Shown here piece after piece: positions 1-64,000 of a DNA stretch of 64,000 nucleotides. The position numbers were made by a program, and so were the translations under genes. The number at the start of each line of letters is the position of its first letter. Positions within the stretch are counted from its first letter, which is position 1. A model generated the notes under the pieces. That model was not told the origin of the DNA. It searched no databases and saw nothing but the letters and a program-made list of their open reading frames with translations. Source of the DNA: Opitutaceae bacterium (lineage in GTDB: Bacteria; Verrucomicrobiota; Verrucomicrobiia; Opitutales; Opitutaceae); the NCBI GenBank assembly GCA_027490995.1, contig JAIXWY010000011.1, positions 930,001 to 994,000 on the forward strand, given 5' to 3'.

Positions 1-26
1 TCACTCCCCTTCCCTTTCCTGATCCT

Positions 27-1106
27 ATGACCCCGCCCACCTCACCTACCCCGATCGGCTTCGGCATCGTTGGTCCCGGAATGATCGCTGACTTTCACGC
101 GCGCGCGATCGCGGCCATCCCCGGCTGTGCGGTCAAGGGCGTCTGCGGCCGCTCGGCGGCCGCCACCAAGGCTTTTGCGGAGAAGCACGGCGTGGCGTTC
201 ACGACGGACCGGGTCGAGGACCTGGTCGCGCGCGACGACATCCAAGTGATCTGCGTCACCACCCCGAGCGGGGCTCACCTTGAGCCTGCGCTGACGGCGA
301 TGCGCGGCGGACGCCATGTGGTGGTCGAGAAGCCGATCGAGGTGACGCTGGAACGGATGGACGCCCTGCTCGCGGCCAGCCGCGCGGCGCGCGTGCATCT
401 GCTGCCCATCTTTCAGGCGCGCTACGGGGAGGGTGCGCGTACGGTGAAGCGCGCCCTGGACGCGGGGCGGTTTGGGCGCCTCGTCCTCGCCAGCGCCTAC
501 GTCAAGTGGGTGCGCGCGGCCGCGTACTATCACCAGAGTTGGCACGGCACGCTGGCGCTCGACGGCGGCGGTGCACTGATCAATCAGGCGATCCACGCGA
601 TTGACTTGCTCCAATGGTTCGCCGGCGTACCGACGGATGTATTCGCATGGACGACGCGGCGCGTGCACACCGGCATCGAGGCGGAAGACACAGCGGCGGC
701 CACGCTGCGGTTCGGCGATGGAGCGCTCGGAGTGATCGAGGCCTCCACCGCCGCCTATCCCGGTTGGTCGCGCCGCCTTGAGCTCTGCGGCGAGAACGGA
801 TCGATCGTGCTCGAGGATGACCGCATCACCCGCTGGGACTTCCGCGAGGCCGCGCCGGAGGACGAAACGATCCGTCAGGGCGCCAGCGCCACCCAGATGG
901 GCTCCGGAGCCAGTTCTCCCAGCGGAATCAGCCACCTCGGGCACCAGAAACAGATCGAAAATCTCGTCGAAGCGATCCGCTCCGGCGCCTCCCTCGAGGT
1001 CGATGGTCCCGAGGCCCGCAAGGCGGTCGCGCTCGTGCTTGCCCTGTACGAGTCGGCGAAGACCGGCCGCCCGGCTCAGCCCTCGACCGGCCCGCGCCCG
1101 GCCTGA
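27..1106 (+). CDS. Gfo/Idh/MocA family NAD(P)-dependent oxidoreductase
   Basis: A 359-residue protein with the Rossmann dinucleotide-binding motif GIVGPGMIA at residues 13-21 and the family EKP motif at about 101-103. The conserved GGGALINQAIHAID stretch near residue 190 carries the likely catalytic His. The family oxidises or reduces sugar or inositol hydroxyls with NAD(P); the substrate cannot be read from the sequence. Length is typical. It faces the ThuA-like gene at 1206-1958 across about 100 bp. The two families are often neighbours in sugar-utilisation loci, so a carbohydrate role is likely but inferred. No clear Shine-Dalgarno sequence precedes the ATG. Confidence 0.9.
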   Translation: MTPPTSPTPIGFGIVGPGMIADFHARAIAAIPGCAVKGVCGRSAAATKAFAEKHGVAFTTDRVEDLVARDDIQVICVTTPSGAHLEPALTAMRGGRHVVVEKPIEVTLERMDALLAASRAARVHLLPIFQARYGEGARTVKRALDAGRFGRLVLASAYVKWVRAAAYYHQSWHGTLALDGGGALINQAIHAIDLLQWFAGVPTDVFAWTTRRVHTGIEAEDTAAATLRFGDGALGVIEASTAAYPGWSRRLELCGENGSIVLEDDRITRWDFREAAPEDETIRQGASATQMGSGASSPSGISHLGHQKQIENLVEAIRSGASLEVDGPEARKAVALVLALYESAKTGRPAQPSTGPRPA

Positions 1107-1205
1107 GGACCAGGAGCGTCCGCGCACCGCTGAGCGAGTGGCCGCAGGGCCGATGACAACCGGCCCGCGTGGATCGGCCGGGCGCGCCGCGTTGCCCGCT
1201 TCAGC

Positions 1206-1958
1206 CTAACCGCCCACCGCACCGCGGATCGGCTCCGGGTGCGTCTTGGCATTCGGCGAGAGATGCACGTCGGCCCAGCGACCCTGCGGCGCCGCCCAGC
1301 GCGCGGCATTCGCCAGCACCCGACGCACATTTTTGTCGTGATAGGTCGGATACGTTTCGTGGCCGGGGCGGAAGTAGAAAATCTTTCCGTTCCCGCGGCG
1401 CCACGTACAACCGCTTCGGAACACTTCCCCGCCCTCGAACCAGGACAGGAAAATCTGCTCTTCGGGGGTGGGAATGACGAAGGGTTCGCCATACATTTCC
1501 TCCTGCGGAAGCTCGAAGTACCGCCCGAGGCCGGCCGCGATGGGGTGGCCTGGGTTACAGACCCAGAGCCGTTCGCGCTCCCCCGCCTCCCGCCACTGCA
1601 GCGAGGCGGTCGTGCCCAGCAACCGGCGGAAGATCTTCGCGTAATGCCCGGAGTGCAGGACGATCAGGCCCATTCCCTCCAGAACCCGCTGCTGGATGCG
1701 ATCGACGACCGCCTCGGCGACGTCGCCGTGCGCCATGTGGCCCCACCACGTCAGGACATCGGTCCGTGCCAAGCGCTCCGCCGTGAGCCCATGCTCCGGT
1801 TCCTGCAGCGTTGCGGTTTCCACGCTGGCCTCCGGCGCCCCTTCCCTGATCGCCTCGGCAATCGCCTCGTGCATCCCCCGGGGATAGACGGCGGCCACCT
1901 TGGAATGGCGCTGCTCATGGACGTTCTCACCCCAGACCACCACGCGAAGCGAAGACAT
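1206..1958 (-). CDS. ThuA-like domain protein (trehalose utilisation family)
   Basis: About 250 residues, matching the ThuA fold (class I glutamine amidotransferase-like): N-terminal [11 protein letters not shown], then a central [13 protein letters not shown] segment and a [14 protein letters not shown] segment. The start chosen is the ATG giving MSSLRVVV; an in-frame upstream ATG adds only MYCAP. ThuA proteins accompany disaccharide catabolism, including 3-keto-sugar routes using Gfo/Idh/MocA dehydrogenases, which fits the convergent neighbour at 27-1106. The biochemical activity of the family is poorly defined, so only the family call is firm. Confidence 0.85.
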
Positions 1959-1987
1959 GGGGGCGCAGTACATGCGGCCCGTGTCGG

Positions 1988-2017
1988 TTTACAAGCTCGA
2001 CTCAATGCAACTTTATT
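1988..2017 (+). promoter_or_regulatory. Candidate sigma70-type promoter for radC
   Basis: An AT-rich island in a GC-rich background reads TTTACA, an 18-base spacer, then TTTATT. It would place a transcript start about 10 bases before the radC ATG at 2034. This is a consensus match by eye only. Confidence 0.35.
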
Positions 2018-2033
2018 GCTTTAATGTTGCGTA

Positions 2034-2750
2034 ATGGATTCTCCCGTTCTTCCGAATCGCCTACGCGAAACGGCCCCCCAGGAGCGGCCGCAGGAGCGGC
2101 TTCTGGCCGCCGGGCCAGCCGCGCTGAGCGATGCGGAGTTAATCGCGCTATTGCTACGGAGCGGGACGCGGGGGCTGGATGTGATCACGTTGGCCAATCG
2201 GCTCTTGCAGGAGGCGGGGTCGCTGGGCGGCCTGCTGAGTTGGTCGCCCGTCCGCTTTCGACGGTGCAAGGGAATTGGCGCGGTGAAGGCCGTGCAACTG
2301 GCCGCAGTTATGGAAATCTCGCGGAGGGTGCTCAGTCAGGAAGCGATCTCCACCCCACTCCTTGATCATGCGGAAAGCGTGTTCGCCTACCTGAGTCCGC
2401 TCGCGGTCGGACTCGAGGTGGAAAAATTCTGGGTGCTCTGCCTGAACCGCAAAGGACGACTGCTGAAGCGGGTGGAGGCCACGTCCGGGACGGCCTCGAG
2501 CACGCTCGTGCACCCGCGGGAGGTGTTTCGCGAAGCGGTCCGGGAAGGTGCCTCAAGCATCATCTGCGCGCATAACCATCCGAGTGGAGACCCCAGCCCG
2601 AGTGCGCAGGACATCCGGGTGACCCGGAGCCTGCGAGAAGCGGCCGGCGCGCTGGATATTCCACTGCTCGACCATGTGATTCTCGGTCGGCGCGGCCTCG
2701 ATCCTGCGGGTCTGGGGTATTACAGCTTCCGTTCCACGGGCCATCTCTGA
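2034..2750 (+). CDS. radC: RadC family JAB/MPN domain protein
   Basis: A 238-residue RadC/UPF0758 protein. The N-terminal half holds a helix-hairpin-helix-like region (CKGIGAVKAVQL, about residues 80-92). The C-terminal JAB1/MPN-type domain has the metal-binding motif AHNHPSGDPSPSAQD with its paired His and Asp. Despite the name, a direct DNA-repair role of RadC is disputed; the motif predicts a metal-dependent isopeptidase-like or nuclease-like fold. Length is normal and the zinc ligands are intact. The gene stands alone ahead of the heme genes. Confidence 0.92.
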   Translation: MDSPVLPNRLRETAPQERPQERLLAAGPAALSDAELIALLLRSGTRGLDVITLANRLLQEAGSLGGLLSWSPVRFRRCKGIGAVKAVQLAAVMEISRRVLSQEAISTPLLDHAESVFAYLSPLAVGLEVEKFWVLCLNRKGRLLKRVEATSGTASSTLVHPREVFREAVREGASSIICAHNHPSGDPSPSAQDIRVTRSLREAAGALDIPLLDHVILGRRGLDPAGLGYYSFRSTGHL

Positions 2751-2841
2751 GAGCCAGAGTCAAGGGAGCGGAGCGAGGCCCCGCCGGAGCGCTGGCTCAG
2801 TCTTGCGCGAGGACCACGAAGTCGACAGGGTATGCCTTTGG

Positions 2842-3687
2842 ATGGATCCATCGACCGATCGCTTCTGGTTCTGGCTCGCCGGAGCCTGCTACTTCGCCGG
2901 GCTCGCGCTCGGCACGTCTGCGGTGCTGCGCCGTCGGGCACATTCACGCGGCATCATGAATGCAATCGTGGTCGTGGGCTACGTCCTGCACACGTACGCC
3001 CTGTACCTGCGCGGACTTGAGGTGCGTGGGTGTCCGCTCGGCAATCAGTTCGAGATCTTTCAATTCACCGCCTGGTCGGCCACGAGCTTATACCTCGTCG
3101 TAGGCACCACGTTCCGCATCAGCCTGCTCGGCTACTTCACGTCGATGCTGTCGGCCGCCCTGACCCTGCTCTCGCTTTCGATGCCGGCATGGGACGCCGA
3201 ACATCGCATCAACGTCTTCGGTGGCAACGCTTGGATCGAGTTCCACGCCGCGCTCGCCCTTTTTAGCTACGGTGTATTCGGCCTGCTTTCGCTCACCTCC
3301 ATCCTGTTTCTGCTGCGCCACTTTTCGCTCAAGAACAAGCAGCTTGATGGCACCTTCGCGTTCCTTCCCTCGATCGTGGATCTGGATCAGATCGGGCACC
3401 GCCTCTTGATCACCGGCGTGGTACTGCTCGCGACGTCGCTGCTCGTCGGTGCGTCCTGGTGGACGCGCAATCCGGGAGCCGTCAACCCAGTCAAGATCGC
3501 CGTCACAGCCTCGATCTGGATTGCTTACGCGGTCGCTCTGGCGCTGCGCCTGCGGGGCCGTCTCCAGGGCAAGCGGCTGGCCAAGGTGTGCATCGCTCTC
3601 TTTGCGGTCGCCCTGCTGTCGCTCTCGTTGATCACGCCGCGCCGCCCGGTTTCGGGTCCGGCCAGCGTCTCCTCGCACCAGCCGTGA
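2842..3687 (+). CDS. Cytochrome c assembly protein, CcsA/HemX type
   Basis: About 281 residues with roughly eight hydrophobic spans, matching the CcsA/CcmC/HemX family. The segment NVFGGNAWIEFHAALALFSYG is typical of HemX-like members. The start chosen is the ATG giving MDPSTDRFW, just before the first span; the upstream in-frame start adds a polar tail. The stop overlaps the hemA GTG start (GTGA), so the two are translationally coupled. HemX in Bacillus lies beside hemA and affects glutamyl-tRNA reductase levels; CcsA handles heme for cytochrome c. Context favours a HemX-like role. Confidence 0.8.
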   Translation: MDPSTDRFWFWLAGACYFAGLALGTSAVLRRRAHSRGIMNAIVVVGYVLHTYALYLRGLEVRGCPLGNQFEIFQFTAWSATSLYLVVGTTFRISLLGYFTSMLSAALTLLSLSMPAWDAEHRINVFGGNAWIEFHAALALFSYGVFGLLSLTSILFLLRHFSLKNKQLDGTFAFLPSIVDLDQIGHRLLITGVVLLATSLLVGASWWTRNPGAVNPVKIAVTASIWIAYAVALALRLRGRLQGKRLAKVCIALFAVALLSLSLITPRRPVSGPASVSSHQP

Positions 3688-4745
3688 GTTCGCCCGACGT
3701 TTCGCCGGCGCTGTTCGTCGTCGGCGCCAGCCACCAGACCACGCCAATCGACCTGCGCGAACGACTGGCCCTGACGCCGGAAAAGCTCGCGCAGTTGCAC
3801 GATGCGGCCAGCCGTCTCGCGGGTCTGCGCGAGCTCGCCGTGGTCAACACCTGCAATCGCGTGGAATTCTACGGAGTGGCCACCGACGCCACAGCCGTCG
3901 CGGCGCTTGAGCAGGAGTTCTGCCGACTCTCCGGACTCGATCCGGCAACATTCGCGACCATTCGCCGACTCGCCGATGGATCAGACGCCATCCGGCACCT
4001 CGTCGCCGTGGCCAGCGGCCTTGAGTCACAGATGCTCGGCGAGAACGAGATCTTCGGTCAGGTGAAAAGCGCCTACGAGGGTGCGCAGCAGCGGCGCAGC
4101 GTTGGCCCGGTGCTCAACCGAGTCTTTCAGAAGGCGTTTCAAAGCGCGAAGCACGTGCGCACGCAGACCGCCATCACGGTCGGTCAGGTCAGCGTGGCCA
4201 ATGTCGCGGTCGAACTCGCTGGCACCATCTTCGGTGACCTCAGCGCCACGCGCGTCCTCCTGCTCGGCGCCGGCGACATTGGCGAGAAGACGGCGCGCGC
4301 GTTTCAGAGCCGCGGCGCCGGATCCCTCACTGTCGCAAGCCGCACGCTCGCGCGCGCGCTTGAGCTGGCCACGGAGTTCGGGGCGGTGGCCCTCCCGTTC
4401 GAGCAAGTTGGCCAACGGCTGCACGAGTTTGACATTCTCGTCTGTTCCACCGCCGCACCGCATGCCGTGGTCACGCACGCCGCGGTGGCGGCCGCGCTTC
4501 GCCGCCGCCCAGCCCACCCGCTCTTCTTCATTGATCTGGCGCTGCCGCGCGATGTCGAGCCCGACGTCGCTACACTCGAAAACGCCTTCGTCTACAATCT
4601 CGATGACCTCGCGCGGATCGCGGAGCGTAACCGCGCCGCGCGCGAGGCCGAGGTGGCCCGCGCCTTGGCTCTCGTGGGTGAGCGAGCCGATTCGATCTGG
4701 CGCCAGGTGGCGCCACAGGCCAGCGGTCGGATTGAGCCGCGCTGA
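3684..4745 (+). CDS. hemA: Glutamyl-tRNA reductase, short form
   Basis: First committed enzyme of C5 tetrapyrrole synthesis: reduces Glu-tRNA(Glu) to glutamate-1-semialdehyde with NADPH. The GTG at 3684 overlaps the upstream stop and gives VSSPDVSPALFVVGASH. Catalytic Cys lies in NTCNRVEF (about residue 57), the SQMLGENEIFGQVK segment follows, and the NADPH domain has LLLGAGDIGEKTA. At 353 residues it is clearly shorter than the usual 410-430, ending soon after the spinal helix (AREAEVARALALVGERADS), so most of the C-terminal dimerisation domain is missing. The ORF is open further upstream, but that part has no family similarity. Confidence 0.93.
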   Translation: MSSPDVSPALFVVGASHQTTPIDLRERLALTPEKLAQLHDAASRLAGLRELAVVNTCNRVEFYGVATDATAVAALEQEFCRLSGLDPATFATIRRLADGSDAIRHLVAVASGLESQMLGENEIFGQVKSAYEGAQQRRSVGPVLNRVFQKAFQSAKHVRTQTAITVGQVSVANVAVELAGTIFGDLSATRVLLLGAGDIGEKTARAFQSRGAGSLTVASRTLARALELATEFGAVALPFEQVGQRLHEFDILVCSTAAPHAVVTHAAVAAALRRRPAHPLFFIDLALPRDVEPDVATLENAFVYNLDDLARIAERNRAAREAEVARALALVGERADSIWRQVAPQASGRIEPR

Positions 4746-4763
4746 TACCCGCGGTCGATCCGT

Positions 4764-5963
4764 CTAGCGACCCATCTGCCGAAGGACCCAGAGCGCGGCT
4801 CCGGCGTCCACAGGCGAACGCAAAATGTCCCGCAAGCGTTGCGCAGTACGTTGGGCATCGGCGATCCGAGCCGGATCCCGAGTGCAGCGTTTCAATTCCT
4901 CTCCAAGCGGTTCCGCGGCGGCCGCCCCCTGCAGGAACTCGGGATAGACCTCCTCATTCAGGAGCAGATTGGCGATTCCGAGATAGGGTACGCGAAGCAG
5001 GCAACGCCCCAGAAGATAAGTCAGGGGGTTCGCGCGATAGACAATGGCTCCAGGGATACCGGCCAAGGCACAGTGCAGCGACATGGTGCCGCTCGACGTC
5101 AGGACGGCCGAAGCCGCGATTTCAGCGCCAGTCGGGACAAGGCTCACCGAGGCCGGCGGATGCGCCGCCCGCAGCACGCTCTCGATCAACGGGCTGGGAT
5201 AGAGCACTTGAGCACGCGAGAGACCCGAAGCCGCGAAGCCCGCCAGCAGGCGGGGAAAGATGCGCTCAACGGCCTGCCGTCGGCTCCCCGGCAGGAGCAG
5301 AACCGGCGCCGACGGATCATAACGCACCGGCGGTCGATAATCCGGGGCGAGGAACGGATGTCCGACGAACTCCACCTTCAGGGTCGTGTCCGCATAGCAC
5401 GCCGGCTCAAACGGGAAGATCGTCGCCAGCGCGTCCAGATCACGTGCCATCGTGAAGCGCCGTCGGGCCTTCCACGCCCAGATCTGCGGCGAAATGTAGT
5501 ATAAGAGCTTCACCGGACCGCCGCCTTTCGCACTGACCCCGCGTTCACGGAGCCGCGCCGCGAGACGGAGGTTGAAGCCGGGATAGTCCACCAGCAACAC
5601 CGCCCGCGGTCGGTACCGCTCGACCCACTCCGCCGTCTCGTCGAGCAGGGTGCGGAAATAACGGTAGTGCTTCAGCACCTCGACGACACCCACCACCGAG
5701 GAAGCGGTGAGATCATGGAGCAACTGCGCGCCGGCGCCCTGCAGCGCCGGCCCGCCGAGCGCCGCGACGGTCAGCATCGGTTCACTGCGCCGCAGGTCGC
5801 GCACCAGCCGAGCGGCGTGCTCGTCACCCGAGTGCTCCCCCGCAATCACCAGCAGATCCGCCCCCCCGCGCTCCGGAGGCGAGAGGAGCGAGAGCGGCGC
5901 ACGGCTGACCGAGGGCCGATGCGTCAGCCTCAGGTCCTGCAGTTCCTGGCGAATCTGGCTCAC
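4764..5963 (-). CDS. lpxB: Lipid-A-disaccharide synthase
   Basis: A GT19 glycosyltransferase joining UDP-2,3-diacylglucosamine and lipid X into the lipid A disaccharide at the inner membrane. Diagnostic segments are LLVIAGEHSGDEHAARL (about residues 36-52), LLVDYPGFNLRLA, YYISPQIWAWKARR and the C-terminal TSSGTMSLHCALAGIP. At 399 residues it is of normal length with a slightly long N-terminus. It is the last gene of a minus-strand series, 19 bp downstream of a Gfo/Idh/MocA gene and close to lolD and lolC, so the group is devoted to outer-membrane lipid. Confidence 0.95.
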   Translation of the reverse strand: MSQIRQELQDLRLTHRPSVSRAPLSLLSPPERGGADLLVIAGEHSGDEHAARLVRDLRRSEPMLTVAALGGPALQGAGAQLLHDLTASSVVGVVEVLKHYRYFRTLLDETAEWVERYRPRAVLLVDYPGFNLRLAARLRERGVSAKGGGPVKLLYYISPQIWAWKARRRFTMARDLDALATIFPFEPACYADTTLKVEFVGHPFLAPDYRPPVRYDPSAPVLLLPGSRRQAVERIFPRLLAGFAASGLSRAQVLYPSPLIESVLRAAHPPASVSLVPTGAEIAASAVLTSSGTMSLHCALAGIPGAIVYRANPLTYLLGRCLLRVPYLGIANLLLNEEVYPEFLQGAAAAEPLGEELKRCTRDPARIADAQRTAQRLRDILRSPVDAGAALWVLRQMGR

Positions 5964-5982
5964 AAAGCGAAGGAGAACCGCG

Positions 5983-6972
5983 TCACGGGCGACGCGTACC
6001 GGTACGGATCTGCTCGGTGATCACAATGGCGAGCTCCAGCGCCGACTTGGCCAGCTCGCCCGAGACCTTCGGCTGACGCGCCCGTCTCACGCTCTCGACG
6101 AAATGCGCCAACTCCAAAGCCAAGGGCTCGCCCTTCTCGAGGGGCACCGGCTCGAGCGGCACCGCCGAGAGATCACCCGGCTTCACGGCGCCGGCGATGA
6201 TCTTCTGCGCGTAGTCCAGCATGCCAGCCTTCTTCACGAGGTGGCCGGACTGGTTCATGAAGTCGAAAGAGAGATAACCGGAGGATTGGAAAATCCGGAT
6301 CTCACGTACCTTCTTTAAGCTCATCCGACTGGCGCTCAGGTTGGCGACGCACCCGTTCGCGAACTGCAGCCGCGCGTTCGCAATGTCTTCGGAACGCGAG
6401 AGCACGCTCACCCCGACGCTGTCGATCTTCTCCACCGGAGACTTTACGAGCTCAAGAACGATGCCGATGTCGTGAATCATCAGGTCCAGCACCACGCCCA
6501 CCTCCGTCCCCCGCGGCGTGAACGGAGCCAGCCGATCGGCGGTGATGAAGCGTGGATCGCTCACTTCCTGTTCGAGGAAGCTCATCACCGGGTTGAAGTG
6601 CTCGATGTGCCCGACCTGCACGAGTACGCCGGCCGCCCGGGCCGCCGCGAGCACGCGCTCAGCCTGCTCCAGCGTGGCCGTGATCGGCTTCTCGATCAGG
6701 AGATGACAGCCACCCGCGAGCAGCGGCAACGCCACCTCGGCATGGCGATCCGTCGGGACGACCACCGACACCGCATCGCACTCAGCCGCCATCTCCTCCA
6801 AGCTCCCGAAGCGCCGAGCTCCGAAGCGGGTCGCAATCTCTGCCGCCCGCGCGTCGTTGGCTTCAAAAAATCCCGCGAACTCCACGTCGGGGAGACTCTG
6901 GTAAATGCGGACGTGATGCTGGCCGAGGGAGCCAACGCCAGCCACACCGCAACGAAGAACGGGATTAGCCAT
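5983..6972 (-). CDS. Gfo/Idh/MocA oxidoreductase, probable UDP-GlcNAc 3-dehydrogenase-like
   Basis: 329 residues with Rossmann motif GVAGVGSLGQHH near the N-terminus, the IEKPITATLEQAE motif and a VGHIEHFNPV segment. That last segment resembles the group annotated as UDP-N-acetylglucosamine 3-dehydrogenase (GnnA/WlbA-like). It sits 19 bp before lpxB and overlaps lolD by 8 bp. GnnA in Leptospira and Acidithiobacillus makes the 3-keto sugar for amide-linked lipid A. The position beside lpxB supports an envelope sugar role, but the aminotransferase partner gnnB is not in the window, so the exact substrate is inference. Confidence 0.75.
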   Translation of the reverse strand: MANPVLRCGVAGVGSLGQHHVRIYQSLPDVEFAGFFEANDARAAEIATRFGARRFGSLEEMAAECDAVSVVVPTDRHAEVALPLLAGGCHLLIEKPITATLEQAERVLAAARAAGVLVQVGHIEHFNPVMSFLEQEVSDPRFITADRLAPFTPRGTEVGVVLDLMIHDIGIVLELVKSPVEKIDSVGVSVLSRSEDIANARLQFANGCVANLSASRMSLKKVREIRIFQSSGYLSFDFMNQSGHLVKKAGMLDYAQKIIAGAVKPGDLSAVPLEPVPLEKGEPLALELAHFVESVRRARQPKVSGELAKSALELAIVITEQIRTGTRRP

Positions 6973-7645
6973 GATGCAGGATTCCTTCCGATAGGGTCAT
7001 TTGCCGGGATGTCCGCGCCGCGTGCGCCGGGTTATGAGTCACGAGAATAAGTGCCGTCTGCGTCTCCGCAACCAACTCCAGCAGCAGGGTGATCACCGAC
7101 TCGCCCGTCCGCTCATCCAGGTTGCCGGTGGGTTCATCCGCGAGAAGCAAACTCGGTTGATTCATCAGGGCCCGCGCCACCGCGACTCGCTGCCGCTCGC
7201 CGCCCGACAGCTGCGAAGGCAGGTGAGCCGCGCGCTCGTCGAGGCCGACTCGCGCAAGGAGCCCCACCGCCCGCCGACGCGCCGCCGCGTCGACCCGCCC
7301 GCCAATTCGCCGCGGGAGGAGCACGTTGTCCTCCGCCGTGAGCTCAGGCACGAGGTGGAAGCTCTGGAAGATTAGGCCCAGGAAACGATTCCTCACTGCC
7401 GTGCAACGCCGGGCATCGATCCGTGCGCCGTTCCAGAACAGTTCTCCTTCATCCGGAGAATCGAGACCCGCCAGCAGGTGCAGGAGCGTCGACTTCCCGG
7501 CGCCCGACTCACCCCGGATGGAGACACTCTCGCCGGCGTGCAGCAACAGGTCGACTCCGCGAAGCACTGCGAGTCGGCGGTCGCCGCTCGCGTAGCTCTT
7601 GCTCAGGCCGCGCGCCTGCAGAACGGCGTTCGACCGCTCACTCAC
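6965..7645 (-). CDS. lolD: Lipoprotein-release ABC transporter ATPase LolD
   Basis: A 226-residue ABC ATPase of the MacB/LolD type. Walker A is GESGAGKSTLLH, the signature is LSGGERQRVAVARALM, and Walker B is LLLADEPTGNLDE followed by a switch His in VTHNPAHAA. It powers extraction of lipoproteins from the inner membrane for transfer to LolA. It overlaps the permease gene upstream by 8 bp and the oxidoreductase gene downstream by 8 bp, indicating one transcript. The pairing with a LolC/E permease makes Lol more likely than a MacB-type exporter. Confidence 0.9.
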   Translation of the reverse strand: MSERSNAVLQARGLSKSYASGDRRLAVLRGVDLLLHAGESVSIRGESGAGKSTLLHLLAGLDSPDEGELFWNGARIDARRCTAVRNRFLGLIFQSFHLVPELTAEDNVLLPRRIGGRVDAAARRRAVGLLARVGLDERAAHLPSQLSGGERQRVAVARALMNQPSLLLADEPTGNLDERTGESVITLLLELVAETQTALILVTHNPAHAARTSRQMTLSEGILHHG

Positions 7646-8870
7646 TGCGAAAAGCCTCCACGGGACGGAGCCGCGCCGCCCGCCAGGCCGGCACGAGTCC
7701 GGCCAAGAATGAAATCACCAGCGTGAGTATCACCACCGTGAGGACATCGCCAGGCACGGTATGTGCCGGCAGATTGCTAAACTGGTAGAAACGGCGCAGT
7801 TCGTCCTCCCGCTGGGTCAGCCGCGCGATCAGCATGACGGCATCGTTGCGCACCGCCAGCGCCGCAAAGCCCAATGCTAGGCCCACCCCGGTGCCGAAGA
7901 CGCCGATCAGCAGACCCTGCGCACAGTAGCACGCCGCCACTCCCCGAGGAGAGGCCCCGAGCGCGCCGAGGAGCCCAATCTCCCGGGTCTTGCGAACCAC
8001 CGAGATAAGCAGGGAGCTCATGACGGAGAAGGCCGCGACGATCACAATGAAGAGCAGCAGGAAAAAGATCATGCCCTTCTCGAGGTTCAGGACCCAAAGA
8101 AACTCCTCAAAACTATCCATCCACGAAAACGCCTGCATCCCCACCGGCAGCCCACTCGCGTTCAGGCGCCGCGCCAACTGATCCTCCCCCACCCCGGGTC
8201 GCGCGCGGACGTTGATCCCGTGCACCGCCGATCCGAGTCCGTACAGGTCCTGCACCAGCCGCAGCGTTCCGTAGACCATGCTGCTATCGAGTTGCTGATG
8301 ACCGATCTCCACCAAGCCCACCACTCGCACTTCACGGGGAAGAAACACTTCGTCGCTGCGCAGGCGCTCGATGATCAGCGGGGAATATACCTCCAGGGTA
8401 TCCCCGATCGTGACGCCGAGGGAACGCGCGAGTTCGGAACTCACGAGGACGGAGTCATCATCAAGATCGTCCAAGGTCCCGAGCCGGATGTACGTCGAAA
8501 GCTCCACCACCCCGGCAACGGTCGCGAGGTCAAGTCCCCGCATCGCCGGGTACGCCGGTCGTCCGTTTGCCATCACCATGACCACACCTGACGCGTACGG
8601 GGTCGCCGCCTGGACACCGGGCACGCGGGCCACCTCCCGGAGCAGTGAGGCGGAGTCGCCAATCAGGCCCCGCGCCTTGATCTGCACCTCGCCCTCGGTC
8701 TCGACGATCATGCGCCGGATCTCGTAGCCAAATCCGCCCATCACGCTGGTGACCACGATGAGCAGGGCCACGCCGAGCGCCACGCCCAGCACCGAGATGG
8801 CCGTGAAGAACGGGAAACGTCGGCCCGCCGGGAAGAGCTGCTTCAGGGCGAGATGGACGTACCAGGGCAT
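7638..8870 (-). CDS. Lipoprotein-release ABC transporter permease, LolC/LolE family
   Basis: A 410-residue FtsX-type permease: one N-terminal membrane span (FTAISVLGVALGVALLIVV), a large periplasmic domain (about residues 45-270) and three C-terminal spans. This is the LolC/LolE architecture, partner of LolD in releasing mature outer-membrane lipoproteins. Only one permease gene is present, so it may form a homodimer as proposed for LolF in some bacteria. It lies 11 bp downstream of lysS and overlaps lolD. Assignment to LolC rather than LolE is not possible from the sequence alone. Confidence 0.88.
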   Translation of the reverse strand: MPWYVHLALKQLFPAGRRFPFFTAISVLGVALGVALLIVVTSVMGGFGYEIRRMIVETEGEVQIKARGLIGDSASLLREVARVPGVQAATPYASGVVMVMANGRPAYPAMRGLDLATVAGVVELSTYIRLGTLDDLDDDSVLVSSELARSLGVTIGDTLEVYSPLIIERLRSDEVFLPREVRVVGLVEIGHQQLDSSMVYGTLRLVQDLYGLGSAVHGINVRARPGVGEDQLARRLNASGLPVGMQAFSWMDSFEEFLWVLNLEKGMIFFLLLFIVIVAAFSVMSSLLISVVRKTREIGLLGALGASPRGVAACYCAQGLLIGVFGTGVGLALGFAALAVRNDAVMLIARLTQREDELRRFYQFSNLPAHTVPGDVLTVVILTLVISFLAGLVPAWRAARLRPVEAFRSE

Positions 8871-8881
8871 GGGGACGGCGC

Positions 8882-10372
8882 TCAGGGCGCCGGAGTCGTC
8901 CGCAATTGCGGGAAGAGAATCACATCACGGATGCTCTCCGCGCCCGTGAGAAGAATGCAGAGCCGGTCAATGCCGATACCCATCCCGCCCGCCGGCGGCA
9001 TGCCGTGCTCGAGCGCGAAGAGGAAGTCCTGATCGACATTCTGCTGCTCGCCGCCCGCTTGAGCTTCGAACATGCGGCGCTGCTCCAGCGGATCGTTCTG
9101 CTCGCTGTAGGCCGGGGCAATCTCCATGCCGCCGATCGTGAGCTCAAAGACGTCCAGGACCGTCGGGTCCTCGCGATTCAGCTTGGCCAGCGGGCATAGT
9201 TCCCTCGGGAGGTGCGTCACGAACGTCGGCTGAATCAGCCCCGGCTCGATGCGCTTGGAGAAGATCTCGTTCGTCACCTCGAAGTCCTCCCACGAGGGAT
9301 CGACCTTGAGTCCCAGCGCCTCAGCACCGGCGATCTTCTCCGCCTTGCTGCGCTTAAACCAGTCGGCATCCCCGGTGGCCTCGCGGATGAGATCTCGGTA
9401 CGGAACCTCCCTCCACTCGCCCGCAAACTCAATGTCCTGTCCGCTCGCCGCGTGGCGGATCCGGGTCGTCCCCAGAACGGTTTGACACAGCGAAAGCAGC
9501 AACTCACGCACCAGTCCCATCATCCCCCGGTAGTCCGAATAGGCCTGATAGACCTCGAGCATGGTGAACTCAGGATTATGCCGCCGCGAGATCCCCTCGT
9601 TGCGGAAGTTACGACCGATCTCAAAGACGCGATCGATGCCGCCGACCAGTAGGCGCTTGAGATAAAGCTCGAGTGAAATCCGCAGCACGAAGTCCATCCC
9701 AAGGGCATTGTGGTGCGTCGTGAAGGGCCGTGCCGCCGCCCCACCGGCGACCGATTGGAGCACCGGGGTCTCCACCTCGACGAACTGCCGGTCTTCCAAG
9801 AAACGCCGGACGTGCGACACGATGCGCGAGCGCAGGAGCAAGCGCGACCGCGACTCCGGATTCACGATCAGGTCCAGATAACGCTGACGGTACACTTGCT
9901 CCGGATCGCTCAGTCCATGCCACTTCTCGGGCAAAGGCCGCAGTGCCTTGGCGAGGAGCACGTAGCGATCCACGCGCACGGTAATCTCGCCGGTCTTGGT
10001 CTTAAAGAGCGTGCCCTCGGCTCCGAGGATATCCCCGAGGTCCAGCTTCTTGAACGCCGCGTAGGACTCGTCGCCAACGAGGTCCTTCTTGACGTACAGC
10101 TGCAGCGGCCCCTCCGCGCCGCCGCTCTGCTGGTCGAAGATCTTCACGAACTGGCTCTTGCCCATGTCGCGGATCACCACAAGACGACCGGCCACCGCGA
10201 CCTTCACAGTGTAGTCCTGACCATCCACATAGGCCCGGCGCGCGGCATCGGAGAAGTGGGTCGTCTGAAATTCCGCGCGGAAGGGATCAATGCCGGCGGC
10301 ACGCATTTCCGCCAACTTGGACAGCCGCACGGCGTGTTGGTCGTGAGAGATGTCAAGCGGTTGGTCGCTCAT
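8882..10372 (-). CDS. lysS: Lysine--tRNA ligase, class II
   Basis: A 496-residue class II aminoacyl-tRNA synthetase. It has an N-terminal OB-fold anticodon-binding domain (GRLVVIRDMGKSQFVKIFD), the LPEKWHGLSDPEQVYRQRYLD linker region, motif 2 (FRNEGISRRHNPEFTMLE) and motif 3 (GMGIGIDRLCILLTG). Length is typical. A strong Shine-Dalgarno GGAGGA lies about 7 bases before the ATG. First gene of the minus-strand series leading to lolC, lolD and lpxB; it diverges from the DUF4010 gene across about 95 bp, where both promoters should lie. Confidence 0.96.
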   Translation of the reverse strand: MSDQPLDISHDQHAVRLSKLAEMRAAGIDPFRAEFQTTHFSDAARRAYVDGQDYTVKVAVAGRLVVIRDMGKSQFVKIFDQQSGGAEGPLQLYVKKDLVGDESYAAFKKLDLGDILGAEGTLFKTKTGEITVRVDRYVLLAKALRPLPEKWHGLSDPEQVYRQRYLDLIVNPESRSRLLLRSRIVSHVRRFLEDRQFVEVETPVLQSVAGGAAARPFTTHHNALGMDFVLRISLELYLKRLLVGGIDRVFEIGRNFRNEGISRRHNPEFTMLEVYQAYSDYRGMMGLVRELLLSLCQTVLGTTRIRHAASGQDIEFAGEWREVPYRDLIREATGDADWFKRSKAEKIAGAEALGLKVDPSWEDFEVTNEIFSKRIEPGLIQPTFVTHLPRELCPLAKLNREDPTVLDVFELTIGGMEIAPAYSEQNDPLEQRRMFEAQAGGEQQNVDQDFLFALEHGMPPAGGMGIGIDRLCILLTGAESIRDVILFPQLRTTPAP

Positions 10373-10467
10373 GATTTAATCCTCCACCATGTCCACCCGA
10401 GGCACCGCCGGCAAACCGATTCTCGGACCTCCTTGCAGCCCCCTCCCGCGATGCACATACTGCTGAC

Positions 10468-11715
10468 ATGGACACGCTGCTCCCCGGTATCCTCACGAGC
10501 GCGAGCCTCGGCGCCCTGATCGGACTGATTCGCCAGTGGAGCGAGCTATCGGAGGATCCAGCTGGACGCGACGACTTCGGCGGCGTCCGTACTTATACGC
10601 TTTGGGCGATGGTCGGATGCATCGCCGCACACGCCTCCGTCGCCTTCAGTCCGCTGCTCCTGCCGGTCGCGCTCGCCGCGCTGGCGACCCAACAGGTGAT
10701 GGCGCGTCAGGCTGGTCAACCCGCAGGCAACACGCGCTTCGCCGCGTTCATCATCGCCGTACTCGTCGGCGCTCTCGTGGCGTGGGAGGAACGGCAAACC
10801 GCCGTCTTGGTGGCGGGCGTGGCCATGGTCATCCTCGCTTCAAAGAAACCGCTGCACGACTGGATGCGGCGGTTCACGGAGGCGGACATCCGCGCCACGC
10901 TGCAGTTCGTCGCGATCACCGGAGTCATTCTGCCGCTGGTACCTGACCGCACGTTCGGTCCTTGGGGAGGTTTCAACCCCTATGCGACGTGGATGATGGT
11001 CATCCTGATCTCGGGACTCGGCTTTGTCGGCTACGTCGCCATGCGACTGCTCGGCACTCGCGCCGGCATCTTGGTCACGAGCTTGTTGGGGGGCCTCGCT
11101 TCCAGCACGGCCACCACCCTCGCCTTCAGTCGGCGCAGTCGTGAGGTACCGGAGTGGTCCGGGCACTTCGCGTTCGCGGTCGTTGCGGCCTGCACGGTCA
11201 TGGTGCCACGCGTAGTGTTGGCCATTGCAGTCGTGTCGCCCGCCCTCGCGTTGCGCGTCGCGCCAGCCTTCGCCCTCATGACCCTTCCCGCAATCCTGTA
11301 TGGAGTGATCTGGTGGCGCCGCCGAGCGGGCGCTCCCGCCCCGGCGGAACTTCCTCTGCACAATCCCCTCGGGCTCGCCACCTCGATCAAGTTTGCCCTC
11401 CTCTATGCCATCATCGCCTTCCTGATCAAGGCGATCACCACACTGCAGTGGGAGGCGAGCCTGCTGCCCCTCAGCTTTGTCTCCGGCCTCACGGACATGG
11501 ATGCGATCTCACTGTCCTTGGCGAACAGCCGAGAGGCGGGCTCGGTAGCCCTCGAAACCGCCGCCTTCGCCGTGACCCTCGCCGCCGTCGCCAACGCACT
11601 TATGAAAGGGGTGCTCGCGCTGACTCTCGGATCCGCCGCGATGCGTCGGCCGGTCGCGTTGGTGCTCGGGCTGACGGCTGCCGTCGGTGCCGCCGCGCTC
11701 TGGCTGCTTCACTAG
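10468..11715 (+). CDS. MgtC/SapB-DUF4010 integral membrane protein
   Basis: 415 residues with about 12 hydrophobic spans. The N-terminus (GALIGLIRQWSE...GGVRTYTLWAMVG) matches the MgtC/SapB N-terminal signature, and the remainder matches DUF4010, including LGGLASSTATTLAFSRRSRE and FVSGLTDMDAISLSLA. Function is unknown; the family is often suggested to be transport-related or linked to Mg2+ homeostasis. Its 3' end overlaps the convergent thrC stop by 4 bp. The ATG at 10468 sits just before the first span. Confidence 0.88.
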   Translation: MDTLLPGILTSASLGALIGLIRQWSELSEDPAGRDDFGGVRTYTLWAMVGCIAAHASVAFSPLLLPVALAALATQQVMARQAGQPAGNTRFAAFIIAVLVGALVAWEERQTAVLVAGVAMVILASKKPLHDWMRRFTEADIRATLQFVAITGVILPLVPDRTFGPWGGFNPYATWMMVILISGLGFVGYVAMRLLGTRAGILVTSLLGGLASSTATTLAFSRRSREVPEWSGHFAFAVVAACTVMVPRVVLAIAVVSPALALRVAPAFALMTLPAILYGVIWWRRRAGAPAPAELPLHNPLGLATSIKFALLYAIIAFLIKAITTLQWEASLLPLSFVSGLTDMDAISLSLANSREAGSVALETAAFAVTLAAVANALMKGVLALTLGSAAMRRPVALVLGLTAAVGAAALWLLH

Positions 11716-13073
11716 ACGGCGTGCTGCTCGACGTAGCGGCGCACGGCGTCGACCGACGCCGGCAGACGGTGGACGACGAGCGGACGCGTCTTCAGCGCCT
11801 CCAAGCTCGGATGCGTGGGTTCAAAACCGAGCGCCTCGCGCATGGTCTCCGGGAACTTCGCCGGGCTCGCCGTGGCCAGCACCACGCTGGGTCGATCCTC
11901 CGACAAATCCTTGAAGCCGCAGGCCGTGTGGGGATCTGCGACGTAGCCCCAGCGCCGGTGCACGTCTTGGATCAGCGTCACGATTTCCGCGTCCGTGCAC
12001 CGCGAAGACGCAAACGCCGGCTGCAACGTGGACCCGAACGAGAAGCTGCCCGTCTCGCGAAACGTCCGCATCACCTCGCGCACCCGTGCAGGATCCTCAC
12101 CGACCGAGTAGTAGAGGAAACGCTCGAAGTTGGATGCCACTTGGATGTCCATGGACGGCGCGAGGCTCGGGACCACGTCACCGACCCGGTATTCTCCCGT
12201 TGTGAACAGTCGGTGGAGAATATCGTTGCGGTTGGTAGCAACCCGGAACCGGGCGATCGGCACGCCCATCCGCTGCAGCATCCACCCCGCGAGGACATTT
12301 CCGAAGTTACCCGTGGGAACAACGAACTCCGCCGTTTCCCGGATTGCTGGCGGCAATCGCAGCCATGCGCTCAGGTAGTACACGCACTGCGCCAGCACGC
12401 GGGCGAGGTTGATCGAGTTGACCGCGGAAAGCCGGTGCCCGGTGCGGAACGCGGTGTCAGCGAACAGCGTCTTCACGATCGCCTGGGCGTCGTCGAACGT
12501 ACCCGTGATCGCGAGGGCATGGACATTGGCCGCCCCGGTGCAGGCCATCTGGCGCTCCTGCAGCGGCGACGTCCGGCCCTCTGGATAGAGGATGAAGATG
12601 GCGGTTCCCGGCTTGCCGAGCAAACCGTGGATTGCCGCCGATCCGGTGTCGCCAGACGTGGCACCGAGAACGTTGATCTTCTCCTGCCGCAAGCGGCACT
12701 GGAGCTCGTAGATGTTCCCAAGCAGCTGCAGCGCGAAGTCCTTGAACGCGAGCGTCGGCCCGTGAAACAACTCCAACACCAAGCGGCGCTCGTCTAGCTG
12801 GACCAGCGGTGCGATCTCCGCGTGCGCAAACGTGGCGTAGCTCTTCGTCACGAGCCCGCGCAGCACGTCCTCGGGGATGTCCGTGGCGAAGCGAGAGAGG
12901 AAACGGACGCAGAGCTCCTGGTACGATAACGAGGCCCACGAATCGAGCTCGCTCCGGGAAAAGCGCGGCAACTCCGCGGGAAGAAACAGCCCGCCATCGG
13001 GTGCCAGCCCGGTGGCGACGGCGTCGCTAAAACCGAGGGCCGGCGACTCGCCCCGCGTGGAGAGAAAGCGCAT
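11712..13073 (-). CDS. thrC: Threonine synthase
   Basis: A 453-residue PLP enzyme converting O-phosphohomoserine to threonine. It carries the N-terminal MRFLSTRGESPALGF region, the PLP-lysine segment FHGPTLAFKDFALQ, GATSGDTGSAAIHG and VPTGNFGNVLAGW. Length and domain pattern fit the fungal/enterobacterial-type enzyme of about 450 residues rather than the shorter plant-like class. It follows lysC (35 bp gap) and hom on the same strand, so the window holds the steps from aspartate kinase to threonine apart from Asd and ThrB. Confidence 0.95.
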   Translation of the reverse strand: MRFLSTRGESPALGFSDAVATGLAPDGGLFLPAELPRFSRSELDSWASLSYQELCVRFLSRFATDIPEDVLRGLVTKSYATFAHAEIAPLVQLDERRLVLELFHGPTLAFKDFALQLLGNIYELQCRLRQEKINVLGATSGDTGSAAIHGLLGKPGTAIFILYPEGRTSPLQERQMACTGAANVHALAITGTFDDAQAIVKTLFADTAFRTGHRLSAVNSINLARVLAQCVYYLSAWLRLPPAIRETAEFVVPTGNFGNVLAGWMLQRMGVPIARFRVATNRNDILHRLFTTGEYRVGDVVPSLAPSMDIQVASNFERFLYYSVGEDPARVREVMRTFRETGSFSFGSTLQPAFASSRCTDAEIVTLIQDVHRRWGYVADPHTACGFKDLSEDRPSVVLATASPAKFPETMREALGFEPTHPSLEALKTRPLVVHRLPASVDAVRRYVEQHAV

Positions 13074-13108
13074 GACGAAACCCGCGGGCGGAAGGACCGC
13101 CCGTGCGG

Positions 13109-14326
13109 TTACAGTTGATCGAGGTGGAAGGCCGCGTGCGCAACCCGCGCCGCTTCATCGGCCCGCTCCTGTTCGACGATCACCGAGATCTTGATCTCCG
13201 AGGTGCTGATCATCTCGATGTTGATGTTGGCCGCCGCCAGTGCCTGGAAGAGGGTCGCCGCGACGCCGCTGTGGGTCTTCATACCTACGCCCACCACGGA
13301 GAGCTTGGCGATCTGCTCATGGATCGCGACCTGTCCACCGCCCATGGCGGCCAGCACCGGCTCCAAGGCCCGTTGAGCCTTCACCTGATCGGTCTGCGGC
13401 ACCGTGAACGTAAGGTTCGCCACCCCACCCCGGCCCACGTTCTGGACGATCATGTCGACCATGACGTTGGCATCGGCCAACGCGCGGAACACCCGAGCCG
13501 CCGAACCCGGCTTGTCGGGCAGGTTGCTCACGATTACCTTCGCCTGATCCTTGTCCACGGCCACGCCGCGGACGACGACCTTTTCCATGTATGCCACTTC
13601 TTCTTTCACGATAGTTCCCGGGTTTTGATTAAAGGATGATCGGACCTCGAAGATAACGCCGTACTTCTTCGCGAACTCCACGCTCCGCGATTGCATGACC
13701 TTGCTGCCACTCGAGGCGAGCTCGAGCATCTCGTCGTAGGAAATCTCATCCAGCTTGCGGGCGTCCTTCACCACGCGCGGATCCGCCGTGTAGACGCCAT
13801 CAACGTCCGTATAGATCTCGCACTTGTCGGCCTTTACGGCCGCAGCGAGGGCGATCGCCGTAAGATCGGAGCCTCCGCGCCCCAGCGTCGTCACGCCACC
13901 GTCATCGTTAATGCCCTGGAAGCCGGCGACAATCACCACGCGCCCGGCATCGAGATCCTTTTCCACCGGAGCCGCGTTGATCATCTTGATCTTCGCCTTG
14001 GTGTGGACCGCATCGGTGAAGATTCCGGCCTGCGCACCGGTGTAGCTCACCGCGTCGACGCCGACGCCATGCAACGCCATCGCGGTCAGCGCGATGGTCT
14101 CCTGCTCGCCGATCGCCAGAAGCTGGTCCATCTCGCGCTCGGAGGGCTGGGCACAGAGGAGCTTGGCTTTCGCAATCAGCTCGTTGGTGACCCCGGCGCG
14201 TGCGGACACGACGATCACCAGCTGATTACCCTGATCCCGGAATGCCTTGATGCGCTCCGCGACCTTCTTGATGCGTTCGACGTCACCCACCGAGGTGCCG
14301 CCATACTTCTGGACGATTCGAGCCAT
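13109..14326 (-). CDS. lysC: Aspartate kinase
   Basis: 405 residues, monofunctional aspartokinase phosphorylating aspartate at the entry to lysine, methionine and threonine synthesis. N-terminal KYGGTSVGDVERIKKVAERI is the kinase signature; GRGGSDLTAIALAAAVKADKCEIYTDVDGV follows near residues 150-180. Two C-terminal ACT domains (from about residue 265) would bind lysine or threonine for feedback control. Length matches the alpha-subunit form. Lies 30 bp downstream of hom and 35 bp upstream of thrC. Confidence 0.96.
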   Translation of the reverse strand: MARIVQKYGGTSVGDVERIKKVAERIKAFRDQGNQLVIVVSARAGVTNELIAKAKLLCAQPSEREMDQLLAIGEQETIALTAMALHGVGVDAVSYTGAQAGIFTDAVHTKAKIKMINAAPVEKDLDAGRVVIVAGFQGINDDGGVTTLGRGGSDLTAIALAAAVKADKCEIYTDVDGVYTADPRVVKDARKLDEISYDEMLELASSGSKVMQSRSVEFAKKYGVIFEVRSSFNQNPGTIVKEEVAYMEKVVVRGVAVDKDQAKVIVSNLPDKPGSAARVFRALADANVMVDMIVQNVGRGGVANLTFTVPQTDQVKAQRALEPVLAAMGGGQVAIHEQIAKLSVVGVGMKTHSGVAATLFQALAAANINIEMISTSEIKISVIVEQERADEAARVAHAAFHLDQL

Positions 14327-14355
14327 GATGAGAAAGGGGGCGAGAGTTCTCTGAC

Positions 14356-15672
14356 CTAGTCGGAGAAGTCAGCGATGCGGAGCAACAGCGGGCTTTCCAA
14401 AAGACTGCGCAGGCGCCCCAGCGCGGCCAGCGTCGCACCCATGGCGCGCTCGTCGCTCTCATGTGTCGTCAGGATGAGCGAGGCCGCATTGGGCCGCTCG
14501 GAAGTGGTCTGGATGACTGACTCGATGCTCACCCCGTGCCGCGCCATCACCGTCGCGATCTGGGCGAGCACACCCGGACGGTCCTTGACTGTAGTCCGCA
14601 CATAGTAGCGGCTTCGCAGACGTTCCGGTGGCGCGAGCCGCACGGTGCGAGCGGCGCGTGCGGCCGACTCCACCGGCGTGACATCGCGACCGGTCGTGAG
14701 CAGCACGATCGCATCCGCGATGTCGCTGATCACCGCGCTGGCCGTCGCGTCCTGCCCCGCTCCGCGACCAATGTACGTGGTCGTACCGACGACGTCGCCA
14801 ACGACCGCGATGCCGTTGAACACCCCGTTGACGTTGGCGAGCACCCGATCCTTGGGCACGAGCGTCGGATGTACGCGCACGGCGAGCTCGTCGCGTGCGA
14901 AGTCACGGGTGATGATCGCCAGCAGCTTGATGCCGTAGCCGAGCGTCGCCGCATGGCGCAGGTCTGCCTGGGTGATCTTCGTGATCCCCTCGACCGTCAT
15001 CTGGTTTGGCTTCAGCCACACCCCGTGGGCCAGATGCGCTAGAATGGACGCCTTGTGGGCGGTGTCCCAACCCTCCACGTCCAAAGACTCATCGGCCTCC
15101 GCGAATCCGAGACGCTTCGCGTCAGCGAGGATCTCGGGGTAGCCCGCTCCCTCCGCGGCCATGCGGGTCAGAATGTAGTTACAGGTCCCGTTGAGGATCC
15201 CGTAGATGAGCCGGAAGCGATTCGCCACCAGCCCCTCGCGCAGGGCCTTGATGATGGGGATGCCACCGGCCACCGACGCCTCAAAGAAGAAACGGCCGCC
15301 ACCCTTGCGTGCCGCCGCGAAGACGGCGGCGCCGCTCTCGCAGAGCAGGGCCTTATTTGCCGACACCACGATCTTGCCCCGCGACAACGCCTCCAGCGTC
15401 ACCTTCTTGGCGATTCCCGTGCCGCCCATCAGTTCGCAAACAATATCGATGGACGGATCGCGGGCGATGCTCATCGGATCGTCCACCAAGCAGTGCGCCG
15501 GCACCTTAACCGAGCGCGCCCTAGAGCGATCCCGCACCGCGGCCTTGGCCAACTCGATGCGGACACCCAGCCGATCCTCAAGTGCCGTCCGATTGGCCGT
15601 CAGATGCTTCCAGACTCCTTGACCGACAGTGCCGAGACCACAGAGACCGATGCGGATGGTGCGAGTGGACAT
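14356..15672 (-). CDS. hom: Homoserine dehydrogenase with C-terminal ACT domain
   Basis: About 438 residues from the ATG giving MSTRTIRIG. A GTG further upstream would overlap plsY by 23 bp and adds no conserved residues. N-terminal NAD(P) motif is GLCGLGTVGQGVW, followed by the catalytic-domain segment YGILNGTCNYILTRM...AEADESLDVEGWDTAHK, which holds the catalytic Lys and Asp residues. The C-terminal ACT domain begins near YYVRTTVKDRPGVLAQIATVM and suggests threonine feedback. It reduces aspartate semialdehyde to homoserine. Lies between plsY (16 bp) and lysC (29 bp). Confidence 0.95.
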   Translation of the reverse strand: MSTRTIRIGLCGLGTVGQGVWKHLTANRTALEDRLGVRIELAKAAVRDRSRARSVKVPAHCLVDDPMSIARDPSIDIVCELMGGTGIAKKVTLEALSRGKIVVSANKALLCESGAAVFAAARKGGGRFFFEASVAGGIPIIKALREGLVANRFRLIYGILNGTCNYILTRMAAEGAGYPEILADAKRLGFAEADESLDVEGWDTAHKASILAHLAHGVWLKPNQMTVEGITKITQADLRHAATLGYGIKLLAIITRDFARDELAVRVHPTLVPKDRVLANVNGVFNGIAVVGDVVGTTTYIGRGAGQDATASAVISDIADAIVLLTTGRDVTPVESAARAARTVRLAPPERLRSRYYVRTTVKDRPGVLAQIATVMARHGVSIESVIQTTSERPNAASLILTTHESDERAMGATLAALGRLRSLLESPLLLRIADFSD

Positions 15673-15688
15673 GGAAAAAATCGACGGG

Positions 15689-16330
15689 TCAGCTGCGGGG
15701 AGCGGAGCCACCGGACCGGCTGAAACGATTCTCGGTCCCCGCCAGCAGGCGGCGGATGTTCGAGCGATGCATGACGATGACGAAGGCGGCGACCGCGACG
15801 GCTAGCACCACCAAGGGCCGGCCCGCTCCAAGCCACCACGCCGCAATTGGCAGCGCGACTGCACCCAGTATCGACGCCAGCGATACATAACGCCCAATCA
15901 GAAAAGCCGTGATCCAAACCACGGAGGCCGCGAGCAATCCCCATGGCAGCAACACCGCAAAACCGCCTACGGTGGTGGCGACGCCCTTGCCACCCCGGAA
16001 TCCCGTGAAACAGGAGAAACTGTGCCCCAGCAATCCACCAGCGAGGCCGACGATGCCGGCGATCGACGCGTCGACGCACTCGACCGAAACCCAGCCGAGC
16101 CGCGAAGCCAGCAGCGGCAATCCCGCCGCAGCCGCTCCCTTGGCTGCGTCCAAGAAAAACACCAGATTACCGGGTCCGCGACCGAGGACCCGCCGGACAT
16201 TGGTTGCACCGGGGTTCCCGCTGCCCGCGCGGAAGATATCCACTCCCTTGGCCCGAGCGACAAGGTAGCCAAACGGAAGCGCCCCGAGTGCGTACCCGAC
16301 AAGTGCGGAAACCAGCAGGGCGATGAGCAT
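15689..16330 (-). CDS. plsY: Glycerol-3-phosphate acyltransferase PlsY
   Basis: 213 residues and about five to six membrane spans. It has the three family motifs: YLVARAKGVDIFRAGSGNPGATNVRR, the GHSFSCFTGFRGGKGVATTVG loop and a later conserved loop. It transfers acyl from acyl-phosphate to glycerol-3-phosphate in phospholipid synthesis and needs PlsX, which is not in the window. It sits between serA and hom with gaps of 21 and 16 bp, so this lipid gene is probably cotranscribed with amino-acid genes. Confidence 0.93.
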   Translation of the reverse strand: MLIALLVSALVGYALGALPFGYLVARAKGVDIFRAGSGNPGATNVRRVLGRGPGNLVFFLDAAKGAAAAGLPLLASRLGWVSVECVDASIAGIVGLAGGLLGHSFSCFTGFRGGKGVATTVGGFAVLLPWGLLAASVVWITAFLIGRYVSLASILGAVALPIAAWWLGAGRPLVVLAVAVAAFVIVMHRSNIRRLLAGTENRFSRSGGSAPRS

Positions 16331-16351
16331 GGCAGGCGGGGTGGCGGGAGA

Positions 16352-17941
16352 TTACAACTCGACGTACTTCGCGAGCGCGATGTTCGGATTGCCCTTGAGC
16401 TCACGACGCACGGCCTCACTCGGCTCGCTGTCGAGATTGATCACGATCAGCGCCGTCTGACCCGGTGCCTGGCGGCTCAGGGACATGTTCGCGATATTCA
16501 CACCATCGCGCCCGAGCAGCGTGCCGATGTAGCCGATCATGCCCGGCTGGTCCTTGTTCTCGATGATGAGCAACTTCCCCGCCGCTTCGACCTCCACGTC
16601 GCGCTGGTTGATCGTGACCACGCGGGGCTTTGCCGCCTTGGTGAACAACGTCCCCGTCACGCTGCGCGTGGATCCGTCCGCCGCGATCGCCTCGACGCCC
16701 AGAAGCTCGGTGTAATCGCTATGCTCGGTGGACTTGAGGATGTCGCACTTGATCCCGAGGCGCTCCAGCATCACTGGGGCGTTGACGAAGTTGACGCCGT
16801 CGCCGCTGATCCGACGCAGGTAACCGCGCTGAACAGCGCGCGTGATCGAGTTTGTATCCAGATCGACGAGCTTACCCCAGTAAGTGATACGCAGGGCGGT
16901 GATCTGCGGACCAGCAATCTGCTGGACGAGGGTGCCCAGCTTGGCGCCCAAGTCGATGTACGGGCCCAGCACCTTGACCGCTGCGGCGTCGATGGACGGC
17001 ATGTTGACGGCGTTGCGGATCACCCCGCCGCGGAGCACATCGGTGATTTGCTCGGCAATTTCGATGCCGACGGATTCCTGGGCCTCGGCGGTGGACGCAC
17101 CCAGGTGCGGAGTCAGCACCACGTTCGGAAGCGTCCGCAGCTCGCTCTCCTTAGCCAGCGGTTCATCCTCAAACACGTCGAGGCCGGCGGCCGCGACCTT
17201 GCCCGACTTGATCGCCTCCACCAGCGCGCTCTCCTTGATGATTCCGCCGCGGGCGCAGTTGAAGATCCGCAGCCCCTTCTTCGCCTTCGCGAAGGCGGCC
17301 TCGTCGATCATGTAGTGCGTGTCATCCGTCAGCGGCATGTGGACGGTGATGTAATCCGACTGGGACAGCAGTTCGTCGAGCGTTGCAGGCTCCACCTGCA
17401 TTGCCTTCGCCCGGCTTGGCGCGAGATAAGGATCGTAAGCCAGTACCCGCATCCCGAAGGCCTGCGCACGCTTCGCGACCTCGCTGCCGATGCGGCCGAG
17501 ACCAACCACGCCGAGCGTCTTCTTGAAAAGTTCAATGCCGCTGAAGCTCTTGCGATCCCATTGGCCAGACTTCATCGAGGCCGCCGCCTGCGGGACGGGC
17601 CGCGCGCCGCAGAGCAGGTGCGTGAAGGTCAGCTCAGCCGTCGCGATCGTGTTGCCCGAGGGCGTGTTCATCACGATGACCCCCCGCTCCGTCGCCGCGT
17701 CGACATCCACGTTGTCGACTCCCACGCCGGCGCGGCCCACCACCCGCAGCAGCGGGGCAGCGGCAATCACGTCGGCGGAGATCTTCGTCTCCGAACGGAC
17801 CGCGATCGCATGGACATCGCGCACCAGTTCGAGGACCTTCTCTGGAGAGGACCCGTAGGCCTCAATGACTTCGAAGCCCGACTGCGCACGCAGGTAGGCG
17901 ACCCCTTTGGGTGAAATCTTATCGGCGACGAGAATTTTCAT
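16352..17941 (-). CDS. serA: D-3-phosphoglycerate dehydrogenase
   Basis: 529 residues from the ATG giving MKILVADKISPKG; upstream in-frame codons have no family similarity. It has the substrate-binding VGRAGVGVDNVDVDAATERG, the NAD motif LGVVGLGRIGSEVAKRA, the catalytic ARGGIIKESALVEAI and the His-containing LTPHLGASTAEAQE. An intervening domain and a C-terminal ACT domain (IENKDQPGMIGYIGTLLG) make it the long type regulated by serine. It catalyses the first step of serine synthesis. First gene of the series serA-plsY-hom-lysC-thrC. Confidence 0.96.
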   Translation of the reverse strand: MKILVADKISPKGVAYLRAQSGFEVIEAYGSSPEKVLELVRDVHAIAVRSETKISADVIAAAPLLRVVGRAGVGVDNVDVDAATERGVIVMNTPSGNTIATAELTFTHLLCGARPVPQAAASMKSGQWDRKSFSGIELFKKTLGVVGLGRIGSEVAKRAQAFGMRVLAYDPYLAPSRAKAMQVEPATLDELLSQSDYITVHMPLTDDTHYMIDEAAFAKAKKGLRIFNCARGGIIKESALVEAIKSGKVAAAGLDVFEDEPLAKESELRTLPNVVLTPHLGASTAEAQESVGIEIAEQITDVLRGGVIRNAVNMPSIDAAAVKVLGPYIDLGAKLGTLVQQIAGPQITALRITYWGKLVDLDTNSITRAVQRGYLRRISGDGVNFVNAPVMLERLGIKCDILKSTEHSDYTELLGVEAIAADGSTRSVTGTLFTKAAKPRVVTINQRDVEVEAAGKLLIIENKDQPGMIGYIGTLLGRDGVNIANMSLSRQAPGQTALIVINLDSEPSEAVRRELKGNPNIALAKYVEL

Positions 17942-18106
17942 TCGGACAAAAGCCCCTGATCGAAACGCCCCGCAGGGGGGGCAAGCAAGCAAGGAAACAG
18001 CCGGATGAGCCACGACCGCACGCGCGGGGCGCATCAGCATATGCAATCACGGTGCAGCAGCCACGTCGCGCTCGCCAAGCTAGGCTAGGGCGTTCGATCG
18101 TAACGT

Positions 18107-18733
18107 GTGCCCGCCTCCCGACTCGCCCGCCAGATTCAGTTCATCGTTGAGGTCGACAAACTTAAGGACATCTACCGCCAGACTGTACTGATCCACAGCG
18201 GCCGGGCGGAGAATGATGCTGAGCATTCCTGGCACCTTTGCCTGCTGGTCATCGTTCTGGCCGAGCACGCAAACCTCCCCAACCTCGATCTCCTGCGAAT
18301 CCTCAAAATGCTCATCATCCACGACCTGGTGGAGATCGATGCGGGCGATACATTCGCATACGACACGCAGCGCATGGCCGATCAATACGCTCGGGAAGCA
18401 GAGGCGGCGGAGCGCATTTTCGGCCTGTTGCCGGACGACCAGACCCGGGAGTTTCGCGCGCTGTGGGAGGAATTCGAGGCGAAGGAGACCGCCGAAGCGC
18501 GGTTCGCCACCGCGGTGGACCGGTTTCAGCCCGTGCTACTCAATCTCCTGACCCAAGGATCCGCCTGGCGCCGCCATGGCGTTACGCACGACCGCGTCGT
18601 CGCACGTAACCGCCACATCGCCGAGGGATCGTCAGCGCTCTGGGAATTTGCCGAGGCGATGCTGCGGGAAGCGGTGGAGGATGGACGCCTACCTCCGGGA
18701 CCAACGAGCATCGCGGAGCCGGAACGCCCGTAA
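18107..18733 (+). CDS. HD domain phosphohydrolase (YfbR/HDDC2-like 5'-deoxynucleotidase)
   Basis: 208 residues starting at GTG. HD-superfamily ligands are visible as NDAEHSWHL (about residues 36-44) and IIHDLVEIDAGD (about 69-80), with a later Asp in AVDRFQP. Closest in pattern to the YfbR/HDDC2 type, which dephosphorylates deoxynucleoside 5'-monophosphates. It is convergent with dgt, another deoxynucleotide HD enzyme, 24 bp away. Substrate is inferred from family resemblance; metal-binding residues are intact. Confidence 0.8.
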   Translation: MPASRLARQIQFIVEVDKLKDIYRQTVLIHSGRAENDAEHSWHLCLLVIVLAEHANLPNLDLLRILKMLIIHDLVEIDAGDTFAYDTQRMADQYAREAEAAERIFGLLPDDQTREFRALWEEFEAKETAEARFATAVDRFQPVLLNLLTQGSAWRRHGVTHDRVVARNRHIAEGSSALWEFAEAMLREAVEDGRLPPGPTSIAEPERP

Positions 18734-18757
18734 CGTCCCCAACCGCAGCGCGGCCGC

Positions 18758-20029
18758 TTAGCTTAGATCGCGCAGACTGCCAAAGTCGGCCTCAAACAGG
18801 CGGCGGTAGGTGCGAACGATCATTCCGTCCGTCAGGCCGGCCAGCCAGTCGCAGATCCGCCGCGCCTTCTCGGCCTCGGTGCCTGCGGCGTGGATGAGCC
18901 GATCCACCCGGGGCGGAAGGATGCGGACCACCCGACCCTTGCACTCCACGTGATTCCGCCAAGCCGATTCCCAGAGATCGAAAAGCACCTTTCGGGCCTT
19001 GTGCTCCATCTGCTGGAGTTGCGGGCTCTCGAAGATGATGTCGTTGGCCAGTTGCTTGTAAAACGCTGCTTCCCGCTGCACCTCGGCACCCACCACCAGC
19101 TCGAATCGGTAGCGCTGGGTCGCTGCGCTCATGAAGTTCTGCCGCGGACGCAGTCGGCAGGCCGTGATGAAGGTTCCGATCTTCTGCGAGAACACCGCCT
19201 CCAGCCGATCCGCGCGCACGGCGAGGAAGAGTCGATCCAGCCACGCCAGACGCTCCGCATCCAGCGCCTGCGCTGAGGCCCAGCGCTCCATGCGGTCAAG
19301 CGTGAGAAACCCTGCCTTCACGCCATCCACCACGTCGTTCAGCGAATAGGCGGCGTCATCCGCCCAGTCCATGATCTGGCACTCGACGCTCTTGAACAGA
19401 TTCAATCCCTCTCCTTCTCGCAAAGCCTCCGGGATCGCGGCGCCGTCAAAGACGAATCCACGCTGCGGCTCTTGGGAATCGTAGAGAAAGTGATTGCTCG
19501 GAGGCGACGTGTATTCACTGAGCAACTTCTTGTACTTTAGAACTCCATCCAGCAACGCACGCGTCGGCTGCATGCCGCGGGTGCCCTCCTCGTTTTGGTA
19601 AATGGTCTCGGTCAGGAGATGCAGAGTCTGGGCATTACCCTCAAAACCGCCCCACGGAAGCATGAGCTCTTGCAGCGTGCGCTCGCCGGAATGACCGAAG
19701 GGGGGATGGCCGAGATCATGCGCAAGGCAGATTGCCTCCACCAGCTCCGGGTCGATGAAGAAATCGGGCGCCAGCGGCTCTCCGCGGGAAAGCAGGAAGT
19801 GGCAGATCGACCGGCCGATCTGCGCCACCTCCATCGAATGCGTGAGCCGGGTCCGATAGAAGTCGTACTCTCCCGAGAGGAAAACCTGGGTCTTCGACTG
19901 CAGCTTCCGGAACGCGTGCGCGTGAATGATCCGGTCGCGGTCAATCTGGAACAGCGACCGGTAATCGGGGCGCCGCGGCGACTCCCACGTCGCCTGATCG
20001 AAGTCGGAATAAAAGCGATTGGTCAACAT
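18758..20029 (-). CDS. dgt: Deoxyguanosinetriphosphate triphosphohydrolase-like protein
   Basis: About 423 residues from the ATG giving MLTNRFYSDFDQ; an upstream in-frame start adds ten residues without similarity. HD motifs are RLTHSMEVAQIGRSICH and CLAHDLGHPPFGHSGE, followed by ECQIMDWADDAAYSLNDV, all characteristic of the dGTPase group. It removes triphosphate from dNTPs. The type is the shorter 'dGTPase-like' group rather than the 505-residue E. coli Dgt, so substrate range may be broader than dGTP. Confidence 0.9.
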   Translation of the reverse strand: MLTNRFYSDFDQATWESPRRPDYRSLFQIDRDRIIHAHAFRKLQSKTQVFLSGEYDFYRTRLTHSMEVAQIGRSICHFLLSRGEPLAPDFFIDPELVEAICLAHDLGHPPFGHSGERTLQELMLPWGGFEGNAQTLHLLTETIYQNEEGTRGMQPTRALLDGVLKYKKLLSEYTSPPSNHFLYDSQEPQRGFVFDGAAIPEALREGEGLNLFKSVECQIMDWADDAAYSLNDVVDGVKAGFLTLDRMERWASAQALDAERLAWLDRLFLAVRADRLEAVFSQKIGTFITACRLRPRQNFMSAATQRYRFELVVGAEVQREAAFYKQLANDIIFESPQLQQMEHKARKVLFDLWESAWRNHVECKGRVVRILPPRVDRLIHAAGTEAEKARRICDWLAGLTDGMIVRTYRRLFEADFGSLRDLS

Positions 20030-20155
20030 GCACCGCCCAAAGGGCGAGCCTGAGCGCACGCCGGAAGCGCCCTGAAGGCAACGCTGATCCAGCTCGGTCG
20101 ACCGCCACGATTTTCCTCGGCAGCCGCGCCACGCTGTCGTTTGTTACCCTCCACC

Positions 20156-20470
20156 ATGCACACTCCCGTCGATGTCCAGATCATCGGCCACGAGGTCGCA
20201 ATCCGCTGGAGCGACGGCGCCGAGACGTTTTTTCCCGCGGACCGCCTCCGCGCCGCCTCGCCGAGCGCGGAGACACAGGGGGAACGCGATATCTTCGGTC
20301 GCCAGTACGGCGGGGACGGCCCCCGCCACTTCGAGGGCGTGTCCGTGCAGGCGTGGGACCGGGTTGGCAATTACGCGCTCCGTTTCGGGTTTAGCGACGG
20401 ACATCAAACCGGTCTGTACACGTACGATTACCTCCGCGCCCTCGCGGCGCGCCTGCCCAACGCCTCCTGA
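20156..20470 (+). CDS. DUF971 family protein
   Basis: About 104 residues. DUF971 corresponds to the N-terminal domain of gamma-butyrobetaine hydroxylase-like proteins: IRWSDGAETFFPADRLRAASP near the start and VGNYALRFGFSDGHQTGLYTYDYLR near the end. Stand-alone DUF971 proteins are small and possibly metal-binding; their role is unsettled, though some lie near Fe-S assembly genes. Start chosen at MHTPVDVQ because the residues before it are not conserved. Lies 31 bp upstream of hisI. Confidence 0.85.
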   Translation: MHTPVDVQIIGHEVAIRWSDGAETFFPADRLRAASPSAETQGERDIFGRQYGGDGPRHFEGVSVQAWDRVGNYALRFGFSDGHQTGLYTYDYLRALAARLPNAS

Positions 20471-20501
20471 GCGACCTCCGCTCACCTCGACTTCTTCCGC
20501 C

Positions 20502-20963
20502 ATGCCGTTTCCCACCCGCACCACCACGCCCGAAATCGAGCTCGGGAGCACGTTCCAGCCGAAGTTCGGCGCCGACGGGTTGATCCCGTGCATCACCCAG
20601 GACGCCGCCACCGGCGAGGTCCTAATGTTTGCCTTCATGAACGCGGAATCACTCGAGCACACCCTCCGTACCCGCAAGGCCACGTACTGGAGCCGCTCGC
20701 GAAGCAAGCTCTGGATCAAGGGAGAGGAGTCCGGAAACGTGCAGCGCGTGCAGGACCTGCGCACCGACTGCGACCAAGATGTGATCCTGCTCTCCGTCAC
20801 GCAGGAAGGACCCGCCAACGCCTCGTGCCACAACGGCTTCAAGAGCTGCTTTTACCGGAAGCTCCGGGACGTAGACGCCGCCGCCAACCAAGGCGACTTC
20901 AGTCTGGAAACGACTGCGAAACCGCTCTTCGACCCAGCTCTGGTCTACAAGCGGAAAACCTGA
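20502..20963 (+). CDS. hisI: Phosphoribosyl-AMP cyclohydrolase
   Basis: 153 residues from ATG at 20502. The ORF is open further upstream, but that part overlaps the DUF971 gene in another frame and has no similarity. Zinc and magnesium ligand segments DLRTDCDQDVILL and CHNGFKSCFYRKL are intact, as is TRKATYWSRSRSKLWIKGEESGN. It opens the purine ring of PR-AMP in the third step of histidine synthesis. No HisE domain is attached and no other his genes lie nearby. Confidence 0.95.
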   Translation: MPFPTRTTTPEIELGSTFQPKFGADGLIPCITQDAATGEVLMFAFMNAESLEHTLRTRKATYWSRSRSKLWIKGEESGNVQRVQDLRTDCDQDVILLSVTQEGPANASCHNGFKSCFYRKLRDVDAAANQGDFSLETTAKPLFDPALVYKRKT

Positions 20964-20985
20964 TCCTCCGGCAGACAGGGCACGC

Positions 20986-21777
20986 TCAACCCGTCGAACC
21001 GGGAGCCAGCCCCCGCTCGCTCGCCGCCGCAAAATCGAGGACGCGGCGGAACTCGGCGGTCGCCGCCTGTTCCGAACCCGAGAGTTTCTCCAGCGCCTGA
21101 GAACGATTCAGCCCATCCCGGAAGAGCACGCGGTGGAGCTGCTTGACCCGCTCAATCTGCTCGGGCGCGAAACCGCGGCGCTCGAGTCCGACCTTGTTGA
21201 TCGAGCGGATAACCGCCGGCTGGCCGTCCGCGATCATGAAGGGAACCACGTCCTGAACCACTTTGGCGAACGCGCTGATCATCGCGTACGCACCGATCCG
21301 GCAAAACTGGTGCACCCCTGCCGCGCCTCCGATGGTCACGTGGTCCTCAACTCGCACATGGCCCGCCAGGAGGATCCCGTTGCTCATCACGATATGATTG
21401 CCGAGCACGCAGTCGTGCGCGACGTGGCAGTTCGCGAGCAGCGTGTTGTCGTCGCCGAGGACGGTGAACTCCCCATCGCGCGTCGCCGCGTGGACCGTGA
21501 CGTACTCGCGGAACACGTTGCGGGCCCCGATGCGAACACCCGGACGTCCCCCTTGGAACTTCAGATCCTGCGTCTTCGCTCCGAGGTTCGCGTAAGGAAA
21601 CACCTCACACCCCTCCCCGAGGCTGGTCCACCCCTCAACCGAGGAATGGTGATGCAGCCGGGTGCGATCGCCCAGCACGACCTCGCCGCCGACGTACACG
21701 AATGGGCCGATTTCCACGTCGGTTCCCAGTTGGGCGCCCGACTCCACGACGGCGCTCGGATGAATCCGCGTGGCCAT
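20986..21777 (-). CDS. lpxA: UDP-N-acetylglucosamine acyltransferase
   Basis: About 263 residues from ATG at 21777, two bases after the TGA of the upstream lpxC-fabZ gene, so translation is coupled; a TTG two codons earlier overlaps that stop. The protein opens with hexapeptide repeats (IHPSAVVESGAQLG) and holds VTVHAATRDGE and NCHVAHDCVLGNHIVMSN, where the catalytic His is expected. It adds the first 3-hydroxyacyl chain to UDP-GlcNAc in lipid A synthesis. Adjacency to LpxC and FabZ is the classical lipid A arrangement. Confidence 0.95.
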   Translation of the reverse strand: MATRIHPSAVVESGAQLGTDVEIGPFVYVGGEVVLGDRTRLHHHSSVEGWTSLGEGCEVFPYANLGAKTQDLKFQGGRPGVRIGARNVFREYVTVHAATRDGEFTVLGDDNTLLANCHVAHDCVLGNHIVMSNGILLAGHVRVEDHVTIGGAAGVHQFCRIGAYAMISAFAKVVQDVVPFMIADGQPAVIRSINKVGLERRGFAPEQIERVKQLHRVLFRDGLNRSQALEKLSGSEQAATAEFRRVLDFAAASERGLAPGSTG

Positions 21778-21779
21778 GC

Positions 21780-23123
21780 TCAACCGACCTCCGCCTCGTC
21801 AACAATCGCGAACATCAGGTCGGCGGACGATACCACCGCTCCGTCGACGGTACACACCACCTCGGCCGAGGCGAGTTTGGTGCCCCGTGTCTTCGTGAGC
21901 TTGGCCGTGACCACCAAGCGATCACCCGGCCGCACCGGCTTGCGGAACTTCACTTTGTCCGCGCTCATGAACAGCGACGTCTTTCCCTCCAGGGAGCCGC
22001 GCCGTAGCATCAAGAGACCGGCTGCTTGAGCCATCGATTCAAGCTGCAGCACCCCGGGCATCACCGGATTGCCGGGGAAGTGTCCCTGAAAGAAGGGTTC
22101 GTTGATGGTGACGTTCTTGATCGCCGTCAGTTCGTCCTCGCCGCGGAACTCGGTCACGCGATCGATCATGAGGAACGGATAGCGATGCGGGAGCATGTCC
22201 AGTACCCGGCGAATATCGAGGGAGGTCTCATGCGCCTGGACCATCGCCTTCGCTTCGGCGGTTGCGGACGCCTTCTTGCCCCCGCGCTTCGCCGCCTCGG
22301 TACGACGATCGAACAACGCCTTGGTCAGCTCCGCGTTGAGCTGGTGCCCCGGACACGTCGCGACGATATGCGCCTTGAGCGGCATGCCCAACAGCACGAT
22401 GTCCCCGATGATATCGAGCATCTTGTGCCGGACGAACTCATCGCGGAACCGCAGCGGCTCCTTGGAGAGGATATTCCCGCCCTTGATCACCACCGCCGAG
22501 TCCAGACTCCCGCCGCGGATCTTACCAAGCTTCAGCAACTCCTCGATGTCCTCGTAGATCGTGAACGTACGCGAAGGCGCAATCTGCGAAATGTACGTCT
22601 CCGGATCGATCGTCAGAGACAAATGCTGGGTATGGTAACCGCGATCGTCGGTGGACGTGCAGGTGATCTTCAAGCCATCGTAAGGGAGCGCGATGATGGA
22701 GCGGTTCCCCTTCATCACCGACACGGGGGCATCCAGCTCATAGTAGACCCGCTCTTTGTCCTGCTCCACCGGACCCGCCTCTTGGATCAGAGTCACAAAC
22801 GGGCGCGCCGAACCATCCATGATAGGCGGCTCCGACGCGTCCATCTCGATCACGGCGTTGTCGATGCCGCATCCATGCAGTGCACTGAGCACGTGCTCGA
22901 CCAGGTGAACCTTCGCATGTCCCTCTTGGACAGTGGTGTTGCGCACTAAGTCGCCCACCGATTCGATGCGCGGATGGATCTCGGGCTGACCGTTGAGATC
23001 GAGACGCTTAAAGACGAGCCCGTGATTGGCGGGGGCGGGCTTGAACGTCAACTGGACGGGGTTTCCGGTGTGCAGGCCGGTTCCCTTGATCGAGACGGCG
23101 CGCGCCAAGGTGCGTTGCTTCAT
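21780..23123 (-). CDS. Bifunctional LpxC deacetylase / FabZ dehydratase fusion
   Basis: 447 residues. Residues about 1-290 are LpxC (UDP-3-O-acyl-GlcNAc deacetylase): [14 protein letters not shown], the zinc-site [30 protein letters not shown], and a second His site [17 protein letters not shown]. After a Lys/Ala-rich linker ([15 protein letters not shown]) comes FabZ (about 300-447) with [16 protein letters not shown] and [22 protein letters not shown]. FabZ dehydrates 3-hydroxyacyl-ACP, the same acyl pool LpxA uses, so the fusion couples lipid A and fatty-acid synthesis. Such fusions are known in Bacteroidetes and in the PVC group. Confidence 0.95.
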
Positions 23124-23193
23124 GGGTGAGGGCCCGACGAGTGTCCAAGCCCGGTTTCAAAAGGGCAAGCGCTTAGGCGTGTTGGTCGAATCC

Positions 23194-23221
23194 TTGACAG
23201 CCCGCCGTGGAGTTGGCTAAT
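23194..23221 (+). promoter_or_regulatory. Sigma70-type promoter candidate for efp
   Basis: A perfect TTGACA (23194-23199), a 16-base spacer and GCTAAT (23216-23221, four of six matching TATAAT) lie in the region divergent from lpxC-fabZ. Transcription would begin about 45 bases before the efp ATG at 23274. Confidence 0.5.
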
Positions 23222-23273
23222 CCAACACCCTTTCCCTCAACGATCCACCGCCCGCGCCTATCCCTTACCGTCC

Positions 23274-23831
23274 ATGCCTTCCGCCAACGACATCCGCAAA
23301 GGCCAAGTCATCAAGTTCAACGGCGAGCCGCACCTGGTGATGGAGACCCAGCACCGCACGCCAGGCAACCTCCGCGCCTTCGTGCAAATCAAGATGCGGA
23401 ATCTTCGTTACGGTAAGGCGCTGGACCAGCGCTTTGCCTCGACGGAAAGCATCGAAGTCCTGCCGACCGATCGCAAGACCCTCGAATTCAGCTACGCCGA
23501 TCGCGACTCGTTCGCCTTCATCGACCCGGAGACGTTTGACCAGATCGAGCTCACCGAGGCGACGCTGGGCGAAGTGAAAAACTACCTCACCCCGGGCGGT
23601 CGCGTAGATGTCCTCTTCGTCGACGAGAAGCCACTGTCCGTCGATCTCCCGTCCACCGTGTCGCTCAAGATCATTGAGAGCGCGGAAGGCGTGAAGGGAG
23701 ACACGGCCAGCAACGTCCAGAAGCCGGCCAAGCTCGAAACCGGTCTCGTCATTCAGGTTCCGCTTTTCATCAAGGAAGGCGAACTGGTGCGCGTCAGCAC
23801 CGTGGACGGCACCTACCTCGGACGAGCCTAA
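23274..23831 (+). CDS. efp: Translation elongation factor P
   Basis: 185 residues in three domains (KOW-like N-domain, central OB, C-terminal OB ending in VSTVDGTYLGRA). It binds between the ribosomal P and E sites and relieves stalling at polyproline. The tip loop reads HRTPGNLRAF: by alignment the residue at the place of E. coli Lys34 is Asn32, so neither the beta-lysylated Lys nor the rhamnosylated Arg is present at that position. Monocistronic, with its own promoter and a strong hairpin 33 bp after the stop. Confidence 0.96.
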   Translation: MPSANDIRKGQVIKFNGEPHLVMETQHRTPGNLRAFVQIKMRNLRYGKALDQRFASTESIEVLPTDRKTLEFSYADRDSFAFIDPETFDQIELTEATLGEVKNYLTPGGRVDVLFVDEKPLSVDLPSTVSLKIIESAEGVKGDTASNVQKPAKLETGLVIQVPLFIKEGELVRVSTVDGTYLGRA

Positions 23832-23863
23832 AGCGAAGCCTCCGTCGCCTCTTCCCGCGACGC

Positions 23864-23909
23864 CGAAACGACGAAGCCCGCGGCCTTGGCCGCGGGCTTC
23901 GTCGTTTCG
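23864..23909. terminator. Perfect 22-bp hairpin between efp and deoA-like gene
   Basis: Two perfectly complementary 22-base arms (23864-23885 and 23888-23909) flank a two-base TT spacer. It lies between the convergent ends of efp (23831) and the phosphorylase gene (23960) and can form identically on either RNA, so a bidirectional terminator is the simplest reading. There is no long T tract after either arm, so it may act with Rho or as an mRNA 3'-end stabiliser. Confidence 0.7.
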
Positions 23910-23959
23910 GTAGGTGCCGCGCGAGGCGGTCCAAAGACCGCTCGCGCCGGCGGGCGACA

Positions 23960-25303
23960 TCAAGCGACGCGCTCCACCACCAGCGGCGGCGGGGTCGGAC
24001 GCTTGGGCGCGAGCCGGTAGGCGTCCTTGAAGTAATTCAGCGCCTGCTCGAGCTTGGACTCGTCGTTATAGTGGATCATCATCAGCGGCTCACCCTGCTT
24101 GACCTGGGTGCCCACCTTGCGGATTTCGGAGACGCCGACCGAATAATCGACCTTGTCGCCCGACGCAGCGCGACCGGCACCAAGGAGATGGACTCCATGG
24201 GCGATCATCGCGGCATTGATCGTGTGGACATAACCGCGCTTCGGAGCGGGCAACTTCCGGATATGCCGTGCCTGCGGGAATTTTTCCGGATGATCGATGT
24301 AAGACGTGTCGCCACCCTGAGCCTTGACGAGCTCCTTGAGCTTCTCGAGCGCGGAACCGTCGGTGAGGTGACGCTCAACAGTTTGCTTGGCGGACAACGT
24401 GGAGCCCGCGACGCCAGCGAGGCGCACGATCTCCATGCCGAGCTTGAGCACCAGTTCCTTAATGTCCTCGGGACCACCACCCTTGAGGATCTGGATGGCT
24501 TCCTTGACCTCCAGCGCCGTGCCCACGGTGTCACCGAGTGGCTGGTTCATGTCGGTAACCAGCGCCACGCAACGCCGCTTCATCGAGCGGCCGACGCGGG
24601 TCATCGAACGGGCCAACTGCTTCGCCTGCTCCAAATCCTTGATGAACGATCCATTGCCCCACTTGACGTCGATCACGAGCCCCTCGGAGCCCTCCGCGAG
24701 CTTCTTGGACAGCACGGAGCCCGTGATCAGCGGCAGACTGGGGATCGTCCCGGTTTCTTTGCGAAGATCGTAGAGCTTCGCATCCGCCGGCGCGAGGTCA
24801 TCGGACTGGGCGATGATCGCTCCATTGATGCGCGCCAGCTGATTCACGAACTGCTCGTTGCTCAGGTGACTCTTGAACCCGGGAATCGAGGCTAGCTTGT
24901 CGAGCGTGCTGATGACATAATCATGCTCAGCACTGCACATCATTGGCACCACGACGCCTGCGGCCATCGCGAGGGGGACCAGAACAAGAGACGTCTTGTC
25001 GCCGATACCACCGGTCGCAAACTTATCGATCTTGGGCTTTGCGATCGCGGAGAGATCGATGACCTCGCCCGAGAGCATCATCTCCTCGGTCAGGTCTGCC
25101 GTCTCCTGGGCCGACATGCCCTGGAAGTAGATCGCCATGGCCAACGCCGCCAGCTGGTGCTGGGGCATTTCCCCATCGAGCGTGCTGTCAACGATATAGC
25201 GAATCTCGTCCTTGCTGAATTCGCCACCATCGCGCTTCTTTTCGATGAGAAACTCGAAAGTCGGCTTGATGAACCTACGGGGAGGAATGTTTCGCTTCGT
25301 CAT
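23960..25303 (-). CDS. Pyrimidine-nucleoside (thymidine) phosphorylase homologue, divergent
   Basis: About 447 residues from the ATG giving MTKRNIPPRRF; the longer ORF adds residues overlapping the argS upstream region. Family landmarks: GEFSKDEIRYIVDSTLDG, DLTEEMMLSGEVIDLS, FATGGIGDKTSLVLVPLAMAAG, and AKQTVERHLTDGSALEKLKELVKAQGGD. These enzymes split thymidine/uridine with phosphate. However, the normally invariant SGRGLGHTGGTLDKLE signature is replaced by CSAEHDYVISTLDKLA, losing the Arg that contacts the pyrimidine base, and KHSTGGVGD is KFATGGIGD. The substrate may therefore differ from thymidine. Confidence 0.82.
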   Translation of the reverse strand: MTKRNIPPRRFIKPTFEFLIEKKRDGGEFSKDEIRYIVDSTLDGEMPQHQLAALAMAIYFQGMSAQETADLTEEMMLSGEVIDLSAIAKPKIDKFATGGIGDKTSLVLVPLAMAAGVVVPMMCSAEHDYVISTLDKLASIPGFKSHLSNEQFVNQLARINGAIIAQSDDLAPADAKLYDLRKETGTIPSLPLITGSVLSKKLAEGSEGLVIDVKWGNGSFIKDLEQAKQLARSMTRVGRSMKRRCVALVTDMNQPLGDTVGTALEVKEAIQILKGGGPEDIKELVLKLGMEIVRLAGVAGSTLSAKQTVERHLTDGSALEKLKELVKAQGGDTSYIDHPEKFPQARHIRKLPAPKRGYVHTINAAMIAHGVHLLGAGRAASGDKVDYSVGVSEIRKVGTQVKQGEPLMMIHYNDESKLEQALNYFKDAYRLAPKRPTPPPLVVERVA

Positions 25304-25488
25304 TGTGCGGTAAAGGCTCCGGGTAGCAGTTCCACCGAAACGGAAAAGTCTACGAGCAAACCACGCTGGCATAGGATGTCGAGCCGGAAATGCTTCCCGT
25401 CTCGGACCTTCCCCACCCGCCCGTGGGCGGACTCGGCCGGACACAAATCACGCTTGCGACAGATTCGCGGGCCGCGTGTCGTCGGAGG

Positions 25489-27246
25489 ATGCACGTCTCT
25501 TTCCAGCCTGCGGTCGATCTTTCTGCTGCGGTGGCAGCGGCTGCCCGCAAGCTCGGGTTCGCCGAGTCGGAGTTCTCTGCCGAAATCCGGACCGCCGATC
25601 CGCGGCACGGCGATTTTCAAGCGAATGGCATTCTTGCTTATGCCAAGGCCCGTAAGGCCAATCCCCGGGCGCTCGCGGAACAACTGGTGTCTGCTTTGCC
25701 CGAAGAGGTGCGGCAGATGTGCGAACCGAGCATCGCCGGTCCGGGATTCATTAACTTTCGCCTCCACCCGGGCACCCTGCTCGCATGGCTCCAGCATCAC
25801 GGCACGATCCGGCAACTGGAGGACGGTGCGGCCGGTCTACATCGCGGACAGCGTTACGTGGTCGACTTCAGTTCTCCCAACACCGCGAAGCAACTGCACG
25901 TGGGACACGTCCGCGGAATGGTCATCGGCGAAGCGATCTGCCGCATGCTCGCGTTCTGCGGAGCGACGGTGATCCGCGACAATCACATCGGCGACTGGGG
26001 CACGCAGTTCGGAAAGTTGATCTGGGGTTACAAGAATCTCCGGGACGATACCGCGCTGGCCCGGGATCCGCTCGAGGAACTGGAACGCCTCTACAAGGCA
26101 GCCGATGCGGCGACGAAAGAGAAACCGGAGACCCTCGGCGCCGCGCGCGCGGAGTTGGTCAAGTTGCAGGCCGGCGACGCCGAGAACCTTGCGCTCTGGA
26201 ACCGGATCAACGCCATCAGTTCCGGCGCCTTTGAAGAGATCTATCGCAAGCTCGATATCCGCTTCGATCACCAACTCGGGGAGAGTTTCTACAACGACAA
26301 GCTCACGCCGGTGTACGCAGAGCTCACGACGCTGGGACTCGCGACGGAATCCGAAGGTGCCCTCGTTGTCTTCCACCCGGAACACCCCCGCTTCAACACC
26401 CAGCCCTTCATCATCCGCAAGTCGGACGGCGCGGCCAACTACGCCTCGACGGACCTTGCGACGATGGCCTACCGCGTCGAACACTTCGGTGCGGAAGCAA
26501 TCGTGATCCTGACGGACGCCCGGCAGACCGATCACTTCGAACAACTCTGGCTCACGACGCAGAAGTGGTTCAAGGCGACCGGGCGCCGTCTGCCGCGCTT
26601 CGAACATGTTTCCTTCGGCTCGATCCTCGGCGAGGATGGCAAGGCGATCAAGACTCGCTCCGGCGATCCGATCCGCCTGAAGGCGCTCCTCGCGGAAGCC
26701 GAGGAGCGTGCGTTCGCGCTGGTCTCAGAGAAGTCTCCGGAGCTCTCCGAAGCCGAGCGCCATGAGATCGCGGCGGCCGTGGGTATCGGCGCAGTCCGAT
26801 ATGCTGACCTCTCTCAGAACCGCAGCAGCGACTACGTGTTCGCCTGGGACAAGATCCTATCGCTCGAGGGCAACACCGCCCCCTACCTCCTCTACGCGGT
26901 CGCGCGCATCCATTCGATCTTCCGCCGACACGGAGTCGACCCCACCGATGCCGCGGCCGTGGCAGCCGCCACCCCGCCCGAGTCCGAAACGGAACTCGCC
27001 CTCGCCCGCAAGCTCGTCGCTCTGGCCAGCACCCTGGACCTCACCACATCCCAGCTACGCCCGCACTTCCTCTGCACCTACCTCTACGAACTCGCTGGCG
27101 CCTACAGCGCATTCTACGCTGCCGACAAAGTGCTCGTCGATGATCCGGCGATACGCGCGCGACGCCTCCTGCTGTGCGCGCGCACGCTCCTCGTGCTTGA
27201 ATCAGGACTACGTTTGCTAGGCCTCAGGACACTCAGCCGAATGTAG
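25489..27246 (+). CDS. argS: Arginine--tRNA ligase
   Basis: About 585 residues from the ATG giving MHVSFQPAVDL; the open frame extends 33 codons upstream without similarity. Class I signature HIGH appears as KQLHVGHVRGMVIGEAI (about residues 130-146). It has the GDWGTQFGKLIWGY segment, a KMSKS-region counterpart DGKAIKTRSGDPIRLK and an all-helical anticodon domain ending GLRLLGLRTLSRM. An N-terminal Add1 domain recognises the tRNA D-loop. GGAGG abuts the ATG almost without spacer, so the exact start is less certain. Confidence 0.95.
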   Translation: MHVSFQPAVDLSAAVAAAARKLGFAESEFSAEIRTADPRHGDFQANGILAYAKARKANPRALAEQLVSALPEEVRQMCEPSIAGPGFINFRLHPGTLLAWLQHHGTIRQLEDGAAGLHRGQRYVVDFSSPNTAKQLHVGHVRGMVIGEAICRMLAFCGATVIRDNHIGDWGTQFGKLIWGYKNLRDDTALARDPLEELERLYKAADAATKEKPETLGAARAELVKLQAGDAENLALWNRINAISSGAFEEIYRKLDIRFDHQLGESFYNDKLTPVYAELTTLGLATESEGALVVFHPEHPRFNTQPFIIRKSDGAANYASTDLATMAYRVEHFGAEAIVILTDARQTDHFEQLWLTTQKWFKATGRRLPRFEHVSFGSILGEDGKAIKTRSGDPIRLKALLAEAEERAFALVSEKSPELSEAERHEIAAAVGIGAVRYADLSQNRSSDYVFAWDKILSLEGNTAPYLLYAVARIHSIFRRHGVDPTDAAAVAAATPPESETELALARKLVALASTLDLTTSQLRPHFLCTYLYELAGAYSAFYAADKVLVDDPAIRARRLLLCARTLLVLESGLRLLGLRTLSRM

Positions 27247-27318
27247 CCACTCTTCGACCGAGATTCTCCAAAAAACCGCCTTGCTCGCGGAGTCGGCATC
27301 TTCCACAGTCTCCGAGAC

Positions 27319-28071
27319 ATGGCGACGCAGGAATTCTACATCCGGGCCTCTGACGAGACTGACGCGCGCGGTCCTTTCACGCTCGACCAGCTCAGCTCCC
27401 TCGTCGAAGCCGGCCAGGTCACCCCGGAGACCCTCTACTACGATACCCTTTCTGAGCAGTGGATCCCGATCGATGCCGATCCGGAAGTGAAGGCCGCACT
27501 TTTCCCTGAAAAGAAGCGCCTCCGTATCCGCGCACGCGATGCACGACGCAATACCTCCGCCGGGGACCGCACAGCCGCACCGATCACCGTCGACGACATG
27601 CTCGCCGCGGCAGACAACCGCACGGAGGGTGCGGGGGCCAAGACTAAGCTGAGGACTCAGGTCCGCGTCGCTCGCCTCGGCCTGTGGAGCGCCGTGCTCA
27701 TGCTCTTGGCGAGTTCGGCTTCGCTGATGCTTTCGCCCCCGGCGATCATGCACATCGGGACCGGGGATCTCGCGCGCCTTTTCTCCCATCCCTTTGCCTT
27801 GCTTGGAGCCTTCGATCTCCTACTCGCCCTCTTTCTCTGCCTCCAGATGGTCTCGGTCTATCCGTTGGTGCGCGTGCGCGCTCTTCTCGGGCTTGGTTTC
27901 TTCGGGATTGTCTTCTGGTCTTACTCCGAGTCCGCGCCGATCGCGTGGATCGCTCTCGCCTCCATCGGACTTTACTTTTCGACCATCTTTATCACCGCCA
28001 TCCGTCTCGTCGTCGCTATCCTGGTCGGATTCTCCGGAGCGGCAGCCTTCGCGCATTACATGCTCGGTTAA
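27319..28071 (+). CDS. GYF_2 (DUF4339) domain membrane protein
   Basis: 250 residues. The N-terminal 60 residues form a GYF_2/DUF4339 module (EFYIRASDETDARGPFTLDQLSSLVEAG...LYYDTLSEQWIPI), a small fold thought to bind proline-rich peptides. A charged linker follows, then four hydrophobic spans from about residue 120 to the C-terminus. Such proteins are common in Verrucomicrobia and Planctomycetes but have no assigned function. It is 18 bp upstream of the YihY family gene and probably cotranscribed. Confidence 0.75.
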   Translation: MATQEFYIRASDETDARGPFTLDQLSSLVEAGQVTPETLYYDTLSEQWIPIDADPEVKAALFPEKKRLRIRARDARRNTSAGDRTAAPITVDDMLAAADNRTEGAGAKTKLRTQVRVARLGLWSAVLMLLASSASLMLSPPAIMHIGTGDLARLFSHPFALLGAFDLLLALFLCLQMVSVYPLVRVRALLGLGFFGIVFWSYSESAPIAWIALASIGLYFSTIFITAIRLVVAILVGFSGAAAFAHYMLG

Positions 28072-28089
28072 CCACCGGGCCAGAGAACC

Positions 28090-29577
28090 ATGGATCGGTT
28101 CAAGGCCACCCGAGAGCGTCTCGTCCACCTGTTCGAGACGGAGATTTGGCTCCCCCAGCACCTGCGCGACCGAAGCCTCCGGGGCCGTTGGTACGCCATC
28201 CTACGGGTGATTTCGATCACCGTCGGTGCGTTGCTGGAAAGCAGCGCGGCCAGTCGCGCGGCGGCATTGAGTTTCAGCTCGTTGGTCGGATTGGGACCAC
28301 TGATTTCGCTCACCGTCCTCATCGCCGGCTTCACGCTCGATGAAAGAGGCCCGTCCCTTGCGGCACACACGGTCCACGACCTGATCCGCTACGTCGCTCC
28401 CCCGCTCGCCCAATACGAAAAACTCGGTGCCGAGGAGGCCGCTCGCACTGCCCCCGCAGGACAGGACGTTCAGGTGAACCCTGAACTGGTCCGTATCTTC
28501 GACGAGATGATCACCAGTTCGCGCAGCGGCGCCGTCGGCATCTTCGGAGCCCTCACCTTGATTGTCATCGTTCTCCAGTTATTCACCTCCGTCGAAACCA
28601 CATTCAACGAGATCTGGGGCGTGCGGCGCGGACGCTCCTGGTTGATGCGTATTGTTTTCTATTGGACCATCCTGACGCTGGGCGCGCTCTTCTTCTTCGC
28701 CGCCGCGACCGGCCTGTCCGCCACCGCGATCTTGACCGCATTCGCCGAGAAACTGCCCTTCGGCCAACATGTCCGCGAGACGTTGATTTTCCTGCTCCCG
28801 CTTGGGTCGACAGCCCTGATGATCTTCACCCTGACGATCTTCTATCGCACCATTCCGAATACGCGCGTGCTGTGGCGGGCCGCCCTCATCGGCGCCGTGG
28901 TCGTCGGCCTGCTGATCCTACTCAATAACTTCCTCGCCTTCCTCTATTTCAAGCGGGTCCTGCTCACCCGCAGTCTGTACGGGTCCCTGGGTATCGGACT
29001 CGTACTCATGCTGGGGCTCTATGTTTTTTGGTTCTTCGTCCTGCTCGGCGGCACGGTCAGCTACGCGGTCCAAAACGTTCACTTCCGCAACAGCCAAGCA
29101 GCCTGGAACAGCTTGGCCGAGTCGGTCCGCGAACGGCTCACCCTGGTCGTGCTCCTCCTCATCGGCCGCCGCTTCGAGGGCTGCCAGCCCCCGTGCACCA
29201 CGAGCCAACTTAGCGAAGCGCTGAAGGTGCCCGCCCAAATCGTCAACGAGTGCGTCAACCGCCTCGTACACATGGGACTGATCACGCCGGTTCCTGGCAT
29301 CGGCCCGAACGACGTCGCCAACCTGCGTTACCAGCCCGCCCGTCCGCTTAGTCGCGTCACGCTACGGGACTTCAAGCGCTCCGACGACGCGCTCGGCGAT
29401 TCTTCGTCGGCCGTCTGCCTCGCCAACCTCGATCCTGTGCTGGAGGCGTACGACAACCGACTCGCTCGATCACTCGACGATCCTTTCTTTTCCACGCCGC
29501 TGTCGGCGCTCTTCGAACAGATGCCTTTCCGCTCCGCCCCGCTAACCTCGGCGCCGACCGAGCAGGCGGAGCCCTGA
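28090..29577 (+). CDS. YihY/UPF0761 family inner-membrane protein
   Basis: 495 residues. The N-terminal 300 residues contain six spans with the YihY landmarks (ASRAAALSFSSLVGLGPLISLTVLIAG, TTFNEIWGVRRGRSW, LYGSLGIGLVLMLGLYVFWFFVLLGGTVSYAVQ). From about residue 355 comes a soluble winged-helix-like tail (CTTSQLSEALKVPAQIVNECVNRLVHMGLI). The old name 'ribonuclease BN' is not supported. The tail resembles a DNA-binding or MarR-like module and is a known extension in some members. Confidence 0.88.
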   Translation: MDRFKATRERLVHLFETEIWLPQHLRDRSLRGRWYAILRVISITVGALLESSAASRAAALSFSSLVGLGPLISLTVLIAGFTLDERGPSLAAHTVHDLIRYVAPPLAQYEKLGAEEAARTAPAGQDVQVNPELVRIFDEMITSSRSGAVGIFGALTLIVIVLQLFTSVETTFNEIWGVRRGRSWLMRIVFYWTILTLGALFFFAAATGLSATAILTAFAEKLPFGQHVRETLIFLLPLGSTALMIFTLTIFYRTIPNTRVLWRAALIGAVVVGLLILLNNFLAFLYFKRVLLTRSLYGSLGIGLVLMLGLYVFWFFVLLGGTVSYAVQNVHFRNSQAAWNSLAESVRERLTLVVLLLIGRRFEGCQPPCTTSQLSEALKVPAQIVNECVNRLVHMGLITPVPGIGPNDVANLRYQPARPLSRVTLRDFKRSDDALGDSSSAVCLANLDPVLEAYDNRLARSLDDPFFSTPLSALFEQMPFRSAPLTSAPTEQAEP

Positions 29578-29619
29578 CGCCCGAGGCTTCAAGCGGGCTG
29601 CAATACGAGGTAAGCGCGG

Positions 29620-29647
29620 TTGACAGGCAGCACGGCTGACCTAGTCT
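29620..29647 (+). promoter_or_regulatory. Promoter candidate for the PpiD-like gene
   Basis: Perfect TTGACA at 29620-29625, a 16-base spacer and TAGTCT at 29642-29647 (weak -10). Transcription would start about 8 bases before the ATG at 29662, which argues against the longer in-frame start inside the -35 box. Confidence 0.35.
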
Positions 29648-29661
29648 CGCGGTTTACCTCC

Positions 29662-31326
29662 ATGATTTCCTGGATTCAGAAAACGTTCCAGCTGCACTTC
29701 CGCGTCATCTTCATCGTGCTGCTGGTCATGACGATCATCGCATTCGTGTTCACCATCGGTGCCGCACCGGGCATCGGTGATCCGCACACGAAAGCGCTAG
29801 ATCGTCCGTTCTACGGACTAAACCTGGGCAACCAGGAAGACCAGAAGACCCTCTTCCGTGACGCCGGCGTGAGCGTGTTTCTGCAAGCCGGATTCCCCGC
29901 GCTGGGCGGTGAGCAGCTCCAGTCCTACGCCCTGCAGCGCCACGCGGCTCTGTACCTCGCAGATCAGCTTCACGTGCCCGGTCCCTCCGGAGCCGACCTG
30001 ATCGACTACGTAAAAACGCTCCGCGCCTTTGCCGGAGAGAACGGGGTCTTCGATCCCGCTCGCTACGCGCAGTTCCGCGACAACCTCAAGCTCGACGCCA
30101 CGCTGACCGAGCGCGACGTCTCGCGCATTCTCTCTGACGACTACCGTTATACGCAGGTTCAGAAACTCCTCGCTGGCCCCGGCTACGTCCTGCCGGTCGA
30201 CGTGAAGCAGCAACTCGCTCGCGCCGAGGCCAAGTGGACGATCGCGGTTGCCAGCGCCGACTACGGTCAGTTTTCCCCGACGGTCGACGCGAGCGAGGCC
30301 AACCTGACGAAGTTTTTTGAGGAAAACGCCTTTCGCTATGAGATCCCCCCTCAGGTGAGGGTTCGCGCGGTGCGTTTCCCAGCCGCCGGTTTTGTCTCTC
30401 AGGTCTTCATCGATGACGCCTCGGTACGCGCGCTTTACGATTCGAATCCCGCGCGCTTCCCGAAGCCCGCCGCCGATGGTAAAACCGCCGTGGCCCTGCC
30501 CGCGACCGGCGCGTCGGACGCGGATTTCGCCGCCGTGCGCCCGCAGGTTGAGGCCGCGTTAAAGCTCGAACGCGCCCGCAATCTCGCCGCCAAGGCCGCG
30601 AGCGACCTGACTCTCGCCCTTTACGAGGGCAAGGTGGCGCAATCGTCCGTCGACACTTTCCTCGCCGCTCGCAAGCTCCAGTCCACTCCAGTCCCGCCGT
30701 TTTCGCGCACCGCAGCACCGGCTGACCTGGGCGGATCGCCCGAGATCGCCGCGGAGGCATTCCGTCTGGGGACCGCTCGCTACTTCTCGGACGCACTTCC
30801 CACTCCTGAGGGTAGCGTGGTGCTGCTGTGGCAGGAGTCCATCCCCGCCCGTCAGCCCCTCTTCGCCGAGGTCCGCGCTCAAGTCGCCACCGACTTCGCC
30901 GAGAACGAAAAGCGGAAACGGTTCGTCGAGGCGGGTCGCGCTGCCCGGACCCAAATCGAATCGCTAATCCGGTCTGGCAAATCGCTCGAGCAGGCCGCAG
31001 CCAATCCGATTGCCGGCCTCGCCTTCAGCGTGCAGTCGATCCCCGCCTTCACCCTTCGCGAACCCCCAGCCACGCTGGAGCCCGCCGTCTTCGGGGCGCT
31101 GGAATCCCTAGAGAAGGGCGGAGTCTCCGAAATGGTGACCACCGGCGCGTCGGGTTTGATCGTTCACGTGGCCGACAAGGCCATGCCGGCGACCGACGAA
31201 ACCAACCCGCGATTTGTTGAGACACGCAGCCAAATCGCCGCCTTCATCGGTTCACGCAACGCCGGAGACTACCTCAACGAACTCGTCGAAAAGGAGTTGG
31301 CGAAGTCGGCGCCCGTCGCCCCCTGA
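29662..31326 (+). CDS. SurA/PpiD-like periplasmic foldase, membrane-anchored
   Basis: 554 residues from ATG giving MISWIQKTFQLHF. One N-terminal span (VIFIVLLVMTIIAFVFTIGA) anchors a large periplasmic part. Residues about 60-240 resemble the SurA/PpiD N-terminal chaperone domain, and the C-terminal helical region (PLFAEVRAQVATDFAENEKRKRF) resembles PpiD. I do not see a recognisable parvulin domain (no HIL-type motif) between them. Likely assists outer-membrane protein folding, fitting the TolC-family gene 213 bp downstream. Peptidyl-prolyl isomerase activity is doubtful. Confidence 0.75.
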   Translation: MISWIQKTFQLHFRVIFIVLLVMTIIAFVFTIGAAPGIGDPHTKALDRPFYGLNLGNQEDQKTLFRDAGVSVFLQAGFPALGGEQLQSYALQRHAALYLADQLHVPGPSGADLIDYVKTLRAFAGENGVFDPARYAQFRDNLKLDATLTERDVSRILSDDYRYTQVQKLLAGPGYVLPVDVKQQLARAEAKWTIAVASADYGQFSPTVDASEANLTKFFEENAFRYEIPPQVRVRAVRFPAAGFVSQVFIDDASVRALYDSNPARFPKPAADGKTAVALPATGASDADFAAVRPQVEAALKLERARNLAAKAASDLTLALYEGKVAQSSVDTFLAARKLQSTPVPPFSRTAAPADLGGSPEIAAEAFRLGTARYFSDALPTPEGSVVLLWQESIPARQPLFAEVRAQVATDFAENEKRKRFVEAGRAARTQIESLIRSGKSLEQAAANPIAGLAFSVQSIPAFTLREPPATLEPAVFGALESLEKGGVSEMVTTGASGLIVHVADKAMPATDETNPRFVETRSQIAAFIGSRNAGDYLNELVEKELAKSAPVAP

Positions 31327-31447
31327 TTTCCGAGTCCAGCGCGGTCGGCCCACCTGCCACCGTCCGTACTGGGCATTTAGACGTAGTGTGCGGACTCAGC
31401 GTTGAAACCTGAGGCCCGCTGGTGTCGTCTTACCTCCGTTCCTCTCT

Positions 31448-31475
31448 CGCCAAACTGGGCTCCGCCCTCTTGGCG
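31448..31475 (+). other. Nested hairpin in the leader of the TolC-family gene
   Basis: CGCCAA and TTGGCG arms enclose GGGC and GCCC arms, giving a nested stem about 65 bases before the ATG. It could end the upstream transcript or structure the leader of the downstream mRNA; there is no T tract. Confidence 0.35.
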
Positions 31476-31539
31476 GGTGTTCTGTGTAACTTCCCTTTCC
31501 CGACTGTGTGCTAGGTTTGCAGAGTCGTCCTCCTGTCGC

Positions 31540-33066
31540 ATGATCTCCCGTCACCGATTTCTCATCGCCGTCGTCGCCGCTTGTGGCCTGCCCGCTTTGA
31601 CGGTGGCGCAGACCGCCTCCGCGAGCGCTCCGCCCGCCGCCCAGGCATCGACTGCGACCGCCCTCTCCTTGGAAGAGTGCATCGCGCGTGCGCTCGACCG
31701 GAATTTTGACCTCCAGATCCAACGCGTGACAACGGGGCAGGCGCGCGAGGCCGTGACGATCGCGGATGCCGCGTTCGACCCCACGCTCGAACTCTCCGCG
31801 AGCACCAGCACCAGCCAGCAGCCGACAGTCGTGAGCTCGATCGATGGCGTGAGTTCGGCTGGCCTGCGCAACCAAAGTCGCGACATCCGGGCCGGCGTCT
31901 CGCAGAAGCTCTCCACCGGTGCCACCGTCAGCGCGAGCGCTTCGTTGGATCGCGGCGAGTCGAACTCCCGCAATCTCTTCCTTAATCCAGCCTACACGGG
32001 CGATTTCAATCTCGCCGTGCGCCAACCCCTCCTCCGTGGAGCCGGCTCGGAATACTCCCGCGCCTCTTTCCGTCGCGCCGAATTGGGCGTGGATCGGGCG
32101 AACCTCGATCTCAAGGGCAGCGTGCTGGTGGTGGTTCGGAACGTGGAGGCCGCCTACTACAACTTGGTGTTCGCGCGCCAGCAGCGGGGCGTCCGGCAAT
32201 TGAGCCTCGAACTCGCCCAGCAACTCCTCGAAGAGAACCGCGCGCGGCGCCAAACCGGCGTCGCCACGGACCTCGACGTCCTGCAAGCAGAGGTCGGCGT
32301 CGCCAACGCCCGGCGCTCGCTGCTGCTTGCCGACCAGACCGTGCAAGACCGCGAGGACGCGCTCACCGCGTTGATCGGGCAATTCGAGTTCAACCAGACC
32401 ATCGGCGAGGTGAGCTTCGAAAAGGCAGCCGTACCCGCCGTCTCCTTCGATTTCTCATACAAGCTCGCCCGAGAAAACCAGCCTTCCCTCGCTTCGAGCG
32501 CACTTGCCATCCGCCAGCTTGAGATCGACCGCGAAACCGCAAAGCGCAATCGCCTGCCCGACCTCGGTCTCGGAGCCGGTCTCGGACTGAACAGTCGCGA
32601 GGCTTCGTTTGGCAACGCCGCCACGCGCACCTTCGACGGTGACGGCTACGCCTGGCAGGTCGACCTTACCCTTCGTGTACCGTGGGCTCAGCGCGAGGAC
32701 AACGCCCGCCTCCGTCTCGCCCAGTCCAACATCGTGCGTGAGCAAACCCGCCTCCAGCAGCTCGACCAAGATCTCGTGGTCGAGGTTCGCTCGGCCGTCC
32801 GCGCAGTCGAGACGAACCGCGAAAGCGTGGCCATCTCCGGCCTCGCCACCCAGCTCAGTGAACGCCAGTACGAACTCGAGCGCGCCCGCTTCAACGCCGG
32901 GCTCTCGACGAGCCGGCGCGTCCTCGAGGCACAGGACGATCTCGAGCTCGCCCGGGTCAACGAGCTCCAATCTCAGGTAAACCTGCGCATCGCACTCGCC
33001 GAACTGCAACGGCTCGAGGGCTCGTCTCTAACGCGGTTCCGAATCGTCCTCGACCAAGCTCCCTGA
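31540..33066 (+). CDS. TolC family outer membrane efflux protein
   Basis: About 508 residues from ATG at 31540, which gives a clean signal peptide (ISRHRFLIAVVAACGLPALTVAQ). Two OEP repeats with long coiled-coil helices follow: RNVEAAYYNLVFARQQRGVRQLSLELA in the first half and DQDLVVEVRSAVRAVETNRESVA in the second. It should form the trimeric outer-membrane channel of a tripartite efflux or type I export system. No adaptor or pump lies nearby, so its partners are encoded elsewhere. The 3' end overlaps the convergent miaA by 39 bp. Confidence 0.88.
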   Translation: MISRHRFLIAVVAACGLPALTVAQTASASAPPAAQASTATALSLEECIARALDRNFDLQIQRVTTGQAREAVTIADAAFDPTLELSASTSTSQQPTVVSSIDGVSSAGLRNQSRDIRAGVSQKLSTGATVSASASLDRGESNSRNLFLNPAYTGDFNLAVRQPLLRGAGSEYSRASFRRAELGVDRANLDLKGSVLVVVRNVEAAYYNLVFARQQRGVRQLSLELAQQLLEENRARRQTGVATDLDVLQAEVGVANARRSLLLADQTVQDREDALTALIGQFEFNQTIGEVSFEKAAVPAVSFDFSYKLARENQPSLASSALAIRQLEIDRETAKRNRLPDLGLGAGLGLNSREASFGNAATRTFDGDGYAWQVDLTLRVPWAQREDNARLRLAQSNIVREQTRLQQLDQDLVVEVRSAVRAVETNRESVAISGLATQLSERQYELERARFNAGLSTSRRVLEAQDDLELARVNELQSQVNLRIALAELQRLEGSSLTRFRIVLDQAP

Positions 33067-34002
33067 GCCCTTCGGCGCGTCGGGATCCGCGGCGGCGAAC
33101 AGCGTCTCAAGCGCTGTTTCGGCCAACGGAATCAGGCGATGGGGCGGCAACTGGGTGCGAAACCAAGTCCGCTGCTTCTTGACCAACGCTCGGGTGTTGG
33201 CCGCGATCTCGCGGGTGAGGTCGGCCTCGGAACCTTCACCGCGCAGGACGGCCAAGCACTCCCGATATCCGATCGCACCGCACGCGCTCGGGTTAAGCTC
33301 AAGGCCACGCGCGCGCAGGGCCGACACCTCGGCGAGGAGCCCGGCTGCCACCATCTGACGGGTGCGCCGCTCGATCCGCCCCGATAGCTCCGCCATGTCG
33401 CAGTCGAGGCGGCTCAATCGGATCTCCCAATCCGCATAGGGAGTCGGCCGCGCCGCAAACGCCGCCGCCAACGCTTCCAAGGTGCGACCTGACACGAGGC
33501 AGCGTTCGAGCGCCCGCAGCACGCGTCGCGGGTTCGCCACATCGAGCGTGCCCAGTCCGGCCGGATTCAGCCGCGCTAGTCGCTCCACCAGCGCGCTCAG
33601 ACCTCGGGTCGCCCACTCGGCCTCCAACTCGCTCCGGAGGGACTCCGGCACCTCGATCTCGTCGGTGACCGGCTCCACGAAGCTCCGGAGGTAGAAACCG
33701 CTCCCTCCGACGACCAGCACCCTGCGTCCTCGCGAGTGGATCTCCTCCACTGCCGCCCGCGCTCGGCGGGCATACTCCACCACGTTCATCCGCTCCGCTG
33801 GTTCAAGGATGTCGATCAGGTGATGCGGCACGCGGGCAAGCTCCTCCGCCGAGGGTTTCGCCGTACCGATGTCCATCCCCCGGTAGAATAACAGGGAGTC
33901 GCACGATACGATTTCAGCGCCGTGCTGTTCCGCCCAACGCAGCGCCCACTCGGTCTTACCCACCGCGGTGGGCCCGGTCAGGAGGTGCAGGATGCGTGAC
34001 AT
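33028..34002 (-). CDS. miaA: tRNA dimethylallyltransferase
   Basis: About 324 residues from ATG giving MSRILHLLTGPTAVGKTE. It adds the dimethylallyl group to A37 of tRNAs reading codons that begin with U. P-loop GPTAVGKTEWALRW, SCDSLLFYRGMDIGTAKPS with the catalytic Asp, VPHHLIDI, and VVGGSGFYLRSFV are all present. The C-terminal segment has IGYRECLAVLRGE and KKQRTWFRTQ. Length is normal. The stop codon lies inside the convergent TolC-family gene (39 bp overlap). Confidence 0.95.
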   Translation of the reverse strand: MSRILHLLTGPTAVGKTEWALRWAEQHGAEIVSCDSLLFYRGMDIGTAKPSAEELARVPHHLIDILEPAERMNVVEYARRARAAVEEIHSRGRRVLVVGGSGFYLRSFVEPVTDEIEVPESLRSELEAEWATRGLSALVERLARLNPAGLGTLDVANPRRVLRALERCLVSGRTLEALAAAFAARPTPYADWEIRLSRLDCDMAELSGRIERRTRQMVAAGLLAEVSALRARGLELNPSACGAIGYRECLAVLRGEGSEADLTREIAANTRALVKKQRTWFRTQLPPHRLIPLAETALETLFAAADPDAPKGSGSLVEDDSEPR

Positions 34003-34103
34003 GAGTCGCGAGTGAAGCACGCTGGCGGCGCATGGCAACCGCGGCGGCCGCTCCGTTCTCCGCTCGCCCCGTCCGCAATTTCCTGTTTCCTCGGACGGTC
34101 CGC

Positions 34104-34985
34104 ATGAAGTGCCGGTTCATCTTCAATCCCCGCTCGGGTCACAACGCCCGCAATCCCTACCTCCTCGACGAGGCTCGCCGCTTCATCCGCACGCAGGGGC
34201 TCGATGCGTCGGTCGAGGTGACCGAGCGCTCCCGCCACGCCACGGAGTTGGCCCGCCGGGCGGTCGACGAGGGGTGTGCGATGGTGGTCGCCATCGGAGG
34301 CGATGGTACGATGAACGAGGTCGCAGCCGCGCTGGTGGACTCATCGGCGATCCTCGGCCTGATCCCCTGCGGCTCCGGTAACGGTCTCGGCCGCCACCTC
34401 GGCATTCAGCGCGGCGGAGCCGAGTCCTTCGCCACGCTGCTCAACGGCCGCGTCCGCCGCATCGATACCGGGACCGCCAACGGGATTCCCTTCTTCAACG
34501 TGATGGGAATAGGCTTCGACGCCGACCTGAGCGCCCGATTCAACCAGCTGCATCGGCGCGGCTTCAGGTCTTACGTCACGACGACCCTCCAGTCACTGCG
34601 GGCGTACCGCCCCAAGCGCTACCGCATCCGCTCCCGCGACCTCGCGATCGAGGAGTCCGCTTTCCTCATCGCCGTCGCCAATTCTGACCAGTACGGCAAC
34701 AACTGCTTCATCGCCCCGCGCGCGCGAGTGGATGATGGCCGGCTGGACCTGACGTTGATCCGCCCGGTACGGGTCCGCGATGCGCTGCCGCTCGCGGTCC
34801 GCTTATTCGCGGGTTCCGTAGATCGAAGCGCCCGTGCGCTCTGCCACAGTGCCACGGACTTCACGATCGACTGTAGCGAAGCCGGTTATTTTCACACTGA
34901 CGGAGAAGTTCACGAAACCGCCGGATCGCTTCGCGTGGAAGTGAAGCCCGCCAGTCTGGCCGTGCAGGTACCCGCCGCGGCCTGA
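34104..34985 (+). CDS. Diacylglycerol/lipid kinase family protein (YegS/LCB5-like)
   Basis: About 293 residues from the ATG giving MKCRFIFNPRSGHNARN; an upstream in-frame ATG at 34032 would add 24 residues. It has the DAGK catalytic domain with NPRSG, VVAIGGDGTMNEVAAAL (nucleotide loop) and LIPCGSGNGLGRHLGI, plus a C-terminal beta-sandwich with YGNNCFIAPRARVDDGRLDL. It phosphorylates a lipid hydroxyl such as diacylglycerol, but the substrate is not predictable. It diverges from miaA across about 100 bp. Confidence 0.88.
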   Translation: MKCRFIFNPRSGHNARNPYLLDEARRFIRTQGLDASVEVTERSRHATELARRAVDEGCAMVVAIGGDGTMNEVAAALVDSSAILGLIPCGSGNGLGRHLGIQRGGAESFATLLNGRVRRIDTGTANGIPFFNVMGIGFDADLSARFNQLHRRGFRSYVTTTLQSLRAYRPKRYRIRSRDLAIEESAFLIAVANSDQYGNNCFIAPRARVDDGRLDLTLIRPVRVRDALPLAVRLFAGSVDRSARALCHSATDFTIDCSEAGYFHTDGEVHETAGSLRVEVKPASLAVQVPAAA

Positions 34986-34996
34986 TCCGGCCGCGT

Positions 34997-35803
34997 TCAG
35001 GCCCGGGTCAAGCCCGCAGCCAAGTCGGACGCCACGGCGGCGAGACGTTGCACGATTGCGTCCGGGCGACCGAGGTTTTCCCGGATGCAGTTGACCAGCG
35101 CAGATCCGACCACGACGCCGTCGGCGTGGGCCGCCACCGCGCGAACATGCTCACGCCGCGAAATACCAAAGCCCACCACGATGGGCAGGTTCGTGGCACG
35201 ACGGATTCGGGCCACGGCCTCCGGGATGTTGGAAGCGACCGCATCCCGGACTCCAGTCACGCCCTCGCGCGAAACATAGTAGATGAAACCCGTCGCGGCA
35301 GAACAGATCCGCGGCAGGCGCTCGTCAGGAGTGGTTGGCGCCACGATGAAGACCGTGCGCAAACCATGCCGAGCCGCGATGGCGGAAAGGTCAGCTGCCT
35401 CCTCCGGGGGGAGATCGAGGGTCAGCATCGCATCCACCCCAGCCGCCGTCGCGGCCTTCACGTACGCCTCGCTGCCATTCGAGAAGACAAGGTTGTAGTA
35501 GGTGTAGAAGACAATCGGCAGCGTGGGATGGTCCGCACGCAGTCGCCGCACCAGTTCAAACACCTTCTCGGCGGTCATCCCCGCTTCCAGCGCCCGCTGG
35601 GCCGCCAATTGATTCGTGAGACCATCCGCGAGCGGATCGGAGAAGGGTACGCCGATCTCAAGGATGTCCACACCGCTTGCCACCAACGTCCGGCAAGCCG
35701 CTAACGAGGTATCGAAATCCGGATCTCCCGCACAGAGGTAGGCAACAAGCGCCGCTCGGTTTTCCGAACGGGCACGGGCAAAGGCGGAATCAAGGCGGTC
35801 CAT
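34997..35803 (-). CDS. trpA: Tryptophan synthase alpha chain
   Basis: 268 residues, TIM barrel. It has AYLCAGDPDFDTSLAACRTLV, the catalytic Glu in DILEIGVPFSDPLADG, the catalytic Asp in AMLTLDLPPEEA, and the phosphate-binding GFGISRREHV near the C-terminus. It cleaves indole-3-glycerol phosphate to indole in the alpha2beta2 complex. No trpB or other trp gene is adjacent, so the trp genes are dispersed in this genome or lie outside the window. Confidence 0.96.
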   Translation of the reverse strand: MDRLDSAFARARSENRAALVAYLCAGDPDFDTSLAACRTLVASGVDILEIGVPFSDPLADGLTNQLAAQRALEAGMTAEKVFELVRRLRADHPTLPIVFYTYYNLVFSNGSEAYVKAATAAGVDAMLTLDLPPEEAADLSAIAARHGLRTVFIVAPTTPDERLPRICSAATGFIYYVSREGVTGVRDAVASNIPEAVARIRRATNLPIVVGFGISRREHVRAVAAHADGVVVGSALVNCIRENLGRPDAIVQRLAAVASDLAAGLTRA

Positions 35804-35902
35804 GGCGCAAAACGAGAACTCTGTACGAAAACCGACGCCGAACCACTCAAAAATAGGCCGAAGCCTGCCGCCGCACGGCCGTCGGCGAGCTCACGTCGCT
35901 GC

Positions 35903-36430
35903 CTACCGACCCGTCCGGGCGTGCGCGGCCGACACCGTCACGTACTTCATCGCCCACTCGCGCAACCCCGCCTGCTCGGCCGCACTCAGCGTGCGCACGA
36001 CCTTGGCCGGTGTTCCAAGAACCATGGAACCGGGGGGCACGACCGTACGCTGAGTCACGACCGCACCAGCACCAACGATGCTGCCCCGTCCAATCCTCGC
36101 GCCGTCTAGGATCGTGGCACCCATTCCGATCAGGCACTCATCCTCAATCGTACAGGCGTGAACGATCGCCGAGTGCCCGATGGTGCACCAGTTGCCAATG
36201 ATCGCGTCAAGGTCGTCGGCCAAGTGAACCACTGCGTTGTCCTGAATGTTGGTCCCCTCCCCCACGACAATGCGAGCGATGTCGCCGCGCAGGACCGCTC
36301 CGTAGAACACGCTGCTCCGCGGACCCAAGGTCACGTCCCCAACCAGCGTCGCATTGGCCGCCACCCAGTTGGCCCGGGACACATCGGGGACGCGGGAGAG
36401 GTGGCGATCGAGACGTTCCTGGAGGGTCAT
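35903..36430 (-). CDS. Gamma-carbonic anhydrase family protein (YrdA-like)
   Basis: About 175 residues from ATG giving MTLQERLDRHLS. Left-handed beta-helix built of hexapeptide repeats, with the three His ligands in NAVVHLADDL, GHSAIVHACTI and their neighbours, and the GSMVLGTPAKVVR C-terminal segment. Family members bind zinc or iron, but many lack measurable carbonic anhydrase activity, so the enzymatic label is uncertain. An in-frame upstream extension lacks similarity. Divergent from the nucleoside transporter gene. Confidence 0.88.
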   Translation of the reverse strand: MTLQERLDRHLSRVPDVSRANWVAANATLVGDVTLGPRSSVFYGAVLRGDIARIVVGEGTNIQDNAVVHLADDLDAIIGNWCTIGHSAIVHACTIEDECLIGMGATILDGARIGRGSIVGAGAVVTQRTVVPPGSMVLGTPAKVVRTLSAAEQAGLREWAMKYVTVSAAHARTGR

Positions 36431-36525
36431 ATCGGTGGCTGGGACGTACGCTGAATTCACACTCGCCGCAGCGCCTTGACGAAGCAAGCTTGCTGCCGAC
36501 GTGGCCGTTGCCCGTCCCTGCCTTC

Positions 36526-37884
36526 ATGGAATCGCTCACCCACCTCGGACGCGGCCTGCTTGGTCTCGTTGCCTTCATCGGAATTGCTGTTCTGTTCTCG
36601 ACCAACCGCCGCCGCATCCCGTGGCGCGTGGTCGGTATTGGCCTCGCCCTCCAGCTCGTACTGGGCTGGGCGGTGCTCAAGGTGCCGCTGGTCCGCGCGG
36701 CCTTCGAGGCCGTCGGCACCTTCTTCGTGCGGCTGCTCAGTTTCACCAACGAAGGCAGCAGCCTCGTGTTCGGCTGGCTATTCTCGGTCCCGACCGGAGA
36801 CGCCGGCGTGACCGTGCGCGCCGAGGCGGCGCGCGGTGCCGCCAGCACCTTCTCGACGGTGGCTCCGATCTTCATCGTGAGCATCCTGCCCACCATCGTC
36901 TTTTTCTCCGCGCTCACGACCCTGCTCTACCGACTCGGGCTGCTCCAACGGATCGTCTATGCCTTTGCCTGGGTGATGTCGCGGACCCTTCGCCTGTCGG
37001 GCGCGGAAACCCTCTCGGCCTCGGCGAACATCTTCGTTGGCCAGACCGAGGCCCCCCTGCTCATCCGACCATTCCTGCCCACGATGACGCGTTCCGAACT
37101 CCTCGCCATCATGGTCGGGGGCATGGCCACGATCGCCGGCGGTGTGATGGCCGTGTACGTCACCCTTCTCGGCGGTAACGATCCAGCTGAACAGGTGCGA
37201 TGGGCGACCCATCTCCTCACCGCGTCCGTCCTCTCTGCACCGGCGGCGCTGATCATCGCGAAGATTTTGCTGCCCGAGGAAGAAAAGGTCGATTCCTCGC
37301 TTCACCTCAGCGCGGAGCGTCCTGGCACCAACCTGTTGGATGCGGTGTGCATCGGAACGACGGACGGCCTGAAACTCGCGGTCAACGTCGGCGCCATGCT
37401 GCTGGTCTTCACGGCGTTGATCGCGCTTGGCAACTGGGTCCTGTCGGCCGGCATCGGAGAATGGACCGGTGCCAACCGCTGGATCGCGGAAGCGAGCGGC
37501 GGACGCTACCCGGGGCTCTCGCTGCAGTTCCTGTTCGGCATGCTCGGTGCACCGCTTGCGTGGCTCATGGGCGTCGATTCCCAGCATGTCCTCGTGGCGG
37601 GCCAATTGATCGGCGAGAAAACGGTGTTGAATGAGTTTTACGCGTACTTCTCGATGAGTCGCCTGCAGTCCGAGGGTGTGCTCACCGATGATCGGACGCG
37701 CATCATCGTCACCTACGCGCTCTGCGGCTTCTCCAACATTGCCTCGATCGGCATCCAGATCGGTGGCATCGGCGCGCTCGCCCCCGAGCGTCGCGGAGAG
37801 CTCGCGCGTCTGGGGTGGCGAGCACTGCTCGGCGGCAGCTTGGCTTGTTTTCTGACCGCCTGCATCGCCGCAATGCTCTCTTAG
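36526..37884 (+). CDS. Concentrative nucleoside transporter, NupC/CNT family
   Basis: About 452 residues from ATG giving MESLTHLGRG; a TTG further upstream is less likely. Around ten membrane spans with CNT landmarks: LSASANIFVGQTEAPLLIRPFL, MVGGMATIAGGVMAVYV and CGFSNIASIGIQIGGIGALAPERR. It imports nucleosides with H+ or Na+. A thymidine phosphorylase homologue at 24-25.3 kb could act on the imported pool. Followed 15 bp later by glpK. Confidence 0.93.
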   Translation: MESLTHLGRGLLGLVAFIGIAVLFSTNRRRIPWRVVGIGLALQLVLGWAVLKVPLVRAAFEAVGTFFVRLLSFTNEGSSLVFGWLFSVPTGDAGVTVRAEAARGAASTFSTVAPIFIVSILPTIVFFSALTTLLYRLGLLQRIVYAFAWVMSRTLRLSGAETLSASANIFVGQTEAPLLIRPFLPTMTRSELLAIMVGGMATIAGGVMAVYVTLLGGNDPAEQVRWATHLLTASVLSAPAALIIAKILLPEEEKVDSSLHLSAERPGTNLLDAVCIGTTDGLKLAVNVGAMLLVFTALIALGNWVLSAGIGEWTGANRWIAEASGGRYPGLSLQFLFGMLGAPLAWLMGVDSQHVLVAGQLIGEKTVLNEFYAYFSMSRLQSEGVLTDDRTRIIVTYALCGFSNIASIGIQIGGIGALAPERRGELARLGWRALLGGSLACFLTACIAAMLS

Positions 37885-37899
37885 CCGGAACGGCCGGAC

Positions 37900-39405
37900 A
37901 TGTCCCTGGTTCTCGCGATCGACCAAGGTACCACCTCTTCCCGGGCCATCGCGTTCGACACGCGCGCCCGGCCGGTGGCCTCGGCACAGGAGGAGTTCAC
38001 CCAGCATTTTCCCCGGCCTGGTTGGGTGGAGCACGCACCGCAGGACCTTTGGGAGACCGTCGCCCGGGTCGCGACACGTACGGCGGGCCAGACCCGGAGC
38101 CATGGTCGCATCCGCGCCGTCGGAATCACGAACCAGCGGGAAACGACGCTGCTGTGGGACCGCCGCACCGGGGAACCGCTCGCGCCAGCGATTGTCTGGC
38201 AGGATCGCCGGACGGCGAACGCGTGTCAGGCACTGCGGCGCTCCGGCGTCGCCCGGAGTGTTCGTACGCGCAGCGGGCTCGAGCTCGATCCCTACTTCAG
38301 TGCCACGAAGCTGGCGTGGCTGCTCGACCACCTTCCAGGCGCACGTCGGCGCGCCGCGCGCGGTGAACTCGCCTTCGGCACCGTCGACACCTGGCTGCTC
38401 TGGAAACTCACCGGAGGGCGCGTCCACGCCACGGATGTTTCCAACGCCTCGCGCACATCGCTGGTGAATCTTCGCACGGGCGACTGGGACGACACGCTCC
38501 TCGCGCTGTTCCGAATTCCCCGGGAAGTCCTGCCGGCGATCCGGCCGAGTAGCGGACTCTTCGGCGAAATCTCTGCCGTGCCAGCGCTCCGTGGCCTACC
38601 AATCACAGGGATCGCCGGGGATCAGCAGGCCGCTCTCTTTGGCCAAGCGTGTTTCACGCCCGGCATGGCCAAGTCGACGTACGGAACGGGCTGCTTCCTG
38701 CTCCTGCACACCGGCACGCAGCCCGTGCGTTCGCGCCATCGACTCCTCAGCACGATCGCATGGCGGATCGGAAACGATGGACCTTTGGAATACGCCCTCG
38801 AGGGCAGCGTCTTCATTGGGGGCGCGGTGGTCCAATGGCTCCGTGATGGTCTCGGCGTGATTCGAAAGTCTCACGAGATCGAGGCTCTCGCGGCTCGCGT
38901 GCCGGACAGTGGAGGCGTGCGCTTCGTGCCGGCATTCACCGGACTTGGTGCGCCCTACTGGGATCCGGACGCGAGGGGAACCATCATGGGACTGGAGCGA
39001 GGCAGCACCGCGGCGCACGTGGCGCGGGCCGCCGTCGAGAGCATCGCTTTCCAGGTCGCCGATCTCCTCACGGCCATGCGCGCGGATACCGGGCTCCGTC
39101 TCCGAGAACTGCGCGTGGACGGCGGGGCCGCCCGGAACGATGCCCTGCTGCAGTTCCAGAGCGACCTGCTGCGGGTTCCGGTGATCCGTTCGCAGGTCGC
39201 GGAGACCACAGCCCTCGGCGCTGCATTTCTCGCCGGTCTGGCAGTCGGGGTCTGGAAGGATCGCGCCGCGCTCCGACGCCTCTGGGCCTCGGACGCTCAG
39301 TTTGCTCCGGAGATGCCCGCCGCGCAGGTTCGACGGGAACTCAGTGCCTGGGCGGACGCCGTCCGGCGAACCCGGACCCCGCGGCGAACTTCCGCAGGTA
39401 CTTGA
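37900..39405 (+). CDS. glpK: Glycerol kinase
   Basis: 501 residues of the FGGY family. N-terminal [52 protein letters not shown] and the C-terminal signature near [19 protein letters not shown] are all present. It phosphorylates glycerol to sn-glycerol-3-phosphate, the substrate of PlsY encoded at 15.7-16.3 kb. No glpF or glpD nearby. Its last 65 bases overlap the convergent RluA-type gene, so the C-terminal tail of one and that of the other share sequence. Confidence 0.95.
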
Positions 39406-40168
39406 GTGCCACCTCGAAGTCGTGCGGCAACGGAGCCACCATGCGGTGGGCGACGCGCGATTCCGGGTGGGTCACCTCCAAGTCGGACGCATGCAACGCC
39501 AAGCGATCCAGCAGCGGACGTTCATCCGCGCGTCCCTTGTACCCACGCTTGAGGTCGGAAAGACGCAGTTGCACCTCAGGCACGCCGTAGAAACGGTCGC
39601 CCAGAATGGGCGCACCGGCGGCAGCCAGATGCACGCGGAGTTGGTGGGTCCGCCCCGTGAGCGGCCGGCACTCCATCCACGCATAGCGGCGACCGTCGGG
39701 CGCGGTGAACCGCTCCAGCGTGCGAAACTCCGTCAAGCAGGCTTTGCCGCCGCGCCGACGAAAGACCCGCATCCGACCCGGATTGGCCTCATCAGCACCC
39801 AACGCGAGATCGACCGTGAAAGCGTCGGGTAAGTTTCCCTCTTCCGTGCGGATCGGTGCGACCACCTTCATGGCCTGATCGACCGGTAGGACGACGACCA
39901 GCGCGTGGTAGACCTTGCGCACGTGCTTCGATTGAAACTGACCGCTGAGAAAATCCAGCGCCGGCTTCGACTTGGCACAGAGAAGAACGCCACTCGTATC
40001 GGCGTCGAGGCGGTGGACATTCGCCACCGTCCGGCCCATCGCCGCATGGACTTGGCCCATGAGATTCTCCCGCGCCTTGTCCCAACGATCGGGAGCAACC
40101 AGCAGCCCGCTCGGCTTGTCGAACGCGACCATCGTGGAGTCTTCGTACAGAATCGGCGGCAAAGGCAC
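39341..40168 (-). CDS. RluA family pseudouridine synthase
   Basis: 275 residues without an S4 domain. The catalytic motif is [17 protein letters not shown] (about residues 55-71) with its Asp; the family segments AMKVVAPI and [26 protein letters not shown] follow. It isomerises uridine in rRNA or tRNA; the exact target (RluA, RluC or TruC type) cannot be read. The 3' end overlaps glpK by 65 bp, a large convergent overlap. Confidence 0.9.
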
Positions 40169-40311
40169 CCCTCAGCTGTAGCGGCCGTTCCCGTCAGGGC
40201 AAGGCCCGGAGCAGCCCCACGCCGGTGACGCCACGGTCACAACGGTGAACTCGCGGCGACGACGCCGGATTCACTTTGCACCCGGTCGTCAGCCCGAGGG
40301 AGACCGTTGGC

Positions 40312-41424
40312 ATGTCCACCCTTCGCCTCCTTCCTTCGCTGAAACAATTGGCGGCGCTGGGACGGGCTCCGGTGAAACCCTTGCGTACGTGGTGGCGCAC
40401 CACGGGACATCGTTTCCATCCACCCCGGGTCGTCGCCCACACGCCACACGTCGAACGAGCGCAGCGTGCGGTGCGCACCGAGCGTGGACTGGGGACCGAT
40501 GCCGCCGCGACCATCCTTGTCGAAGAGCATCGAGGCGAGACGCCGACGATCATTCTGGGTGGATTCGTTCCCCACGGGCCAGAGCAAGTGTACCTGCTGC
40601 GCGGAAGCCTAGTCCAGCAAGGCTCTCTCTACTACTTCAACTATCCGCCGAACGACTTTTCAACGGAGCTGATCTTCGCCCAGCTCGACGACCTCATCGA
40701 GGAACTGGCCGAGACGAGAGGCCGGGCCCCGGTGATTCTCGCGGTTAGCTTCGGGGCCGGATTGGTTCTGGAATGGCTCAAGCGCGCGCGACGCCGCGGG
40801 GCCACGACGCCCATTCGGGGGTTGGTACTGGTCAGCCCGGTGACCTGCATCGAAGACCTCCTCCCGCCGGGAGCCGCCCGACCCACGACGCTGCTCGGTC
40901 GCGCCATCCAACCCTACCTTGAAATCGGCGGCGATGTCTCCGGGCCGCAGATCGAACGCTCGCGCGCCATCTTCACCAAGATGTTCGAAGCCGGTGCGCA
41001 GAACGGCGCCGCGCTGCGCGGCCTCCTGACCCCGCGTGAAGTTGCCACCCTGATCACGGCTGTCCGACGGACCATTCAGTCGATCACCGAGAGCGGCGCC
41101 CGCTCCCGTGTCCAGTGCCTGCGCGGCTTCGAGCCGCCAAATGCGTACTTCAGCCAGGCCCTCCTACCTCTCTGCTCGGCACCAACTCTGATCCTCTACG
41201 CGGAGAAAGAGAGTGCCGTACTCACACCGCAGGCCCCCAGTTCCTTTGTCTTCCAATCCGCACACCGCGCCTACTTTCCGCAGAGCAGCTGCCATATCGT
41301 GACCAACCCCGGTGGCGGCCCCGTGCAGCACGCCTCCCTCCTCTTTCACAGCGCCAACTTCCTGCCCTTCATCAATCGCTTCTACCGGCGGTTAAAAAAA
41401 CGTGAGACCGATGACTCCGGCTGA
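40312..41424 (+). CDS. Alpha/beta hydrolase fold protein
   Basis: About 370 residues from ATG giving MSTLRLLPSL; an upstream in-frame start adds 12 residues. Strand motif TIILGGFVPHG, nucleophile elbow AVSFGAG near residue 155 (Ser in an A-x-S-x-G context), VLVSPVTCIEDLLP, a late acidic strand TLILYAEKESAV, and a C-terminal candidate His in GPVQHASLLFHS. No close named relative recognised. The stop lies inside the GH3 gene that follows, so the two are probably coupled and may share an acyl substrate. Confidence 0.7.
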   Translation: MSTLRLLPSLKQLAALGRAPVKPLRTWWRTTGHRFHPPRVVAHTPHVERAQRAVRTERGLGTDAAATILVEEHRGETPTIILGGFVPHGPEQVYLLRGSLVQQGSLYYFNYPPNDFSTELIFAQLDDLIEELAETRGRAPVILAVSFGAGLVLEWLKRARRRGATTPIRGLVLVSPVTCIEDLLPPGAARPTTLLGRAIQPYLEIGGDVSGPQIERSRAIFTKMFEAGAQNGAALRGLLTPREVATLITAVRRTIQSITESGARSRVQCLRGFEPPNAYFSQALLPLCSAPTLILYAEKESAVLTPQAPSSFVFQSAHRAYFPQSSCHIVTNPGGGPVQHASLLFHSANFLPFINRFYRRLKKRETDDSG

Positions 41425-43081
41425 ATCTACCCAGAGCGAGGGCGTTGAATACCCAGTGCGTTGGTCCACCGGCCACCGCCCGCAGCGTTCCATGCCCGCA
41501 CTCCCCCGTTCGATTCTCCATCTTGGTGCCGGACTCTCGGTTGCTTTGGCCAAGCGTCGCCTAAACGGGCCTGATCGCTCCCTGGTCGCCCAAGAGAAGG
41601 CGTATTACCACCTCGTCAGACGCCTCGCGAGCACCCAACAGGGGCGCGACCATGGGATCAAAGCACGCATGGGCTACGACCAGTTCCGCTCCTCGGTTCC
41701 GGTCCGGGTGTATGAGGACCTGCTCCCGCAAATTGAGAGCACCAAGCGTGGCGATACCAATGTCCTCTGGCCGGGCCGTACGTCCCTGTTCGCGCTGTCC
41801 TCGGGTACGTCTTCGGGTCGGACCAAGTACGTTCCCGTGACGGAGGAGATGCTGGCGCACTTTCGTCGTGCGGGGATCGAGTCACTCCTCCGCTACGGCG
41901 CTCGCGTCGGCCACGCGGGTATCTTTCAGGGCCGGCACCTGTTCCTCGGTGGGTCCACGGCGCTGGAACGCATCGCTTCCGGCTCGGAGCATCCCAGTTT
42001 CGCCGGCGATCTCAGCGGCATCACGGCGCTCAACCTTCCCTCGTGGGCCGAGACGCATCTCTACGAGCCGGGCGAAGCCATCGCCCAGATGACCGATTGG
42101 CCAGCCAAACTGGAGGCCATTGCCGAGCGTACACTCTCCAGCGACATCACGTTGATCGCCGGCATCCCAAGCTGGCTCATCATCCTTGCGCATACCGTCC
42201 TCGCCAAGGCCTCACGGGGCAAGATTCGTCCCGCGCACTTGCGCGCCGTCTGGCCAAACCTCGAGTGCATCGTGCACGGAGGCGTTCCATTGGGCCCTTT
42301 TGCTGAAGAGCTCAAGGCCTTAGCCGGTCCCGGCGTCACCTTCCACGAAGTGTTTCCAGCCTCCGAGGGTTTCATCGCCGCCCAGGACGCCGACTCCACC
42401 GCCGGACTCCGACTCATTGCCGATGCCGGCCTGTTCTTTGAATTCATTCCGATGCGGGAGTTTTCGGAGGATCGCCTGCCCGGCATGGGGATGCGGGCGC
42501 TACCGCTGGCCGAGGTGCGCACCGGCGTCGATTACGCAGTAGTCATCACCACCCCCGCCGGACTCTGCCGCTACGTCATCGGCGATGTCGTTCGTTTCAC
42601 GTCCCTCGAGCCGTACCGGATCATCTATGTCGGCCGCACGCGCCTCCAACTCAGCGCGTTCGGCGAGCACGTGATCGAGAAGGAACTGACCGATGCACTG
42701 CTCACGGTCTGCCAGCGCCACGGCTGGACAATCGCAAACTTCCATGTCGCCCCGTGGTTCTCCGAGGCCGGCCCCGAGGAACGAGGTCGCCACGAGTGGT
42801 GGATCGAGCTCCGCACCCCGACAAAAACCACGCCCACGGGGCCGATCATCGCCACGGAGCTCGACGGGGAATTGCAGCGCCTCAATGCCGACTATGCAGG
42901 CAAGAGGCAGGGCGATGCCCTCGATCAACCCATCGTCCGCCTCGTGATGCCCGGGCTCTTCGAGCAGTGGATGAAGGCAGCCGGCAAGTGGGGCGGCCAA
43001 GGCAAGATGCCGCGCTGCCGCAGTGATCGGCACATCGCCGACGAACTGGCGACCATCGCCCGTTTTTGCGACGAAGCCTAA
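41411..43081 (+). CDS. GH3 family acyl-adenylating enzyme
   Basis: About 556 residues; ATG at 41411 chosen, GTG at 41402 also possible. GH3 members belong to the ANL superfamily and join carboxylic acids to amino acids through an acyl-AMP. Motif I is LFALSSGTSSGRTKYVPVT (ATP loop), motif II lies at EVFPASEGFIAA, and motif III is LCRYVIGDVVRF. In plants GH3 proteins conjugate jasmonate or auxin; bacterial members are mostly uncharacterised. Overlap with the hydrolase gene upstream suggests a two-step acyl-amide pathway; the substrate is unknown. Confidence 0.88.
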   Translation: MTPAESTQSEGVEYPVRWSTGHRPQRSMPALPRSILHLGAGLSVALAKRRLNGPDRSLVAQEKAYYHLVRRLASTQQGRDHGIKARMGYDQFRSSVPVRVYEDLLPQIESTKRGDTNVLWPGRTSLFALSSGTSSGRTKYVPVTEEMLAHFRRAGIESLLRYGARVGHAGIFQGRHLFLGGSTALERIASGSEHPSFAGDLSGITALNLPSWAETHLYEPGEAIAQMTDWPAKLEAIAERTLSSDITLIAGIPSWLIILAHTVLAKASRGKIRPAHLRAVWPNLECIVHGGVPLGPFAEELKALAGPGVTFHEVFPASEGFIAAQDADSTAGLRLIADAGLFFEFIPMREFSEDRLPGMGMRALPLAEVRTGVDYAVVITTPAGLCRYVIGDVVRFTSLEPYRIIYVGRTRLQLSAFGEHVIEKELTDALLTVCQRHGWTIANFHVAPWFSEAGPEERGRHEWWIELRTPTKTTPTGPIIATELDGELQRLNADYAGKRQGDALDQPIVRLVMPGLFEQWMKAAGKWGGQGKMPRCRSDRHIADELATIARFCDEA

Positions 43082-43155
43082 GCAGGCCTGAGCTCCCACA
43101 GCGCCAGCGAGCACCCTGGCTCCGCATCCACGCCGGCGACGCCCCGTGTTCGCGA

Positions 43156-43710
43156 TCAGCGCGCTCGTTCCGCGAGCAACGCGCGCACGTTGGCCGCATA
43201 CGCTTCGGGATCCTTCATCGCGCCCACCTTGCGATGGCGAATCCGGCCCTCCCGGTCGATCAACACCGTGGTCGGCAACATCTCGACGGCGTATGCCTCC
43301 GCCATGTCGGCATCCGCTAGTACGATCGGGTAGTTGATTCCAGCCTTCTGCGCGAAGTTCCTCACCGCCTCGGCCGGGAGGGTATCAAGGGACATCCCGA
43401 TGATGACCAATCCCTCGCTGGCGTAGCGCGTCTGCCATGCTATGTATTCAGGAATCTCTTGCCGACACGGGGCACACCACGTCGCCCAAAAGTCGATCAA
43501 CACCACCTTGCCCCGAAGGCCCGCCAGAGAGTGCCGGATGCCCGCGAGATCGTCGGCCTCCCACGCCGGCGCCTCCGGTCCAGCCAGCGGAGGGACGCGG
43601 GACTCCCGCGGCGCGCATCCAGAAGCGATCCAGCACGTAGCCACCAGGGCCAGCGCAACGATTACTCCTCGCCACGCCCTACGGCCAGGCGCTGCCCACC
43701 GGAGCCTCAC
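43156..43710 (-). CDS. TlpA/ResA-like thioredoxin-fold lipoprotein
   Basis: 184 residues. N-terminal hydrophobic signal ends in a lipobox (WIASGC, Cys about 32), so it is probably a membrane-anchored lipoprotein. The thioredoxin-like domain contains LIDFWATWCAPCRQEIPEY with active-site WCAPC and the cis-Pro in MLPTTVLID. It would reduce periplasmic disulfides, for example for cytochrome c maturation. Its ATG overlaps the stop of the LysR gene upstream by 4 bp, so the two are translated together. Confidence 0.88.
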   Translation of the reverse strand: MRLRWAAPGRRAWRGVIVALALVATCWIASGCAPRESRVPPLAGPEAPAWEADDLAGIRHSLAGLRGKVVLIDFWATWCAPCRQEIPEYIAWQTRYASEGLVIIGMSLDTLPAEAVRNFAQKAGINYPIVLADADMAEAYAVEMLPTTVLIDREGRIRHRKVGAMKDPEAYAANVRALLAERAR

Positions 43711-44609
43711 GTCTCGCGCGCCTCCGGCAGGTCCATGCCCAGCGTCTCTACGAACTTCTTCATCGCCGGCGTCAAGACGCGGCCCTTCCGATAGAGAATG
43801 GCGAGGGGACGCGTGAACTCGCGCCCCTTGAAACGCAGCGTCGCCAACGTGCCCTGCTTGGCCTCCTGAAGCACCGTGGCCTGCGGCACGATCGCAATCC
43901 CATGATCGATCTCTACTGCCCGCTTCACGGTCTCGATGTTGTCAAATTCCATCACCGGCTCGATCTCGAGGCGATTGTCCCGGAAAATCTGATCCACCGC
44001 CTTGCGAGTCGGGATGTCCGGGTCGAACCCGATGAACCGCTGCGCCGCGAGGTCCTTCAACTCCACCTCCCCCCCCTGACGCGCCAACGCGTGATTGGGG
44101 TGCGTGATCAACACCAGTTTGTCATTCCGGAACGGGAGCGATTCGATCTGTCGGTGCTTCACCGGGAAGGCAACCAGACCGAAATCCACCGAATTGTGCA
44201 GGATATCCTCATACACGAGGTTCGAACGGCGGTACTCAACCCGCACATTCACGGAAGGAAAGTCGTTCAGGAACCGCTTGATGTAGGGCGGCAACTCGTG
44301 CAGGCCGATCGAGTAGATCGTCGAGATACGGATCATCCCGCTGATCACCTTCTTCATCTCCTGGAGCTCCGAGAGTAACTTCTCGTAGGTGTGCAGGATC
44401 TCCTTCGACGACTCGTACACCCGCTGCCCTTCCCGGGTCAGCTGGAACTGCTTCTGACTCCGGTCGATCAACAGCGTCTTAAAATGCCGCTCCATCGCGC
44501 GAGCCTGCTGACTGACCGCGGATTGGGTGATGCCGTTGATTTTGGCGGACTTTGAAAAACTCTTCGTTTCGACGAGGTCGGCGAAGATCTTGAAATTGTC
44601 GATCTGCAT
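43707..44609 (-). CDS. LysR family transcriptional regulator
   Basis: About 300 residues from ATG giving MQIDNFKIFADLV; another ATG at 44642 is in frame and would place the operator candidate inside the gene. N-terminal winged helix-turn-helix (ETKSFSKSAKINGITQSAVSQQARAME) and a periplasmic-binding-like effector domain from about residue 90. The pattern resembles CysL/CysB-like regulators seen in Verrucomicrobia, but the effector is unknown. Coupled to the TlpA-like gene and divergent from yggS. Confidence 0.88.
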   Translation of the reverse strand: MQIDNFKIFADLVETKSFSKSAKINGITQSAVSQQARAMERHFKTLLIDRSQKQFQLTREGQRVYESSKEILHTYEKLLSELQEMKKVISGMIRISTIYSIGLHELPPYIKRFLNDFPSVNVRVEYRRSNLVYEDILHNSVDFGLVAFPVKHRQIESLPFRNDKLVLITHPNHALARQGGEVELKDLAAQRFIGFDPDIPTRKAVDQIFRDNRLEIEPVMEFDNIETVKRAVEIDHGIAIVPQATVLQEAKQGTLATLRFKGREFTRPLAILYRKGRVLTPAMKKFVETLGMDLPEARET

Positions 44610-44623
44610 GGAAAACTTACGAG

Positions 44624-44637
44624 TATACTTTGGTATA
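44624..44637. promoter_or_regulatory. Inverted repeat TATAC-N4-GTATA, candidate LysR operator
   Basis: A perfect 5-bp inverted repeat with a 4-base spacer in the only AT-rich part of the lysR-yggS divergent region. LysR regulators bind such T-N11-A-type dyads between divergent genes. TATACT on the plus strand could equally serve as a -10 box. Confidence 0.45.
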
Positions 44638-44677
44638 AACATTTCTTATTCTACGCAACCTCATTCCCTCCGATCCG

Positions 44678-45376
44678 ATGTCCCTGACCTACACCGCCTT
44701 TTGCGATCACGTGACTGACGTTCGTGCGCGGATCGCGGAAGCCTGTGCGCGCGCGGGCCGAAATCCGGCGGAGGTGCGCCTCCTTCCGGTGACCAAGACG
44801 CAGGCTCCGGAGGTGGTGCAGTTCGTGGTGCAGCACGGCAGCTTCGAGGCCGTCGGCGAGAACCGCGTGCAAGAGACGGCAGAAAAGCGTCCTCGCGTGG
44901 TCGGGGCACTGCGGTGGGAACTGATCGGGCACCTCCAGTCGAACAAGGCGCGGCAGGCAGTGGAGCTCTTCGATCGTGTCCAGAGCGTGGACCGCGCCAA
45001 GGTGCTCACGGCCCTGGATCGTGCGGCAGGCGAGCAGGGGCGTCGGCTGGCGATCCTGCTGCAAGTGAACGCGGGCAACGATCCCGCTAAGTTCGGCGTG
45101 GATCCGGACGCGGCACCCGCACTGCTGGAGCAGGCCCTGACACTTCCCCACCTCCGGGTGGAGGGCCTGATGACGATCGCCCCACTGAGCGACGACCCCG
45201 GCATTGCACGCCACACCTTCGCGAGACTGCGTGAAATCCGCGACGATCTGGTCAAGCGCTTCGGTCTACCCCTGGATGAGTTGTCCATGGGCATGAGCGG
45301 CGACCTCGATGCGGCGATCGCAGAGGGAAGCACCCTCGTGCGCGTCGGTAGCGCGCTCTTTGGTGCCCGCAGCTAG
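44678..45376 (+). CDS. YggS family PLP homeostasis protein
   Basis: 232 residues, TIM-barrel COG0325/YggS/PLPBP. It has LLPVTKTQAPEVV with the PLP Lys (about residue 36), GENRVQETAEKRP, WELIGHLQSNKARQAVELFDRVQSVDR, and LSMGMSGDLDAAIAEGSTLVRVGSALFGAR at the C-terminus. It stores or delivers pyridoxal phosphate. Divergent from the LysR gene. Length and motifs are normal. Confidence 0.93.
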   Translation: MSLTYTAFCDHVTDVRARIAEACARAGRNPAEVRLLPVTKTQAPEVVQFVVQHGSFEAVGENRVQETAEKRPRVVGALRWELIGHLQSNKARQAVELFDRVQSVDRAKVLTALDRAAGEQGRRLAILLQVNAGNDPAKFGVDPDAAPALLEQALTLPHLRVEGLMTIAPLSDDPGIARHTFARLREIRDDLVKRFGLPLDELSMGMSGDLDAAIAEGSTLVRVGSALFGARS

Positions 45377-45436
45377 GCCGGGAGTCCGAGCCGCTTCAGC
45401 ATTGCCGAGACCACGCAGGGCCTTTGATTTGGGATT

Positions 45437-46300
45437 GTGACGCCTGCGGCCCCTCTTTCGCATGACGCTGCCCTGATCCGGCTTTTGGACGACCCCTCGC
45501 CGGCCGTCCGGCGCGCACTGCTCGCTCATTTTTCCGCGCGCCCGCGGGAGGCGCTCCGGCTCCTGACGAGCCTCGCGCAAAATCCGAAGAGCCCGCTCGC
45601 CTCCATTGCCCAAGGCTACCTCGACGAACTCGAACTGAGCGATCCGGCTGAGGACTTTCGAGCCCTGATCCGCGCCCGCACTTACGAGTTGGAGACCGGG
45701 GCGCTGTTTCTCGCGCGGGTCGTCGAACCGGACCTGAAGCATGCTCAGATCAATGACGTGCTCGATCGCTGGGCCGAGCGCTGCACCGATCTGATCACGG
45801 AACCCAGCAGTGCGCGAGAGAAGTGCCGGATCATCAATCGCGTGCTGTTTCACGAGGAGCAACTGCGCGGAAACCAGGATGCGTACATGGATCCTGACAA
45901 CAGCTTCCTGCACCGCGTGCTCGAGCGCCGGATGGGGATCCCCATTTCACTCAGCACACTCTACCTTCTCGTCGCGCAGCGCATTGGCCTCGACCTTGAA
46001 CCCGTGGCGCTGCCCGGACACTTCGTGGTCGGCTGCTACCTCGACGATACGCCCTTTTTCATCGACGCCTTTGAAGGTGGAATGCTGCGTTCAGCGGAGG
46101 ACATCATCGCCCGACTGCGCCGGGAACGCGTCGATCTCTCGTTGGCAGACCTCGTCCCCGCCACCACCGCCGAGGTCCTCTGCCGGATGTGCCGCAACCT
46201 GGTCGTGCACTTTGCCCATGCCGGTGACCGCGAGCGCTCGGTGCTCTTCGCCGGATTCGTCGCGGCGTTCGAACAGGCGGCGGAAGACGACCCCATCTGA
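45437..46300 (+). CDS. SirB1 family transglutaminase-like protein
   Basis: 287 residues. Transglut_core2 (SirB1) landmarks: LRGNQDAYMDPDNSFLHRVLERRMGIPISLSTLYLLVAQRIGL, then LPGHFVVGCYLDDTPFFIDAFEGGML. The usual transglutaminase Cys is not evident at the expected place, as in many SirB1 proteins, so a non-catalytic role is plausible. The N-terminal part is helical and HEAT-like. Starts with GTG, and aroE follows 48 bp after the stop. Confidence 0.8.
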   Translation: MTPAAPLSHDAALIRLLDDPSPAVRRALLAHFSARPREALRLLTSLAQNPKSPLASIAQGYLDELELSDPAEDFRALIRARTYELETGALFLARVVEPDLKHAQINDVLDRWAERCTDLITEPSSAREKCRIINRVLFHEEQLRGNQDAYMDPDNSFLHRVLERRMGIPISLSTLYLLVAQRIGLDLEPVALPGHFVVGCYLDDTPFFIDAFEGGMLRSAEDIIARLRRERVDLSLADLVPATTAEVLCRMCRNLVVHFAHAGDRERSVLFAGFVAAFEQAAEDDPI

Positions 46301-46348
46301 CCGCTCGACCGGGGTTTGACAGCCGAGGCCTCTCGCCCCGGACTTGGA

Positions 46349-47254
46349 ATGATGGACTCTGTTCTGACCCTCCAGGACCTCGGTGGCCAGCGGCCCGCCG
46401 GGACCGCGCTCGCCGTGCTGGGGCATCCGATCAAGCACTCCATCAGCCCGGCCATGCACACGGCCGCCCTTGCCGAAATGGCCCGAAGCGCACCTCGCTT
46501 CGCGGAGTGGACCTATCGTCGGTTCGACGTACCCCCAGAAGAGCTTCCCACCGCCCTGACCACCTTTCATGCCCTGGGCTTCCGCGGCCTGAACCTGACG
46601 GTACCCCACAAGATCATTGCCTTCGACTGCGTGCACTCCATCGACCCCGCAGCGCGACCGATTGGGGCGGTGAATACGCTGCTTTGGACTCCGGACGGCT
46701 GGCACGGTTACAACACCGACGGGTACGGGCTCGCGACCGCCGTCGCCGAAGAGTTGGGCCGACCCCTCACCGGAGCCCGGATCCTGCTGCTCGGAGCCGG
46801 TGGGGCAGCGCGGGGGGCGGCGGTCGAATGCCTGCAACAGCGGTGTGCAGGGCTCTGGATCGCCAATCGATCCGCGGATAACCTCCAACAACTGCTCGAC
46901 CTCATCGCGCCCCTTGCGGACGGCATTCCCGTCCACGGATTCAACCCGCAGCATCCGCCGGCAGACCTTCCCGGGGACTTGATGATCATCAACGCAACCA
47001 GTGCCGGACTCCGGCCCGACGACCCCCTGCCCTTTGACGTGACGCGGCTGCGGCATCCGGCTGGGGTGTATGACATGATCTATAATCCGCCCCAGACCCG
47101 ACTTCTCTCGGCGGCGGCGGCGCACGGAATCCCTCACGCCAACGGCCTCTCCATGCTGGTGCACCAAGGCGCGCGCGCCTTGGCAATTTGGAGTGGTGTA
47201 TCCATTCCGGTCGACGCCATGCGTGCCGCGGCGAGGCGGGCGCTTGGACTCTGA
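46349..47254 (+). CDS. aroE: Shikimate dehydrogenase
   Basis: About 301 residues from the ATG at 46349 (a second ATG follows at once). Substrate motif LGHPIKHSISPAMH, catalytic Lys in LNLTVPHKIIAFD, and NADP loop ILLLGAGGAARGAAVE are intact; NATSAGLRPDDPLP follows. It reduces 3-dehydroshikimate to shikimate in the aromatic amino-acid pathway. Somewhat longer than the 272-residue E. coli enzyme, with extra residues at the N-terminus. TTGACA at 46316 could be part of its promoter. Confidence 0.95.
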   Translation: MMDSVLTLQDLGGQRPAGTALAVLGHPIKHSISPAMHTAALAEMARSAPRFAEWTYRRFDVPPEELPTALTTFHALGFRGLNLTVPHKIIAFDCVHSIDPAARPIGAVNTLLWTPDGWHGYNTDGYGLATAVAEELGRPLTGARILLLGAGGAARGAAVECLQQRCAGLWIANRSADNLQQLLDLIAPLADGIPVHGFNPQHPPADLPGDLMIINATSAGLRPDDPLPFDVTRLRHPAGVYDMIYNPPQTRLLSAAAAHGIPHANGLSMLVHQGARALAIWSGVSIPVDAMRAAARRALGL

Positions 47255-47317
47255 CGTCGGGTGATCGACAAGCGAAGCACCTCCTGATTCCATCCCCTGC
47301 AGTCCCTCAGGCTTCTC

Positions 47318-48220
47318 ATGGCTGATTCCTTTTCCGTGCTGTTCGCTGACTATCCCTGGCTGAAGCCCGCTCTGGCGGGAGTATTCGGCGCAATCATCGG
47401 CAGCTTCTTGAACGTCGTGATCCTTCGCGTGCCCGCCGATCGCTCGATCGTGAGTCCGGGGTCTCGCTGCGGATGTGGAGCCCCGATTGCTTGGTACGAC
47501 AACGTGCCGATCCTGAGCTGGTTCATCTTACGCGGTCGCGCGCGCTGTTGCGGCCGGACGTATTCGATCCGCTATGCTGCGATTGAGGCACTCACGTCAG
47601 CGCTCTTTGTCGCCTCATGGATGCTGCTGCCACCGATTCAGGCCCTTGCCGGCTGCATCATGATCAGCGGACTCATCTGCGCCAGTTTCATCGACCTCGA
47701 TCACCTGATCATTCCCGACAGCCTTACAATCGGCGGCGCGCTGCTCGGCGTCGCTCTCTCGGTGGCGCTGCCGGCCATCCATGGCTTCAGCAGCGAATTT
47801 TGGATCGCCGACGCCCTTCGTGCCCTCGTGGCTTCGCTCAAGGGCCTCTTGATCGGCTCCGCGGTGGTGCTCTGGATCGCGATCCTCGCTGAGGCGGTGT
47901 TACGCAAGGACGCGATGGGATTCGGAGATGTGAAGCTGGTCGGCGCGATTGGTGCGTTCTGCGGCTGGCAGGGCGCGATGTTCAGCATCTTTGGCGGTGC
48001 CGTCGTCGGGTCCTTATGGGTCGCCCTCGCGTGGCTCTGGCGGCGAGGTGGCGGTGCCCGGATGGTACCGGCGCAGACGGCCGAGGGCGAAGCGACCGAA
48101 CTCGCGCTCGGCGTCCACGTTCCCTTCGGACCGATGCTCGCCGCGGGCGGGGTGATTTATCTGCTGTTCGCGCGGCCCTGGGTGACCGCCTACTTCGAGG
48201 GCATCGTCACTCTTTTCTGA
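47318..48220 (+). CDS. Prepilin peptidase, A24 family
   Basis: 300 residues with about eight spans. N-terminal GSFLNVVILRVP, Cys-rich loop CGCGAPIAWYDNVPILSW and RCCGRTYSIRY, active-site Asp residues in SFIDLDHLIIPD and in DAMGFGDVKLVGAIGAF. It cleaves the leader and N-methylates type IV pilins or type II secretion pseudopilins at the membrane. The usual paired CxxC is altered to CxC plus CC. No pilus genes lie nearby. The 3' end overlaps the LuxR-type gene by 31 bp, convergent. Confidence 0.92.
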   Translation: MADSFSVLFADYPWLKPALAGVFGAIIGSFLNVVILRVPADRSIVSPGSRCGCGAPIAWYDNVPILSWFILRGRARCCGRTYSIRYAAIEALTSALFVASWMLLPPIQALAGCIMISGLICASFIDLDHLIIPDSLTIGGALLGVALSVALPAIHGFSSEFWIADALRALVASLKGLLIGSAVVLWIAILAEAVLRKDAMGFGDVKLVGAIGAFCGWQGAMFSIFGGAVVGSLWVALAWLWRRGGGARMVPAQTAEGEATELALGVHVPFGPMLAAGGVIYLLFARPWVTAYFEGIVTLF

Positions 48221-49221
48221 CCCCGCAAAGACACGCCCGCTGCGGCTGGTTCAGCGACGGCTTGGAACGACGAGGCCTCGAACTCTACCGGCGGGCCCGG
48301 CAGGCATCGCGGCGGCTCGCCTCGCCGCGTACGAAACACGCTGCGGGAACGCAGCGCCTCAATGCCCGGCCTCTCGACGCCCCGCTCGGTGAAACGAACC
48401 AGTCCGCAGCGAATCGCCAGACTCACCAATTGTCCCTTGTGCTGCAGCCGTAGCTTCTGGTGGATGCGCTTGCGGTAAGCGTGCACCGACTGCAACGACA
48501 GCCCCAGAACATCCGCTCCCGTCTGGTCATCGGAGCCGTCGCCCAGCACCGCGAAGACATAGAGTTCAGCGGGGCTCAGCACGCGCTGCACGTGACCATT
48601 GGGGCCTTCACCCCGCAGGATCTCCAAAAACGACTGGCTCCAGTACGCGCCCCCACAGCCAATGCGGCGGATTGCGTCGGCCAGACCCGGAGCACCATCG
48701 GACCGTGAGTCAACCGCACCATGCGCGCCGAGGCTGCGAATGGCGAAGATGACCTGAGGCTCACGGCGGTGCGTCAGCACCAGCAGACGGTCGCACTGCC
48801 TCCGCGCCCGCGCCTCCGCGAGCAAATCGAGCGCGTCGCCGTCAAGCAACGCCTCGGACGTGATCAGGAAATCCGCCGCTCGCGCGGCCAGCGCTCCCCG
48901 CAACGCCACGCGATCGCGGACCTGCTCCACCTCCGCGTGCGGCAGGAAACGCGCCAACAGGCGGAGCACGGAGTCCGCCACGAGGCAGTCATCGATGGCC
49001 ACCAACACGCGGCGGAGGTGGGCCAGTGTGACCACATCACACGGCTGCAGATCGCGCGGCAGCGGGGCGAGCAACTCCGGCGTCGCCGACTCGGCTCCCG
49101 CCGCGACGGAGCGCGGCGACGAAGCGGACGACGGTGAGGAGGAAGGAGCGAGACGCGTTGAAACAGAGGTCCGGGAGGGCACGAGTGGTAAGGGATTCAC
49201 GCACTCGCTAATGCATTGCAT
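48190..49221 (-). CDS. LuxR family regulator with degenerate receiver-like domain
   Basis: About 343 residues from ATG at 49221; an in-frame GTG/ATG-type start six codons earlier is possible. A low-complexity Ser/Ala N-terminus precedes a receiver-like domain (about residues 65-190). In it the phosphoacceptor region reads DFLITSEALLDGDALDLL, with Ser/Thr where Asp is expected. The LuxR-type HTH spans LSPAELYVFAVLGDG to LQHKGQLVSLAIRCGLV. A pseudo-receiver would respond to something other than phosphorylation. It is downstream of, and co-directional with, the small GG-leader peptide genes. Confidence 0.82.
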   Translation of the reverse strand: MQCISECVNPLPLVPSRTSVSTRLAPSSSPSSASSPRSVAAGAESATPELLAPLPRDLQPCDVVTLAHLRRVLVAIDDCLVADSVLRLLARFLPHAEVEQVRDRVALRGALAARAADFLITSEALLDGDALDLLAEARARRQCDRLLVLTHRREPQVIFAIRSLGAHGAVDSRSDGAPGLADAIRRIGCGGAYWSQSFLEILRGEGPNGHVQRVLSPAELYVFAVLGDGSDDQTGADVLGLSLQSVHAYRKRIHQKLRLQHKGQLVSLAIRCGLVRFTERGVERPGIEALRSRSVFRTRRGEPPRCLPGPPVEFEASSFQAVAEPAAAGVSLRGQKRVTMPSK

Positions 49222-49314
49222 TTGCTCAGCAAGCCCCAACCGCCTCGTTTTCGTTTCTTCCCGGTCGACCCGGGAAACCGTGAAAGCGGCTCGTCCCGAT
49301 GTCCCGAAAGCACC

Positions 49315-49464
49315 CTAGAACAGGCTGCGCGCCATCTCCTTCAAGCTCGCCCAGTGTGTGATCAGGAGGTGAGCAAGGATCCAGCCGATGAAGCCGGCGA
49401 TCACATTGGCTAGTTGGACGGGGCCGAAGAATCGGCGGGAGGGGATTGGTTGGTGGTCTTTCAT
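49315..49464 (-). CDS. Small single-span membrane protein (49 residues), unknown
   Basis: A 50-codon ORF, ATG at 49464 and TAG at 49315. Polar N-terminus (MKDHQPIPSRRFFGPV), one hydrophobic span (LANVIAGFIGWILAHLLIT) and an amphipathic tail (HWASLKEMARSLF). No similarity recognised. It lies 71 bp after the second GG-leader peptide gene, beyond a hairpin, and 93 bp before the LuxR gene. Size, charge and position suit an immunity or accessory protein for the peptides. TATACT ends 6 bases before the ATG, so a leaderless transcript from its own promoter is possible. Confidence 0.55.
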   Translation of the reverse strand: MKDHQPIPSRRFFGPVQLANVIAGFIGWILAHLLITHWASLKEMARSLF

Positions 49465-49494
49465 GAGGAAAGTATAGGGGGTGTGGGAACGACT

Positions 49495-49520
49495 GTGGGG
49501 TCGCCAGGCGACGACCCCAC
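49495..49520 (-). terminator. Hairpin between the peptide gene and the 49-residue gene
   Basis: Nine-base perfect arms (GTGGGGTCG / CGACCCCAC) with an 8-base loop, 15 bp after the stop of the 60-residue peptide gene on the minus strand. No T tract, so attenuation or mRNA 3'-end protection is as likely as termination. Confidence 0.5.
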
Positions 49521-49535
49521 AGCGGCGGCGACGTG

Positions 49536-49718
49536 CTACTCCTCCAGCGCGTACGCGAGCGCCTCGAAGAAGGCGATGGTACCCGTGAGGATCAGGCAGT
49601 ACGGAGCACGGCGAATCACAGAGCGCGCGTGCGCTCCGATGAACTGTCCGAGGTCCGTACGGAAGGGCTCACCGCCGCCCCGGCAGGCGGCGAGTTGATC
49701 GATGGAAAGTGAGTTCAT
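49536..49718 (-). CDS. Double-glycine leader peptide A (bacteriocin-like precursor)
   Basis: A 60-residue ORF from the ATG at 49718, with a good Shine-Dalgarno (AAGGAGA) 8 bases upstream; a longer in-frame start adds only seven residues. The leader MNSLSIDQLAACRGG fits the LSxxEL-x-x-x-GG pattern cut by C39 peptidases of ABC exporters. The predicted mature part, about 45 residues, has a cationic middle (AHARSVIRRAPYC) and a hydrophobic helix (LILTGTIAFFEALAYAL). It follows peptide B by 17 bp. Function is inferred from leader and size only. Confidence 0.65.
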   Translation of the reverse strand: MNSLSIDQLAACRGGGEPFRTDLGQFIGAHARSVIRRAPYCLILTGTIAFFEALAYALEE

Positions 49719-49735
49719 GGAATGGTCTCCTTGAG

Positions 49736-49912
49736 TCACACGTTATTCCATCCATCGGCGACCGCCTCCTTGAACTCGCCCCAGTTATCGTAGATGTCTT
49801 TGGCGGCGTGCGTCACCGTTGCGGCGAATACGCCGAGCAAGATGCCGCCCAGCGTCAACGGTCCGCCACCTCCCAGCGTGGCGACCGACTCGGTTTCTGT
49901 CAGGGTCTTCAT
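49736..49912 (-). CDS. Double-glycine leader peptide B (bacteriocin-like precursor)
   Basis: A 58-residue ORF from the ATG at 49912, preceded by GAAAGGA about 10 bases upstream. The leader MKTLTETESVATLGG ends in a run of glycines; the rest has a Gly-rich hydrophobic stretch (LTLGGILLGVFAATVTH) and a polar, Trp-rich tail (YDNWGEFKEAVADGWNNV). This build resembles class IIb/lactobin-type peptides. The frame is open far upstream, but that part has no start-site or protein support. Tandem with peptide A, which begins 17 bp later. Confidence 0.65.
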   Translation of the reverse strand: MKTLTETESVATLGGGGPLTLGGILLGVFAATVTHAAKDIYDNWGEFKEAVADGWNNV

Positions 49913-50215
49913 GGATCGTCTGTCCTTTCTTCGTTGCAGTGCAGGCGTCGCCCCGAGCATCACCTTCTGGTCAACGTGAACGGAAGGCTGCCGGGACATG
50001 GTCGCGGGACCAGCCCACCAATCGCCCTTTTTAGGGCCAAGGGTGCGGCTGAGTGCGACCACGCCCGGGAGTGAGGCGGACGCGCGCAAATGGACCCAGC
50101 GCGGAATTACCCCTAGTGGAGGGTGACCCCGCCCCGGCGGGGCCACTCGATGTCGTTGACCCGAAGCGGATTGGGATTTGCCCCGCCGATCGACGCCGCC
50201 CACGCTGCCGCGATC
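49913..50215. other. Divergent intergenic region, peptide genes / POT transporter
   Basis: About 300 bp without a convincing gene. It should hold the promoters for the peptide genes (minus) and the POT transporter (plus). On the minus strand TTGACC occurs about 55 bases before peptide B but without a good -10. A small GCCCT-TTTT-AGGGC stem-loop lies at 50024-50037. Nothing else stands out. Confidence 0.4.
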
Positions 50216-51724
50216 ATGAGCGCACACGCATCGATCCCTGTTTCCTCCGGAGTCCACGGCGATAGTCAGGGAATGTTCGGTCATCCCAGGGGCCTCGGCA
50301 CGCTCTTCCTCGCCGAGATGTGGGAACGCTTCAGCTACTACGGTATGCGCGCGCTGCTGATGCTGTTCATGGTGACGTCGGCCGCCGAGGGCGGCTTGGG
50401 CTACGACACGAAGGAGGCGGCCGCCGTCTACGGGACGTACACGATGAGCGTGTACCTGCTCTCGATTCTCGGTGGTTTTATCGCGGACAACTTTATCGGT
50501 TCGCGCCGCGCCGTTCTCGTGGGCGGCATTATCATCGCGTGCGGTCACTTCGCGATGGCGATGAACTCGCTCACGAGCTTCTACGCGGGCTTGGTGCTGA
50601 TCGCCTTGGGCACAGGGCTGCTCAAGCCGAACATCTCGACGATGGTCGGCAGCCTGTATGCTCCGGACGACGAGCGTCGCGATGCGGGGTTCTCGATTTT
50701 CTACATGGGGATCAACCTCGGCGCATTCCTCGCCCCGCTGGTCACGGGCTACCTCGCCCAGAGCCCGTCGTGGAAGGCGCAGCTGGTGAATATGGGATTC
50801 AACCCGTTGCACAGCTGGCACTGGGGCTTCGCCGCCGCAGGCGTAGGCATGACCTTCGGATTGCTGGTCTACGTTCTCAAGGGGGCCCGCCTCGCGCACG
50901 TCGGCAACCCGCCGCCGAAGATCGAGGGGGTGCGTCGGCCGTGGGCTCGGCTGCTCGGCGTGGCCCTCGGCTCCGCCGCTCTGATCGCGGCGATGAAAGC
51001 GAGCGATGAGTACCCGGCCTTGGTCTATGGTTTGTTCGGGCTACAGATCGTCGCCGTGCTCTTCTTCGCATTCCGTCGCGATGCCGACAGTAAGCGGATC
51101 GCCGCCATCCTTGTGTTCTTCATCGCCGCAGAGATTTTCTGGGCTCTCTTCGAACAAACCGGATCCACCATCGCCCTCTTCGCCGACCAACTCACCCGCA
51201 ACGAAGTACTCGGCGCATCGTTTCCCTCCGCGTGGTGGCAGTCGGTGAACTCCATCTGGGTCATCCTACTCGCCCCGGTCTTCGCGTTCCTTTGGATCCG
51301 CTTGGGACACCGGCAGCCTTCCAGTCCGATGAAGTTTGTCCTCGGCCTGCTCTGCGTTGGACTGTCCTTTCTTTGGATGGTACCGGCTGCCAAGCTGACC
51401 GCCGAGGGCAAGGTCGGCCCGGGGTGGCTGGTTGGATTGTTCTTCCTCCAGACCGTCGGTGAGATGCTGCTGAGCCCGGTCGGCCTGTCCACGATGACGA
51501 AGCTCGCTCCGGCGCGCTTAGTGGGCTTGGTGATGGGCATATGGTTCCTCGCCGCAGCGTTGGGCAACAAGCTCGCCGGTGTACTTGCGAGCGGCTTCTC
51601 GCCGGCCAACCCCGACGACCTCGCCCGCTTCTTCCTCCATCAGGCCCTTTGGGTCGGCGCCGCCACCCTCGCTCTGCTCGCGCTCGTCCCTTGGGTGCGC
51701 CGCTTGATGGGCGGGGTGCGCTGA
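50216..51724 (+). CDS. POT/PTR family proton-dependent peptide transporter
   Basis: About 502 residues from ATG giving MSAHASIPVSS; an in-frame start 31 codons earlier is less likely. Twelve or more spans. Family motifs: FLAEMWERFSYYGMRALLMLF (the ExxERFxYYG motif), GGFIADNFIGSRRAVLVGG, and FSIFYMGINLGAFLAPLVTGYLAQ (the FYxxINxG motif). It imports di- and tripeptides with protons. Followed 26 bp later by a 2OG-Fe(II) oxygenase gene. It diverges from the small-peptide genes; a functional tie is possible but not shown. Confidence 0.92.
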   Translation: MSAHASIPVSSGVHGDSQGMFGHPRGLGTLFLAEMWERFSYYGMRALLMLFMVTSAAEGGLGYDTKEAAAVYGTYTMSVYLLSILGGFIADNFIGSRRAVLVGGIIIACGHFAMAMNSLTSFYAGLVLIALGTGLLKPNISTMVGSLYAPDDERRDAGFSIFYMGINLGAFLAPLVTGYLAQSPSWKAQLVNMGFNPLHSWHWGFAAAGVGMTFGLLVYVLKGARLAHVGNPPPKIEGVRRPWARLLGVALGSAALIAAMKASDEYPALVYGLFGLQIVAVLFFAFRRDADSKRIAAILVFFIAAEIFWALFEQTGSTIALFADQLTRNEVLGASFPSAWWQSVNSIWVILLAPVFAFLWIRLGHRQPSSPMKFVLGLLCVGLSFLWMVPAAKLTAEGKVGPGWLVGLFFLQTVGEMLLSPVGLSTMTKLAPARLVGLVMGIWFLAAALGNKLAGVLASGFSPANPDDLARFFLHQALWVGAATLALLALVPWVRRLMGGVR

Positions 51725-51750
51725 TTTCTTCCACCTTATCTGCGACCGCC

Positions 51751-52368
51751 ATGCCCGTCCACGCCTGCTTCACAACGTACATTTACGACGAACCGCTCCT
51801 GCCCTCCGGGACGGGACGCTTCAACGCCGATCTCCACGAGGAGTGCCTCCGGCTGCGGGACTTCGACGCGGCGGGGCGGCGGTGGTCTACCCAGAACTAC
51901 CCGGGCGGCTACACCAGCTACGCCTCGATGAATCGCCTGCACGGGTTCTCGAGCACGTTCGCGACCCTCGAACGCCGTCTGACGCGACATGTTCGCGCCT
52001 ATGCCAAGTCCCTCGACATGGATCTCCGTGGCCGCTCCATCGCGATGACCGACTGCTGGGTGAACATCATGCCGCCCACCGCGGCGCACTCCATGCACCT
52101 GCATCCGCTTTCCTTCATCAGCGGGACGTACTACGTGGCCACCCCGGAGGGTTGCCCGGGCCTCAAGTTCGAGGATCCGCGCCTCTCCAGTCTGATGGCG
52201 GCGCCCCCCAAACTCGCGACGGCCCGATCCACCAACCGCACCCACATCACCTGCCCGGCACGCGCCGGCCATGTGCTGCTGTTTGAGAGCTGGCTGCGCC
52301 ACGAGGTCGCCCAGAACCGCGCGGACGCCGAGCGCATCAGCATCAGCTTCAACTACGCCTGGTCATAA
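51751..52368 (+). CDS. 2OG-Fe(II) oxygenase superfamily protein (TIGR02466-like)
   Basis: 205 residues from ATG giving MPVHACFTTY. The iron-ligand segment HSMHLHPLSFISGTYYVATP and the following GLKFEDPR match the TIGR02466/PF13759 family. The distal His is in WLRHEVAQNRADAERISISFNYAW, where the 2OG-binding Arg is also expected. Family function is unknown; relatives hydroxylate small molecules or proteins. Co-directional with, and 26 bp after, the POT transporter, so cotranscription is likely. Confidence 0.85.
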   Translation: MPVHACFTTYIYDEPLLPSGTGRFNADLHEECLRLRDFDAAGRRWSTQNYPGGYTSYASMNRLHGFSSTFATLERRLTRHVRAYAKSLDMDLRGRSIAMTDCWVNIMPPTAAHSMHLHPLSFISGTYYVATPEGCPGLKFEDPRLSSLMAAPPKLATARSTNRTHITCPARAGHVLLFESWLRHEVAQNRADAERISISFNYAWS

Positions 52369-52388
52369 TGTCGCCGCGCGCGGCGCGG

Positions 52389-53309
52389 CTAAACCCACGT
52401 GAGAATCGCCGCGAGCGATAACGCCGATAGCAACGTGCTGATTACGATCGTTCCAGCCGCGATAGCCTGATCCCCGCCGAGTTCTCGCACCATCGTGTAC
52501 GAGATGCCGGCCGTTGGGCACGCCAACAGCACCAGCACCACCCGTGTGGCGCCGGGATCGAGCTGGGCAAGACGCGCGAGGCCAAGACCGATCAGCGGAG
52601 AGGCGATACTCTTGAAACACGCGGCGAGCATGGCCCACCGCACATTTCCTTGCAGCGGCGTGGTGACCAGCGCAGAGCCAATCGATAACAGCGCGAGCGG
52701 AACCGCCATCTTGGCGACCTGACCAAGCGCCAGCTCCAGCGGAAGCCACACCCGTAGCTCCAGCAGGTACCACGCGCCACCCAGGACGCTCGCGAGAATG
52801 ATCGGGTTGCGGACGAGTTCACGCAGCATCAGGCGCACGCTTGACCGATCCACGGGCGCCCGGCTCGCCAACAGGAGAATCACCGACATCCCGTTGTAGA
52901 CCACGAGGAGCGGCGCAAGCGCGAGGATGGCCGCCGTGCGCGGAACATCCGGGAGGGTGAGCAACAGGGGCAAGCCGACGAACGTAAGGTTGCCACGAAA
53001 CGCCGCCTGAATCCACGTGCCCACCGACGGCCCCTCCACCCCGATCGAGCGGGCCAGCACCCAAGCAAGCGCAATCCCTACCCACGTGGCTCCCACCAAC
53101 ACCCCCAGCAAACCCGCCACCTCCGTTTCGCCATGGGCTGCCGTCGTCAGGCTGTGAAACACCAGCACCGGCAGCGCAACCCAATAGGTCAGCCGATTGG
53201 CTCCAGCCACAAAGCCGGGCCCAAAGAACCGACGCCACTCCAGGAACGCGCCCAGCGCGATCACGAGTAGAATCGGAGCAAGGACCGGGAGCAGCACCAT
53301 TGCCCGCAT
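52389..53309 (-). CDS. AEC family transporter (auxin efflux carrier-like permease)
   Basis: 306 residues with about ten spans in two five-helix halves: N-terminal LPVLAPILLVIALGAFLEWR, FRGNLTFVGLPLLLTLPDV at the first broken helix and LVLLACPTAGISYTMVREL at the second. The family exports or imports carboxylates and similar anions; the substrate is unknown. Convergent with the 2OG oxygenase gene (20 bp). Two ATGs three codons apart are equally plausible. Confidence 0.87.
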   Translation of the reverse strand: MRAMVLLPVLAPILLVIALGAFLEWRRFFGPGFVAGANRLTYWVALPVLVFHSLTTAAHGETEVAGLLGVLVGATWVGIALAWVLARSIGVEGPSVGTWIQAAFRGNLTFVGLPLLLTLPDVPRTAAILALAPLLVVYNGMSVILLLASRAPVDRSSVRLMLRELVRNPIILASVLGGAWYLLELRVWLPLELALGQVAKMAVPLALLSIGSALVTTPLQGNVRWAMLAACFKSIASPLIGLGLARLAQLDPGATRVVLVLLACPTAGISYTMVRELGGDQAIAAGTIVISTLLSALSLAAILTWV

Positions 53310-53355
53310 GTTTGCGCCCCTGCCCTAGCCCGTCGATGCGGAATCCGCGCACCGC

Positions 53356-54216
53356 TTAGGCGCGCCAGTCACCTTCACGGTAGAACAAATGACCACCCAG
53401 CCGGCGGCGCCACAGCACGTACGGAAGCCACGCAAGCCCATACACCCGCTCGTCCTTCTGCCCCGGCACGAGCCAACCCCACCTGCCGCCCGACTCATCG
53501 CGCCAGAACCGGAGCTGCTGCTCCCACCAGTTGCGTCCACAATAGCCGAGGTGACGCCACTGCAGGCGCCGAATCTCGGCAAACACCTTCGCCCGCGCTC
53601 GCGTGGACTTGGTCTCCGGATGTTCCCGCGACTCCGCCAGCGGCGTCTCAAGGTGCAGGAAGCGCGCCCCCCCCAACGCGAGACGAAGCCAGAACTCATA
53701 ATCAAAGGTGGTATCAAACTCCGGCGCGAACCAACCCCATCGCTCATGTACACGACGGCGCCAGAAGGTGGCCGGCTGACACAGGAAACAGTGGTCAACA
53801 AGGTGCGGGACCGACCAGGGTAACGTCGGATAAGGGCGCGTCCGCCGTCCGCCCGCGTCGATGAACCACGCCTGCCCGTAGATGACATCCACGTCGGGGT
53901 GGCGCGCGAAGGTGTCTGCCACCGCCGCCAACGCGCCCGGAGCCAACACATCATCGCTGTTGAGATAGCCACAGAACTCTCCTTCGAGAGTCTGAAGTCC
54001 CGCGTTAATCGCGCGCACCTGTCCCCCGTCCGGACCGCTGGTCCAGCGGACCCGTGGACCGTAGCTGCGCAGCACCGCAATCGACTCGTCTGTCGATCCT
54101 CCGTCCGCCACCGCGTAGTCACACTCCACTCCGGCCTGCGCAAGCACACTGTCCACGCAGGCGCGGAGATACGCACCTTGGTTGAAGGATGGAGTGACGA
54201 GCGCGAAGCGACTCAT
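53356..54216 (-). CDS. Family 2 glycosyltransferase
   Basis: About 286 residues from ATG giving MSRFALVTPSFNQGAY; upstream in-frame codons lack similarity. GT-A fold: VTPSFNQG, VADGGSTDESIAVL, and the DxD-type metal motif in GEFCGYLNSDDVLAPGAL. The acceptor side (VDHCFLCQPATFWRR, WGWFAPEFDTTFDYEFWLRL) is typical of inverting transferases for O-antigen or exopolysaccharide. The sugar and acceptor are unknown. It stands alone, with no other polysaccharide genes in the window. Confidence 0.88.
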   Translation of the reverse strand: MSRFALVTPSFNQGAYLRACVDSVLAQAGVECDYAVADGGSTDESIAVLRSYGPRVRWTSGPDGGQVRAINAGLQTLEGEFCGYLNSDDVLAPGALAAVADTFARHPDVDVIYGQAWFIDAGGRRTRPYPTLPWSVPHLVDHCFLCQPATFWRRRVHERWGWFAPEFDTTFDYEFWLRLALGGARFLHLETPLAESREHPETKSTRARAKVFAEIRRLQWRHLGYCGRNWWEQQLRFWRDESGGRWGWLVPGQKDERVYGLAWLPYVLWRRRLGGHLFYREGDWRA

Positions 54217-54418
54217 GGACGAACGTGAAACGATGCAGAAAACAGGCCCAGGCGGCGAGCGCACAAAACGAGCCGACGTCTCGCCGTACGGCACCTCCGA
54301 CTCCGCACCCTCTGCCCTCCCTACGAAATGTCACGGATCCATCCGCGGCCAAAAGGCGGGTCGCACCGACGTGGGAGCGTCCGCGCCAACGCAAGGCGGA
54401 TCGGTCGACGAGGTCAGC

Positions 54419-54910
54419 CTACGGGAGCTGCGCCGCCAATACCGACGCGGTCTGCTTGTGACGAAAGGCGCGCAACCGCTCAGCAAGCGCGGGGTCCGTG
54501 CCCGCCAAAATGGACGCCGCAAACAAGGCCGCGTTGATTGCCCCCGGCTTGCCGATCGCGAAGGTCGCCACTGGCACCCCGCCCGGCATCTGTACGATCG
54601 AATAAAGCGAGTCCACGCCCTTGAGCGTTGCACTCTCCACCGGCACGCCCAGCACCGGGAGCGTCGTGAGGGAGGCCGTCATACCCGGCAGATGGGCGGC
54701 CCCACCAGCACCCGCGATGATCACCCTCAGCCCCCGCGCCTCCGCGGTACGGGCATACTCAAACATCAGCTCCGGCGTGCGGTGCGCACTCACGACGCGG
54801 CGCTCGTGCGGAATGCCGAGCTCCTGAAGTTTCGCGGCGGCGTGCTCCAACGTCGCCCAGTCCGACGTGCTGCCCATGATGAGGCCGACGAGTGGCGTGG
54901 CGGGATCCAT
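54419..54910 (-). CDS. purE: N5-carboxyaminoimidazole ribonucleotide mutase
   Basis: 163 residues from ATG giving [18 protein letters not shown]; upstream in-frame codons are not conserved. Class I PurE motifs: [27 protein letters not shown] with the catalytic His, and [15 protein letters not shown]. It rearranges N5-CAIR to CAIR in purine synthesis together with PurK, which is not nearby. Length is normal. Confidence 0.96.
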
Positions 54911-54982
54911 CCTTCGGACGCTGGCCACCCGGGCCCCGGTTGCCAACGTTGAAGTGAGTCGCACTCCAACCCCGCGCGCCGC

Positions 54983-56827
54983 TCAGACGAGCGACACGCC
55001 GCGGGGAACGCGCACGACCACCGTGCCGGCAATCTTGTCATGCCAGGCCTGACGCTCCGGATCCCAGATGACCCACAGGAAGCCCAGCCCCGCCGCGAAG
55101 AGCGACAGGAACGACGCCAGCGCCCGGACGATCGCGGTGGCCCAGTCCACCGGTCGATCATCGAGACGGACCACCTTGATCCCGAACACGATCCCACCGA
55201 TCGTGGTGCCGCGGAACCGCCACATCACCGCGCCGTAACCGGCCAGAAGGACAAGCGAGAGCTTCGGTTCCGCGTACACGGCAGACGAGACCACCATTAC
55301 GATCAAGCCGTCGATGGCCAAGGCCAGCATCCGCAGCCAGAATCCGGCGCGCGGAAGGGCGGACGGTACAGCCAGCGCCAACGCCACCGAGCTGCTGGCG
55401 GTCCCAGGAGACGTGACCGGCACGACCGGCGGTTCCACGGTGCCCGATCCATCCGGGCTCGGCACCGCCGACGGCGAAGGCGCGGCCGCAAAGGACGCGG
55501 CGGCCACCGACGGAGCAGGAGCCGCAACGCCGGACGGAGCGCCCGCGGAGGAGACCGCCGCAGCCGGTGTGCCGTTCGACGAACGCAGGGCACGAATCGC
55601 CGTGTAAGACGCCAAGCCCAGACTGAGCCCCGACGCGACATGCCACAAGAGCGCTCCAAAAAACGGGACCGTATAAAGCAGGGCCACAACAGCGCCACCG
55701 ATCGCGACCGCGGCGATGGTCCGCGACGGCGTTCCGAGCGTCATCCCGGCGAGCGTTCGGCGTCCGACCCACGCCAGAAGCGCGGTCTTGCCCACCAGCA
55801 GGGCCAGCAGCATCGACCCCAGAAACACGGCGGGGCCGACGACCGTGATGGTCAGGAGAACCGTCAACACCGGGATGAGTAGACCCGCCAGCAACGTGGC
55901 GAGCAACGTGCCACCAGGACGCTGCTCCAAGGTCTCGACGCACAACGCAATCGGTCGGGGAAAGAGCAGCCCGATCAGGACGTACACGCTCAGCGCGACC
56001 AGCGCGATCATCCACGCCCAGACCAGGTCGGGGTGAAACGCCAGCGGACGACCAAGGAAGAAGGCATGACGTACCCACGCCCTCAGGCCTCCGAAGTCCG
56101 GCATCGTCTCGAAGAACGCAACCTCCGCCACGCTCCCCGACACCCGGGCGGCCTCGTCTCGCTCAATCGGACCGCCGATCGAGACCACGTTCCGCGCGTC
56201 CGCCTTGGGTCCGAGTTCGACCCCGCCGCCCAGCGCTACGACCTCCGCAGCCGGGGCATCGAGGGTGACTTTACCCAGGATCGCCACCACCGCTTCGCCG
56301 ACCGGACCGTGCACGACAACGTCGCCGCCAATCACCACCACGGCTTCATCCACCTTCCCTTCCACCGTTGCAGAGCCTCCAATGACCACCACCGCAGTCC
56401 GGTGATCGTCGGCGCCAAGAGTGATATCGCGGTTGAAGGCCACGAGCTCCGGCGTCTGAGCCCGGCCCGTCTTCCGTCGCGGCGTCGACGCCGTCGAGGA
56501 CGTCTCAGGCCGCGGCGCGGCGGCTTCCTCCGATGGCTCGGCTGGGACCGAGGGCACGGCGGGCGCCGTTGCGGCCGACTCGGCCGTCGGCGCTGCCGGG
56601 AGCGCCGGTGCGACCGGTACGGGGGATACCGGAGTCGCGAGCGCCGGTGATGCATCCGGCTCAAGGGCAGTCGGCTGCGCCGCCGCGGCCTTCGCCCGCG
56701 CATCCGGGCTGCCGATCTCCACCACCGTCACGGTGGTGGTCGAGGTCGAGGTCGGCGTTTCCGCCTGCAACGCGAGGGTGGACCAAGCCACCGACGCGGC
56801 CAGCAAGAGGGACAATCGTGTCTTCAT
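54983..56827 (-). CDS. Signal peptide, polymer-like beta-repeat and RDD domain fusion protein
   Basis: About 614 residues from ATG giving MKTRLSLLLAAS, a signal peptide or signal anchor. A Pro/Ala-rich low-complexity segment (about 30-135) precedes short repeated beta-strand units (VVVIGGSATVEGKVDEAVVV, VVVHGPVGEAVVAILGKV) that recall bactofilin/polymer-forming proteins. Four spans follow (about 265-410), another Ala/Ser/Pro linker and a C-terminal RDD domain (FWLRMLALAIDGLIV, TIGGIVFGIKVVRLDDRPV, WDPERQAWHDKIAGTVVV). Last gene of the ECF sigma operon and a candidate sensor or effector. Confidence 0.75.
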   Translation of the reverse strand: MKTRLSLLLAASVAWSTLALQAETPTSTSTTTVTVVEIGSPDARAKAAAAQPTALEPDASPALATPVSPVPVAPALPAAPTAESAATAPAVPSVPAEPSEEAAAPRPETSSTASTPRRKTGRAQTPELVAFNRDITLGADDHRTAVVVIGGSATVEGKVDEAVVVIGGDVVVHGPVGEAVVAILGKVTLDAPAAEVVALGGGVELGPKADARNVVSIGGPIERDEAARVSGSVAEVAFFETMPDFGGLRAWVRHAFFLGRPLAFHPDLVWAWMIALVALSVYVLIGLLFPRPIALCVETLEQRPGGTLLATLLAGLLIPVLTVLLTITVVGPAVFLGSMLLALLVGKTALLAWVGRRTLAGMTLGTPSRTIAAVAIGGAVVALLYTVPFFGALLWHVASGLSLGLASYTAIRALRSSNGTPAAAVSSAGAPSGVAAPAPSVAAASFAAAPSPSAVPSPDGSGTVEPPVVPVTSPGTASSSVALALAVPSALPRAGFWLRMLALAIDGLIVMVVSSAVYAEPKLSLVLLAGYGAVMWRFRGTTIGGIVFGIKVVRLDDRPVDWATAIVRALASFLSLFAAGLGFLWVIWDPERQAWHDKIAGTVVVRVPRGVSLV

Positions 56828-56887
56828 GGTAAAGGGAGAGAACAAAGGATGAGAAAGGAACGAAGCGGCGGGAGATCAGGAACCGGA

Positions 56888-57370
56888 TCAACGGGTGGAT
56901 CCGTCGGTCTGCCACCAGTGCCAAGCGGCGGCTCCAGCCGCCAGCGTCGCCAGATAGAGAGCGCCAAGCGCCAGCAGGGCCAGTTGTCCCCCGACGCGAA
57001 CCCAGTCGGGAAGGGCACCGATGAGCAGGTGTCCGAGGGTTTGCACCCCATCACCCAACGCCGTGATCCGGGATGCGACCCGGGTCAGCGCATCGACCAC
57101 GGCCCCCCACACCTCACCGAAAGGCACCGGCAGGAGCAACCAGACGGAGGCGCCCGCGAAGCCAAGGGCGACCACAAGAAACGCGCCGCGCATGAGGGGA
57201 GACCACGACTCGAAGCCGCGAACCCCTCGCGATGCCCGCTGTGCGGCGACGGCCGACTGAACCCGGGCCTCCAAGGAAACGGGCGCGGAACGGAGCGGAA
57301 GCGATCGGGCCAAACGATGGATATCGGCCTCCAACCTAGCGTGACGATGATCGGGGTCGGCGCGGTTCAT
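56888..57370 (-). CDS. Two-span membrane protein, possible anti-sigma factor
   Basis: 160 residues. A soluble N-terminal segment (about 1-55) with charged helices (ADIHRLARSLPLRSAPVSLE) precedes two hydrophobic spans (GAFLVVALGFAGASVWLLL and LALLALGALYLATLAAGAA). Its ATG overlaps the stop of the ECF sigma gene by 4 bp, the usual place for an anti-sigma factor. I see no zinc-binding HxxxCxxC motif, so the anti-sigma call rests on position and topology. Followed 60 bp later by the RDD fusion gene. Confidence 0.6.
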   Translation of the reverse strand: MNRADPDHRHARLEADIHRLARSLPLRSAPVSLEARVQSAVAAQRASRGVRGFESWSPLMRGAFLVVALGFAGASVWLLLPVPFGEVWGAVVDALTRVASRITALGDGVQTLGHLLIGALPDWVRVGGQLALLALGALYLATLAAGAAAWHWWQTDGSTR

Positions 57371-57972
57371 GGAAAGAGAGCGTCTTCTGGTTGAGAGTCT
57401 TGACTGAGAAGGCGGGCGAGCGCGGCGCGGCCGCGGAGGATGTCGGTCTTTACCTTCGCGAGCGATACGCCGAGTCGCCGCGCGATCTCATCGTAAGGAA
57501 GGTCCTCAAAGTGAAAAAGCACCAGCGGCACCCGCTGGTGATCCGGTAACTGTTCTAAGGCTTGGTCGACGCGGGCACGACGCTCCTCCGCCGCCAAGCC
57601 GAGCAGCGGGTCCTGCCATTCATCCGCAAAATCGACGGGCTGTTCGTCCGCCGCCCCGTCCCGCGAGCGCCCCAGTTCCGAGAAGAAACTCCAGCGCTTG
57701 CGGTAGCGTTGCACGTGATTGATCGAGAGATTCATCGCCACGGTCTTGAGCCATCCCCCCGCCGTCGCACTCCGCCCTAGGTCGTCAAATCGGGCGTAGG
57801 CCCTGACGAACACCTCCTGCGCGATGTCCTCCGCCTGCGCCGCGTTGCCGACCACGCGCACGGCCGTGGAATACACCATGTCCTGATACGATCTCATGAA
57901 CGTAGTGAAGTCAGGAGCCATCAGCTCCGCCGGTTCTGGGCGCACGGGAGAATCATCGCGGTTCGTTGACAT
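57367..57972 (-). CDS. ECF-type RNA polymerase sigma factor
   Basis: About 201 residues from ATG giving MSTNRDDSPVR; the longer frame overlaps the 3' end of the ATPase gene without similarity. Sigma region 2 (MVYSTAVRVVGNAAQAEDIAQEVFVRAYARF) and region 4 (LEQLPDHQRVPLVLFHFEDLPYDEIARRLGVSLAKVKTDILRGR) are clear; no region 1 or 3. It directs transcription in response to an envelope signal. First gene of sigma / two-span protein / RDD fusion, 56 bp after the metal ATPase. Confidence 0.92.
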   Translation of the reverse strand: MSTNRDDSPVRPEPAELMAPDFTTFMRSYQDMVYSTAVRVVGNAAQAEDIAQEVFVRAYARFDDLGRSATAGGWLKTVAMNLSINHVQRYRKRWSFFSELGRSRDGAADEQPVDFADEWQDPLLGLAAEERRARVDQALEQLPDHQRVPLVLFHFEDLPYDEIARRLGVSLAKVKTDILRGRAALARLLSQDSQPEDALFP

Positions 57973-58028
57973 CACCCGCCGGACCCCGCGAAAGTTGCAC
58001 GAATCGCACGCATTCTCCGGCTCGGTCG

Positions 58029-60149
58029 TCAGCGGCCGGATCGCTCTCCCGGACGGAAAGCCAGGCGCAGGCTGTTCGAAACCACAAAGAACGAGCTGAG
58101 GGACATCGCCACTCCAGCGTAAACGGGCGTCAGCATCCAACCGAACGCCGGATAAAGCAGTCCCGCCGCCAGCGGCACGCCCGCAAGGTTATAGGCGAAG
58201 GCCCAGAAGAGATTCTGGCGAATGATCCGAAGGGTCCGCCGGGCCAAGCGGAGGGCCTCCGCCACACTTCGCAGGTCACTGCTCACCACCATCACATCGG
58301 CCGCCTCAGCAGCCACTTCATTGCCACTGCGCAGCGCAAAACCAACATCCGCCTGCACCAGCGCCGGCGCATCGTTGACGCCGTCTCCGACCATCGCGAC
58401 GACCTCCCCGGCACGCTGCCGTTCCTCGATCCGCGACAACTTGTCGGCCGGCAGTTGCTCCGCGTGAACCTCGGTGATGCCGACCTCCGCTGCCAGCGCT
58501 CGCGCAACCGCACCGCGGTCGCCCGTCAACAACGCCACCGCAACCCCAAGTTTGCGCAGTGCATCCACCGCTTCCTTCGCCTCTGCGCGGACTTCATCCG
58601 CCACACCGAGGACGCCGATCACCCGACCCTCCCGCGCCAGAACCAGTGGCGTGCATCCCTCGCTGACCACCGTCTCAACCGTCGCTTCCGCCGCTGTGAC
58701 GTCGACGCCTTCGGACCGCAGCCACACCGTCGTTCCGACGAGCACGGTCTGGCCCCCCACCAGGGCGCGCAATCCGCAGCCGGGAACCGCGCGAAATTCC
58801 GTGACCGGCACCCACGCCAGACCACGCGCACGCGCACCGGCAAGGACCGCTCGGCTCAAGGGATGCTCTGACGCACTCTCCGCCGCCGCTGCGATCCGCA
58901 AGACGTCGGCCGGGTCTTCACCCGGCATGGCATCCACCCGACGCAAGACGGGCTGGCCTCGGGTCAGGGTTCCGGTCTTGTCGAAGACGACCACGTGGAG
59001 GGCCGCCGTGCGCTCCAGCGCCGCCCCGCCCTTGAACAGGATGCCACGTCGCGCTGCATGCCCAGTCGCCGCAATGATCGCCGTCGGCGTCGCCAGCCCC
59101 AACGCGCAGGGACAGGCAATGATCAGAACCGCCACCGCCGCCATGCCTCCAGTGATCCAACCGGTAGATCCACCCCAGAGGCCCCACGACAAGAAAGTCA
59201 GGATGGCTGCGCCTAGGATCGCCGGGACAAACCATGCGCTCACGCGATCCGCCAATCGCGCCACGGGGGCATCCTCCTCCTGCGCCTGTTCAACCAGCCG
59301 CACAATCTGCCGCAGCATTGTCTCCTCCCCCACCCGTTCGGCCCGGAAGCGGAAAGCGCCAAGGAGGTTCAGCGTGCCTCCGATCACCACATCCCCCGGC
59401 TGCTTGTCCACCGGCATCGACTCGCCCGTGATGATTGATTCATCCACCGCCGAGGTGCCCTCGGTCACGCTGCCGTCGACCGGCACGCGCTCACCCGGCC
59501 GCACGGCAAGAAGATCCCCCGCGAGCACCGCCGACCACGGAACGAGTTCCTCATGGTCGCCCGACACTCGGCGCGCCTGCGGCGGCGCCAAATCAAGCAG
59601 CGCGCGCACCGCCGCACCGGTGCGCTCGTAGTTCCGCCGTTCCACCACTTGGCCCGCCAGTACGATCGTCGTGATCACCGCCGCCGCCTCAAAATAATAC
59701 GGCGCGTGCAGGCCTGCCCGCATGGCCGCGGGAATCATCTCCGGCCAGAGCAGCGCAAAGACACTGAAGCCGAAGGCGGCGCCCGTTCCCGTCACAGTCA
59801 GCGTGAACATGTTGGTGTCACGCTCGACAATCGAAATCGCCCACCGTCGGATAAACGGCGCCCCCGCCCACAAAAACACCGGGACGGTCAGCAGGCACTG
59901 CAGCCAACCGTTAAGTGCGTGCGGCACCCATGCGTCCGGCCGCAGGGTCTCCGGCAAGAGCCCACCCATCGCGAGATAGATCACGCCGAGCGTCAGCGGG
60001 AGCGCGACCCACAGCCGCCGGGGCAGGTTCTCCGAGCGGCGGATCCCCATGTACCGAGAGTCCTCTGCCAGAGGAGACGGCCCCGCCGGGGGCACGCTCG
60101 AAACCGGCGGTGAAGAGACGGGGCAGCAACCGGGATCGTGGTGAACCAT
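58029..60149 (-). CDS. CPC-type heavy-metal (copper-like) translocating P-type ATPase
   Basis: About 706 residues from ATG giving MVHHDPGCCPVSS. It lacks a canonical HMA domain (no GMTCxxC); instead a short His/Cys-rich tail (HHDPGCC) precedes the first span. Metal-site CPC lies in IIACPCALGLATPTAI, phosphorylation motif is VFDKTGTLTRG, the HP motif is SEHPLSRAVL, and GDGVNDAPAL completes the ATPase core. The type IB-1 helix motif NxxYN...AYNLAGVPLA and MSLSSFFVVSNSLRL suggest Cu+ or Ag+ export. It may share a transcript with the sigma factor gene after it. Confidence 0.9.
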   Translation of the reverse strand: MVHHDPGCCPVSSPPVSSVPPAGPSPLAEDSRYMGIRRSENLPRRLWVALPLTLGVIYLAMGGLLPETLRPDAWVPHALNGWLQCLLTVPVFLWAGAPFIRRWAISIVERDTNMFTLTVTGTGAAFGFSVFALLWPEMIPAAMRAGLHAPYYFEAAAVITTIVLAGQVVERRNYERTGAAVRALLDLAPPQARRVSGDHEELVPWSAVLAGDLLAVRPGERVPVDGSVTEGTSAVDESIITGESMPVDKQPGDVVIGGTLNLLGAFRFRAERVGEETMLRQIVRLVEQAQEEDAPVARLADRVSAWFVPAILGAAILTFLSWGLWGGSTGWITGGMAAVAVLIIACPCALGLATPTAIIAATGHAARRGILFKGGAALERTAALHVVVFDKTGTLTRGQPVLRRVDAMPGEDPADVLRIAAAAESASEHPLSRAVLAGARARGLAWVPVTEFRAVPGCGLRALVGGQTVLVGTTVWLRSEGVDVTAAEATVETVVSEGCTPLVLAREGRVIGVLGVADEVRAEAKEAVDALRKLGVAVALLTGDRGAVARALAAEVGITEVHAEQLPADKLSRIEERQRAGEVVAMVGDGVNDAPALVQADVGFALRSGNEVAAEAADVMVVSSDLRSVAEALRLARRTLRIIRQNLFWAFAYNLAGVPLAAGLLYPAFGWMLTPVYAGVAMSLSSFFVVSNSLRLAFRPGERSGR

Positions 60150-60272
60150 GGGCAGGAGATACTCCTGCGGTAGGCTGAACCGCGGTACCCACGGCCGCAA
60201 TCGGCAACCGTGTGCCCCGCGGTCTAGGCCTCGACACCTCGGTCGGGCCTGCTTGAATGCGCCCCGTTCTCC

Positions 60273-60824
60273 ATGCCCGACGTCATCCTCATTTCCGGTA
60301 GTCCTTCCCCCAGCTCTCGCTCCGTCGCCATCCTACGCGCCACCGCCGAGGCGCTTGAGCAAAGCGGCCTTTCCACCGAGGTGGTGAGCGTCCGTGACTT
60401 CCCGGCGGAGGATCTCATCTTCGGCCGCTGGGACAGCCCCGCGTTTGCACCGGCCAAGCAGGCTCTCGCCGCCGCCGCGGGCGTAGTCGTGAGCACGCCG
60501 ATCTACAAGGCTTCCTACACTGCCGCCTTAAAGGGCTTTCTCGACATCCTCCCGCAATCCGCCCTGCGCGGCAAGGTGGTCCTCCCGCTCGCCACCGGCG
60601 GCACCCTCGCCCATCTCCTCGCCATCGACTACGCTCTCAAACCAGTCCTATCCGTCCTCGGTGCGACCGAGATCCATCAGGGGGTCTACTCGACGGACGA
60701 TCAGGTGAGGATCGCCCCCGAGGGCACGCTGGTCATGCACGATGAGCTCCGCGCCCGTCACGACGCCGCGGTCGCGCAGTTTGCGGCCGCCGTCGAGGCA
60801 CGACGCACCGCTGGGCCGGCCTAA
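60273..60824 (+). CDS. NADPH-dependent FMN reductase, SsuE-like
   Basis: 183 residues, flavodoxin-like fold: ILISGSPSPSSRSVAIL is the FMN phosphate loop, then VVSTPIYKASYTAALKGFLDILP and LPLATGGTLAHLLAIDYALKPVL, which closely fit SsuE/MsuE. It supplies reduced FMN to a monooxygenase (alkanesulfonate type in the model system), but no ssuABCD genes are in the window. The stop directly abuts the convergent hrpB stop. Confidence 0.9.
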   Translation: MPDVILISGSPSPSSRSVAILRATAEALEQSGLSTEVVSVRDFPAEDLIFGRWDSPAFAPAKQALAAAAGVVVSTPIYKASYTAALKGFLDILPQSALRGKVVLPLATGGTLAHLLAIDYALKPVLSVLGATEIHQGVYSTDDQVRIAPEGTLVMHDELRARHDAAVAQFAAAVEARRTAGPA

Positions 60825-63386
60825 TCAACGCCATTCGTGGCGCGGGTAACGGCGGGATAGCTCCGCTCGGACTTTCGGATACATCTCACTCCAAAAACGG
60901 GTCAGGTCATCCGTCACCTGAATGGGCCGGTGGTTGGGCGCGAGCACTTCGATCGTCACCGGCACCCGGCCATGGCCGAGGGTGAAACGGCCTTCGACGC
61001 CGTACAGTTCCTGGATGCGTGCACTGAGGATCGGCGGGCCTTCGGCAGCGTAGCGGATGCGCGAGCGCCGACCGTTGGCCATCGTGATCTTCTCCGGAAG
61101 GTAATCGTCGAGCACGGCCAGTTGCTCCGCGGTGAGCCAATCACGCAGGACCGGCATGACTTCCTTCTCCTTCACGGCGCGTGCGCCCAGCTCCCCGTAG
61201 CAAATCTGCTCGATCAGGGTCGCCCGATCGTTCTCGGTCAGCGGATTCACTTCCAACTCGGGAAACCACTCGGCCAGGCGGTTGACGCGAACGATCCACT
61301 GCTCGACCGATTCATCCCAAGCGTCGATCGTGATCCGGCCGGCCAACACCTCGCGGGTCAGCAACGCGGCCGCCTCGCTCAGCGGAGCCTCGTCCGAGGA
61401 GACGCGGGCCTCGAGCACCAGATCGCGAAACCGCCGCTCGCGGCGGGAGACGACCCGCTTCGCCTGCTCATCATAGACCACTCCGCGGGTCTCGCGGTAA
61501 TCATCGGGAAATAGTTCCTTGAGCCACGCCTCCTCAACGGCGGTTGCAAGCGACAGCAGCACGTTCACTTCGCCACCGCGGCCTTCCACCTCGCTGATCT
61601 CAGCCGCCACCAGCAGCGGGCTGCGCTGGATCGCACTTTCGCGAGCCAACAGACCGCGGCGCTGATGGACGAGTTCGCACCGGAGCGTTCCGGCATCGAG
61701 CCGACGGGCGACTTGGTCTGAAAACCCCGCCAACACGCAGCGCCTTACAGCCGCACCCTCCACCCGACGTTCCGAGACATCCAGTCCCTCTTTCTCGGCG
61801 ATCTCGAGAAACTGGCTGAAGAGCGGGCCCACTTGCCGCGCCCCCTGCGCATGAATCCCGAGGCGACGGCAGGCGTCGACCGCGTAGCGCGCCGAATCCG
61901 CATACCGCCACGCGCGCATGAGCAGGAAGAAGTCACTCTCGGTCTCCTCACCGAGCGCATCCTCGCGCGCGTCCTCCACTTCTCGGGACACCCCGCGCAG
62001 GAGGAAACTCCGGCCCTGGGTCAGTGCCGCCATCAGCGCCACCGACCGCACGCACCCACGAGCATCGGCCTCCAGTAGCATGCGCGCGTAGCGCGGGTGG
62101 ACGGGGAAGCGGAGCATCTTGCGTCCGAGATCCGTGATCGCCCCGCCCGCGGCGTTCCCGGCGGCCGGGGAAACAGCGCCGAGATCTACGAGCAGCGCCT
62201 CCGCCCGCGCCAGCGCTTTGGGTTCAGGCGATTCCAACCACGGGAAGCCAGCCACATCCGTGATTCCGCTCGCCTTGAGCGTCAGGACGACCTCGGACAA
62301 GTCCAGCCGGCGCACTTCCGGAATCTCCTGCGGGGCGCGTTGGCCGTGTTCCCGCTCCGTCCAGAGGCGGACGCACACACCGGGCGCCGTCCGGCCCGCC
62401 CGCCCCGCGCGCTGGTCCGCACTCGCCGCCGAGATCTTCTCGACCAGCAGCGTGTTGATCCCGCGATGCGGATCGAAGCGTGCGATTCGCGCGAGGCCGC
62501 TGTCGATCACCGCCGTAACGCCGTCGATCGTCAGTGACGTCTCGGCGACGTTGGTGGACACAATGATCTTCCGGGTTTCACTGCGCGCCACCGCGCGGTC
62601 CTGCGCTTCCGTGGGCAGTTCCCCGTGCAGCGGCAGCACCACGCAGTCGCGCAAGCCGCGGACTCCCTGAATCGCCTGGACGGTGCGACCGATCTCGTAG
62701 GCACCGGGCATAAAGACCAGCAGGTCTCCGGCGGTCTGGGCCGCCACCCGCTCGCACTCGGACGCGGCTACGTCCCAGACCGCCTCACCGGACGTGTCCA
62801 CGGAGCGCGCCAGGTACTCGATGCGCACCGGATGCGTCCGGCCCTGTGAGACCAACACCTCGCACGGCGCCAGATAGCTGCGCAGCGCGCCGGCATCGAG
62901 GGTCGCCGACATCACAATGATCCGCAGGTCCGGCCGTTCGGAACGCTGGATCTGCAGCGCCCGCGCCAGCGAGATGTCGCCGTAAAGATGCCGCTCGTGG
63001 AATTCGTCGAAGACGAGCGCACTCACGCCGCGGAGGAGCGGATCCGCGCTCATCTGCCGCAGCAGCACCCCCTCCGTGACAAAACGGATGCGCGTCGCCG
63101 CGCTCACCCGCGACTCCAACCGTATCTGATATCCCACTACTGACCCTAGTGCGACATCCATTTCCTCCGCCACCCGGCGGGCGAGCAGGCGTGTGGCGAG
63201 GCGCCGAGGCTGCAGTACGACCACCTCACCCCGCTCGCCCAGGGCCCCACCCGCCAGCAACATCTGCGGCAGCTGGGTCGACTTTCCAGAGCCGGTGGGT
63301 GCCTGCACGATCAACCGGCCCTCACGCCGGACGGCGTCAAGAATACGGGCCTCCAGCTCGTAGATCGGGAGCGTGCGGGCGTCCAT
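60825..63386 (-). CDS. hrpB: ATP-dependent RNA helicase HrpB
   Basis: About 853 residues from ATG giving MDARTLPIYELE, placing about 30 residues before Walker A as in known HrpB; an ATG at 63461 would add 25. DEAH-box motifs: QAPTGSGKSTQLPQ, the DEFHERH box II, VMSATLDAG, STNVAETSLTIDGV and QRAGRAGRTAPGVC. The C-terminal HrpB_C domain is clear (RIRYAAEGPPILSARIQELYG, PIQVTDDLTRFWSEMYP, SRRYPRHEW). RNA substrate is unknown. The DnaA boxes lie directly upstream. Confidence 0.93.
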   Translation of the reverse strand: MDARTLPIYELEARILDAVRREGRLIVQAPTGSGKSTQLPQMLLAGGALGERGEVVVLQPRRLATRLLARRVAEEMDVALGSVVGYQIRLESRVSAATRIRFVTEGVLLRQMSADPLLRGVSALVFDEFHERHLYGDISLARALQIQRSERPDLRIIVMSATLDAGALRSYLAPCEVLVSQGRTHPVRIEYLARSVDTSGEAVWDVAASECERVAAQTAGDLLVFMPGAYEIGRTVQAIQGVRGLRDCVVLPLHGELPTEAQDRAVARSETRKIIVSTNVAETSLTIDGVTAVIDSGLARIARFDPHRGINTLLVEKISAASADQRAGRAGRTAPGVCVRLWTEREHGQRAPQEIPEVRRLDLSEVVLTLKASGITDVAGFPWLESPEPKALARAEALLVDLGAVSPAAGNAAGGAITDLGRKMLRFPVHPRYARMLLEADARGCVRSVALMAALTQGRSFLLRGVSREVEDAREDALGEETESDFFLLMRAWRYADSARYAVDACRRLGIHAQGARQVGPLFSQFLEIAEKEGLDVSERRVEGAAVRRCVLAGFSDQVARRLDAGTLRCELVHQRRGLLARESAIQRSPLLVAAEISEVEGRGGEVNVLLSLATAVEEAWLKELFPDDYRETRGVVYDEQAKRVVSRRERRFRDLVLEARVSSDEAPLSEAAALLTREVLAGRITIDAWDESVEQWIVRVNRLAEWFPELEVNPLTENDRATLIEQICYGELGARAVKEKEVMPVLRDWLTAEQLAVLDDYLPEKITMANGRRSRIRYAAEGPPILSARIQELYGVEGRFTLGHGRVPVTIEVLAPNHRPIQVTDDLTRFWSEMYPKVRAELSRRYPRHEWR

Positions 63387-63463
63387 GGAAGCGGTCACAC
63401 AATCGGCCTCCCCATCCCGCTGGCAAGCCGTGGTTTGCCGCAGAAGAGAATGCGTCTCCATCC

Positions 63464-63578
63464 GGTGAATAACCGGTGAACAACGTTATTCACAGGTTAT
63501 GCACAAGTTCATTGATGGTGAACAACTTCCATCGCTTTTTGCTTCTCTTTTTTCGACCCTCGGACAGGATGTGAATTG
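63464..63578. promoter_or_regulatory. DnaA-box cluster, candidate oriC or DnaA-regulated region
   Basis: Two perfect TTATNCACA boxes on the plus strand, TTATTCACA at 63486-63494 and TTATGCACA at 63497-63505, 11 bp apart. Imperfect boxes on the minus strand lie at 63464-63472 (8/9), 63476-63484 and 63517-63525 (7/9) and 63570-63578 (7/9). A T-rich tract follows at 63533-63553. Such clustering in a gene-free stretch suggests replication-origin or DnaA control; no dnaA or dnaN gene is visible here. Confidence 0.5.
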
Positions 63579-63708
63579 TTCCTTGATAGAACAGTCGAGA
63601 CCACGGCGGCATGAAAAACCCGACGCAGGGCGGCTGGGATAATCCCGGGTGACCGGGGAACGGAGGGGGGCAGCTGGTGCCTTCTTCCCCTCGGGGTGCG
63701 CAAGCGCC

Positions 63709-63930
63709 CTAGCAGGCACATATCACCAGCTCCTCTGGACGGTGTCGTGACCGTGCCAGTTGCCACGAATCAGGAGCTGTGCGGCCAGGAGCGAAGTAGA
63801 AACCGCTTCCGCGCCGAGTCAGGTGTACGGACCGTTTCGATCCGTGCGCCGACGCAGTTACCCAGAGGGTTACGGCTGCTACTGCGCAGACCAGCACGCA
63901 AACGCGTTGTCCGGCGGGGCCACCCGCCAA
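63709..63930 (-). CDS. Possible small secreted protein, weak ORF
   Basis: 73 codons, starting at TTG with no ribosome-binding site. The N-terminus (QRVCVLVCAVAAVTLWVTASA) looks like a signal peptide with an AxA-type cleavage site, followed by a short basic body. Codon third positions are not as GC-rich as in neighbouring genes, which argues against it. Listed because nothing else explains the stretch. Confidence 0.2.
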   Translation of the reverse strand: MAGGPAGQRVCVLVCAVAAVTLWVTASAHGSKRSVHLTRRGSGFYFAPGRTAPDSWQLARSRHRPEELVICAC

Positions 63931-64000
63931 AAGGCCTCACCCTACATGGGCGAGGCGCGCAAGGACGACGGGGATGCGGGGAGCGAGCGGGCCCGGCAAA

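What the first reader, a model, noticed from the sequence alone, without database searches (positions are those of the whole stretch)
49536..49912. Tandem double-glycine-leader peptide genes, candidate two-peptide bacteriocin-like system
Two adjacent minus-strand genes, 17 bp apart, encode 58- and 60-residue peptides. Each has an N-terminal leader of about 15 residues ending in Gly-Gly (VATLGG and LAACRGG) and each has a ribosome-binding site (clear for A, plausible for B). Peptide B has a Gly-rich hydrophobic core and a Trp-containing amphipathic tail; peptide A has a cationic segment and a hydrophobic helix. This is the build of class IIb bacteriocins or GG-secreted signalling peptides. I know of no described example from this lineage. 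The exporter is not in the window.
Basis: partly seen in the sequence, partly recalled or inferred. Interest (0 to 1): 0.78.

Follow-up and report, generated by a model that had tools for sequence, protein, structure and literature searches.

The report
Two-peptide bacteriocin-like locus in Opitutaceae
Some Opitutaceae bacteria carry a conserved trio of tiny genes, two precursors of secreted peptides and a small membrane protein, that looks like a two-part bacterial weapon with its own immunity protein; its action has not been tested.

Summary
In detail: two minus-strand genes 17 bp apart encode 58- and 60-aa peptides with double-glycine leaders. Both recur in 9 of 10 genomes of the genus (own included) at one syntenic site, under purifying selection. 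It follows B in 16 of 16 genomes compared, behind a hairpin-forming spacer whose sequence varies. Outside the genus, A-B-C followed by a C39 peptidase ABC transporter recurs in 7 of 7 genomes that have a GG-type A (three other genera). The window's genome has one detected C39 exporter, on another contig, beside a further GG-leader peptide. Of 9 A sequences scanned, 2 relatives pass NCBI's class IIb bacteriocin cut-off; 4 of 9 B sequences weakly resemble lactococcin G-alpha; the window's own peptides match no family. Best reading: a C39-exported, two-peptide, membrane-active bacteriocin with a tiny immunity protein. Export is well supported; killing and immunity are inferred. Against: anionic cores, stable vertical inheritance, family matches that lean on the leader, one relative with a broken exporter. 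Main rival: signalling or biofilm peptides. New variant of a known kind.

The parts
49736..49912 (-). Gene A: GG-leader peptide, 58 aa (15-aa leader MKTLTETESVATLGG; mature GGPLTLGGILLGVFAATVTHAAKDIYDNWGEFKEAVADGWNNV: hydrophobic stretch plus amphipathic W..FK tail)
   Evidence: In 9 of 10 genus genomes and 7 genomes of three other genera; dN/dS 0.18-0.40 among three genomes; AlphaFold helices 21-42 and 44-56 at low confidence, pLDDT 64.4
49536..49718 (-). Gene B: GG-leader peptide, 60 aa (15-aa leader MNSLSIDQLAACRGG; mature part with D.GQF.GA containing GxxxG)
   Evidence: Same 9 of 10 genus genomes, right after A; GxxxG somewhere in the mature part of 14 of 16, at the D.G...G site in 13 of 16; dN/dS 0.18-0.24; AlphaFold helices 23-37 and 40-59 at low confidence, pLDDT 62.7
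49315..49464 (-). Gene C: 49-aa, net basic protein with one hydrophobic stretch and no GG leader; candidate immunity protein
   Evidence: Small ORF of this kind after B in 16 of 16 genomes, found by reading frames; 37-54 aa, net charge +1 to +4, best 19-residue hydropathy 1.14-2.49 (no transmembrane predictor was run); dN/dS 0.15 for one pair, G000-G004
49492..49523 (-). 14-bp stem-loop in the B-C spacer; candidate partial terminator or 3'-end stabiliser that keeps A and B in excess over C
   Evidence: B-C spacer folds into a stem-loop in 16 of 16 genomes; z -2.0 or lower in 15 of 16, -0.86 in G001, -4.25 here
49727..49732 (-). Shine-Dalgarno-like AAGGAG before B
   Evidence: sequence

Best explanation
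A-B-C is a compact two-peptide, bacteriocin-like unit. A and B are made as precursors; the C39 domain of the genome's one detected peptidase-containing ABC transporter cuts each after Gly-Gly and exports it (inferred from leaders, genome content and gene linkage in relatives). The two mature peptides probably associate, with the GxxxG face of B as one contact, and damage the inner membrane of competing bacteria (inferred). C, a tiny membrane protein encoded just downstream, stays in the producer's membrane and protects it (inferred). The hairpin between B and C keeps the peptides in excess over C (inferred).
For: A and B co-occur, A then B, in 9 of 10 genus genomes at one syntenic site. The own genome has one detected C39 match, in an ORF with ABC membrane and ATPase domains, and a GG peptide ends 50 bp before it. 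In 7 of 7 non-genus genomes with a GG-type A, A-B-C then C39 lie on one strand. C39-type leader features: hydrophobic residue at -12 in 16 of 16 A and 16 of 16 B, Glu at -8 in 16 of 16 A (where several GGs were possible the script chose the one closest to the consensus, which favours these counts). C39 Cys/His/Asp motif in 15 of 15 loci checked. NCBIfam, 9 of 16 A and 9 of 16 B scanned: A of G276 and G495 pass TIGR03949 class IIb (22.9 and 24.9 vs 21.5 bits); B of G024, G276, G420, G005 best-match lactococcin G-alpha at E 2e-4 to 0.05, A of G024 and G420 match G-beta at E 0.02 and 4e-4, all four and two below cut-off, never crosswise. C resembles in size and single hydrophobic stretch CbnZ, the 42-aa immunity protein of carnobacteriocin XY (PMC8538875 section 17). 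Most microcins are neutral or anionic (PMC10233263 passage).
Against: No activity, expression or mass-spectrometry data. Window A and B match no family; seven mature parts alone match none (mature A of G495, the best scorer, was not tried alone), so the matches lean on the leader; no solved structure matches. Net anionic cores, unlike most class IIb bacteriocins (recalled). B is only weakly hydrophobic in most relatives (peak 0.69-1.67). One fixed, vertically inherited locus is unusual for bacteriocins (recalled; Cdz-like systems are often horizontally acquired, PMC5380434). G003 keeps A-B-C while its C39 gene is cut to a short remnant; G002's C39 frame is only 451 aa. G000, G003 and G004 have lysA, not an HlyD adaptor, before D, and only weak generic HlyD-like hits elsewhere. 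C39 occurs in 26 of 57 genomes, many without A. C's role rests on position, size and hydropathy only.
Confidence: 0.6

Rival explanations
1. A and B are GG-secreted communal or signalling peptides, such as biofilm or aggregation factors, not toxins; C is a small membrane partner or receptor.
For: Purifying selection and a fixed chromosomal site in the genus suit a stable social trait. EbfG1-4 of Synechococcus elongatus are GG-motif proteins whose efficient secretion needs a C39 transporter and which enable biofilms (PMC4997328, abstract and passages). A LuxR-type regulator gene follows C in 9 of 9 genus loci.
Against: Two peptides plus a small membrane protein is the layout of a toxin-immunity unit; some relatives match class IIb models. 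The LuxR gene gave no hit in the C39 clusters of the other genera.
Confidence: 0.27
2. A contact-dependent form of the best explanation, of the Cdz kind: A and B stay on the producer's surface and kill on contact (overlaps with the best explanation, so the odds do not add up to 1).
For: Cdz of Caulobacter crescentus is a Gram-negative two-protein bacteriocin with type I secretion and a small membrane immunity protein (PMC5380434, abstract and passages).
Against: The extended GxxxGxxxG zipper listed among Cdz features is absent from the window's A and B and from 30 of 32 A and B sequences; only B of G495 and G447 have it.
Confidence: 0.2
3. Decaying or cryptic locus: once exported, now relics in this clade because exporter or adaptor is incomplete.
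For: No HlyD gene before D and C39 in G000, G003 and G004; C39 remnant in G003.
Against: A, B and C are intact with low dN/dS in exactly this clade; the C39 exporter of G000 is a 724-aa ORF, 88% identical to that of G004.
Confidence: 0.08

Closest known systems
Class IIb (two-peptide) bacteriocins: lactococcin G / enterocin 1071 (NF038034, NF038035), lactobin A / cerein 7B family (TIGR03949)
   Same: Two adjacent GG-leader peptides, GxxxG in B, C39 ABC exporter in the genome, small membrane-protein gene after the peptides; some relatives match these profiles
   Different: Verrucomicrobiota; anionic cores; window peptides match none of the models; exporter on another contig in this genome
Carnobacteriocin XY with immunity protein CbnZ
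   Same: Immunity protein of 42 aa with one transmembrane domain (PMC8538875 section 17), like C in size and hydropathy
   Different: No sequence comparison made; C not tested for immunity
Cdz system of Caulobacter crescentus (CdzC, CdzD, CdzI)
   Same: Gram-negative two-protein bacteriocin with type I export and a small membrane immunity protein (PMC5380434, passages)
   Different: CdzC and CdzD are 86 and 84 aa with extended glycine zippers and CdzI has three predicted TM domains; window A and B lack the zipper and C has one hydrophobic stretch
Class II microcins (microcin V type)
   Same: GG leader, C39 ABC transporter plus HlyD-type adaptor in many relatives here, small inner-membrane immunity protein, mostly neutral or anionic (PMC10233263, passages)
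   Different: Known examples are from Enterobacteriaceae (abstract start seen); single-peptide nature is recalled; here a pair
EbfG1-4 and PteB of Synechococcus elongatus
   Same: Small GG-motif proteins exported with a C39 transporter (PMC4997328, passages)
   Different: Biofilm function; the passages read mention no small membrane immunity protein

Membership tests
Class IIb two-peptide bacteriocin | Two adjacent precursor genes with GG leaders | tested here: met
   16 of 16 A/B pairs; the script placed the cut of B in G001 after AG and in G002 after QG, though a GG follows one residue later in both
Class IIb two-peptide bacteriocin | GxxxG or GxxxG-like motif in the mature peptides | tested here: met
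   B 14 of 16 (window GQFIG); A 9 of 16 (window GILLG), and a small-xxx-small motif in 16 of 16 A, which is weak because such motifs are common
Class IIb two-peptide bacteriocin | Export by a C39 peptidase ABC transporter | tested here: inconclusive
   Gene present in own genome and linked in relatives; export itself not shown
Class IIb two-peptide bacteriocin | Score over a curated family cut-off | tested here: not met
   Window A and B: none. Among relatives, A of G276 and of G495 pass TIGR03949; Pfam PF10439 hits stay below cut-off
Class IIb two-peptide bacteriocin | Dedicated membrane immunity protein | tested here: inconclusive
   C gene in the right place in 16 of 16, hydrophobic stretch by hydropathy; function untested
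Class IIb two-peptide bacteriocin | Both peptides needed together to kill | not testable with these tools
   needs a bioassay
Cdz-like contact-dependent bacteriocin | Extended glycine zipper GxxxGxxxG | tested here: not met
   Absent from window A and B; present in 2 of 16 B and 0 of 16 A
Class II microcin | HlyD-type adaptor encoded with the C39 exporter | tested here: not met
   In the own genome lysA stands there instead. HlyD-like frames precede D in 7 of 10 genus genomes by reading, Pfam-checked only for G005; HlyD-like hits also in G024 and G276 clusters

The most novel reading that the evidence does not exclude
C is a leaderless mimic of peptide A that stays in the producer's membrane and blocks the A-B complex from within: an immunity protein derived from, or convergent on, one half of the toxin it neutralises. 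A and C share a hydrophobic stretch followed by W..hK (16 of 16 each; profile comparison P 2.4e-4, probability 44%), and in the three other genera A and C tails match each other within a genome (WPDFKK in both for G495; permutation fraction 0.008), but not within the window's genus (0.85).
Probability: 0.25. Interest if true: 0.75.

Novelty: new variant of a known kind. Interest (0 to 1): 0.6.

Why it matters
If true it would extend two-peptide bacteriocins to the Verrucomicrobiota, in a clade whose eight named relatives here are all metagenome-assembled genomes, and would give a three-gene system in which two-peptide killing, immunity by a very small membrane protein and dosage control by a spacer hairpin can all be tested with synthetic peptides and cloned genes. 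The recurring hairpin and the A-like tail of C are specific features that an experiment can support or refute.

Tried and rejected
Rfam over the whole window at gathering threshold: no family, so the B-C hairpin is not a curated RNA. Pfam and NCBIfam for C of the window: nothing significant. PDB profile searches with mature A and B: best E 0.71 and 0.58. AlphaFold of A and B gave low-confidence helices (pLDDT 64 and 63), so no fold search was run. LuxR gene as part of the system: set aside, since it gave no hit in the C39 clusters of other genera. A second A-B copy in G004 (contigs C219 and C394) is probably a variant contig end, not a second locus; the C219 copy (G004b) was dropped. The within-genome match of A and C tails: fraction 1e-4 over all 16 and 0.004 over 10 representatives, but stratified it vanishes inside the genus (0.85 of 120 permutations; 0.78 of 720) and holds only in the other genera (0.008 of 120; 0.003 of 720). 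Absence of A and B in G009 is inconclusive: its LuxR neighbour lies at the very end of a contig. The G225 hit is a 103-aa membrane-type protein without GG leader before a lysS-like frame; it is left out of the A counts. A scan for small GG ORFs near C39 genes showed by its filter clear candidates only in G023 and G002; the others were found by reading frames; six loci of more distant genomes (L082-L086, L095) showed none that I could pick out, and were not read further. Literature: ten searches listed no title or abstract start that reports such a system in Verrucomicrobiota; most listed papers were not opened. Two that hold the terms were looked into by passages: PMC3482391 (C39-related toxin domains, not this) and PMC8636102 (one antiSMASH 'bacteriocin' cluster in a co-assembly, no detail). 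Only open-licence PMC papers are covered.

Full report
What is there. On the minus strand, gene A (49736-49912, 58 aa) and gene B (49536-49718, 60 aa) lie 17 bp apart. Each begins with a 15-residue leader ending in Gly-Gly. A third small gene, C (49315-49464, 49 aa), follows 71 bp after B; it has no GG leader and one hydrophobic stretch. Upstream and divergent is a POT/MFS-type peptide transporter gene; after C come a LuxR-type regulator gene (GerE domain over cut-off), a prepilin peptidase and aroE (POT, prepilin peptidase, aroE and lysA are recognised from sequence, not from a family search).

It is real and conserved. The window lies in G000, contig 14. Among 57 genomes, A and B were found in the same 9 of 10 genus genomes, the own one included. 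Of these nine loci, LuxR follows A-B-C in 9 of 9, the POT gene precedes in 8 of 9 (the G001 contig ends about 600 bp past A), and prepilin peptidase and aroE follow in 6 of 9, the other three contigs or fetched stretches being short there. So the unit is inherited at one site. The tenth genome, G009, has a LuxR match (65% identity) at the very end of a contig, so its lack of A and B is inconclusive. Substitutions among G000, G003 and G004 are coding-like: dN/dS 0.18-0.40 (A, three pairs), 0.18-0.24 (B, three pairs), 0.15 (C, one pair).

The exporter. The own genome (94.67% complete) has one Peptidase_C39 match (E 9.8e-25), on contig 2. It belongs to an ORF of 724 aa from the likely start, with ABC membrane and ATPase domains and the Cys/His/Asp motif. 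A further GG-leader peptide, D, ends 50 bp before it. C39 is present in 9 of 10 genus genomes; the exception is G003, whose C39 gene is cut to a short 5' remnant (or is misassembled) while D, A, B and C are intact. G002's C39 frame is only 451 aa long. D-type peptides stand before C39, or its remnant, in 10 of 10 genus genomes. An HlyD-like frame precedes D in 7 of 10 (read from frames; Pfam HlyD_3 over cut-off for G005). In G000, G003 and G004 lysA stands there, and only weak HlyD-like hits were found elsewhere (E 2e-8 to 7e-4); the best one in G000 looks MacA-like by eye. C39 as such is common: 26 of 57 genomes have it, many without A.

Linkage elsewhere. A profile search of 252 family genomes gave 17 with a match at E <= 0.01: 9 genus genomes, 7 genomes of three other genera (G024, G446, G447, G450; G276, G420; G495) and G225, which is not a GG peptide. 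In 7 of 7 non-genus genomes, A is followed on the same strand by a B with GG leader, a C-like small protein and then C39; in G420 other sequence intervenes and the contig ends inside C39. In samples of the order (372 genomes) and phylum (387 genomes), matches outside the family were four order genomes with weak partial hits (E 5e-4 to 9e-3) and none at E <= 0.001 in the phylum sample; a loose first look with capped candidates precedes scoring, so absence is not strict.

Anatomy. Leaders have a hydrophobic residue at -12 in 16 of 16 A and 16 of 16 B, and Glu at -8 in 16 of 16 A (the script chose the GG nearest the consensus where there was a choice). Mature A is a hydrophobic stretch followed by an amphipathic tail with W..FK in 16 of 16; mature B has D.G...G in 13 of 16. 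Net charges are -3 to 0 (A), -5 to 0 (B) and +1 to +4 (C). Best 19-residue hydropathy is 1.57-2.21 (A), 0.69-1.67 (B) and 1.14-2.49 (C), below 1.6 in 4 of 16 C. C is 37-54 aa. AlphaFold gives helices for A and B at low confidence; C was not modelled. The B-C spacer (45-72 nt) folds into a stem-loop in 16 of 16 genomes, with different stem sequences between clades; z is -2.0 or lower in 15 of 16 and -0.86 in G001; in 11 of 16 none of 200 shuffles folds as well. A U-run after the stem is not consistent, so a full intrinsic terminator is unlikely in most.

Comparison with known kinds. The window's A and B match no Pfam or NCBIfam model at a meaningful level. In NCBIfam, 9 of 16 A and 9 of 16 B were scanned: A of G276 and G495 exceed the TIGR03949 cut-off for class IIb lactobin A/cerein 7B bacteriocins; B of G024, G276, G420 and G005 weakly match lactococcin G-alpha, and A of G024 and G420 weakly match G-beta, never crosswise. 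Seven mature parts alone gave no match, and the G-beta match of G420 covers little but the leader, so these matches lean on the leader region. Pfam Bacteriocin_IIc hits of relatives stay below cut-off. CbnZ, a 42-aa single-TM immunity protein, shows that a protein of C's size can be enough (PMC8538875 section 17 read in full; PMC6957408 passages). The nearest Gram-negative case I found is Cdz (PMC5380434, abstract and passages), whose extended glycine zipper the window peptides lack. Class II microcins share the export type and the charge (PMC10233263 passages; PMC7616364 passages mention CdzCD).

Judgement. Shown: coding status, conservation, order, physical link to C39 in relatives, one detected exporter in the genome, recurring spacer hairpin. 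Inferred: cleavage and export, joint action, membrane killing, immunity by C, dosage control. I put export by C39 at about 0.9, joint action of the two peptides at about 0.7 and bacteriocin function with C as immunity at about 0.6. It is not filed as a member of class IIb, because the curated score test was not met for the window's own peptides and activity is untested; it is likely to work like one.

Noticed in passing
G000:C2, L042:8864-9061: A further GG-leader peptide D (65 aa) ends 50 bp before the only detected C39 exporter; D-type peptides, divergent in sequence, stand there in 10 of 10 genus genomes.
   Followed up: partly
L154 (G003:C7), about 3099-3233: C39 exporter gene reduced to a short 5' remnant, or misassembled, in one genome that keeps A, B, C and D.
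   Followed up: partly
L112 (G276:C11): Cluster with HlyD, several further GG-leader peptides, a Rce1-like/CPBP membrane protein (22.3 vs cut-off 22.4 bits) and a second short C39 frame before A-B-C-C39; possibly a multi-peptide locus with Abi-type immunity.
   Followed up: partly
L113 (G225:C2:199055-199144): 103-aa membrane-type protein before a lysS-like frame, without GG leader, whose C-terminal tail GDIVAHWPDFKRAVVAGWNSV resembles peptide A's tail (E 2e-7 to 1e-6).
   Followed up: partly
window 48190-49239 (-): LuxR-type regulator with a degenerate receiver-like part follows A-B-C in 9 of 9 genus loci; possible regulator, no hit in the C39 clusters of other genera.
   Followed up: partly
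L042:11473-14910 (-): 1145-aa ORF of unknown kind converges on the C39 exporter gene in G000.
   Followed up: no
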